A stretch of 36,436 bases of DNA from positions 1-36,436 of IMG/VR virus record IMGVR_UViG_3300032676_001258. One strand, 5' to 3'. The translations under genes were made by a program, and so were the position numbers. Each line of letters begins with the position of its first letter. Position 1 is the first letter of the stretch. Shown one piece after another: positions 1 to 36,436 of this stretch. This stretch comes from a virus. The notes under the pieces are model-generated. The model was not told the DNA's origin, made no database searches, and saw nothing but the letters and a program-made list of their open reading frames with translations.

Positions 1-11
1 TGAACCAAAGA

Positions 12-35
12 GAAAACTGTTTTGTAATAGTTTTC
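12..35 (-). terminator. weak hairpin beyond gp26 stop
   Basis: A 7-bp inverted repeat (GAAAACT at 12-18 and AGTTTTC at 29-35, 10-base loop) lies just beyond the stop of the minus-strand gp26 gene. It is AT-rich and has no clear U-run, so termination is only a guess. Confidence 0.2.
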
Positions 36-49
36 CAGAGTATTATGGC

Positions 50-760
50 TCAACGCAACGTAAAAAAATCGTCAAGAGAACTCAACTCAATTTTTCTATC
101 ATGACCCAAAGAATTTTTATACTCAATCACATGTTTAATTTTAGGTGTGTTTGTTAGGAACTCTTGAATAGAACTAAAGGTTTTGCTATCCAAATTTTCT
201 AGAAATTCACCGATTTCTTTGGGTTTGTATTCTTTGGCTTCGTAAACATTATCACCGTCGTAAATTTTATCAATACATCTGATAATCAATTCGAATAGAT
301 AATCTTTTTTCAAATTAAGAAAATCTTTATCATCATAAAGAGTTGAAGATGGATATTTCATAACAATACCAGTCTTGTTTGTTATCTTAATATTATTATC
401 AATTTTTTCCGGGAACTCAACTTCGACATTGTTTAGATCTATCTCAAAATCGTAAGTTTTTTCATCTTCAGCATCTTTGTAAGAAACTTTACAAACGTTA
501 TCTACTGAAAAAGCTCTTAACTTTAAGAACAAATATTCAAGATCAAAGATAGCCAATTTATTAACGTCAAACCCTCTATCGGAACAGCAGTTGTTAACAA
601 CTTGTTTAATCGCAGTCAAGATATCAGAAGCTGTTTCTGATTCTTTGGCCATTAACAAAAGCTTTTCTTCTTTAACCAAAAATGGTCTGAATTTAAAGGC
701 TTTTTTCAAAGAAGGTATATTGATATTATATGTTGGATAAGAAATTTTAGGTAAAGACAT
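50..760 (-). CDS. 26: baseplate hub subunit, T4 gp26 family
   Basis: This 236-residue protein resembles the T4 gp26/cyanophage baseplate family (T4_baseplate). In T4, gp26 takes part in the central hub of the baseplate. It begins MSLPKISYPTYNINIPS, the usual 'LP..SYP.Y...IPS...' opening, and contains the conserved PFLVKEEKLLLMA stretch near residue 30 that typifies the family. T4 gp26 is slightly shorter (about 208 residues). An in-frame ATG 12 bases upstream (772) is possible, but GGAG at 767-770 sits 6 bases before the ATG at 760, so I choose the shorter form. It is the last gene of the minus-strand group and follows the tube-fold gene by 15 bases. Family assignment is from recalled motifs, not from a search. 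Confidence 0.8.
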   Translation of the reverse strand: MSLPKISYPTYNINIPSLKKAFKFRPFLVKEEKLLLMAKESETASDILTAIKQVVNNCCSDRGFDVNKLAIFDLEYLFLKLRAFSVDNVCKVSYKDAEDEKTYDFEIDLNNVEVEFPEKIDNNIKITNKTGIVMKYPSSTLYDDKDFLNLKKDYLFELIIRCIDKIYDGDNVYEAKEYKPKEIGEFLENLDSKTFSSIQEFLTNTPKIKHVIEYKNSLGHDRKIELSSLDDFFTLR

Positions 761-766
761 AATGTA

Positions 767-770
767 CTCC
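767..770 (-). promoter_or_regulatory. Shine-Dalgarno GGAG that decides the gp26 start
   Basis: On the minus strand GGAG lies 6 bases before ATG at 760. It overlaps the alternative upstream ATG at 772, which itself follows the previous stop codon by 3 bases and has no good ribosome binding site. This supports initiation at 760. Confidence 0.6.
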
Positions 771-775
771 ATTAA

Positions 776-1462
776 TTATTTAAAAAGCGACGCGCCTGCG
801 CCAACTGATGAATTTTGAATCATGAAATCTGTGAAAGCAATGGCGACGTTTATTTTCAATAGTTGGTTCGAATCGTTCCAGTTCAATTGAACGTCGTTTA
901 CTGCGTATGGGTATGCTTGAGTGTAATCTATTATTTGTACGGCGTTACCGTAATTATCGTATATGATTAGAGAAATAGTTGTGCTATAATCGTCTTTATA
1001 ACGTAAAGAATAATTGCCTGAATTGTTATAAAAACTAGCCTGGTTACCTTGTCCTGTTGAACTATCGTTTCCGGAAAATTGAAATACCGATTGCATCCAT
1101 TGATACCAAAACTGCCAAATTTCTCCATAACCATCGGATATAAATGTGGCGTTAAGAGTATTGAAAGAAGCATTAAATGGTTGTTTTTGTGCTATACCAA
1201 CACCGTATCTATTAACGTCCTGAACTGCTAAAGTCACCGAAGGAACATTAATAGCGTCCGCGCGAAACATTAATCTTTGTGATATATCTTGAGTTGATAC
1301 TGGATTTGGTAAAGGATTAGATGAACTTGACCCAACGCTTGGAACAGATAAGCTAGAACCTCTAAGTATTGGCGGAGGTGTTACGTATATCTGATACTTG
1401 TTGGTTTGTAAATAACCATAATTAGCTATTTCAGTTTTGAATGTGCTGATATTAAATGGCAT
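776..1462 (-). CDS. 54: tail-tube-fold protein, gp54/gp19 family baseplate tube protein
   Basis: The 228 residues follow the layout of the T4 gp19/gp54 tube fold. The N-terminus FKTEIANYGYLQTNKYQIYV is followed by a mid-region motif with NRYGVG and by PFNASFNTLNATFISDGYG. A segment WQFWYQWMQSVF comes next, and the C-terminal strands are YPYAVNDVQLNWN and ININVAIAFTDF-like. In T4, gp54 and gp48 polymerise between hub and tail tube and start tube assembly. Its neighbours are gp26 downstream and gp4 two genes upstream, and gp48 lies across the divergent promoter, so a gp54 role is more likely than the major tube gp19. A serine/proline-rich insert near residues 35-60 (RGSSLSVPSVGSSSSNPLPN) is unusual. 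The start has AGGAATC upstream, nested in the previous stop codon. Confidence 0.65.
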   Translation of the reverse strand: MPFNISTFKTEIANYGYLQTNKYQIYVTPPPILRGSSLSVPSVGSSSSNPLPNPVSTQDISQRLMFRADAINVPSVTLAVQDVNRYGVGIAQKQPFNASFNTLNATFISDGYGEIWQFWYQWMQSVFQFSGNDSSTGQGNQASFYNNSGNYSLRYKDDYSTTISLIIYDNYGNAVQIIDYTQAYPYAVNDVQLNWNDSNQLLKINVAIAFTDFMIQNSSVGAGASLFK

Positions 1463-1470
1463 TTTGATTC

Positions 1471-2028
1471 CTAATAAGGCGGTGAATCGGCGTATCTTTT
1501 ATCACTGTTCACAACCCATTTTTGTAACGGCATCATTACAACTTTATTCCAATCGGTCGGATTCACATAATGAAACGAACTTCTTACATGACCGTACAAA
1601 TAACGTTTCACACAATTTTGATATCCAGAAAAACGTATAGAATAAGATTTTAACATTTTATAAGAAATATTCAGTTTTGTAGTTTCGTCATATTTATCAT
1701 TGTTAGCCAAAGCTGTTAGAGCATCAAGCAAAGCCGCTCTACCCATTGGCGGTAGATAATGTAAGTTTAGACCAAGAAATCCATCACTGTAATATTCAAT
1801 AGGAATAACTAAAGGATATGCGTCGTAGAAAGGTAAAGTCGCTTTGAGTTTTGGATCATAAACGAATAGATACATATTACCGATTTTAGGGAAACTGTTT
1901 TTTTTGAAAAGATTATTAGGATTCTTTGTTATATCTTTTACTTGTTGACCAAACCATTGAGCGGCCTGTTTGGCTTGAGATAAAATACTCGTACCAGCTT
2001 GTCTAAGTAATGCGTAAAAATCCGCCAT
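1471..2028 (-). CDS. conserved T4-like phage protein of unknown function
   Basis: I recognise this 185-residue protein as a type that recurs in T4-like phage structural clusters, but I know no established function. An N-terminal amphipathic helix (residues 1-35, QAKQAAQWFGQQVKDI) precedes a globular part. That part opens with GNMYLFVYDPKLKATLPFYD and contains GFLGLNLHYLPPMGRAALLDAL near residues 83-104. It ends in a basic, aromatic region (CVKRYLYGHVRSSFHYV) that could contact DNA or a partner protein. Its start overlaps the gp4 stop by one base (TAATG), which points to translational coupling with the head completion gene. A role in head-tail joining or tail completion is only inference from position. 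Confidence 0.6.
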   Translation of the reverse strand: MADFYALLRQAGTSILSQAKQAAQWFGQQVKDITKNPNNLFKKNSFPKIGNMYLFVYDPKLKATLPFYDAYPLVIPIEYYSDGFLGLNLHYLPPMGRAALLDALTALANNDKYDETTKLNISYKMLKSYSIRFSGYQNCVKRYLYGHVRSSFHYVNPTDWNKVVMMPLQKWVVNSDKRYADSPPY

Positions 2029-2471
2029 TAATATTTAATCCCAAGTTCTGTTTCTGTGAACACGTGAAAAGACCATCCTCTATCTTTACAATACTCTAGA
2101 GCAGCCTTCCATTTAGCCTCGTTAACGCCCCAAGTCGTTACTTCGTTAAGATATCTTTTTGTCATTTTTTGTTGCTTTTTTGGCGGTTGAGTTTGACTTT
2201 TGGGTTTTACTTCTATCAAAGCTGTTTCTTTAAGACCTTTGTTATTTATTTTGGTAACAATGAAATCTACGAAATAACGATGTATTTTACCGTCAATTGG
2301 CGATCTGTAAGGGATTATTATTTCTTCAGAACCCCAAGAAATAATTTCTTTATGATCGTCTAGATAATTCATCATCTTCAATTCCCAAGAACTCCTATAA
2401 ATAATATTAGTGGGATCGCCACGATATTTTTGTGGATTCTTAGGCTTGAATTTCCCTTTATAAGTTGCCAT
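2028..2471 (-). CDS. 4: head completion protein gp4 (gp50), PD-(D/E)XK nuclease fold
   Basis: This 147-residue protein closely matches the T4 gp4 (gp50) head completion protein, which is about 150 residues long and is needed for filled heads to accept tails. Family motifs are clear: YRSSWELKMMNYLD, IISWGSEEIIIPYRSPIDGK, RYFVDFIV, ALIEVKPKSQTQPP and EVTTWGVNEAKW. Residues E30, D69 and E87-x-K89 are placed like the active site of PD-(D/E)XK (TnsA-like) nucleases, so catalytic activity on DNA ends is possible. The start is set at ATG 2471 because the open frame extends 22 residues further upstream without family similarity and through the promoter region. It is the first gene of the minus-strand unit. 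Confidence 0.92.
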   Translation of the reverse strand: MATYKGKFKPKNPQKYRGDPTNIIYRSSWELKMMNYLDDHKEIISWGSEEIIIPYRSPIDGKIHRYFVDFIVTKINNKGLKETALIEVKPKSQTQPPKKQQKMTKRYLNEVTTWGVNEAKWKAALEYCKDRGWSFHVFTETELGIKY

Positions 2472-2491
2472 CTTAATTCCATAATAAATAC

Positions 2492-2508
2492 AATAAATAA
2501 TATTTATT
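2492..2508. promoter_or_regulatory. palindromic divergent late promoter pair
   Basis: AATAAATA reads on the plus strand at 2492-2499 and on the minus strand at 2508-2501, with a single A between, forming a perfect 8-bp inverted repeat. Both boxes resemble the T4 late -10 element TATAAATA. They sit 28 bases before the gp48 ATG (2528) and 29 bases before the gp4 ATG (2471). A further plus-strand AATAAATA lies at 2483-2490. Function is inferred from consensus and spacing. Confidence 0.6.
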
Positions 2509-2527
2509 AAACGATAAAGGTTTACTA

Positions 2528-3316
2528 ATGGCCACATTAACTGCTAATGGAGCTAATTTTTATAACGGTCAAAACGGTTTCTCTCCTAGATACCCAACAC
2601 CGCCACAAAGCGCAAGTATTGGTAATTTATGTTTTCCAACAGATTTGGTAAATAATAATAGAAATTTTTATATCACTCTACAATTAGCAAATTATAACCG
2701 TTTTGGAGTTTCTGCTCCAGCAAGTTTAATACCAGAGGGATCTTTAACTTTACCAATACCGTTAAAAATTAACGAAACGCAAACAGTAGAATGGGATCAA
2801 GTAAGTTTAACCGCTCAAGGTCTCGGTGTTTTGCAAAAATTGGGCGCATCTATTGCTCCTAAATTAACTAAAATACTTGGCGGAGCTATATCCGCGTCAG
2901 ATGACGCGCTTTCTGTTTCTAGCGGAATTCAAGTTAATCCTTTTTTAGTTATGCTCTTCAAAACTCAAAATTTTAAGCAACATAATTTGCAATGGATTTT
3001 AGCACCAAATAATTCTGCAGATCAAAATAGCCTTCAAAATATAGTCAATACTTTGAAAAACGCAATGCTCCCAACTTCTATAGGAGGAGGAACAGGTTTG
3101 GGATATCCTATGATAGTCATACCTTATTTAAGTGTCGGTGCTTACACTTATAATTTTAAACCTTGCGCCATAGATTCTTTATCGGTCGATTGGTCAGCTG
3201 GAGAAACGCCAGCGTTTTTCAAAGATCAATCGCCTGCTCTTGTGAGTTTGACTATGCAATTAAAAGAAATTGAACTTTGGTACCAAGGTGATATTACGAA
3301 TTCTTCAATCCTTTAA
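2528..3316 (+). CDS. 48: baseplate tail tube cap, gp48 family
   Basis: The protein has 262 residues and resembles T4-like gp48, which with gp54 forms the platform between the baseplate hub and the tail tube. Recognisable features are NPFLVMLFKTQNFKQHNLQW near residues 138-157, followed by LAPNNSADQNSLQNIVNTLK. The C-terminal strands include YTYNFKPCAIDSLSVDW, the motif TPAFFKDQSPALVSLTMQLK and the final EIELWYQ. A region near residues 92-130 (GLGVLQKLGASIAPKLTKIL) is helical and appears to be an insertion. It is the first plus-strand gene after the divergent promoter and is followed by gp53, consistent with a baseplate operon. T4 gp48 is longer (about 364 residues). Confidence 0.75.
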   Translation: MATLTANGANFYNGQNGFSPRYPTPPQSASIGNLCFPTDLVNNNRNFYITLQLANYNRFGVSAPASLIPEGSLTLPIPLKINETQTVEWDQVSLTAQGLGVLQKLGASIAPKLTKILGGAISASDDALSVSSGIQVNPFLVMLFKTQNFKQHNLQWILAPNNSADQNSLQNIVNTLKNAMLPTSIGGGTGLGYPMIVIPYLSVGAYTYNFKPCAIDSLSVDWSAGETPAFFKDQSPALVSLTMQLKEIELWYQGDITNSSIL

Positions 3317-3331
3317 TTTTTTGGAAAATAA

Positions 3332-4222
3332 ATGGCGCAGTCAAGATATTTCACTAATTTCCCGACGATAACATATCAAGGAACTCAAGCTCTTGATATA
3401 ACAGAACGCGTAGTTTTTCTTAACAACGCTTTGAAAAATCCATATTTGTTTTATCCGTACAATATTGCTGATGATGAAAGAGCAGACCAATTTTGTAATC
3501 GTTATTACAACGATTCTTATAAAAGTTGGATTCTTTATCTAAGCAATCAAATTACTGACCCTTATTATGAATGGTATATGCCTCAAGAAACATTTAATGA
3601 ATTTTTAAACGTAAAATATAAAAGCGTTAATGTTGATTGCCCAATACAAGGCTATCAATTAGCCCAACAAAAAATCAAAAATTATGAAAACAATTGGTAC
3701 AATTCTCAAAACATTTCAGTGAGTCAATATAATTCTTTACCAGCAACAGTTCTTAAATATTGGCAACCTATATATGGATTTAACAACGCTGTAATTGCCT
3801 ACGAAAGAACAAAGAATAGTATAACTATTAATACGAACGGTATTAGATCTTATTATGTGTCGAACACAAGTTTTATTAAAGACGAAGTTTGTAACGTTGT
3901 TTTTTCCGATAGTTCTTCGGGTAGCGGACAAGTTTTATCTATAATAAACAACACTTTGTATTTACAACATGTTTCCGGTTCAACAGTTTCTAATACAAAT
4001 TTAGGAGGATATATTTACGGACAAGAAAGCTCGGTAAATACAATATTTTCTAATTCTAGTTTGATAGTTGATAATTTATTACCTGAAGAAGTAACTTATT
4101 GGTCTCCAGTTTATTGTTATGATTACGAAAACGCAAAAAATGAATATAATAATACTATCAAAGTTCTTGACTCGGCTTATTCGGCAAACGTGGCAAATGG
4201 ATTAAAGGCTCTATTGAAATAA
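3332..4222 (+). CDS. 53: baseplate wedge subunit gp53
   Basis: The N-terminal 110 residues match gp53 family wedge proteins. They open SRYFTNFPTITYQG and contain AFYPY-like 'PYLFYPYNIADDERADQFCN' and YNDSYKSWILYLSNQITDPY, where the tryptophan and the 'N.I.DPYYEW' motif are typical. In T4, gp53 (about 196 residues) joins wedges around the hub. This protein has 296 residues. Two related segments, YWQPIYGFNNA near residue 144 and YWSPVYCYDYENA near residue 258, flank about 100 extra residues rich in Ser/Asn. This looks like an insertion of a small beta domain with an FSDSSSGSGQV module similar to repeats in gp7/gp8 here. Its stop codon overlaps the next start (TAATG). Confidence 0.85.
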   Translation: MAQSRYFTNFPTITYQGTQALDITERVVFLNNALKNPYLFYPYNIADDERADQFCNRYYNDSYKSWILYLSNQITDPYYEWYMPQETFNEFLNVKYKSVNVDCPIQGYQLAQQKIKNYENNWYNSQNISVSQYNSLPATVLKYWQPIYGFNNAVIAYERTKNSITINTNGIRSYYVSNTSFIKDEVCNVVFSDSSSGSGQVLSIINNTLYLQHVSGSTVSNTNLGGYIYGQESSVNTIFSNSSLIVDNLLPEEVTYWSPVYCYDYENAKNEYNNTIKVLDSAYSANVANGLKALLK

Positions 4223-5448
4223 TGACAGCTGTACCTGGTGATATATCGATCGACACTTTTACTATTGGCGGATTGGATTTGACAGATCCTTCTCAGGCCA
4301 CTTTTAATACGTTGGATATTTACGAAGATATTCTTAATCCGGTGTTTATCGCCGAAGTTGAAGTATTGGATTATAATGATGCTTTAGGAACAAATAAGCT
4401 TGACGGTAGTCAAGAAGTTAATTTGAGTTTCAGTGTTCCGGGTGCAGGTTCTTGTACTTTTAAATTTGCTCTTCTTGCAAACAAAAATTTAGACGATAAG
4501 ACGTTTGAAAAATCAGGCTCGATGAAACACAAAACTTATAAACTGAGAATGATTTCAAAAGACGCTTTGAAGAATCAATCCAATCATTTGGCCAAAAGCT
4601 TCAATCAACCAACACATCAAACGGTTCAAGACGCTTTAAAAACAATTACTGATGCTCAAATAAATGTTCCGGATCCTTGTAAGGGTAATCAGAGATTAAT
4701 AGCAAATCATGAAAAAGTTTACGATTTCTTAAAAAATATACATGGCAGACACGTATCTCAACAAAATCAATCTTCCCTTTATACTTTATTCGCCGGAAGA
4801 AATGGTAGTCAAGAAAATAGAACGTTTTGCACCTTTGAACACTTGATGTCCCAAGGTTCCGTATTTGATTTGAAACAAGACAACACTATCGGCGGAAGAA
4901 CAACAACAGAATCAGACGGTATGAATAATATGCTTTGGTTACATGTTCCTGATTCTTTTTATACGCCAGTAACTTATAACGCTGGTTCTTCTAAAAGTGT
5001 TTATGATGTAGGCACAGGAAAATCTAAAGTTGAACAGAATCCTTCTACTAATATAGTTCTTCCAACAGCGGCTTCTTCAGCAACAGCTTCTTATCAATCT
5101 GACGCGAACTCAGCGAAAAATCTTCCATTGAGACATTATCATAACGATCAATTTAATGATAAAACAAGAACTGATATTGATAAAGCGAAAGTTAAAAGAG
5201 CCGATTACCTTAAAGAAATAGCCCAAAATTCCGCTAAGTTTGAGATCAATGGCAACCCAAATATTGCCGTTGGTAATATTGTCACAATGAATATACCCAA
5301 GAAAGCCGACGCGGATCATGACTCCGGCGAAACACAAATGAATGATAAAGTTTTGATTACAAAATTAAGACATAGAATTAAACCAGCAGGAACTAGACCA
5401 AGATATACGATGGTTATTGAAGCGATCAAGGGAGGCTATAGTCAATGA
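4222..5448 (+). CDS. 27: baseplate hub protein, gp27-like (VgrG domain type)
   Basis: The 408 residues have the layout of a gp27/VgrG-type hub protein. The early beta domain contains GGLDLTDPSQATFNTLDIYEDILNP-like sequence, with 'DIYEDILNPVFIAEVEVLD' near residues 32-50. A KTYKLRMISKDAL segment near residue 104 is typical of hub proteins, and a second domain is followed by a C-terminal part (GNPNIAVGNIVTMNIP, VLITKLRHRI, RYTMVIEAIKGG) that resembles the end of hub domain 4. In T4 the gp27 trimer adapts the sixfold tube to the threefold spike. Its stop overlaps the start of the gp5-like gene by four bases (ATGA), supporting co-translation of the gp27-gp5 hub complex. There is no direct sequence proof beyond these motifs. 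Confidence 0.75.
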   Translation: MTAVPGDISIDTFTIGGLDLTDPSQATFNTLDIYEDILNPVFIAEVEVLDYNDALGTNKLDGSQEVNLSFSVPGAGSCTFKFALLANKNLDDKTFEKSGSMKHKTYKLRMISKDALKNQSNHLAKSFNQPTHQTVQDALKTITDAQINVPDPCKGNQRLIANHEKVYDFLKNIHGRHVSQQNQSSLYTLFAGRNGSQENRTFCTFEHLMSQGSVFDLKQDNTIGGRTTTESDGMNNMLWLHVPDSFYTPVTYNAGSSKSVYDVGTGKSKVEQNPSTNIVLPTAASSATASYQSDANSAKNLPLRHYHNDQFNDKTRTDIDKAKVKRADYLKEIAQNSAKFEINGNPNIAVGNIVTMNIPKKADADHDSGETQMNDKVLITKLRHRIKPAGTRPRYTMVIEAIKGGYSQ

Positions 5449-7277
5449 TTAATAATAATAATGTTTTTATCGCCGAAGTTAGAAATATCAAAGATCCTTG
5501 GAAAGCCGGCAGAGTACAAATTCGTGTTTATGGTAATCACGATAACGAACAAGATATCAAAGACGACGATTTACCTTGGGCTACTCCTTTACAACCGATA
5601 ACATCAGCTGCAACCGGTAAAGTTGGTATAATTCCAGTTGGTATGGTTGTTGGTTCGAGAGTTTTTGGTTTATTCAACGATGATGCTAGACAACACCCTA
5701 TTATCCTAGGCACTTTTGCCAGAGCGGCAAAATTAAACGGTTATGATAATTCTGGGGGGCAAGAAGGTTTAGATAAAACAGGAAACGATGTCCCTTCTCC
5801 TGGTAGACCAAAAGAAACTCAAGGTAAAACGCCAAACAACGCAGCTGTTGGTGATTCTCAAATAGATCCAACAGGAGCAAAATATAATGAAGCGCCTTAT
5901 AAAGAAGATGATAAAGGTCAAGATGGGTTTGATTATTCTAGAAAACAAAATGCGCCAAATGCTGACAAAGCAACTATCGCCGCTTTGGATCCAAGCCTAA
6001 AATTACCAGATGCTATAGCACAGGTTGGAACTTCCGGCGAAGTTTTAAAAAATATGATGAGCTTACTTAATATAGTAAAGGGCATCATGGCCATGGCCAA
6101 CAGCGGTAGCGGAAGTGGCGCTGCTGGCGGTGGAGGAACTGGTGTTGTTAAAACAGTAACCACAGCATTAACTGGTGCTCTTGCAATTATTGCGAACAAA
6201 TATGGGTTTTTGAACGTAATTCAAATATTAACAAAAACTTTTTCCGGAGATGCTTTCTATCAATTAGAACAAGATTATGACACTATTATGATAGAAGCGA
6301 TAGTGTCATTGGTATCAAACGCGGCAAAATACGGAACAACAGATATACCTTATCCAACTACTCCGACAGTAATATATCAATCTATTAATACTCCGGTTCC
6401 ACAACCAATATATGGATTTGCACCAGATTTTTATGTTCAACAATATTACTCACCTGATTCTGATCCATGGCCAGGATTTGTTCAATGGCTTGGACCAAAA
6501 GGTGATTACATTTATACAGTAAGAGGCGCGCAGCAACCTAATTATTCAACACCACAACAAGCTGTTTACGATGCTGCGCAAACACAGTTGGCAAATTTAC
6601 TTTCTCCATATTTCGAAAACGGAGTTATAACAGTTCAAGATTTTAACAAAATTTTGGATGAAGTTAGTACAACCACTACAAATAATGGAACAAATGCTAT
6701 CCTAGGTAACAACAGTAGCAGTAATATTATGGCCATGGCAATGCAACTTCTGGGTATTATTGGTTCAATGATTAACCAAGCTCAAAATTCTCATTTGCCT
6801 TCTTCAGTTTTAAATGTAGGCTCGATGACTGAAACTCTTAATAAATTTACTAAAAATATCGCTTATTTACAACAGATGAAAAATATATCAAAACCTGCTT
6901 TTTCTTTGCCAAATGCATTGGGTGCATTGTCTTCATTAGGTTCTTTGGGCGGTGATTTAGGTAATGCGCTTTCTTCATTGGGGTCTTTGGGCGGTGTTGC
7001 AAGTACATTGGCACAAGCAACAGGGGCTTTGAATAACGTATTGAGTATATTGCCGAACGGCGGATTATCTCCAAGTTCTATTTCGAATTTATTAAATGCT
7101 GGTATTTCTCAAAGTTCTGTTTCTAATATCAACAGCATATCACAAAACAATGTAAATTTGTCTCAATATTCTATTGCTACAATTGCTTCGGTTACAAATG
7201 TTTTGGAAAAGGCAAATATATCACAAAGTGAAATTAATCAAATTCAAATCCTTCTTTCAGAAATTATTTTAAATTGA
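5445..7277 (+). CDS. 5: gp5-like hub/OB-fold protein without lysozyme domain
   Basis: Residues 1-95 form a gp5/VgrG OB domain. WKAGRVQIRVYGNH, DDLPWATPLQPITS and the later VVGSRVFGLFND and HPIILGTFAR match the T4 gp5 N-terminus, which binds the gp27 hub. No T4-lysozyme-like domain follows. Instead there is a charged linker (residues 100-175), a Gly/Ser/Ala-rich stretch (near 218-235), a helical and aromatic middle part and a C-terminal half rich in Ser, Ala, Leu and Asn, including two copies of LSSLGSLGG near residues 495-525. The beta-helical needle is encoded by the next gene, so the usual single gp5 chain is split here. At 610 residues it is longer than T4 gp5 (575) despite lacking both domains. 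The function of the C-terminal 450 residues is unknown. Confidence 0.75.
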   Translation: MINNNNVFIAEVRNIKDPWKAGRVQIRVYGNHDNEQDIKDDDLPWATPLQPITSAATGKVGIIPVGMVVGSRVFGLFNDDARQHPIILGTFARAAKLNGYDNSGGQEGLDKTGNDVPSPGRPKETQGKTPNNAAVGDSQIDPTGAKYNEAPYKEDDKGQDGFDYSRKQNAPNADKATIAALDPSLKLPDAIAQVGTSGEVLKNMMSLLNIVKGIMAMANSGSGSGAAGGGGTGVVKTVTTALTGALAIIANKYGFLNVIQILTKTFSGDAFYQLEQDYDTIMIEAIVSLVSNAAKYGTTDIPYPTTPTVIYQSINTPVPQPIYGFAPDFYVQQYYSPDSDPWPGFVQWLGPKGDYIYTVRGAQQPNYSTPQQAVYDAAQTQLANLLSPYFENGVITVQDFNKILDEVSTTTTNNGTNAILGNNSSSNIMAMAMQLLGIIGSMINQAQNSHLPSSVLNVGSMTETLNKFTKNIAYLQQMKNISKPAFSLPNALGALSSLGSLGGDLGNALSSLGSLGGVASTLAQATGALNNVLSILPNGGLSPSSISNLLNAGISQSSVSNINSISQNNVNLSQYSIATIASVTNVLEKANISQSEINQIQILLSEIILN

Positions 7278-7285
7278 GATAAAAA

Positions 7286-8251
7286 ATGTCTATTGATCCC
7301 TCTCTACCTCAAAGTTCTTTAACGCCGCCTTCTAATATTAACGTAAAGTTGCCGCCTCAACCAAATCCTTTGGCGGGTAGAGCAACTCATGATTATCCTA
7401 TGATTTCAGGAGAAACTAAACCTAACGGTCATACTTCTTTTTGGTCTCAATTTGGCGACGCGGCTTCTCATTTTTCGGCCGAAATTGGTTTTACCGGTGC
7501 ATATAAAGTTATCGAAAACGGCGCAAAAAAAATTGTTCATTCTTTAGAAAACGCTGTAGGTTACAACTACGGTAAAGGTCAATCAAACCATCAGGATGGG
7601 CACCAAGATAATAACTCAGAAGGTAACACAAACAACAATACAAAAAATGATCATGCATTAAAAGCCGGTGGCGATTCTTATAAAGGTTCTGGAGGCGTTG
7701 AACAAAACGGTACAGGCGGCGATGGTAGTTTTAATAATAATACTGGTGGGTCTACGTTTGAAACGACAAGTGGAGATCACGTTAAACAGCACGATGGACA
7801 TATTCATACGAATATCAAAGGCGATGAAGTTCATGCAGTTGTGGGGAATAAATATCATACCGTTAAAGGCGATCACGGACATTACGTTCAATCTGGTAAT
7901 TACGATATTAAAGTCGAAAGCGGAAAAACAAGATTTGATATTGCTCAAAATTTATCATTATTAAGTCGCGATCAAGTAAATATAACTGCGGATGGCGGTA
8001 CTGGAAGTGTTAATATAAGCGGTACTGGAAGTGTTAATATAACAGCAGCAAATAAAATTATTTTACAGGTTGGTGAAAGTTCTATAACAATAACTTCCGG
8101 AAATATAATTATCAAAAGTGGTGGTACTGTCACTGTACAAGGCGGTAGTGATATTAATATCAACTCTGATGGCGGTGATATTACAACAAAAGGTCAATCT
8201 ACAAAAATACAAGGCGGCGGAGTCAGCGCTCCTCCTACAACTTTCTCTTAA
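7286..8251 (+). CDS. central spike/needle protein (gp5 C-terminal beta-helix type)
   Basis: This 321-residue protein appears to be the membrane-piercing needle. Residues 1-100 include prolines and a GETKPNGHTSFWSQFGD segment. Residues 100-155 are Asn/Gly/His-rich and probably flexible. Residues 155-310 show short alternating strands typical of the triple-stranded beta-helix of gp5/VgrG spikes: DHVKQHDGHIHTNIKG, VVGNKYHTVKGDHGHYVQ, SGNYDIKVESGK, SVNISGTGSVNIT and SGNIIIKSGGTVTVQGG. Histidine pairs H172-x-H174 and H197-x-H199 could hold metal, as HxH motifs do in P2-type spikes. The protein follows the OB-domain gene by 8 bases, so the two probably assemble as one trimer. An 8-residue repeat GTGSVNI is duplicated at DNA level (7997 and 8021). 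Confidence 0.75.
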   Translation: MSIDPSLPQSSLTPPSNINVKLPPQPNPLAGRATHDYPMISGETKPNGHTSFWSQFGDAASHFSAEIGFTGAYKVIENGAKKIVHSLENAVGYNYGKGQSNHQDGHQDNNSEGNTNNNTKNDHALKAGGDSYKGSGGVEQNGTGGDGSFNNNTGGSTFETTSGDHVKQHDGHIHTNIKGDEVHAVVGNKYHTVKGDHGHYVQSGNYDIKVESGKTRFDIAQNLSLLSRDQVNITADGGTGSVNISGTGSVNITAANKIILQVGESSITITSGNIIIKSGGTVTVQGGSDININSDGGDITTKGQSTKIQGGGVSAPPTTFS

Positions 8252-8260
8252 GGAAAATAA

Positions 8261-8683
8261 ATGGCAGTTACAAGAGCGGATACTCTTACATCTACGATCA
8301 AAAAACAAGAATATTTCTCAGATTTTCTTGATAGTTTTGCCGTATCGCCTGTTGGTGGTGAACTTGGTAAAGTAGTCAACGAACGTTCTGTGTCCCAATC
8401 AATCAAAAATTTGATAATGACTTCTCTTGGAGAAAGATTGTTTCAACCAACGGTTGGTTCAAACATTTACAATTCTGTTTTTGAGTTTAATGACAATCTT
8501 ACTAACGCTTCAATAGAATTTAATATAGCGAACACTTTAAAATATAATGAACCTAGATGCAATTTGATTTCTGTCAACGTCTCTTCGACAGACGATTATA
8601 GTTTACAAGTAACTATCACTTACGCTCTTATAAATAATCCTGAACCAATAACAATAAACTTCATGCTTCAAAGAGTGCGATAA
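8261..8683 (+). CDS. 25: baseplate wedge subunit gp25
   Basis: At 140 residues this matches T4 gp25 and the GPW/gp25 family in size and sequence. The motif SQSIKNLIMTSLGERLFQP near residues 45-63 and the hallmark E97-P98-R99 (in NEPRCNLISVNV) are both present. In contractile machines gp25 sits at the core of the wedge and helps anchor and start the sheath. It is set 9 bases after the spike gene with TAAGGAAA as ribosome binding site, and abuts gp6. The stop codon is immediately followed by the gp6 ATG, so the two are probably co-translated. Confidence 0.93.
   Translation: MAVTRADTLTSTIKKQEYFSDFLDSFAVSPVGGELGKVVNERSVSQSIKNLIMTSLGERLFQPTVGSNIYNSVFEFNDNLTNASIEFNIANTLKYNEPRCNLISVNVSSTDDYSLQVTITYALINNPEPITINFMLQRVR
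8629..8636 (+). promoter_or_regulatory. possible intragenic late promoter before gp6
   Basis: An exact TATAAATA lies inside the 3' end of the gp25 gene, 47 bases before the gp6 ATG. It matches the T4 late promoter consensus, but it also encodes ordinary codons (Leu-Ile-Asn), so it may be chance. Confidence 0.3.
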
Positions 8684-10474
8684 ATGGCAGCAAATAGCAA
8701 TCTAACTCTTACATCATTAGATTTTGATACTTTAAAAAACAATTTAATTACGTTCCTAAAAAGTCAACCTACCTTTAAGGATTATAATTTCACAGGATCT
8801 AATATGAACGTATTGTTGGACGTAATGTCTTACAATACGTTCCTTAATGCATTTTATCTTAATATGGTCGCTTCTGAAATGTTTCTAGATTCGGCTCAAA
8901 AATTAGATTCGGTTATTTCTCACGCCAAAGAATTGAATTATCTACCCAGATCAAATCGTTCCCCAGTTGCTACAATAAGTTTTACCCTAAACACTGCCGA
9001 CAATAGTAATAACAACACAATTACAAATCCTTTAGTTATACCAAAAGGGACAATTTTTAGTGGTTTAAACGCGAATGGTGGATTTACTTACGTAACGAAT
9101 GAAGAAACATCTTATCTTTCAACAAATACAGTATATACGATTTCTAATTTACAAATTTATGAAGGTTCTTATGTACAAGATACTTTCGTTGTTGATTATT
9201 CTAATCCTTCACAAATATTCACTTTATCAAACCCTTCTATTGATACGACAAGCCTTACTGTTACTGTTAACGAAAACGGAACCAACACTGTATATACTTA
9301 CGCGGAAAATCTTTTTGGTTTAAGTAATACTTCCAATGTTTATTTCTTGCAAGCGACGGCAAACCAACAATATCAGATATTATTCGGTGATAATGTGTTT
9401 GGTTACAACCCATTGAACGGCGATATAATTTACGCAAAATATAGAACAACTTTTGGTTCGGATGGAAACGGAATAACATCTTTTATGATCGATCAAGATT
9501 TAGGTGCGATTAATGGTGGCGTCGGTGTGCCTAGCGTTATAACAACTGTAAGTCCTTCCGTTGGCGGAGCAAACGCAGAAACTATTGAATCGATTAGATT
9601 CAACGCTCCTAGATATTTTCAAACTCAAGGAAGATGTGTTACGGCTTCGGATTACAAGTCAACAATACTTCAAAATTTCCCCGAAGTAGAACACGTTAAT
9701 GTTTTTTCTCTTGAAACTTCTAACAACGTTGTTGAATTTGGAACGGTTTTCGTTTCTATGAGTACGTATACGGGAAATATATTAACAAGTAATAGAAAAC
9801 AAAATATACAATCTTTTGTCAACAATCTTTCCCCTATAGGAATAAACGTTCAAATTGTGGATCCGGATTACCTTTATATTACGCTGAATTCCACTGTGCA
9901 CGTTAATTTTTCTAATACTATTTCTACTCCAGCTACAATTATATCCGAAGTGATCTCGACTATAAACGATTACAATGTTTCTAATTTACAAGATTTTAAC
10001 ACGGCATTTAGAATGTCTAGATTAGAAAATCAAATCAATAACGCCGACGTCGGAATACTTAGTAACGAAACTAAAGCGCAATTATATAAAATATTTTCTC
10101 CTAATTTAAACGTTCCTAGCTCTATTTCTTGTAATTTTCAGAATTCTATTGAGCCTGGTTCTTTGACAAGTAGTTTGTTGGTTTTAAACGGTCAAAATTA
10201 TATATTCACGGATTATATACCAGAAGTAGATATGGGTTCTGGTATAGTGTATGAATTGCTACAATCAAGTTCTTCGACCATAAGTTACAACAAAATAGGA
10301 ACTGTGGATTATACTTCAGGAATTGTAAATATTCAACAAGTTTCTTTCAATAATATTGGAGGCGGTGTTAAAATATATGCAACTCCGACGAATCAAGACT
10401 TGTATTGTTATAACAATACAATTATAGAAATTGATACTATTTCTGGATTAACAATAAACACAGTCAGCGGATAA
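8684..10474 (+). CDS. 6: baseplate wedge subunit gp6 (baseplate J-like)
   Basis: This 596-residue protein fits T4 gp6 (about 660 residues), which forms the ring of dimers around the baseplate inner part. The N-terminus has FDTLKNNLITFLKSQPTFKD and GSNMNVLLDVMSYNTFLNAF near residues 10-50, the standard opening of this family. RFNAPRYFQTQGRCVTASDY near residues 305-324 is a strong gp6/Baseplate_J signature, followed by NFPEVEHVNVFSLE. The C-terminal 150 residues (IPEVDMGSGIVYELLQ, TVDYTSGIVNIQQV) form a beta domain also typical of gp6. It abuts gp25 upstream and leaves one base before the next gene, so gp25-gp6-gp7 are a tightly coupled wedge block. Confidence 0.92.
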   Translation: MAANSNLTLTSLDFDTLKNNLITFLKSQPTFKDYNFTGSNMNVLLDVMSYNTFLNAFYLNMVASEMFLDSAQKLDSVISHAKELNYLPRSNRSPVATISFTLNTADNSNNNTITNPLVIPKGTIFSGLNANGGFTYVTNEETSYLSTNTVYTISNLQIYEGSYVQDTFVVDYSNPSQIFTLSNPSIDTTSLTVTVNENGTNTVYTYAENLFGLSNTSNVYFLQATANQQYQILFGDNVFGYNPLNGDIIYAKYRTTFGSDGNGITSFMIDQDLGAINGGVGVPSVITTVSPSVGGANAETIESIRFNAPRYFQTQGRCVTASDYKSTILQNFPEVEHVNVFSLETSNNVVEFGTVFVSMSTYTGNILTSNRKQNIQSFVNNLSPIGINVQIVDPDYLYITLNSTVHVNFSNTISTPATIISEVISTINDYNVSNLQDFNTAFRMSRLENQINNADVGILSNETKAQLYKIFSPNLNVPSSISCNFQNSIEPGSLTSSLLVLNGQNYIFTDYIPEVDMGSGIVYELLQSSSSTISYNKIGTVDYTSGIVNIQQVSFNNIGGGVKIYATPTNQDLYCYNNTIIEIDTISGLTINTVSG

Positions 10475-10475
10475 A

Positions 10476-12764
10476 ATGGAAATAGATAAATTTATTTCTC
10501 CATTCATTGCTTCGCAATTTCCAAACTTCTATCAAACAGAAGGAACGAATTTTATTGCCTTTATGAAGGCGTATTACGAATGGATGGAATCGGAAAATAA
10601 CGCAATATATCAAGTTAGATCTTTACTTGATTATAGAGATATTGATTCTACTCTTCCTCAATTTGTCAAATATTTTAAAGACAAATATATGGATTCTATT
10701 CCGGAAAATATCAAAGCGGATAAAAAACTTTTATTAAAACATATATTAGAATTGTATCGTTCAAAAGGTAGCACAGAATCATACAAATTACTTTTTAGAA
10801 TTTTATTCAATGAAGATATTGAAGTTTATATTCCCAATCAATATGTTTTCAAACTATCTGATAATAACTGGATAACTCCGAAATACATAGAAGTTTCCGA
10901 TAATCCTTATTTGGTAAATCTAATTGGTCAAAAAATTTACTCTTCTTCAACTTTATCAACGGCAGTAGTTGACAATTACTTTACAAAATCTGTTAATAAT
11001 AAAATTATTAACGTTTTATATTTGATTGGTTTAGAAGGTAATTTTCATTACGGAGAAAAAATTTTTTGTGAAGCGGTCCCTCAAATAACTATAGATACAG
11101 CGCCAGTTATATTTGGGTCATTATCTTCTGTTACTGTTGTTCAAGGCGGTATTAATTATAATATTGGCGATGTATTAACCGTTGAGGGCAGCGGTTACGG
11201 AGCATTGGCTAAAGTTGCTGCGACTAGATCTAAAAACGGCGAAGTTACGTTTGAATTAATAGACGGCGGTTCCGGATTTTCTACCGGAGCTATAATAAGT
11301 GTTGACGGAGCAGCGTTTAATATAGTAAACGCCACAAATACAAATCCAGTCGTAATCACAACTTCGAACAATAATACTATAACGAACGGCCAATCTATTA
11401 GGATAGATTACGTTGATGGAATGTTTCAACTTAATTCTAGCGTATATAATTATTACGCTAAATTGATTAATTCAACTTCGTTTTCTGTATATAGCGACCC
11501 AACTTTGTCGACTCCGCTGAATGGAACTACGTTTAACGCGTATTCCCCAAATAGCGGATATGTATATATCAATACTGGAGGTTCTGGGGCAACTTTTAAT
11601 ATTGGTAGTATAGTCAATAAACAAATATATAAATTAAATACTGATTACATTAACACCTATTATAATACTATACTCGATAGCACTATTTCGGGTTATAATA
11701 TCGCGGTTTCTAGTATTAACGGTACTTTTTCAGCTAATAATAAAATTTATATGAGTAATGTTAGCGTAAGAGAATTGGATTGTAATGTTATTTCTACTTC
11801 TTCAGTTTTGTCTGTTGGAGAAAATTTATCGAACTCTTCTCAAGGTATAGCCAATCTAACAGTTTGTATTTCGGATAACACTTACGTTATGGTCAAAGGT
11901 TCTGACATAACGAACGCAAATCTAGCTAGTGGAGTAATATTAAAAAGTAATACAAGTAATACTTACGTATTATTAAACACAGTATTCCCAGTAGAAACAA
12001 TAAATGCGACAGCGAACGTTGTTACTTCAAATTCTACGGTTTTAGGAATAAACGCTCAAAATGGTTATTTTTTACAAGGCGAAAAAATATACAATTCTAA
12101 TTCTACATCGAATGCGGTAATAAATTCTGTAACAAGAAACACCAACTGGGTATTTCAAGTTCCTTTACCGGCCAATTTAGATCAATCGATTCAAAACATT
12201 TTAACCACGGTGAATAAAGAAGTTGGAACAATTGCTTCAATAACTGATATTAATCCGGGAACTGGTTACGCTTCCGATCCGGTCGTTTCTATTGTCGAAC
12301 CTTTAATTTATGATTTAAGAATTTCTGATCCTGTTAATGGTGGTATAGAAGGTTTCAATGTTTACGTCAAAGCTCGTGCTGGATACGCGAACGGTATAGT
12401 AACTGCGATCACTATAGTCGATAGTGGATTTGGTTACGATAGAGACCAAGTAGTTAATTTGTTAAATTCTAATAATAACTACGTGGTAACTGGAACAACG
12501 TTTGTTGATATTAATGGAATAGGACAAGGGTATTGGACTAATCATAAAAGTTTCGTTAGCGACGTTATGAAAATTCAAGACAGTAATTTTTATCAAAATT
12601 ATTCTTATCAAATAATAGCGGAAAGAATGATAGATACATATAAAGAATTAGTTTACGATTTGGTTCACCCTATTGGAATCAAATTGTTCGGTACTTTCGC
12701 GGTTAAAGATAATTTAATTTCTAATTATTCTCAATTAGCCAATTCATATTTTGTTCAGTCATAA
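10476..12764 (+). CDS. 7: baseplate wedge protein, gp7-like
   Basis: The N-terminal 200 residues resemble the gp7-type wedge protein of distant T4-like phages. They open with FISPFIASQFPNFYQTEGTN, include FMKAYYEWME and DYRDIDSTLPQFVKYFKDKY, and carry HILELYRSKGSTESYKLLFR near residues 88-107, which also recalls P2 gpI-type tail proteins. The last 50 residues (AERMIDTYKELVYDLVHPIG) are also family-like. Between them lie about 500 residues of repeated beta modules such as GNFHYGEKIFCE, NGTFSANNKIYM and NGYFLQGEKIYN. At 762 residues it is shorter than T4 gp7 (about 1032). In T4, gp7 links gp6, gp8, gp10 and gp53. Position between gp6 and gp8 supports the call, but the gp7 name is less sure than its neighbours. 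Confidence 0.65.
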   Translation: MEIDKFISPFIASQFPNFYQTEGTNFIAFMKAYYEWMESENNAIYQVRSLLDYRDIDSTLPQFVKYFKDKYMDSIPENIKADKKLLLKHILELYRSKGSTESYKLLFRILFNEDIEVYIPNQYVFKLSDNNWITPKYIEVSDNPYLVNLIGQKIYSSSTLSTAVVDNYFTKSVNNKIINVLYLIGLEGNFHYGEKIFCEAVPQITIDTAPVIFGSLSSVTVVQGGINYNIGDVLTVEGSGYGALAKVAATRSKNGEVTFELIDGGSGFSTGAIISVDGAAFNIVNATNTNPVVITTSNNNTITNGQSIRIDYVDGMFQLNSSVYNYYAKLINSTSFSVYSDPTLSTPLNGTTFNAYSPNSGYVYINTGGSGATFNIGSIVNKQIYKLNTDYINTYYNTILDSTISGYNIAVSSINGTFSANNKIYMSNVSVRELDCNVISTSSVLSVGENLSNSSQGIANLTVCISDNTYVMVKGSDITNANLASGVILKSNTSNTYVLLNTVFPVETINATANVVTSNSTVLGINAQNGYFLQGEKIYNSNSTSNAVINSVTRNTNWVFQVPLPANLDQSIQNILTTVNKEVGTIASITDINPGTGYASDPVVSIVEPLIYDLRISDPVNGGIEGFNVYVKARAGYANGIVTAITIVDSGFGYDRDQVVNLLNSNNNYVVTGTTFVDINGIGQGYWTNHKSFVSDVMKIQDSNFYQNYSYQIIAERMIDTYKELVYDLVHPIGIKLFGTFAVKDNLISNYSQLANSYFVQS

Positions 12765-12767
12765 ATA
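12760..12767 (+). promoter_or_regulatory. late-promoter-like box before gp8
   Basis: CATAAATA differs by one base from the T4 late consensus TATAAATA and overlaps the end of the gp7-like gene. It lies 28 bases before the gp8 ATG, in one of the few gaps over 25 bases in this operon. Confidence 0.5.
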
Positions 12768-12795
12768 CAATATTGGAACATTAAGAGATCATTAA

Positions 12796-15700
12796 ATGGC
12801 AATTTTAACTATCAATCACAACATTAATCTTGTTACTGATTTTATTAATGACGTCAGTAACGGCGAGAATTCTTATTATTGTTTTGTATCTAAAGCTACA
12901 CCTTGGACCGACGCCAATGGAAACATATACGACAGTAACGTTCCGGAAGCGAATAATTCAATTTTTCAGGTAGAACAGGGAACATATCAAAACATCGTTT
13001 ATGGAAAACGTTTAAGTAATTCCGATGTTGTTCCTATGGTAGTTAGAAATAATTGGTCAAACGGGACTGTTTACGCTAGATATAACGATACAGACCCAAA
13101 CCTTTACAATGAAAATTTTTACGTAATCACTGATCAAAACGCAGTTTACAAATGTATTGACAACGGATACTCTGTATTAACTCCGAACGGAGTTCCTTCT
13201 ACTTACGAGCCAAGCTCAACAACAACAATTGGCAATTTTACGACTCCTGACGGTTATATTTGGAAGTATATGTTTACGGTGGACCCAACAACATATAATA
13301 ATTTCCAATCGGCGAATTATATACCCGTTACTCCAAACAATGCGGTTCAAGGAAATGCCGTTCCTGGAACGATTGATAGTTTGGTTTTAACTAACGGAGG
13401 AACAAACTATCAAATTTACGAAGAAGGATTTTTACAGTCTGTAGTTAATAATTACGTTGTTCAGTTACCATCAACTTCTTCGCCTTCCGACAACTATTAT
13501 TCAGGTTCTTCAATTTATTTTAAAGCTGGTTTTGGTGCTGGCCAGCTGGCCAACATCGTAAATTACAGCGGAACAACTAAGCTTATAACCGTAAATCCTC
13601 CGTTTAATTATTATGAAAATTTACAATTAAGTAATGTTAATGGTATTTTCAACATAGGCAATTTAATTTATCAAAATATTGCTTATATAACATATTATTA
13701 TCAATCTGGTTATTTAAACACTGGCGACACTCTTATTCAATCTGACACTGGCGTCTACGGAACTATTAATTTCAGTAACTCTACTAATATCGTACTTAAT
13801 GAACAATTTAAAGGATTGTCCCCAAATTACCCTATGTATGATACTTCATATTCAGCGGTTAAACGTAACGGTAAAGTATCGATCTCGAATAACTCTTCAA
13901 ACGTTGTCGCTGTTTCAAATAATTATTTTTCTAATGATTTTTCGGTCGGTAGCTACATAAGAATCGGCGAAAATGCAAACACAAATTTAAGAAGAGTTGT
14001 TTCAGTAAATTCTTCAATAATTACAGTGAATTATCCGTTCAATAACATATTGACTAGCGCGAATTGTTATTATGTTAACAACGCAATAAGTATTAACGGA
14101 TTTAGCGAACAAACATATGAGGGGGCGGTAGTTTATACTAATCTTAACTCTACTGAATTATCTATTAGTAATACTCAACCTTCTAATTCTTCTTTCTTTT
14201 TAGGAGAAACGGTTGTAATAGTTGACAGTAGCAACACTAGCCAAGGCGCTAATGGAACTGTTTCTTTTGCTAATTCTTCTAATATGATTCTTAATAATGT
14301 TAATGGTAACGTAAATAACCTTGCTAATTTATACGCTTATGGTTTGTATTCTCAAGCTAAAGCCTATATCAACAATAATATTTCTTATCCAAATATAACT
14401 GTGTCGACTATAGAAGGCGGTTTTCTTTCTGGTGTTCCCGTTGTATCTGCATACGCGAACGGCGTTCCTTCTGGTAACGCTCTAGTGGTTTCTTCTTATA
14501 CTTCTCCAAACGAGTTAACGGAATATGTAATATCCCCAAAGGTTAATATTGAAGGAGACGGCAACGGAGCTCTAGCATATTGCACCGTTGATTTAAGCGG
14601 TAATAATCCTTCCAGATCAATTTCTTCGATTATATTAATTAATGGCGGCGAGAGTTATACACAAGCTAACATTTCAATTTCTTCAAACACATTATATGGA
14701 AGTGGCGCAATTGTACAACCTCAAATAAGCCCTGTAAACGGTCATGGCTATGACGCTTATACAGAACTTGGCGCTATTTACGCCGGATTATACACCAAAT
14801 TTGACACTGCAGTAAACGAAAACTATAGTTTACCTTTATACGGTTCTTATAGAACCATAGGAATAATTAAAAACCCTGCGATCAAAGATGCAATTATTAA
14901 TCTAACTGATTTCGATAGAATTCAATTAGGCATTAGTAATACCAGCGGAACTTTTTCTATAGGAGAAATAGTTTATCAACCTTCTTCAAACGCTGCTGGA
15001 GTAATTTCTACAAGTAATAGTAGCTCTATAGTATTAGATAATTATGGCGGAACGTTTAATTTTGATTCTTCTAATTTAGCTAATTCTTCTACTCTATTAT
15101 ACGGTCTTATTTCTGGCGCAAACAGCCATTGTACTTCTTCTAATGTGGTTTATTTTATTTTACCCGCTAATACAGAAGCTCTAGTGGATAGCACAAGCGG
15201 TGGTACCGCTACTATGACTCAAGTGATTTCAAATACACAAATAAGAGTATCGAACGTAGTTGGAAAATTTTCACAAAATGATTTGATTACGGAAAGTTTA
15301 AATGGTAATTACGCCAACATTGATTCTATATACACATCAAATGGAACGGTAAATTCAACAGTTAATTTCGGTAGTAGTTTCAATCAAACAGCGAGATTAA
15401 CGTTATCATCAAATACAAATAACTACAATTTGTATGAGTATGTTACACAAAACACTACTTACGCAACAGGAAGAATAATTAGTAAAACTGACGAGTTAGA
15501 TTTAGTTTACAATGCCGCCGCCTCTTTCTCCGTCGGGGATATCTTAATAAACGCTAACACAGGTTCTAACGCTGTTGTTACTTACGCTAACAATTCATCG
15601 AACTATTTGAAATTATCTGCGGTGAATATGACGGGATTTAACGAAACTACACATAAACCGTTCAACGTTGGAGATACTATTAAAAATCCTTCAGGAAGTA

Positions 15701-15981
15701 AAATTTCAACTATAAATAATGTTTATAGCGTTTTGGTTTTGGATGATGTTAGAAGTATCGTAAGTTCTAACACTACACCATTTATAGGGGAATTCGGTGT
15801 TTATCAAATATCCGGATATGAAATTGTTGGTAATACTTCCGGTTCTGTTGGTATAATGAGCTTAGTGAAATTGCCTGATTTAGTTAGAGAATCTGGTCAA
15901 GTAATATATCTAGAAAATATGACCCCTTTTAATGTAAATGCAACATCAACTGAACAAGTTAACATAGTTATTAAATTTTAG
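12796..15981 (+). CDS. 8: baseplate wedge subunit gp8 with very large beta-repeat insertions
   Basis: Both ends match T4 gp8. The N-terminus has YYCFVSKATPWTD and later TPDGYIWKYMFTVDP (near 156-170). IGIIKNP appears near residue 686, and the C-terminus is GQVIYLENMTPFNV...EQVNIVIKF, aligning with the T4 gp8 end (MIYMENRPPI...EEINILFTF). T4 gp8 has 334 residues; this protein has 1061. The surplus lies in two blocks, roughly residues 200-670 and 700-1030. They are built from repeats of about 45-60 residues with the pattern G-x-F-x-x-G-(E/D)-x-(I/V)-x-Q followed by a strand ending in (I/V)-(V/I)-L-(N/D). In T4, gp8 dimers sit on the wedge periphery, so the insertions probably project outward. 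It is preceded by its own late-promoter-like box. Confidence 0.82.
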   Translation: MAILTINHNINLVTDFINDVSNGENSYYCFVSKATPWTDANGNIYDSNVPEANNSIFQVEQGTYQNIVYGKRLSNSDVVPMVVRNNWSNGTVYARYNDTDPNLYNENFYVITDQNAVYKCIDNGYSVLTPNGVPSTYEPSSTTTIGNFTTPDGYIWKYMFTVDPTTYNNFQSANYIPVTPNNAVQGNAVPGTIDSLVLTNGGTNYQIYEEGFLQSVVNNYVVQLPSTSSPSDNYYSGSSIYFKAGFGAGQLANIVNYSGTTKLITVNPPFNYYENLQLSNVNGIFNIGNLIYQNIAYITYYYQSGYLNTGDTLIQSDTGVYGTINFSNSTNIVLNEQFKGLSPNYPMYDTSYSAVKRNGKVSISNNSSNVVAVSNNYFSNDFSVGSYIRIGENANTNLRRVVSVNSSIITVNYPFNNILTSANCYYVNNAISINGFSEQTYEGAVVYTNLNSTELSISNTQPSNSSFFLGETVVIVDSSNTSQGANGTVSFANSSNMILNNVNGNVNNLANLYAYGLYSQAKAYINNNISYPNITVSTIEGGFLSGVPVVSAYANGVPSGNALVVSSYTSPNELTEYVISPKVNIEGDGNGALAYCTVDLSGNNPSRSISSIILINGGESYTQANISISSNTLYGSGAIVQPQISPVNGHGYDAYTELGAIYAGLYTKFDTAVNENYSLPLYGSYRTIGIIKNPAIKDAIINLTDFDRIQLGISNTSGTFSIGEIVYQPSSNAAGVISTSNSSSIVLDNYGGTFNFDSSNLANSSTLLYGLISGANSHCTSSNVVYFILPANTEALVDSTSGGTATMTQVISNTQIRVSNVVGKFSQNDLITESLNGNYANIDSIYTSNGTVNSTVNFGSSFNQTARLTLSSNTNNYNLYEYVTQNTTYATGRIISKTDELDLVYNAAASFSVGDILINANTGSNAVVTYANNSSNYLKLSAVNMTGFNETTHKPFNVGDTIKNPSGSKISTINNVYSVLVLDDVRSIVSSNTTPFIGEFGVYQISGYEIVGNTSGSVGIMSLVKLPDLVRESGQVIYLENMTPFNVNATSTEQVNIVIKF

Positions 15982-15989
15982 AGGAAATA

Positions 15990-18900
15990 ATGGCATCGAA
16001 TACATCCCTTCTTGATACTAATTTGAATACAAGTCCTTATTTTGATGACTATGATCCAACAAAACAATATTATAAAGTATTGTTTAAGCCTGGTACGGCA
16101 GTTCAAGTAAGAGAATTAAATCAGCTTCAATCAATTTTACAGAACCAAATAACCTCGTTCGGTCAAAATATATTCAAAGAAGGTTCGGTAATTAAAGGTT
16201 GTACTTTCACGTTTGATAACAATTACAACTACGTCAAATTGAATGATACGTATGCGAATGGTACTTCTTTAACGGTTTCGGATTTGGTTGGATATAGCGT
16301 CACAAATCCCAACGGGTTGACTGCTACAGTTATTAACTCTTTACCAGGATTGTATTCTAATAATCCTGATCTAAACACATTATATATTAAATATTTGAAC
16401 ACAGGAACTTACAGTAACGGCGCTCCTCAAACGCAATTCGCAAATAGCGAACTTCTAACTTTTATTTCTTCTGCTAATTTAGTTGTTGCAACTGTAGTGT
16501 CAGCAAACGTTGCTAATGTATCAGGAAAAGGTTACGCGTTTACTACAACTGAAGGTATTATTTTTAAAAAGGGGTATTTCATTTATGTTGATCCTCAAAC
16601 CGCTGTAATCGACAAATACTCAAATCAGCCCGATGGTATTTCTGTTGGATTCGAGGCTACTGAAGAATTAATAACTGCAAGTAATGATACAAGCCTTTAT
16701 GATAACGCTGCTGGTGCCCCAAATTATTCTGCGCCGGGTGCTGATCGCCTTAAATTAATTCCTACACTTGTTACAATACCAACAAACACAGCGAATACTA
16801 CAACTTTCTTTTCTTTGGTTGATTTCAAACAAGGCGCGCCGATAACAATAAGACAGGATACCCAATTTAATTCTATCGCTATAGAAGAAGCACGTAGATC
16901 GTACGAAACTAATGGAAACTTCGTAGTTAATCCTTTTATTGTTTCATCACAAAGTTTGGCAAATACATCTGATCCGGATTACGCCACTCATTATAATGCT
17001 TTGGTTAGCGCAGGAATAGGCTACGTTAACGGTTACAGAGTTCAGTTTATTAATAGTAATGCATTCAAAGCGAGAAGAGGAACAGATTATGCCAACGTTT
17101 CTCAACAAAATGTTTCTTTGAATTTTGGTTATTATGTGTTATTAGACGAATTGTCTGGCGAATTCGGCGATTCAAATAAAATCATTCAAGTTCAATTACA
17201 CAGCGTTCCAAAAACTTCTGTAACTAATAGAACTTTCCTAGGTACCAGTTTTTCTCCAACAACGCAAATAGGAACAGCGTACATAAGAGGATTTTCTTAT
17301 AATAGCGGATCTCCAGGAGCAAATACAGCTCAGTATAGATTATATCTATTTGATATTTCGATGAATCCTGGTTCTAATTTTAATAATGTAAAAAGCGTAA
17401 TTTATTATGATAGTTCTTTAAAAGGCGTTGCCGATATTGTTCTAGATTATAATATTTCTTCTAATAATTATATCGCTTCTATCAAATCACCATATTTGAA
17501 TAGTATGATCTATCCATTTGGTCAAAATGCATTATCATCAAACGGATTTAATAATACAGAATTTGATTATAGAAAAATATCAAATACAAATTTTTCTAGT
17601 AGCGCAACTAATTCTATCGCGACTGTCGGGATAACAACTCCTCCTTCTGGTTCCGATAGTTTCCTTTATTTGGGAACTCTATCTTCTTCTCAAATGAATG
17701 ATTTTATTGTTGTTCCAACGTCAAACGGTTATTCAACTAATAAAACTGGAACGGTTACAGTTTCAAGCTCAAGTAACGTTGTTACAGGTTCCGGCACTTC
17801 GTTCTTAACAGATTATGCCGTTGGCGATTTTATTCTTACAAACACATCAGATGTTAGAACTATAACTTCAATATCTAATAATGTTTATTTGACTGTAGAT
17901 AATACTTTTTCTTCTAGCGTAGGAAGTTTGACTCACCAGAAAGCGTTTATTACAGGAAACCCAATACCATTTTCAACAAGACCAAATAGATCAATGAATA
18001 TTTCCGCAAATACGTTGACTATTTCTCTTGGCGAGGGTGCGAACGCAGCTTTTAACATTCAAGTAGCTTCTTCTATTGCTAGATCAGGCGCTACGTCGAT
18101 ACAAAAAATTATTAACAAAAACGTTTTTGTTAAAATCGATTGTTCTAACAACATCAACAAAAACGTAGGTCCATGGGAATTAGGTATACCTGATGTTTTC
18201 AATGTTGACGGTGTATATATTGATACGAGCGGGAATAAAACTTATACAAATACTTCAACAAATTACGCAAGTTATTTCAGTTTAGATAACGGCCAAAGAG
18301 ATGCTTACTATGACTTAGCAACTTTGAATGTTGTAACAAATTCTCCTGCAGACCGTATTAATGCAAATACAACGATTTTAGTTCAGTTGTCGGCGTTTAC
18401 TCATCAATCGGGTTCTGGATATTTTACTTGTAATTCTTATCCAATTGACGACGTAAATACATCAAACGTTAACGCGATAACAACTGCTGAAATACCAACT
18501 TATTCAAGTTCTGGTGGTTATTATTTCGATTTAAGAAATTGTATTGATTTTAGACCTGTTTCTTCAAACACTGCAAACGTGGCTACAAGCATAGCAACAG
18601 CGACTGTTAATCCTTCATCAACATTAAGTTTTAATGGAACTCCTATATTACCAGATCCTGATTCTATTTTTATTACAGACCTTGCGTATTATCTTTCAAG
18701 AACAGATAGACTAGCTATCGATACTTCTGGTAATATTGTTATCACCGAAGGATTGCCCGCTGTTGCAAATCCTCCAGCGCCGTCCGAACAAAATGGTACG
18801 ATGACTCTTTCATTGTTATCAATCCCGCCTTATCCTTCTTTGACAACCAACGAAGCCAAAGAGTACAACAGATATGATTTGGCTATTCAATCAGCGACAA

Positions 18901-19646
18901 GTCAAAATAGAAGATATACTATGAAGGACATTAAGTCCTTGGATACAAGAATTACAAATCTTGAATACTATACTTCATTATCTCTTCTAGAACAATCAGC
19001 GGCTGCATTACAAATAAAAACCACAACGACAGGTCAGACAAGATTTCAGAACGGTATCTTTGTTGATCCGTTCACTGGTTTTGATCTTTCTAATACACTA
19101 GATCCTAAGTATTATATGGCTATTGATCCAATGACAAACACATTAAGACCTGCGTTTGTCCAAATGCGTTCTGATTTTGCCTTTGATTCTTCATTAAGTT
19201 CTGGTGTTCAGCAACATGGTGAACTTATTATGTTGCCGCATACAAGCAATAATGTTTATATTAAACAACAATATGCTTCTAAGTATAGAAATTGTATTGA
19301 AGGTAACATTTATACTTGGATAGGAACAATAACTTTAACTCCTTCTGGTTCTATTTCGCCAGATACAACAACAAGTCCAAGCGTTGTTAATAATCTTGAT
19401 CTAGCACAAAACTGGCTTAATCTTCAAAATGCTTGGGGAACTCAGTGGGGTAATTGGCAAACACTTTCAACAACTTCATCAAATACATTGATTACAGCTT
19501 CTTCTACAGTAAGTCAGAGAATTGGTGATCCATTGACACCGCCTCCTTCATCTGATGATGGTGGTACACCACCTCCTGTATATCAATGGTCTGATAGTGG
19601 AGATGGTCTTGGTATAGTAGGAACTTCTCCTTATGGTGATAGTTAA
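15990..19646 (+). CDS. DUF4815 virion structural protein, baseplate/fibre attachment layer
   Basis: This 1218-residue protein opens with SLLDTNLNTSPYFDDYDPTK and YKVLFKPGTAVQVRELNQLQ, the start of DUF4815-type structural proteins found after gp8 in many distant T4-like phages. ADRLKLIPTLVTI near residue 252 and GYYFDLRNCIDFRPV near 848 are further family marks. A helical stretch near 970-1000 (RRYTMKDIKSLDTRITNLEY) probably forms a trimeric coiled coil. A beta module GTVTVSSSSNVVTGSGTSF with 'YAVGDFIL' lies near 590. The C-terminus is Pro/Ser/Gly-rich (DPLTPPPSSDDGGTPPPV) and stops just where the relatives I recall continue into the modules found here in the next two genes. It probably trimerises on the baseplate rim and carries fibres; no enzyme motif is seen. 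Confidence 0.75.
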   Translation: MASNTSLLDTNLNTSPYFDDYDPTKQYYKVLFKPGTAVQVRELNQLQSILQNQITSFGQNIFKEGSVIKGCTFTFDNNYNYVKLNDTYANGTSLTVSDLVGYSVTNPNGLTATVINSLPGLYSNNPDLNTLYIKYLNTGTYSNGAPQTQFANSELLTFISSANLVVATVVSANVANVSGKGYAFTTTEGIIFKKGYFIYVDPQTAVIDKYSNQPDGISVGFEATEELITASNDTSLYDNAAGAPNYSAPGADRLKLIPTLVTIPTNTANTTTFFSLVDFKQGAPITIRQDTQFNSIAIEEARRSYETNGNFVVNPFIVSSQSLANTSDPDYATHYNALVSAGIGYVNGYRVQFINSNAFKARRGTDYANVSQQNVSLNFGYYVLLDELSGEFGDSNKIIQVQLHSVPKTSVTNRTFLGTSFSPTTQIGTAYIRGFSYNSGSPGANTAQYRLYLFDISMNPGSNFNNVKSVIYYDSSLKGVADIVLDYNISSNNYIASIKSPYLNSMIYPFGQNALSSNGFNNTEFDYRKISNTNFSSSATNSIATVGITTPPSGSDSFLYLGTLSSSQMNDFIVVPTSNGYSTNKTGTVTVSSSSNVVTGSGTSFLTDYAVGDFILTNTSDVRTITSISNNVYLTVDNTFSSSVGSLTHQKAFITGNPIPFSTRPNRSMNISANTLTISLGEGANAAFNIQVASSIARSGATSIQKIINKNVFVKIDCSNNINKNVGPWELGIPDVFNVDGVYIDTSGNKTYTNTSTNYASYFSLDNGQRDAYYDLATLNVVTNSPADRINANTTILVQLSAFTHQSGSGYFTCNSYPIDDVNTSNVNAITTAEIPTYSSSGGYYFDLRNCIDFRPVSSNTANVATSIATATVNPSSTLSFNGTPILPDPDSIFITDLAYYLSRTDRLAIDTSGNIVITEGLPAVANPPAPSEQNGTMTLSLLSIPPYPSLTTNEAKEYNRYDLAIQSATSQNRRYTMKDIKSLDTRITNLEYYTSLSLLEQSAAALQIKTTTTGQTRFQNGIFVDPFTGFDLSNTLDPKYYMAIDPMTNTLRPAFVQMRSDFAFDSSLSSGVQQHGELIMLPHTSNNVYIKQQYASKYRNCIEGNIYTWIGTITLTPSGSISPDTTTSPSVVNNLDLAQNWLNLQNAWGTQWGNWQTLSTTSSNTLITASSTVSQRIGDPLTPPPSSDDGGTPPPVYQWSDSGDGLGIVGTSPYGDS

Positions 19647-19655
19647 AGATAGTAG

Positions 19656-19663
19656 AATAAATA
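19656..19663 (+). promoter_or_regulatory. late-promoter-like box before the 382-residue gene
   Basis: AATAAATA lies in the 38-base gap between the DUF4815 gene and the next gene, 21 bases before its ATG. A ribosome binding site AAAGG follows at 19672-19676. Confidence 0.45.
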
Positions 19664-19684
19664 ATCAATTTAAAGGTAAAATAA

Positions 19685-20833
19685 ATGGCAGGAACGCTAA
19701 ACACAACTACTACACAAACATTAGCGGTAACTTCTTCGGTCCAGCAACAAATAGGTACACAGTTAACAAATAGTGTATCAAATCAATTGTTGAATTTGGG
19801 AAATTTTGTTACTAATGTTAGTATATTACCATTCATACCTTCAGCAACAATCCAATTTAATGCGGTTGGTATGAAACCTAATACTCGTCTATATGCTTAT
19901 TTTAATAATGTTCCTGTTTCAGCTTGGTGTGCCCCAATATTGCCGGGGTATGACCCTTCCACTCTAGCTGGATCACAATTATGTACACCTTTTGGAACTC
20001 CTTTGTATAGTGATTCTAATGGTAATGTTTCTGGTATATTTCGTATTCCAGCTAATACATTTCAATCACAACAAATAACTTTTGAACTAAATGATATTTC
20101 TGATCTTTCACAAGGTTCTAGTGCCATAACAACACAAGCAGATGGTGTTTATTATGGTAGTACATTGTCTGTTGCTAGTGGGGCTAGTTTATTAAATACA
20201 AGACAAACTGTATTATCATCAACACAAGTTACACAACAACAAACAGTTCAAGGATTGGCAGTTGCAACAGCCGTAACACAGCAATACATTCCAGACCCAA
20301 CACCACCAACAAGTGGTGGCGGTGATAACTGTGGGTGTGGATCAATTATTTGTACAAAATTGTATGAACTTGGTTTGATGGACGAAGACACATATAAAGC
20401 AGATCAAGAATTTGGTGAATATTTAAGATCATATGATCCTGATACATATTGGGGATATATAAAATGGGCTTCAATAGTCGTTGACTGGATGTCTGGAAAT
20501 ACTCCAGATGTAATGTTCTGGATTAAAGATTTAGAAAAGCGTCGCGCCAAAGAATTGGAACTTACTCTTAAAATAACACACAGAATTGCCACTCCTTGGG
20601 CTCAACATATGCAATTTTTAATGGGTAAAAGAGAAAAAGACAACAAAGTTGGAAAATTAATTATGAATGTTGGTAAACCTATTAGTAAAATTATATATAA
20701 ATTGCCTTTCTTTAATAAAAAATCACCAAGCAAAGGAACAAAATATTTTATGCTTGGGTTATTTTTTGTTCTTTATTCGATAAGCAAAGTATTTGGTGAT
20801 AATTTTGGTTTTGAAAAATCAATAAATATTTAA
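19685..20833 (+). CDS. structural protein with Cys-rich domain and C-terminal hydrophobic segment
   Basis: Three parts can be seen in these 382 residues. Residues 45-85 carry ILPFIPSATIQFNAVGMKPN and TRLYAYFNNVPVSAWC, the 'GLKPNTR.YAFFDG' strand motif that in relatives I recall follows DUF4815 in the same chain. Residues 210-310 form a domain opening with C216, C218 and C223 and continuing KLYELGLMDEDTYKADQEFG, YDPDTYWGYIKWASIVVDWM and RIATPWAQHMQFLMG. I recall this arrangement from marine T4-like tail proteins, but its function is unknown. Residues 354-371 (YFMLGLFFVLYSISKVFG) are hydrophobic enough for a membrane or buried helix. The N-terminal QQIGTQL echoes QRIGDPL at the end of the previous gene, suggesting a split gene. 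CG dinucleotides look sparser here than in flanking genes. Confidence 0.65.
   Translation: MAGTLNTTTTQTLAVTSSVQQQIGTQLTNSVSNQLLNLGNFVTNVSILPFIPSATIQFNAVGMKPNTRLYAYFNNVPVSAWCAPILPGYDPSTLAGSQLCTPFGTPLYSDSNGNVSGIFRIPANTFQSQQITFELNDISDLSQGSSAITTQADGVYYGSTLSVASGASLLNTRQTVLSSTQVTQQQTVQGLAVATAVTQQYIPDPTPPTSGGGDNCGCGSIICTKLYELGLMDEDTYKADQEFGEYLRSYDPDTYWGYIKWASIVVDWMSGNTPDVMFWIKDLEKRRAKELELTLKITHRIATPWAQHMQFLMGKREKDNKVGKLIMNVGKPISKIIYKLPFFNKKSPSKGTKYFMLGLFFVLYSISKVFGDNFGFEKSINI
20821..20828 (+). promoter_or_regulatory. late-promoter-like box before the 823-residue gene
   Basis: AATAAATA overlaps the last codons of the preceding gene and lies 29 bases before the ATG at 20858, the same spacing as the boxes at 2492 and 12760. 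A strong ribosome binding site AGAGG follows at 20840-20844. Confidence 0.45.
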
Positions 20834-20857
20834 AATTAAAAGAGGTATAAGAAAAAT

Positions 20858-23329
20858 ATGAATCCAATTGGTCAAACATTTTACGTTAGTGAACCTTCAA
20901 CCGGAGTTCCCGGTGTTTATATAACTCAAATTGACGTTTTCTTTCAGTCTGTAAGCCCTACTTATGGAATTGAATTACAATTAAGAACAACTTTAAATGG
21001 CGTTCCAACACAAGAACGTTTGCCTTTTGCTAGTATAATTTTACTTCCAACAGATGTAAATCCTCCTGTTGCGTCTTCTGATGCTTCGGTTGCAACTTCG
21101 TTTGTTTTTGATACTCCTGTTTTTGTTCAGTCTGGTCTATCATATGCTATTGTCTTATTACCTCTTGGTGGTAATCCGGACTATAATATATGGACTGCTG
21201 AAATTGGCGGCACTGATTCTGTTACAAATTCACCAATTTATACAAATAACGATACCGGTGATTTGTTTCTTTCATCAAATGATAAAGATTGGACTCCAAT
21301 AATTACCGAAGATATGAAATTTACAATATATATTGCTAATTTTACTTCTCTTTCGGGAACAGCTGTTTTTAGAACACCCGATGAAGATTATGCAGAATTA
21401 TATAATATAAACGGTTCTTTTGCCCTTGGAGAACCTCTTTATCCAACGAATACAGCGATGAATATAGCTGTTCTTAATGTAACAGGCGTTTTAGGTTCGT
21501 TCAATAACGGAGATCAAGTTTATCAATCAAACGGTTCGTCAAATACTGCTACAGGCGTTGTGTACAGCGCAAATTCTTCTGTTATTAAACTTTCCAACAC
21601 CACTGGCGGGTTTTCAAGCACATATTATACGACGTTATATAATTCTGCTTCAGTTTCTAATGCAGTAGTTACAGTGGTTTCACAAAACGCATCAATAACC
21701 ACTTCTTCAAACACTTTCTCGGTTCCAGATAGTTCTGTATTTTCTAATGGAGATTTTATCTATATTTCTACGAACACAGGATCTAAAACTAGATTATTTA
21801 AAGTTTCGGGTATACCAAATTCAACAACCGTTGCTTTTTCTAATGTGTTTGTTTCAAGTCTTGCTACTTCCGATTTTACAGACACGAATTGTATTTACGG
21901 TAAAGTATTATACAACGGTACTTTACACGGTGGATTGGGATCTTTGAAAGTTTTCCCAGATTTCACAAGAATAATTCTTGATAACGTTTCAAGTACAACA
22001 TCTAATAATTTTAATGCTGCGATAGGTAATAAAATTGTGGGTATTTTCTCCGGAGCCAGTGCAACAGTTCATAATGTAATTAATGTCCCATATAATCAAA
22101 TATCTCCAAATATCACAAATATATCCCCGGCAAATACCGGTATTTCTTGGCAATTTACTGGCGTTCAAAACAATCCTTCATTTACTCCCGACGCTTTTGG
22201 TATTAATATTAATGAAGGTCTTTCGAATGAACAATATGACTTTGAAAGAGTTGTTCTTTCAAGAAGTAATGAATTGTCCGCAATGCCTGTTGGAAGAACT
22301 GGTGAAAGAACTGTTAAGATATCAGCATCTTTCAATTCTTCGAATAATAAAATCAGTCCTGTTATTGACACATTAAGTAAAGTTTCTAACTTCTCATTGA
22401 ACCTTTGTAGCCCAAGTTACGATTTACAAGGTTATTATTTGAATGTGTCTAATTCTACTGGAACATTTGCTAATGGTAATATTGTAACACAAAATGGTGC
22501 AGTTGCTACAGTTAGATTTGCGAATAGTTCATTTATCAGAATAACTGATGTAACTCAAGGTTCATATTTTCAAGCTAATTCGACACCATTGATTGATACA
22601 ATTAGCGGCGCAAACGCTGTTATTACGACAGCTGAATTTTATAGTGAATTACATAATAACGGATTATTTTCCGCTTCGCGTTATATTTCTAAAACAGTTT
22701 CGCTTGCTCAAACTTCAGAAGATATTGTTGTTTACATTGGCGCTTGGAGACCAGCGCCGTCAAATATAAGAATGTACGTAAGAGCTAAAAACAATCAAGA
22801 TTCAAGAGATTTTAATAATGTAGTTTATTCTAGATTAACTGAAACTTCGTCGCCAAGTTTAATAAGTAGTTCAGGAAATCCTAATGATTTGGTAGAATTG
22901 ACATATGGATTCCCACAAAGTATTAATTTATATACAAACGGAGTTGTTTGTAACACTTCTTCTAATGTAGTTAATTTATTCACAACTTCCGGATTGACTT
23001 CAGGTCAGATAGTTTACCTTTCGGATTCAGCGCAATCTAAGTTTAACGTGAGAGTTATTTCTTCAATTGTCAACAGCAGCGCAATTACACTGACAAATAA
23101 CACTTCATTCAATTCAACTAATTCCGCTTTCGGCACTATTCCTAGCTTACAATCTGTTAGTGGTATTTTCTTAAACGATCAAAACAATAATATTGCTAGA
23201 TACGTAACGATTGATGATTTAGTATTTGATGGTTTTGATCAATTCTCTGTTAAAATCGTACCCGTTTCAAATACAACCGCTCTTGTTCCTCATGTTACGG
23301 ACCTAAGAGTAATAGCGATGCAAGTGTAA
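20858..23329 (+). CDS. virion structural protein with fibre-type beta repeats
   Basis: Residues 1-165 form a recognisable module that opens NPIGQTFYVSEPSTGVPGVY, continues with ITQIDVFFQSVSP and ELQLRTTLNGVPTQERLPFA, and includes YAIVLLPLGGNPDYNIWTAE and EDMKFTIYIANF. From memory, in related phages this module lies inside the same giant protein as DUF4815, so it probably binds alongside that protein. Residues 180-340 hold beta repeats of the kind seen in gp7 and gp8 (NGSFALGEPLYPT, LGSFNNGDQVYQSNGSSNTA, VIKLSNTTGGF). Similar repeats recur near 525-600. Near residue 410 onward is another structured region (VPYNQISPNITNISP, LSRSNELSAMPVGRTGERTV). The C-terminus (IDDLVFDGFDQFSVKIVP, TDLRVIAMQV) is compact. 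Total length is 823 residues. No catalytic motif is seen. Confidence 0.65.
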   Translation: MNPIGQTFYVSEPSTGVPGVYITQIDVFFQSVSPTYGIELQLRTTLNGVPTQERLPFASIILLPTDVNPPVASSDASVATSFVFDTPVFVQSGLSYAIVLLPLGGNPDYNIWTAEIGGTDSVTNSPIYTNNDTGDLFLSSNDKDWTPIITEDMKFTIYIANFTSLSGTAVFRTPDEDYAELYNINGSFALGEPLYPTNTAMNIAVLNVTGVLGSFNNGDQVYQSNGSSNTATGVVYSANSSVIKLSNTTGGFSSTYYTTLYNSASVSNAVVTVVSQNASITTSSNTFSVPDSSVFSNGDFIYISTNTGSKTRLFKVSGIPNSTTVAFSNVFVSSLATSDFTDTNCIYGKVLYNGTLHGGLGSLKVFPDFTRIILDNVSSTTSNNFNAAIGNKIVGIFSGASATVHNVINVPYNQISPNITNISPANTGISWQFTGVQNNPSFTPDAFGININEGLSNEQYDFERVVLSRSNELSAMPVGRTGERTVKISASFNSSNNKISPVIDTLSKVSNFSLNLCSPSYDLQGYYLNVSNSTGTFANGNIVTQNGAVATVRFANSSFIRITDVTQGSYFQANSTPLIDTISGANAVITTAEFYSELHNNGLFSASRYISKTVSLAQTSEDIVVYIGAWRPAPSNIRMYVRAKNNQDSRDFNNVVYSRLTETSSPSLISSSGNPNDLVELTYGFPQSINLYTNGVVCNTSSNVVNLFTTSGLTSGQIVYLSDSAQSKFNVRVISSIVNSSAITLTNNTSFNSTNSAFGTIPSLQSVSGIFLNDQNNNIARYVTIDDLVFDGFDQFSVKIVPVSNTTALVPHVTDLRVIAMQV

Positions 23330-23331
23330 AA

Positions 23332-23541
23332 ATGGAAGAAAATTATATTAAAGTAAAAGATCATCCAAATTTAGTTAGAGACAAAAGAAGTAGTGCTATA
23401 TTGAATATAGATAACTCTGCTTATAATAAATATAAACAAGAACGTGATCAAAAGCTTCAAGAAAAAAAAGAATATGAACAATTGAAAAAAGATGTTTCTG
23501 AGATCAAAGATTTACTTTTAAAAATATTGGAACAAAAATAA
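23332..23541 (+). CDS. small coiled-coil protein conserved in T4-like tail clusters
   Basis: The 69 residues split into a short N-terminal part (IKVKDHPNLVRDKRSSAILN) and a charged heptad helix from about residue 32 (YKQERDQKLQEKKEYEQLKK, then SEIKDLLLKILEQK). Proteins of this type, opening 'KVKDHPDLVRD', lie before fibre genes in cyanophage-like genomes, as here. It starts 2 bases after the previous stop and ends directly before the next ATG, so it depends on coupled translation. Its job is unknown; a small virion or fibre assembly component is plausible. Confidence 0.7.
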   Translation: MEENYIKVKDHPNLVRDKRSSAILNIDNSAYNKYKQERDQKLQEKKEYEQLKKDVSEIKDLLLKILEQK

Positions 23542-25980
23542 ATGTCAGTTACCTTAAGTCCAGTAGTAAATGCTCAATCTTTCGGAACTTGGTTGGCCAG
23601 AACTAACCAAGCATTGGCTGTTATTACCGCCAATGCGGTAACTACGGATACTAGTTCTCAAGGTGGTTTTACTACCGGAAATGGAACTGTTAATGGCGTA
23701 TTTGGTTCTACACAAACTATTTTTACTACTGGAAATTTAAGAGGCGGTAATGTAACGGCTTCTAATACATTATCAATTTCTTCAAACGCTCAATTTACTT
23801 ACGGATCTAACAACCTTGTAATTGTTACTTCTAACGGTTCTTCTACAAATCTCTCTGTTACGGTAAATAGCGTTTCTATTTCTACAAATTTAAATACAAC
23901 GATTATTTCTAATAATTTTGTTGTTAATTCTTCTGTAAATACAGTTTTCAACAGTTCGAATTTTTACGTTAACTCTAATTTTTACGTAACTGGCGTATCA
24001 AATTTCAACGCCAATTCTTCTTATACTATCTTTAATGTAAATTCTGCGGCTGTATCAATAACCGCAAACGCCGTTTCTACAACTATTAATTCTAACACAA
24101 CTCTTAACGGCACTAATTTCGCAGTTAACGCCAACACATCTTTGAATAATAATTTATCTATTGTAGGTAATACAACTTTATCTAATACTCTATCTGTTGT
24201 AGGTAATACAACTTTATCTAATACTCTATCTGTTGTAGGTAATACAACTTTATCTAATACTCTATCTGTTACCGGATTAATAACGGGAACTGGTGGTTCA
24301 ACAATAACTGGAACATCAAACGTTTCTTCAGCGGTCAACGTGGGAGCAAACGTAAACATAACAACTGCTCTAATAAACGTTGGTAATTCTACAGTTAATT
24401 CTGTCGTAACTTCTCAATCTTTTTCGGTGTCTAACAATAATTCAGTTGTAACTCAAAATACTTCAGGTTTATTCGTAGGATCTAACGTAACTGTTAATTC
24501 TTCTAGCGTTTTTATAGGTAATTCTACAGTAAATTCATTACATAATTCTACACAATTATCTATAAGTAATTCTTCTTCAATGTTTAGCATTTCTACTAAT
24601 GCTTTAAACGTTGGAAACTCTTCTGTTAATACTTCTGTTACTATAAATTCTATAAGCGTTGGTTCCAATTCTTTTATCAACACAAACAATATAGGAATTT
24701 TAGGAAACAACACTGTCTCAACTATTACTTTAAATAATAGTGGTATTGTCGCAGGAAATTCATCAGTATCAAATTCTCCTCAAATTATAATTGGAAATAC
24801 TTCTGGTATAACAACAATCAACACAAATTCTATCGGTTCAAATTGGGGGCTTACATCTAACAGTTCAGGAATTTATACTTCTGGAATTGTTAATGCAACT
24901 TCTCATATTGTTGGAACTTCTTTTATTGCAAACGCTTCGGGAGTATATACAACAGGAATAGTTAATGCGGCTAATTTTTCGACTACTGGATCTGTCAATA
25001 CTTCAACAGTGTATGCGTCCGGAACTATTAATGCTTCTTCGTTTACAGCTGGTAGTAATTTATCCGTAAATAACACGTTAATTACTATTGGAAACAATTC
25101 AGTTAATACACAAATTAATTCCAGCTCAATTAGTACATCTAGTTTTTCTGCGAACGCTCTATCAATTAACAACGTTGTTGGTTCAACAAATGTTATAACC
25201 GTATCAAATAATCTTATACTTATTGGTAATAGTTCAGTTAATACACAAATAACAACAAGTTCTTTACAAACAAATACAATTACAGCAAACACAATAAGTG
25301 TATATAATATGAATGTTTCGGGCGTTCTTACTGGAACGTTTTCTGCGGGCGGTAATATTATACCGACGTCTAACAATTTATACTATATCGGTAGTTCTTC
25401 AAACGTTTTTTCCCAATTCTTTTCTTCAAATGCAACCATATCTAATTTATATTCAATAGGTTCATCATTAAATATAAATTCTAACACTATCTTTTCTTCA
25501 AATGTAACTATAAATGCTAACGTTTCTATTACCGGTAATGCAACTATTGGTAACGTAAGTACAAATGTTGTTAACAGCAGCACTATTAATTCTAATACAA
25601 TCAATACAAATACAATTAATTCTAATACTGTTTCTAGTAATTCTATAGCTTTTGTAGTTTCAAGTATTTTTACAAACACGTATTCTTTTGTAAATAATCA
25701 AGCTAATACAGTTGATAGTTTTCCAATAGGAACTTATCGTTCGGCCGAATATATTATACAAATTACGGACACTTCGTCGGGAAATAAATATCACATGTCT
25801 AAAATACATGTAATACAAGACGGAACTTCTACATATATGACCGAATACGGTTCGATTTATAATTCTGCAATTCTTGGCACATTTACTTCTTCTATATCAG
25901 GTGGTAATTTAAACCTAATTTGTACTCCATATTCGTCAAATAGCGTTGTAAAATTAACTAAAATTCTAACGGTAGTGTAA
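23542..25980 (+). CDS. long Asn/Ser/Thr-rich tail fibre protein
   Basis: The N-terminus SVTLSPVVNAQSFGTWLART, followed by NQALAVITANAVTTD, is a recurrent opening of fibre proteins in this phage group and probably attaches to the virion. The remaining roughly 650 residues are low-complexity beta repeats dominated by N, S, T, V and I, with units like VGNTTLSNTLSV (three perfect copies, residues 208-243), VNSSTVNSN and ISVGNSSVN. Such sequence suits a thin trimeric beta fibre. The final 130 residues regain complexity (SFPIGTYRSAEYIIQITDTS, KIHVIQDGTSTYMTEYGSI) and probably fold as a globular tip near residues 715-812. Total length is 812 residues. Its stop overlaps the next start (TAATG). Confidence 0.7.
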   Translation: MSVTLSPVVNAQSFGTWLARTNQALAVITANAVTTDTSSQGGFTTGNGTVNGVFGSTQTIFTTGNLRGGNVTASNTLSISSNAQFTYGSNNLVIVTSNGSSTNLSVTVNSVSISTNLNTTIISNNFVVNSSVNTVFNSSNFYVNSNFYVTGVSNFNANSSYTIFNVNSAAVSITANAVSTTINSNTTLNGTNFAVNANTSLNNNLSIVGNTTLSNTLSVVGNTTLSNTLSVVGNTTLSNTLSVTGLITGTGGSTITGTSNVSSAVNVGANVNITTALINVGNSTVNSVVTSQSFSVSNNNSVVTQNTSGLFVGSNVTVNSSSVFIGNSTVNSLHNSTQLSISNSSSMFSISTNALNVGNSSVNTSVTINSISVGSNSFINTNNIGILGNNTVSTITLNNSGIVAGNSSVSNSPQIIIGNTSGITTINTNSIGSNWGLTSNSSGIYTSGIVNATSHIVGTSFIANASGVYTTGIVNAANFSTTGSVNTSTVYASGTINASSFTAGSNLSVNNTLITIGNNSVNTQINSSSISTSSFSANALSINNVVGSTNVITVSNNLILIGNSSVNTQITTSSLQTNTITANTISVYNMNVSGVLTGTFSAGGNIIPTSNNLYYIGSSSNVFSQFFSSNATISNLYSIGSSLNINSNTIFSSNVTINANVSITGNATIGNVSTNVVNSSTINSNTINTNTINSNTVSSNSIAFVVSSIFTNTYSFVNNQANTVDSFPIGTYRSAEYIIQITDTSSGNKYHMSKIHVIQDGTSTYMTEYGSIYNSAILGTFTSSISGGNLNLICTPYSSNSVVKLTKILTVV
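24163..24270 (+). repeat. three perfect 36-bp in-frame tandem repeats
   Basis: Copies at 24163-24198, 24199-24234 and 24235-24270 are identical and each encodes the 12 residues VGNTTLSNTLSV. A partial degenerate unit (NLSI) precedes them. Perfect identity without codon drift implies recent duplication. Confidence 0.95.
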
Positions 25981-26363
25981 TGGCAACAAAAGCAAATCTC
26001 GTTATTGATCAAGGAACAACGTTTTCCACAGATCTAAATTTAACTGACGATAATGGAGATCCTCTAAACCTTAATGGGTTTGTGGCAAATTCAGTAATTA
26101 AAAAATGGTATACTTCTCAAACTTATGTCCCATTTAACGCTTCTATTAATACTTCTTCCGGAACTATAACTTTAGAACTAGATGCTTCTATATCGGCAAA
26201 TCTTTATTCAGGAAGGTATGTTTATGATGTTAATATAACAGAAGTAGCGACTAATTCGGTTTCTAGAGTTGTCGAAGGTATTATAACTGTTACTCCCGCA
26301 GTGACAGGCGGAATTTATTCTACAAATAATACTTGGTGGGCGAACGGTTATACGGACGGTTAA
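25980..26363 (+). CDS. small Ig-like virion protein
   Basis: These 127 residues look like one beta-sandwich domain. ANLVIDQGTTFSTDLNLTDD is followed by GDPLNLNGFVANSVIKKWY, then TITLELDASISANLYSGRY and VYDVNITEVATNSVSRVVEG, resembling the Ig-like domain in many phage accessory fibre and BppU-like baseplate proteins. The N-terminal 'DQGTTF...L.D.NG.PL.L.G..A...I.K' pattern is commonly seen in that class. It starts within the previous stop codon and ends 2 bases before the next ATG, so it belongs to the same fibre operon. It may form a collar or adaptor between fibre and baseplate; there is no direct proof. Confidence 0.65.
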   Translation: MATKANLVIDQGTTFSTDLNLTDDNGDPLNLNGFVANSVIKKWYTSQTYVPFNASINTSSGTITLELDASISANLYSGRYVYDVNITEVATNSVSRVVEGIITVTPAVTGGIYSTNNTWWANGYTDG

Positions 26364-26365
26364 AA

Positions 26366-26656
26366 ATGAGTAACCTCAATGTAAACGTATTAGTTGCAAA
26401 AAAGAGAGCAGTACATGTCTCTACAAACGCCACTGCTGGTGTTATTGACACTACTGTACCAGTAACCATTAAAACGATACCTGTATTATCTCAAATTGGT
26501 TCCGGACCCGGTACTTTAGAAAGTTTATCTGATGTTGTAGCGGTTAATGAGACAACAGGCGATACTCTAGTGTACGATTCAACATCTAAAACATGGATTG
26601 CGCAACCTTTAGATATATCTAATATTACTGGCAACATTGATGGCGGAACTTTTTAA
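26366..26656 (+). CDS. small fibre-associated protein ending DGGTF
   Basis: This 96-residue protein starts at MSNLNVNVLVAKKRAVHVST. An upstream in-frame ATG at 26333 would overlap the preceding gene and is less likely, because this ATG follows the previous stop by 2 bases. The second half holds LESLSDVVAVNETTGDTLVY and DSTSKTWIAQPLD, a motif widespread in phage fibre proteins ('L.DV....G..LVYD..T..W'). It ends NIDGGTF, and the next fibre ends LDGGIF, so the two share a C-terminal signature. A role as a small virion decoration or fibre partner is inferred. Confidence 0.65.
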   Translation: MSNLNVNVLVAKKRAVHVSTNATAGVIDTTVPVTIKTIPVLSQIGSGPGTLESLSDVVAVNETTGDTLVYDSTSKTWIAQPLDISNITGNIDGGTF

Positions 26657-26658
26657 TT

Positions 26659-26666
26659 TATAAATA
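26659..26666 (+). promoter_or_regulatory. late promoter, exact TATAAATA
   Basis: An exact T4-type late -10 element in a 36-base gap, 26 bases before the ATG at 26693. A ribosome binding site AAAAAAGGAAC follows. This is one of the best promoter candidates in the window. Confidence 0.65.
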
Positions 26667-26692
26667 TAATAAAATAAAAAAAGGAACAATCA

Positions 26693-29125
26693 ATGGCTAA
26701 TAATGTAATGCAAATTCTAAGAAGCCCAACAACAGCAACACCAGCTTCGTTGTTGCCGGGGCAATTAGCTTATTCTAATGCGGTAGGTGGTACTGGTGTA
26801 CTTTATATTGGTTCTACCGATGGTGCAACAGTTGTTCCAATTGGTGGTGTTAGAAATCCAGGAACTCTTACTGCCAACCAATCGCTCGTAGCTAACTCTA
26901 CTTCTGGCATCAATTCGATTCAGACTGGAAATCTTGTTCTTGTTGGTACTTCTGGTACCATCAATGCGAATGGATCAACAGGTACTGCTGGTTACGTTCT
27001 ATTTTCAGGTGGTACCACCAACGCTTACTGGGCTTCTACTGGATCACTAACTACAAACGTCGCCGCTCAGTATGCATGGACTAATACTCAGTCATTTTCG
27101 AACACAATAACATTTAATGGTCAGGTAAATTTTGCCAACGCTATAAGCGCAAATGGCGCCGTTGGAACTTCGGGTTACGTTCTTGTTTCCGGCGGTACGG
27201 GATCTAACGCCTATTGGGCTGCTCCCGGTTCAATGTCTATTAATACTGCATCCCAATTTACTTGGTCAAATACTCAAACATTCCAAAACACAATTACTTT
27301 CAGTACACAGATACTGGCTAACGCGATTAATGCGACTTCTTATACCGCTGGCGTTTTTGGTTCTGCAACTAGCGGATTTTTAGCTAATTCTACAGAAATT
27401 GCTGTTGGTAACTCGACAGTAAACGGTACAATAACATCTAATTCAACAGTAACATATTTTACCGGCACAGCTTATACAGCAAATAACGCAACGAATCTTG
27501 GTGGTACCGCTGCGGCTTCTTATCAGTTAAATAGCACTTTAGGCGCAAATATTGCTTCTTACCTACCGACTTATGCAGGTACAGTTAATGCTGCAGTTAT
27601 AACTGATGGTAGTTACGGAACCGCATCAAATGGATTCGTAATCAACTCAACCGCAATGGCTTGGGGTAACTCATCAGCCAACGTATACATCGGATGGGAT
27701 TCGACAGGACAAGATCTATTATCGATCGGCGGAAACATTAATAACTACGTAGAAGCGGCTATCTGGAATAGTAACGCCGGAACTTCTGCTTCTGCTGACT
27801 TCTCTATTAATGATAATCTTGGGCTTTACTCAAACAACTTCATTGATATTGGTATTAATGGTTCTAATTGGTCAAATTCTCAGTGGACAATCAACGGTCC
27901 ATCTGACGCTTACATTTATACAGGTAATACAAATCTAGCGGTTGGTACGGGCGGTAACCAAGGTAATATAGTATTCTTCACGGCTGGAACTCTCGCTGGA
28001 AATGAAAGAATGCGTATTACAACTTCTGGTAATGTTGGTATTGGTAACACCAATCCAACTGATAAGTTATCGGTTAACGGCTCAACGACTCTTGGTGGAA
28101 CTGTAGTTACAGGAAATACAACCGTAACCGGTTTTGTAAACGCAACTTCTTCAGTAAACGCCTCTTCTCTTACAGTTGGTACTGGGTTTATTGCCAACAC
28201 TACTGGCGTGTATGCTGGTGTTGTAAATGGTTCAACAATTTCCGTTGGTACTGCCTTTACTGCTAACTCGACTCTCGTAAATGCGGCTGCAATAAACGTA
28301 GTAAATCAGGTTAACACTGCTACTCTGTTTGCAACTACTTCTGCGAACATAGCTTCTGCAGTTCTTGCAAACTCAAGCGGTCTTTATACCACTGGTACTG
28401 TTAACGCCGTGTCACACACAGTAGGAACTAACTTCGTAGCGAACTCTTCTGCCATAACTTTGACCGGCACTTATGCTATCAATGGTTCAACTACAGATCT
28501 TTCGGTAAGAAATGCTACCTTCTCTGGAAACGTTGTTGTATCAGGTAGCGTTGTAACGGTAAACAGCGCCACACTTCAGGTTAACGATAACGTTATAGAA
28601 GTTGGTTTTAATAATGGTTCCCTATCAACAGATGCAATAGACGCAGGTATTTACACTCCGTCGAATACTTCCGGAACTCTACAGTATTCTGGTATCGCTC
28701 GTATCGCTGCATCTTCTACCAATGGTAATCCATGGTATAAGATTTTTAACACTACTGCAAATCCAAATAGCGGTCTAACTATCACTAGTTCGACGACTGG
28801 TATACTTCAAGCTTATCTGTATCCATACGGAACTGGCGGTGCTTTTGTTGCTAACTCTACAGCTGTTAATATTACCGCAAATGGTACAGTTTCTTCGGCT
28901 ATAGTTGCTAACAGCTTGACTTTGAGCACTGCATTGGCAGCTACGTACGGTGGTACTGGATTACTTGGTTCTTCTTATGCTGCTGGTGATTTGCTTTACG
29001 CAGCTATTTCATCTCCTTCAGCTTTAAGTAGATTATCAGTACCCGGTTCAGCGGCCAATGGTCAAGTGTTACAGATTACTAACAACTTACCAGCTTACGG
29101 AACTCTTGACGGCGGAATTTTCTAA
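26693..29125 (+). CDS. long tail fibre protein with N-terminal attachment domain
   Basis: The N-terminus ANNVMQILRSPTTATPASLL with LPGQLAYSN and GVLYIGSTDG near residues 30-45 matches the virion-anchor opening of many T4-like marine fibres (a variant occurs again in the gene at 29399). The shaft contains linker motifs GTAGYVLFSGGTTNAYWAS and GTSGYVLVSGGTGSNAYWAA. Further on is a DSTGQDLLSIGGNINN region near residues 340-400, then GNVGIGNTNPTDKLSVNGST near 446, a motif that often precedes fibre tips. The C-terminal part has LQVNDNVIEVGFNNG and STDAIDAGIYTPSNT, likely a globular region, and ends TLDGGIF. Total length is 810 residues. No S74 chaperone or C1q domain is present, so the tip type is unknown. 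Confidence 0.72.
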   Translation: MANNVMQILRSPTTATPASLLPGQLAYSNAVGGTGVLYIGSTDGATVVPIGGVRNPGTLTANQSLVANSTSGINSIQTGNLVLVGTSGTINANGSTGTAGYVLFSGGTTNAYWASTGSLTTNVAAQYAWTNTQSFSNTITFNGQVNFANAISANGAVGTSGYVLVSGGTGSNAYWAAPGSMSINTASQFTWSNTQTFQNTITFSTQILANAINATSYTAGVFGSATSGFLANSTEIAVGNSTVNGTITSNSTVTYFTGTAYTANNATNLGGTAAASYQLNSTLGANIASYLPTYAGTVNAAVITDGSYGTASNGFVINSTAMAWGNSSANVYIGWDSTGQDLLSIGGNINNYVEAAIWNSNAGTSASADFSINDNLGLYSNNFIDIGINGSNWSNSQWTINGPSDAYIYTGNTNLAVGTGGNQGNIVFFTAGTLAGNERMRITTSGNVGIGNTNPTDKLSVNGSTTLGGTVVTGNTTVTGFVNATSSVNASSLTVGTGFIANTTGVYAGVVNGSTISVGTAFTANSTLVNAAAINVVNQVNTATLFATTSANIASAVLANSSGLYTTGTVNAVSHTVGTNFVANSSAITLTGTYAINGSTTDLSVRNATFSGNVVVSGSVVTVNSATLQVNDNVIEVGFNNGSLSTDAIDAGIYTPSNTSGTLQYSGIARIAASSTNGNPWYKIFNTTANPNSGLTITSSTTGILQAYLYPYGTGGAFVANSTAVNITANGTVSSAIVANSLTLSTALAATYGGTGLLGSSYAAGDLLYAAISSPSALSRLSVPGSAANGQVLQITNNLPAYGTLDGGIF

Positions 29126-29155
29126 TATCATCATAACCACAAAGTGATTATACCT

Positions 29156-29362
29156 ATGGAACAAGAATTAGTCAATACATATATTGAAAAAATGTCAAAT
29201 AGATTGGGGGATTTTTTAAAATCAGAAATCCTCCTTCAGACTCAATTAGAATTAGCACAAAGAGTCGTTAAGTCTTTAACTGACGAAAACAATGAATTAA
29301 AAGCACAGTTAGAAAAACTAAATAAGAAAAAGAAACCGGAAGTAGATACTTCTTCGTTTTAA
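29156..29362 (+). CDS. small coiled-coil protein between fibre genes
   Basis: These 68 residues are almost wholly helical and charged (EQELVNTYIEKMSNRLGDFL, LAQRVVKSLTDENNELKAQL, EKLNKKKKPEVDTSSF), with leucines in heptad spacing from about residue 25 on, so a coiled coil is likely. The reading frame is open from a GTG at 29144, but ATG 29156 gives the cleaner start; neither has a strong ribosome binding site. Similar short coiled-coil genes accompany fibre genes in related phages. Function unknown; a fibre assembly or scaffolding partner is possible. Confidence 0.6.
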   Translation: MEQELVNTYIEKMSNRLGDFLKSEILLQTQLELAQRVVKSLTDENNELKAQLEKLNKKKKPEVDTSSF

Positions 29363-29365
29363 TCC

Positions 29366-29379
29366 TCGGTATATACCGA
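29366..29379. promoter_or_regulatory. 14-bp perfect palindrome before a TTG-start fibre gene
   Basis: TCGGTATATACCGA is a perfect inverted repeat 19 bases before the TTG start at 29399 and 3 bases after the previous stop. It could be a protein-binding dyad or a weak RNA hairpin; it is not a good terminator. TCCT at 29363-29366 could also pair with AGGA at 29386-29389. Confidence 0.35.
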
Positions 29380-29385
29380 TTGAAT

Positions 29386-29390
29386 AGGAG
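29386..29390 (+). promoter_or_regulatory. strong ribosome binding site that fixes a TTG start
   Basis: AGGAG is followed after 8 bases by TTG at 29399 and the typical fibre opening ANNIFQVKR, which parallels ANNVMQILR at 26693. This supports TTG as the start codon. Confidence 0.65.
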
Positions 29391-29398
29391 CGCCAAGA

Positions 29399-30766
29399 TT
29401 GGCCAATAATATTTTTCAGGTAAAGCGCACCAGCACTTCTGGAAGAACGCCTAACACTACCAGTTCGTCTAATAGTCAATACATCAACGCCGGTGAATTT
29501 GCTCTGAATATGACCGATCAGATTCTTTATACATCTGACGGAACGAATCTTATTACAGTTGGCGCTAATACAGTTAATCATAACGTGACTGGCAATTTAA
29601 CTGTAAAAGCGATTGTAGCAAATAATTCGCTAGGTACAGCTAACCAAGTATTAACATCAAACGGATCTACAGTTTATTGGTCAACAGTTTCTGGTGGCGG
29701 AGGTGGTAGCGCATTACCTGCTCGTCAAATCTATACAGCCAATGGTTCGGTAAACACATTCACTGTAACTGGTGGTTACTACGCCAATAATCTTGACGTA
29801 TATCTCAATGGCGTTAAGCTTGTTAATGGTACAGATGTTAATACAGCAAGTGGTTCTACTTTTACAATCCTTGGATCTAATCCTCCCAATAATGCTGTTA
29901 TCGAAGTTGTTGGTACATCAGCATTAACAACTACTGGCGTAAGTACAGTCGTAAATCAACAAATTACTGCTAATGGTTCGGCAAACTCTTTTGCTATCAC
30001 TGGTGGTTATATTCCAAATGGTATTCAGGTTTATCTTAATGGCGTTAAACAAATACCTGGAACAAACGTGTTTATAACTTCTGGAGCTAACGTTGGATTC
30101 GCTGTTACACCTTCTAACAACTATATTATCGATGTTTATGGTTATCAAACGGCTGTTTCTTATGTTTCTAATACTGTCGTTGTCGGCAATACAACTATTG
30201 GTTTAAATAGTATTACCACAAATGCAATTAGCGCCAATGGTTCCGTTGGTTCTAATGGACAGGTATTAACATCTAATGGTTCTGCAGTTTATTGGGGCGC
30301 TGGTAATGGACCTGCATTTAGTTGTTATCCAAATGCACAACAAACCATATCAAATTCAACATTTACACTTGTCGCAAACCAAGTAAAAGAATACGACACA
30401 AACACTTGTTATAATAATACAGGTTCAACAGTAACACTTAATGGCTTATCTGTTCCAGCCTATGCTTTTTGCCCTAATGTCGCTGGATATTATATGTTTA
30501 CTGGCGCAATTCAATATGGAGCTAGTATTACAGATATTCTTGTGCAGCTTTCGAAAAATGGCGGAGCATATCAAAAAAGAGGTTCATTGATTACTGGAAC
30601 ATCGGCTGGCACAAGCGTAGCTGCTATGTTTTATTTAAATGGAACTGGTGATTATGTTCAACTTTATACATATCAAGGAAGTGGATCTTCTCAAAATACT
30701 GATGGGATATCTGGCGATTGGCCAATCGTGCAGTATTTTCAAGGTTGCATGATGAGAGGTGCTTAA
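29399..30766 (+). CDS. tail fibre protein with C1q/TNF-like tip, TTG start
   Basis: The 455-residue protein opens with an attachment domain (ANNIFQVKRTS, INAGEFALNMTDQILYTSDG). It then carries the linker GTANQVLTSNGSTVYWSTVS near 81-100 and a poly-Gly hinge. Next are two copies of a beta domain (near 115-175 and 180-240) marked by ANGSVNTFTVTGGYYANNLD / ANGSANSFAITGGYIPNGIQ and VYLNGVK. Residues 304-455 resemble a C1q/TNF-like jelly roll: PAFSCYPNAQQTISNSTFTL, KEYDTNTCYN, VAGYYMFTGAIQYG, FYLNGTGDYVQLYTYQG and the final YFQGCMMRGA. Such tips trimerise and bind surface receptors. An XkdW-like gene follows by one base, and a similar pair lies at 31203-32859. Confidence 0.75.
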   Translation: MANNIFQVKRTSTSGRTPNTTSSSNSQYINAGEFALNMTDQILYTSDGTNLITVGANTVNHNVTGNLTVKAIVANNSLGTANQVLTSNGSTVYWSTVSGGGGGSALPARQIYTANGSVNTFTVTGGYYANNLDVYLNGVKLVNGTDVNTASGSTFTILGSNPPNNAVIEVVGTSALTTTGVSTVVNQQITANGSANSFAITGGYIPNGIQVYLNGVKQIPGTNVFITSGANVGFAVTPSNNYIIDVYGYQTAVSYVSNTVVVGNTTIGLNSITTNAISANGSVGSNGQVLTSNGSAVYWGAGNGPAFSCYPNAQQTISNSTFTLVANQVKEYDTNTCYNNTGSTVTLNGLSVPAYAFCPNVAGYYMFTGAIQYGASITDILVQLSKNGGAYQKRGSLITGTSAGTSVAAMFYLNGTGDYVQLYTYQGSGSSQNTDGISGDWPIVQYFQGCMMRGA

Positions 30767-30767
30767 T

Positions 30768-30941
30768 ATGTCTCTTTATGAAAAAATAATCAAACTTTAT
30801 CCAACATTAACAATGGCAGATTTTGCTTTTGGTACGGGAACCATTGTTTTACAAAACGATGGTGAGGGTGATTATATAAAATCTTGGAATCATCCTACTC
30901 TTGCTCAACCCACGGAACAACAACTTGCATCAGTACAATAA
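30768..30941 (+). CDS. XkdW-like small protein, putative fibre assembly partner
   Basis: The 57 residues (SLYEKIIKLYPTLTMADFAF, IVLQNDGEGDYIKSWNHPTL, AQPTEQQLASVQ) resemble the XkdW family of short phage proteins that lie next to tail fibres, with 'LY..I...YP', 'L.NDG.GDYI..W' and 'P...P(T)..QL'. The ATG 30768 follows the fibre stop by one base; an earlier in-frame ATG at 30759 overlaps the fibre gene and is unlikely. A paralogue lies at 32677. It may act as a chaperone or adaptor for the upstream C1q-tipped fibre, but this is inferred from linkage only. Confidence 0.7.
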   Translation: MSLYEKIIKLYPTLTMADFAFGTGTIVLQNDGEGDYIKSWNHPTLAQPTEQQLASVQ

Positions 30942-30952
30942 AGGCATAACAA

Positions 30953-31174
30953 ATGACAATAACTAATGATCTTGCTGTTCTTGCTGGTGGTGCTGGTAGT
31001 GGTGTAACATACCGTAATCGTCTCATCGATGGCGGATTTCAAGTTTGGCAACGCGGTACTTCTTTTGCAATGGCAAATGTTGCCAGTGCAGACATTTATA
31101 CAGCCGATCGTTGGATAGGCGAAGCGAGCGGAGGCGGCGGTAACCAAACTGGCAGCACTGTAACATTTGCGTAG
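30953..31174 (+). pseudogene. truncated fibre/adhesin fragment
   Basis: The 73-residue frame has a good ribosome binding site (AAAGG) and ATG. It carries YRNRLIDGGFQVWQRGTSFA and then YTADRWIGEA, the start of a domain found in many phage tail fibres ('N.LINGGFDIWQRGTS....YTADRW'). In intact proteins that domain continues for well over 100 residues; here it ends at TAG after a Gly-rich stretch, and nothing resembling the rest follows in any frame before the next promoter. It therefore looks like a decayed or deleted fibre gene left between two fibre units. A functional short product cannot be excluded. Confidence 0.6.
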
Positions 31175-31177
31175 CAT

Positions 31178-31185
31178 CATAAATA
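31178..31185 (+). promoter_or_regulatory. late-promoter-like box before second C1q fibre
   Basis: CATAAATA in the 28-base gap after the truncated fibre, 17 bases before the ATG at 31203. Ribosome binding site AAAGG follows at 31191-31197. Matches the same NATAAATA pattern as the other boxes here. Confidence 0.5.
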
Positions 31186-31202
31186 ATAATAAAAGGTAGA
31201 AA

Positions 31203-32675
31203 ATGACACAGGCATATCAATTAGGCGATCTTGGACAACTACTGACAGTTGATGCTGTCGGTAACAATATCACATTGGCTGCCAATAGTGTTGTTGTTGG
31301 TAATGCTTCTGTTAATGCTACTATTAACTCGACTGCTTTTACAGGTACAGCTAACAATACATCTTTCGTAGGAACTGTATCTGCAGCTAACGTAGTTTCG
31401 AATGCGCAGTTGACTGCCAACTTAGCAAACTACCAAACCACAGCAGGATTATCTGCTAACGTTGCGACATTATCTTCAAATAATGCATCATATCTTGGTG
31501 GAGTAGCAGCCGCATCATATGTTAATACTTCTGGTGCTTACACAAGAACTGGTGTCACAACATTCAGCGCAAATCTTATAATTTCAACAACTGCTGGTAT
31601 TTCTGCTAACGGATCTTTTGGCACAGCCAACCAAGTTCTTACTTCTAATGGTAGCACTGTTTATTGGTCGACAGTTTCTGGTGGTGGCGGTGGTTCAGTA
31701 AACGTTGCTGCTCAGTACACATGGACAAACACACAAACATTTACGAATACAATTACATTTAGTAGCACTATTAACGGTACGGCTAATAATACTTCTTATG
31801 TTGGCTCTGTCACCGCTGCTAATGTTGTTTCCAACGCACAATTACAATCTAATTTAAGCAATTATCAAACTACCGCTGGGTTATCAGCCAACGTAGCAAC
31901 ATTAGCTGCAAATTCATCTACTTATGCAAATCAGTCAATAACAAATACATTTACTGTTGGTACTGCTGCATATCACGTATCTAATGGTAATATGGGTATT
32001 GGTACATCAACGCCAGCGTATAAATTAGACGTTAACGGGTCAGGTAGAATCCAAGGATTGTTTTTTAGCGCGAGTGGCGATCAATATCTATATGATTCTG
32101 GTGGCGGTTCAGCAACTATACGTGCTGGTACAGGTGGAACAGATGTTTATTATGCATTTTATGCAAATGGACAATTTGCTGCTTTGGGCGGCGGTGGTTA
32201 TTTTAATGGCAACTTAAATGTATCAGGTAATATATCTATAGCTGGAAACCAAGCAGTTAATGGACCTTCTTTTTCTGCTTATCAATCTTCATCACAATCT
32301 ATTTCAAGTGGCGTATCAACAAAAGTTCAACTACAATCAAAAGAATGGGATACCAATTCTTGTTTTGATGCAACTACGAATTATAGATTTACCCCAACCG
32401 TTGCTGGTTATTATCAAATTAGTGCGGGTATTAATTTCACGACGTTAGCAACTTCAATCACTTTTGCTTCTATATTTAAAAATGGTGTGGAATATAAAAG
32501 ACTTACTCAAACATATTCATCTGTTTATGGTATAGAAGGTTCAGCGATTGTCTATCTAAATGGTACTACAGATTATGTTGAGCTTTATTGTTTTCAATAT
32601 AATGGTTCATCAATCAGTTTGTCTACCGGTGTCAATTTAACATATTTCCAAGGCGCGATGGTCAGGGGGGCATAA
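31203..32675 (+). CDS. tail fibre protein with C1q/TNF-like tip
   Basis: This 490-residue protein opens AYQLGDLGQLLTVDAVGNNI, a fibre N-terminus that differs from the ANNIFQV type. The shaft holds ANVVSNAQLTANLANYQTTA and SYLGGVAAASY modules, which are shared with the gene at 32901. It also has GTANQVLTSNGSTVYWSTVS near residue 140 and GNMGIGTSTPAYKLDVNGSG near 262. The last motif usually leads into an S74-chaperone fibre tip, but here residues 354-490 form a C1q/TNF-like domain (PSFSAYQSSSQSISSG, KEWDTNSCFD, VAGYYQISAGINF, VYLNGTTDYVELYCFQYNGS, YFQGAMVRGA). That is a mosaic of two fibre types. An XkdW-like gene follows by one base. Confidence 0.75.
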   Translation: MTQAYQLGDLGQLLTVDAVGNNITLAANSVVVGNASVNATINSTAFTGTANNTSFVGTVSAANVVSNAQLTANLANYQTTAGLSANVATLSSNNASYLGGVAAASYVNTSGAYTRTGVTTFSANLIISTTAGISANGSFGTANQVLTSNGSTVYWSTVSGGGGGSVNVAAQYTWTNTQTFTNTITFSSTINGTANNTSYVGSVTAANVVSNAQLQSNLSNYQTTAGLSANVATLAANSSTYANQSITNTFTVGTAAYHVSNGNMGIGTSTPAYKLDVNGSGRIQGLFFSASGDQYLYDSGGGSATIRAGTGGTDVYYAFYANGQFAALGGGGYFNGNLNVSGNISIAGNQAVNGPSFSAYQSSSQSISSGVSTKVQLQSKEWDTNSCFDATTNYRFTPTVAGYYQISAGINFTTLATSITFASIFKNGVEYKRLTQTYSSVYGIEGSAIVYLNGTTDYVELYCFQYNGSSISLSTGVNLTYFQGAMVRGA

Positions 32676-32676
32676 A

Positions 32677-32859
32677 ATGACTTTGTATGATAAGATAATG
32701 AAAATTTATCCACAACTAACTTCCGGAGATTTTTATCCGAATACGGGAACAATATCTTTGCGAAATGATGCAGATGAAAGAGGCGATTATATCGAAAAAT
32801 GGGAGAATCAAACGTATCCTAAACCAACCGACGAACAACTTGCCGCTATAACAGAATAA
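32677..32859 (+). CDS. XkdW-like small protein, paralogue
   Basis: The 60 residues (TLYDKIMKIYPQLTSGDFYP, ISLRNDADERGDYIEKWENQ, TYPKPTDEQLAAITE) are clearly related to the gene at 30768, with the same 'LY.KI...YP.L', 'L.ND...GDYI..W' and 'PT..QLA' marks. It follows the second C1q-tipped fibre by one base. The repeated pairing of a fibre with its own small gene implies specific function, perhaps in fibre folding or attachment; this is inference. A TATAAATA box follows directly. Confidence 0.72.
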   Translation: MTLYDKIMKIYPQLTSGDFYPNTGTISLRNDADERGDYIEKWENQTYPKPTDEQLAAITE

Positions 32860-32861
32860 TA

Positions 32862-32869
32862 TATAAATA
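32862..32869 (+). promoter_or_regulatory. late promoter, exact TATAAATA
   Basis: An exact consensus box just after the XkdW-like gene, 31 bases before the ATG at 32901. A strong purine-rich ribosome binding site (AAGAGGAAAGGG) lies at 32884-32895. Together they open the last fibre unit of the window. Confidence 0.65.
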
Positions 32870-32900
32870 AGAATAAACGTCATAAGAGGAAAGGGAATCT

Positions 32901-34853
32901 ATGACAGATACAGTATTCGTAGCTAAAAATGGTATTGTGGCAAATACATCGTTTGCCGCTAATTCCACAGGAATTTATTTTAATAACATAAATTCTACAT
33001 CTAACGGTATTTTTGCTAACGGATCTGTAATTTCTGTTGGTAATTCTTCCGTTAATGTTTCTGTTAATTCTACAAATTTTACGGGAACTTCTAACAACTC
33101 ATCTTATCTAGGCGGAACCATAGCTTCCAGTTATCAAACTACCGCCGGATTATCTTCAAACGTTGCAACATTATCTGCCAATAACTCTACGTATCTTAAT
33201 GGCCAACCATCGTCTTATTATCAAACAAATGGTGGTTTGGCTGCTAATGTTGCTACTCTAACGTCTAACAACACTTCTTACGTTGGTTCTGTATCTGCTG
33301 CGAACGTAGTTTCTAATAATCAACTACAATCAAATCTTTCTAATTATCAAACAAACGCTGGATTAGCAGCAAACGTTGCAACACTAACTGCAAATAACTC
33401 TACATATTTCAACGGTCAATCCGTTTCATATTATCAAACGACCGCTGGATTAGCAGCAAACGTATTGTCATTAACTTCTAACAACACTTCTTACGTTGGT
33501 TCTGTATCTGCTGCGAACGTAGTTTCTAATAATCAACTACAATCAAATCTTTCTAATTATCAAACTTTGGCTGGACTTTCTTCAAACGTCGCTATTCTTT
33601 CTTCAAATAATTCTACATATTTCAATGGTCAACCAGCTTCGTATTATCAAACAAACGGCGGTTTGGTTTCTAATGTTGCTTTATTAACTGCAAATAACTC
33701 TAATTATCTAGGCGGTATCAGTTATTCTTCTTATGTAAACACAAGTCAATTAAGCGCAAATTTGAATAATTATCAAACGACCGCTGGATTGGCTTCAAAT
33801 GTAGCTACGTTAACATCTAATAACACTTCTTATGTTGGCTCTGTATCCTCCGCTAATGTTGTATCTAATACTCAATTACAAGCAAATTTAAACAACTACG
33901 CTGCTTTATCTGGCGCCACATTCACTGGCGACGTATATATTTACCGTTCGGTCGCGCCGACGACTGGTGTTTTATTTTTAAATAATAGTGGAACTAGATA
34001 TATTTATTATGATGGAAGTAATTACCAATTAAATGGAACCAATTTATATGTCAATGGTAGTTTAGCTCTTACTACTTCAAATTATAATAGTTATGCTCCT
34101 ACGTTAACTGGTACAGGCGCTTCAGGTACTTGGTCGATTAATATATCTGGTGGATCAAATTCTTCTGTATACGCAAATCAATCCGTTACTAATACGTTTA
34201 CTATCGGCACTGCCGCTTATCACGTATCTAATGGTAATATGGGTATCGGCACGAGTTCTCCGGCCTATTTGTTAGATGTTAGTGGAAGTGCTCGTTTTAC
34301 CGGTTCTGTGATATTAAACACAACCTCTGGAATATATGCTAATGGTGGTTACGGCGTCGCGGGACAAACTTTAACTTCTAATGGTTCTTCAGTATATTGG
34401 TCGAATGGCATAAGTAGCACGAGCAATATACAAGTAAATTCTCTTGGTGTCGGAACAGCCGCTTCAGGAACTACTGGTGAAATCAGAGCGACTAATCAGA
34501 TAACAGCTTATTATTCTGATAAGAGATTGAAGACTGACATTGTTCCTATAAGCAATCCCATCGATAAGATAATGAGTATATCCGGTGTAACTTACAGAAG
34601 CAACGAAATCGCAGCTAGTTACGGTTATACGGATGACAGCGAACAGGTTGGAGTTATCGCCCAAGAAATTGAAGCCGTGTTGCCACAAATCATTAGACCG
34701 GCGCCATTCGACACCGACTATGTTGATGGAAAACTTGTTTCTAGATCTGGTGAAAACTATAAGACGGTTCAGTATGAAAAAATCATACCTTTATTAATTG
34801 AAGCGATCAAAGATCAACAGAGACAAATTGAAGAATTGAAAAATAGAGGTTAG
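32901..34853 (+). CDS. tail fibre/spike with endosialidase-type intramolecular chaperone (Peptidase_S74)
   Basis: This 650-residue protein is mostly a repeated shaft: units such as NNSTYFNGQPASYYQTNGG, NTSYVGSVSAANVVSNNQLQ and SNLSNYQT recur over residues 60-340. GNMGIGTSSPAYLLDVSGSA follows near 446. The C-terminal 112 residues are a clear Peptidase_S74 chaperone: YYSDKRLKTDIVPIS, then QVGVIAQEIEAVLP, TVQYEKIIPLLIEAIKDQQR and a terminal coiled coil. In this family the chaperone drives trimer folding and then cuts itself off just before the serine of SD(K/E)RLK, here Ser539, with the following lysine helping. The mature fibre would thus be about 538 residues. The region between about 350 and 445 (FTGDVYIYRSVAPTTGVLFL) is more varied and may hold the receptor-binding part. 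Confidence 0.85.
   Translation: MTDTVFVAKNGIVANTSFAANSTGIYFNNINSTSNGIFANGSVISVGNSSVNVSVNSTNFTGTSNNSSYLGGTIASSYQTTAGLSSNVATLSANNSTYLNGQPSSYYQTNGGLAANVATLTSNNTSYVGSVSAANVVSNNQLQSNLSNYQTNAGLAANVATLTANNSTYFNGQSVSYYQTTAGLAANVLSLTSNNTSYVGSVSAANVVSNNQLQSNLSNYQTLAGLSSNVAILSSNNSTYFNGQPASYYQTNGGLVSNVALLTANNSNYLGGISYSSYVNTSQLSANLNNYQTTAGLASNVATLTSNNTSYVGSVSSANVVSNTQLQANLNNYAALSGATFTGDVYIYRSVAPTTGVLFLNNSGTRYIYYDGSNYQLNGTNLYVNGSLALTTSNYNSYAPTLTGTGASGTWSINISGGSNSSVYANQSVTNTFTIGTAAYHVSNGNMGIGTSSPAYLLDVSGSARFTGSVILNTTSGIYANGGYGVAGQTLTSNGSSVYWSNGISSTSNIQVNSLGVGTAASGTTGEIRATNQITAYYSDKRLKTDIVPISNPIDKIMSISGVTYRSNEIAASYGYTDDSEQVGVIAQEIEAVLPQIIRPAPFDTDYVDGKLVSRSGENYKTVQYEKIIPLLIEAIKDQQRQIEELKNRG
33264..33352 (+). 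repeat. 89-bp perfect direct repeat, copy 1
   Basis: These 89 bases recur without change at 33477-33565, with a period of 213 bases (71 codons). They encode SNNTSYVGSVSAANVVSNNQ and following residues of the fibre shaft. Divergent copies occur near 33816 in the same gene and near 31780 in the upstream fibre gene. Confidence 0.93.
33477..33565 (+). repeat. 89-bp perfect direct repeat, copy 2
   Basis: Identical to 33264-33352 by base-by-base reading. Recombination between the copies would delete or add exactly 71 residues in frame. Confidence 0.93.
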
Positions 34854-34855
34854 TA

Positions 34856-35395
34856 ATGTCAACAATTTTGAATAGTTCTGGAATAGTTTTCCCTGATAGT
34901 ACGACACAAACCACTGGTTCTTCACAACTTACTAGAATAAGCAGTAACATACCAGTTTTTAATATGCAATATAGTGGAAGCGATTACGCTATTAGTAACG
35001 CGACTCAGACAAAAATGATTTTGAATAAAAACAATTTTGATAGTCATGGTGGTGTGGACACAACAAATTATCAATACACTATTCCTATAAATGGATATTA
35101 TAGAATCAATTACGGCGCTTCATTACATGGTTATTACTATATCGTATCTTCTATATACGGCATGACATATTATGATATGAATTTAAGAGTTAACGGAACT
35201 AATGTAGAAGATGATGGTGTATATTACATGAATTCAGGAAATTATGGTATGGGATTTATAGGTCAATCTGCTTCTATATTATTATATTTGAATTCTGGTC
35301 AAATTTTGACTCTTTACGCGCAAGGAAATGTGTTTACTTTGGGTTCGGGCATCGCGGTTCAAAGTTCTTTTTTATCTGGTCATTTAGTTAATTAA
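34856..35395 (+). CDS. small fibre-tip protein, FPDSTTQ motif plus C1q/TNF-like domain
   Basis: The 179 residues start with STILNSSGIVFPDSTTQTTG, a motif common in phage fibre proteins that may serve as a docking strand. The rest resembles a single C1q/TNF-like jelly roll: ISSNIPVFNMQYSGSDYAIS, NKNNFDSHGG, NYQYTIPINGYYRINYGASL, SILLYLNSGQILTLYAQGN and a last strand VQSSFLSGHLVN. It starts 2 bases after the S74 fibre stop. It is the first of three tandem relatives (35405, 35945). With no shaft of its own it probably decorates the virion or attaches to another fibre; this is inference. Confidence 0.65.
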   Translation: MSTILNSSGIVFPDSTTQTTGSSQLTRISSNIPVFNMQYSGSDYAISNATQTKMILNKNNFDSHGGVDTTNYQYTIPINGYYRINYGASLHGYYYIVSSIYGMTYYDMNLRVNGTNVEDDGVYYMNSGNYGMGFIGQSASILLYLNSGQILTLYAQGNVFTLGSGIAVQSSFLSGHLVN

Positions 35396-35404
35396 GGTTA
35401 ATAT

Positions 35405-35935
35405 ATGTCAACTATTTTAACAAACACAGGAGTAACATTTCCAGACGGATCAACACAAGCTTCTTCCGGATACACTCCACATGTTGTTTGTAGAGCATAT
35501 ATTACAACGAATCCAACTATTACAACTTATCCTGGTAGTTGGGTGTTAGTTCCAATTAATGCTGGGTCTTATGATAATTCAAGTTCTTTCGACGCAACAA
35601 ATCATGTGTTTACAGTTCCTCAATCTGGTTACTACTGTGTTTCTTATTTGGTTGGTGTTAACGCAGTAACAAGTGGTGTTTATATTTTTGGTTCAGCGAT
35701 AGGAGTCAATGGAACACCTGTTTTTTCAGAAAATTATTTTCAACCTTATTCTTTTGCCCCACAATCTTATCGCACAAGAGGAACTTCGATTCTTCATTTT
35801 AATTCCGGTGATAAGATAGGTGTATATGTAATGGGTTACGGAAATGTTTCGTATTCTGGTTGTTGTTGTTGTGTAACAAATTATAATTTTCAAATAGCCG
35901 CCGCAATTTTAGATATTCACCAAGTACGTTTTTAG
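35405..35935 (+). CDS. small fibre-tip protein with CCCC loop
   Basis: This is the second tandem C1q/TNF-like protein (176 residues). It opens STILTNTGVTFPDGSTQASS and contains FDATNHVFTVPQSGYYCVSY near residues 62-81, then SILHFNSGDKIGVYVMGYGN near 128-147. Four consecutive cysteines at residues 153-156 (SGCCCCVTNYNF) sit in what should be the loop before the final strand, at the exposed end of the jelly roll; two more lie at 29 and 78. The four codons form a TGT run. No signal peptide is present. Starts 9 bases after the previous stop with AAGG as ribosome binding site. Confidence 0.65.
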   Translation: MSTILTNTGVTFPDGSTQASSGYTPHVVCRAYITTNPTITTYPGSWVLVPINAGSYDNSSSFDATNHVFTVPQSGYYCVSYLVGVNAVTSGVYIFGSAIGVNGTPVFSENYFQPYSFAPQSYRTRGTSILHFNSGDKIGVYVMGYGNVSYSGCCCCVTNYNFQIAAAILDIHQVRF

Positions 35936-35944
35936 GATTTAATT

Positions 35945-36436
35945 ATGTCAACGTCAATTAACAATTCAGGTATAACGTTTCCAGATAGTACTACTCAAAC
36001 CAGTGCGGCTATATTGAATAGTAATATACCTGTATTATCTGTATATTACACGTCATCAACGTCGATTTCTTCTGGAACTTATACGACTATTCCTTTCAAT
36101 ACGGTTTTTGAAGATACTCATTCAGGTTGGAATTCCGGTGGAAATTATTATACAATTCCTATAACCGGATATTATCAAATAAACGCAGCAACTGGGGTTT
36201 ATTATAGTTATTTGATGGCCGCTCTCACTAGATTAATGACAAGTAGCGGACAATCTTATCAAGGCGGTCAGATGAATGGATATACATATGGCGGTGGTAA
36301 TATTCCTGCAGGATATAATTTTAGAGGAAATGTAGACACCGTTTTTTATCTGACCTCAGGAACCACTGTATATGTTCAGGCGTTGGGTGTATCTTATAAT
36401 AGCGCGGCGGTAACTAATTACGGTAATAGTTTACAA
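35945..36436 (+). CDS. small fibre-tip protein, third tandem copy (cut by window end)
   Basis: The open frame runs from ATG 35945, 9 bases after the previous stop and preceded by AGGA, to the window edge without a stop (164 codons). It opens STSINNSGITFPDSTTQTSA and continues LNSNIPVLSVYYTSSTSISS, YYTIPITGYYQINAATGVYY and TVFYLTSGTTVYVQALGVSY, the same layout as the two genes before it. The N-terminal motif matches the 34856 gene more closely than the 35405 gene. The missing C-terminus would be about 10-20 residues if its length equals that of its relatives. Confidence 0.65.
   Translation, partial: MSTSINNSGITFPDSTTQTSAAILNSNIPVLSVYYTSSTSISSGTYTTIPFNTVFEDTHSGWNSGGNYYTIPITGYYQINAATGVYYSYLMAALTRLMTSSGQSYQGGQMNGYTYGGGNIPAGYNFRGNVDTVFYLTSGTTVYVQALGVSYNSAAVTNYGNSLQ

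Follow-up and report, generated by a model that had tools for sequence, protein, structure and literature searches.

Three tandem C1q-like head genes with a common FPD segment behind an S74 tail fiber gene of a T4-like phage

Genes for C1q-domain receptor-binding proteins have been reported beside tail fiber genes in the metaviromic islands of marine phages by Mizuno et al. in 2014 (PMC3909814); the head encoded by these island genes is hypervariable, the N-terminal part is less variable, and XkdW is also among the island genes (PMC3909814). A separately encoded adhesin of another kind is gp38 of phage S16 and T2-like phages, a fast-changing tip protein with a conserved N-terminus, tryptophan prongs that dock it, and a polyglycine domain; autocleavage of the S74-type chaperone of S16 gp37 exposes the surface on which gp38 docks (PMC7917993). 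The simplified tail fiber gp24 of the myocyanophage Pam3 has a head consisting of a TNF-like and a glycine-rich part, is docked to the baseplate by helices, and is encoded by a single gene accompanied by a Tfa-type chaperone (PMC9608196). In the T5-like phages DT57C and DT571/2, LtfA and LtfB are receptor-binding proteins from neighboring genes that are joined via an N-terminal segment into a branched fiber, each with a predicted autocleaved chaperone (PMC4728585).

The locus described here was found in IMG/VR viral record IMGVR_UViG_3300032676_001258, the 36,436 bases of which are referred to below as the window. Its three head genes are made as separate proteins, as their reading frames show, and very probably encode hypervariable receptor-binding heads of the known kind, judging from fold, neighborhood, and variability. 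Heads of this C1q-like kind are, by profile matches, common in viral contigs. Less ordinary are the triple array with an FPD segment behind an S74 fiber gene and the split between a gene that ends a shaft and a gene that starts a head; no description of such a split was found in a limited search of the literature.

Organization of the fiber region and fold of the heads

The window contains a T4-type tail module (tube, baseplate hub and wedge, head closure), and a related terminase has its best matches among named phages in the Sinorhizobium phages phiM12 and phiN3 (~55% identity), followed by cyanophages. At the 3′ end are, in order, an 810-aa fiber, two fibers with fused heads, each accompanied by an XkdW-like gene, the S74 fiber, and the three head genes (Table 1). 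The S74 fiber gene ends 2 nt before head gene 1, successive head ORFs are spaced by 9 nt, and gene 3 is cut by the end of the window. The initial annotation had described three successive genes, each encoding a ~20-aa GI(V/T)FPD(S/G)(S/T)TQ segment and one head; this is borne out by ORFs of 179, 176, and 170 aa and by motif matches beyond chance, since the window contains exactly 3 matches to a degenerate DNA pattern of it, versus 0.00 expected from 100 dinucleotide shuffles. Its suggestion that the array continues past the window was not upheld: longer contigs from this phage, among them IMGVR 3300032677_000023, have three genes only, followed by genes for an XkdW-like protein (110 aa), a cupin-like protein (94 aa), and a 246-aa protein that occupies the place of the phiM12 neck protein. 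A search of the 69-kb contig returned the three head genes and the fused 490-aa fiber, and nothing more. All three head genes recur in unchanged order in the sister contig L008.

Table 1. Features of the fiber region, with positions in the window
Feature	Position	Strand	Basis
Single-chain fiber, 455 aa, fused C1q-like head at 30305-30763	29399..30766	+	C1q-like profile match 3e-47
XkdW-like gene behind 455-aa fiber; possible fiber assembly protein	30759..30941	+	XkdW E=6e-8
Single-chain fiber, 490 aa, fused C1q-like head at 32259-32672	31203..32675	+	head homologous to genes 1 and 3; BclA_C E=5e-6
XkdW-like gene behind 490-aa fiber; possible fiber assembly protein	32677..32859	+	XkdW E=8e-6; PHROG tail fiber assembly E=1e-4
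Fiber with C-terminal S74 chaperone; proposed carrier of heads	32901..34853	+	Peptidase_S74 E=4e-14; tail-fiber PHROGs
S74 chaperone domain; autocleavage predicted between ITAYY and SDKRLK	34515..34850	+	S74 stretch from residue 539; site read from sequence
Head gene 1, 179 aa: FPD segment (residues 1-20) and C1q-fold head from ~residue 33	34856..35395	+	ORF; C1q-like profile match; AlphaFold2 model; Foldseek to C1q heads
FPD motif of gene 1, GIVFPDSTTQ	34880..34909	+	pattern match, 0 expected
Head gene 2, 176 aa: FPD segment and C1q/TNF-like head	35405..35935	+	ORF; BclA_C E=1.2e-8, just under curated cut-off; C1q-like profile match
FPD motif of gene 2, GVTFPDGSTQ	35429..35458	+	pattern match, 0 expected
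Head gene 3, 164 aa in window, 170 aa complete in L004: FPD segment and C1q-fold head	35945..36436	+	ORF; C1q-like profile match; AlphaFold2 model; Foldseek
FPD motif of gene 3, GITFPDSTTQ	35969..35998	+	pattern match, 0 expected

Several other features of these contigs were observed. The 810-aa fiber (window 26693-29125) is without a recognized C-terminal domain, ends in GTLDGGIF, and could be another headless shaft. A 73-aa ORF (window 30953-31174; RNRLIDGGFQVWQRGTSF...YTADRWI) resembles a common phage tail domain cut short after its start and is possibly the remnant of a lost or exchanged head. Farther upstream (window 15990-23329), consecutive ORFs of 1218, 382, and 823 aa match successive parts of the large family phrog_358; the corresponding place in phiM12 is taken by one 5.4-kb gene. 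The gene for the terminase large subunit is interrupted in L004 (14006-16654), with three ORFs of which the middle one is HNH-like, and is an uninterrupted 543-aa gene in L008; GIY-YIG-like ORFs are also placed differently in these two contigs.

The C1q/TNF fold that the initial annotation had assigned to the heads is backed by a profile search, AlphaFold2 models, and Foldseek for genes 1 and 3, and by sequence only for gene 2. Searched against solved structures, a profile of 52 sequences (heads and phage relatives) matched C1q domains with a best E of 5.9e-6, including collagen X NC1 and C1q-related factor. Single-chain modeling of heads 1 and 3 with AlphaFold2 gave mean pLDDT values of 79.6 and 80.6, respectively; most head blocks exceed 80, some loops fall below this, and residues 1-20 are at 45-58. 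For both models the best Foldseek matches are C1q heads, with C1QTNF5, C1QL proteins, and the short tail fiber of cyanophage A-1(L) also found, and a Foldseek search of BFVD gave C1q-domain proteins of Synechococcus and uncultured phages. No window head matched Pfam C1q (PF00386) above the curated cut-off, BclA_C was matched by gene 2 only and below its cut-off, and the heads gave no match to a Gly-rich domain. Named phages gave no tblastn match to head 1, to head 2, or to the motif by itself at the limits used, and no relative came from a scan of bacterial and archaeal genomes. Viral contigs contain at least 566 C1q-like stretches, and among the matches listed the head begins no more than 70 residues from the ORF start in about 60 of 90 distinct ORFs.

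Divergence of the heads against fixed N-termini

That the heads diverge while the N-terminus is kept, as initially proposed, was confirmed both between paralogs and between orthologs. Within the array, the paralogs have 11-15 of their first 20 residues in common (55-75%) versus 27-35% identity over the aligned head. Between the window lineage and the sister phage represented by L008, heads 1, 2, and 3 are 85, 73, and 63% identical, while the 22-aa N-termini are 100% and the flanking proteins 98-99% identical. The initial statement that the first 20 residues are kept is to be corrected accordingly: identity is complete for orthologs, over 22 residues, and 55-75% for paralogs. At the DNA level, divergence from L008 is limited to the head-coding blocks, and in gene 1 to its second half, such that the heads look replaced or reshaped in place.

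With the motif removed, heads 1 and 3 and heads 1 and 2 are still homologous, and genes 2 and 3 have no significant match to each other; the gene 3 head also matches the C-terminus of the fused 490-aa fiber in the window. About half of the residues common to the paralogous N-termini are encoded by different codons, making selection on the protein a simpler reading than a motif recently duplicated or spread by gene conversion, which is unlikely.

A diversity-generating retroelement was considered because the six codons that differ between gene 1 and the near-identical contig L007 (window 34973-35242) are all amino-acid changing, with four involving AAT; these six differences are too few to separate selection from targeted mutagenesis. 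No reverse transcriptase was found in the three contigs of the lineage and the sister, all incomplete, and no further copy able to serve as a template was found in the 69-kb contig, likewise incomplete. Substitutions involving A make up a share of 0.55-0.64 in the heads, near the 0.49-0.57 of the flanks.

FPD segments and shaft ends in other phages

The initial annotation had treated the motif as belonging to the array. A scan of viral contigs, which gave 80 stretches with the FPD motif, identifies it instead as a general phage module carried by unrelated heads. Two arrangements were observed: the motif either stands at the very start of short proteins whose heads are unrelated, as seen in dozens of phages, or lies inside long fibers before a C-terminal domain, where it comes after a shaft strand (e.g., GNLTLPGGITFPDGTTQ in L050). 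Among 33 N-terminal examples, 11 match Gly_rich_2, one matches collagen, one matches BclA_C, and the rest are without a Pfam match. L024 also has FPD genes in tandem, a pair with collar-like heads.

Across the motif-scan loci, 11 of 25 FPD-start genes have an S74 fiber or a shaft end as their immediate upstream neighbor, compared with 1 of 516 other genes (p 2e-15), a count that takes in two contigs of the window's own lineage. An S74 fiber is followed directly by an FPD-type head gene in L036, L061, and L091, and in the cultured Methylophilales phage MEP401 the S74 fiber gp54 overlaps gp53, which consists of MSVAINGTNGITFNDGSLQ and a head. In L262, an S74 mini-fiber overlaps a single C1q head gene with the N-terminus AVTFPDGTIQNTA, and no T4-like neighbors occur within the stretch examined. 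Several FPD-start genes, such as those in L018, L020, L076, and L079, have no recognized fiber gene directly upstream.

Thirteen ORFs from the motif-scan loci and L012 contain a common shaft-end sequence and stop 14-24 residues later, with an FPD-start gene next where the contig extends far enough. In two pattern scans, dozens of contigs had this sequence at the ORF end, no fusion to the FPD motif was found, and the few internal matches were unrelated sequences. The headless ends are similar to the residues just before the S74 cut: L152 has GNLTTLNNVTAYGSI-stop as its headless end and GNLTMLANVTAY^SDERLK in its S74 fiber. The standard shaft terminus KYG.T.IAS.DSSGN.T...GTP-stop recurs in many viral contigs (loci L108-L220 and L312-L425), and the genes behind it have at least four N-terminal types (FPD, ISL, QTNGTT, and SGTTTLQA).

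In the first set of contigs, ISL-type N-termini follow Y- or F-type shaft ends and mostly FPD-type N-termini follow the others (28/0 versus 2/15, p 4e-10), with the rule having been derived from these same data. In contigs from the second pattern, ISL-type N-termini follow 17 of 21 Y/F ends versus 5 of 66 other ends (p 2e-10); here the rule was fixed beforehand, and the patterns used for typing were broadened following an initial inspection. Since ends other than Y/F precede at least three N-terminal types, the matching between shaft end and plug is partial; moreover, contigs that are related do not count as independent cases. A strict one-to-one match, which the first set had suggested, failed in the second scan.

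Attachment of the heads and comparison with known systems

As a tentative explanation, to which we give a little less than an even chance, the products of the three genes are receptor-binding heads of C1q fold, made separately and plugged by their FPD segments onto a fiber tip, with the S74 fiber as the likeliest carrier. Each head, a C1q/TNF jelly roll by profile and model, would presumably trimerize, and its FPD segment would act as a plug that caps the fiber shaft. Docking by this segment is suggested by the frequent position of FPD-start genes directly behind S74 fibers or headless shafts and by the way the segment follows the shaft strand in single-chain fibers. The S74 fiber 2 nt upstream is taken as the likeliest carrier by analogy with the autocleavage in the S16 gp37-gp38 pair; from its membership in the S74 family and the site itself, its chaperone is predicted to cut itself off after ITAYY, leaving the tip exposed. 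The heads would then be exchangeable adhesins that diversify fast while plug and shaft stay fixed, like gp38 on gp37 in Salmonella phage S16. Counting against the S74 fiber as carrier, its predicted tip ends in TAYY and is therefore Y-type, and Y-type headless ends precede ISL-type rather than FPD-type N-termini. Also against this explanation are the low model confidence for the FPD segment, the several FPD-start genes without a fiber neighbor, and the occurrence of the segment inside long fibers, where it cannot be a plug between proteins.

The main rival explanation, in our view unlikely but worth serious consideration, is that each head protein is a complete short fiber whose N-terminus is an adaptor to the baseplate or another tail protein rather than to a neighboring fiber tip. 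Such an arrangement has a precedent in Pam3 gp24, a short TNF-like trimeric fiber docked to the baseplate via its N-terminus (PMC9608196), and is consistent with the FPD-start genes that lack a fiber neighbor and with the abundance of short C1q proteins carrying several other N-terminal modules (about 60 of 90 distinct ORFs among the matches listed). Against it stand the enrichment of FPD-start genes directly behind S74 fibers and headless shafts, and the segment continuing the shaft strand in single-chain fibers. The latter proteins, in which the segment stands before many kinds of C-terminal domain, would also agree with a function as a trimerization neck only, that is, a short strand registering three chains before the head, with attachment by other means. 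We regard this as improbable, as the short FPD proteins keep nothing else able to attach them to the virion, given that their heads differ completely between phages.

Exactly three paralogs, which the sister phage also keeps side by side and in this order, might alternatively represent the A, B, and C chains of one heterotrimeric head, as in complement C1q. The single FPD-type C1q head behind an S74 fiber in L262, the fused heads on single-chain fibers in the window, and the very different rates at which the three heads diverge make this very improbable. Hardly to be expected at all is that the products are not incorporated into virions, being accessory or decaying genes: three intact frames are kept in the sister phage inside a tail fiber operon, and C1q genes of this kind are regarded as encoding receptor-binding proteins (PMC3909814).

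The tag that the array shares with unrelated phages, often just after shaft genes, suggests that some phages make fiber tips as separate, exchangeable parts. A broader proposal, which is possible but on balance doubtful, is a split-fiber system widespread among environmental phages, in many of which the shaft gene ends at a standard terminus, or S74 autocleavage exposes a similar one, and the gene that follows encodes the head together with a short N-terminal plug from a small repertoire (FPD, ISL, and others); unrelated folds could then be swapped on a common tip, with partial matching of terminus and plug. Should the heads indeed be separate pieces fitting one common tip, the host range of many uncultured phages could shift by the swapping of one small gene. 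Plug and shaft-end sequences would also make it possible to find receptor-binding heads by sequence alone, including those without a recognizable domain, and the three-head array would represent a natural set of alternative or complementary heads in one phage.

Compared with described systems, the window resembles the LtfA/LtfB arrangement in having neighboring receptor-binding genes with an N-terminal segment, joining on one fiber being only proposed for the window heads; LtfA and LtfB are both long fibers with their own chaperone, whereas the window adhesins are head-only. Pam3 gp24 is likewise a short fiber that combines a TNF-like domain with docking through its N-terminal part, such docking being putative for the window heads; in contrast, gp24 docks to the baseplate by helices, has a glycine-rich addition, and comes from a single gene with a Tfa-type chaperone. 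As with gp38, head gene 1 lies directly behind a fiber with an S74-type chaperone, and the heads are separate and fast-changing with a conserved N-terminus. However, none of the three has a tryptophan in its first 30 residues, and they are C1q-fold rather than polyglycine proteins, encoded by three genes. Like the C1q genes of metaviromic islands, the window heads are located beside tail fiber genes and are far more variable than their N-termini and flanks, but here three of them stand in tandem, with a common FPD N-terminus, behind an S74 fiber in a T4-like phage.
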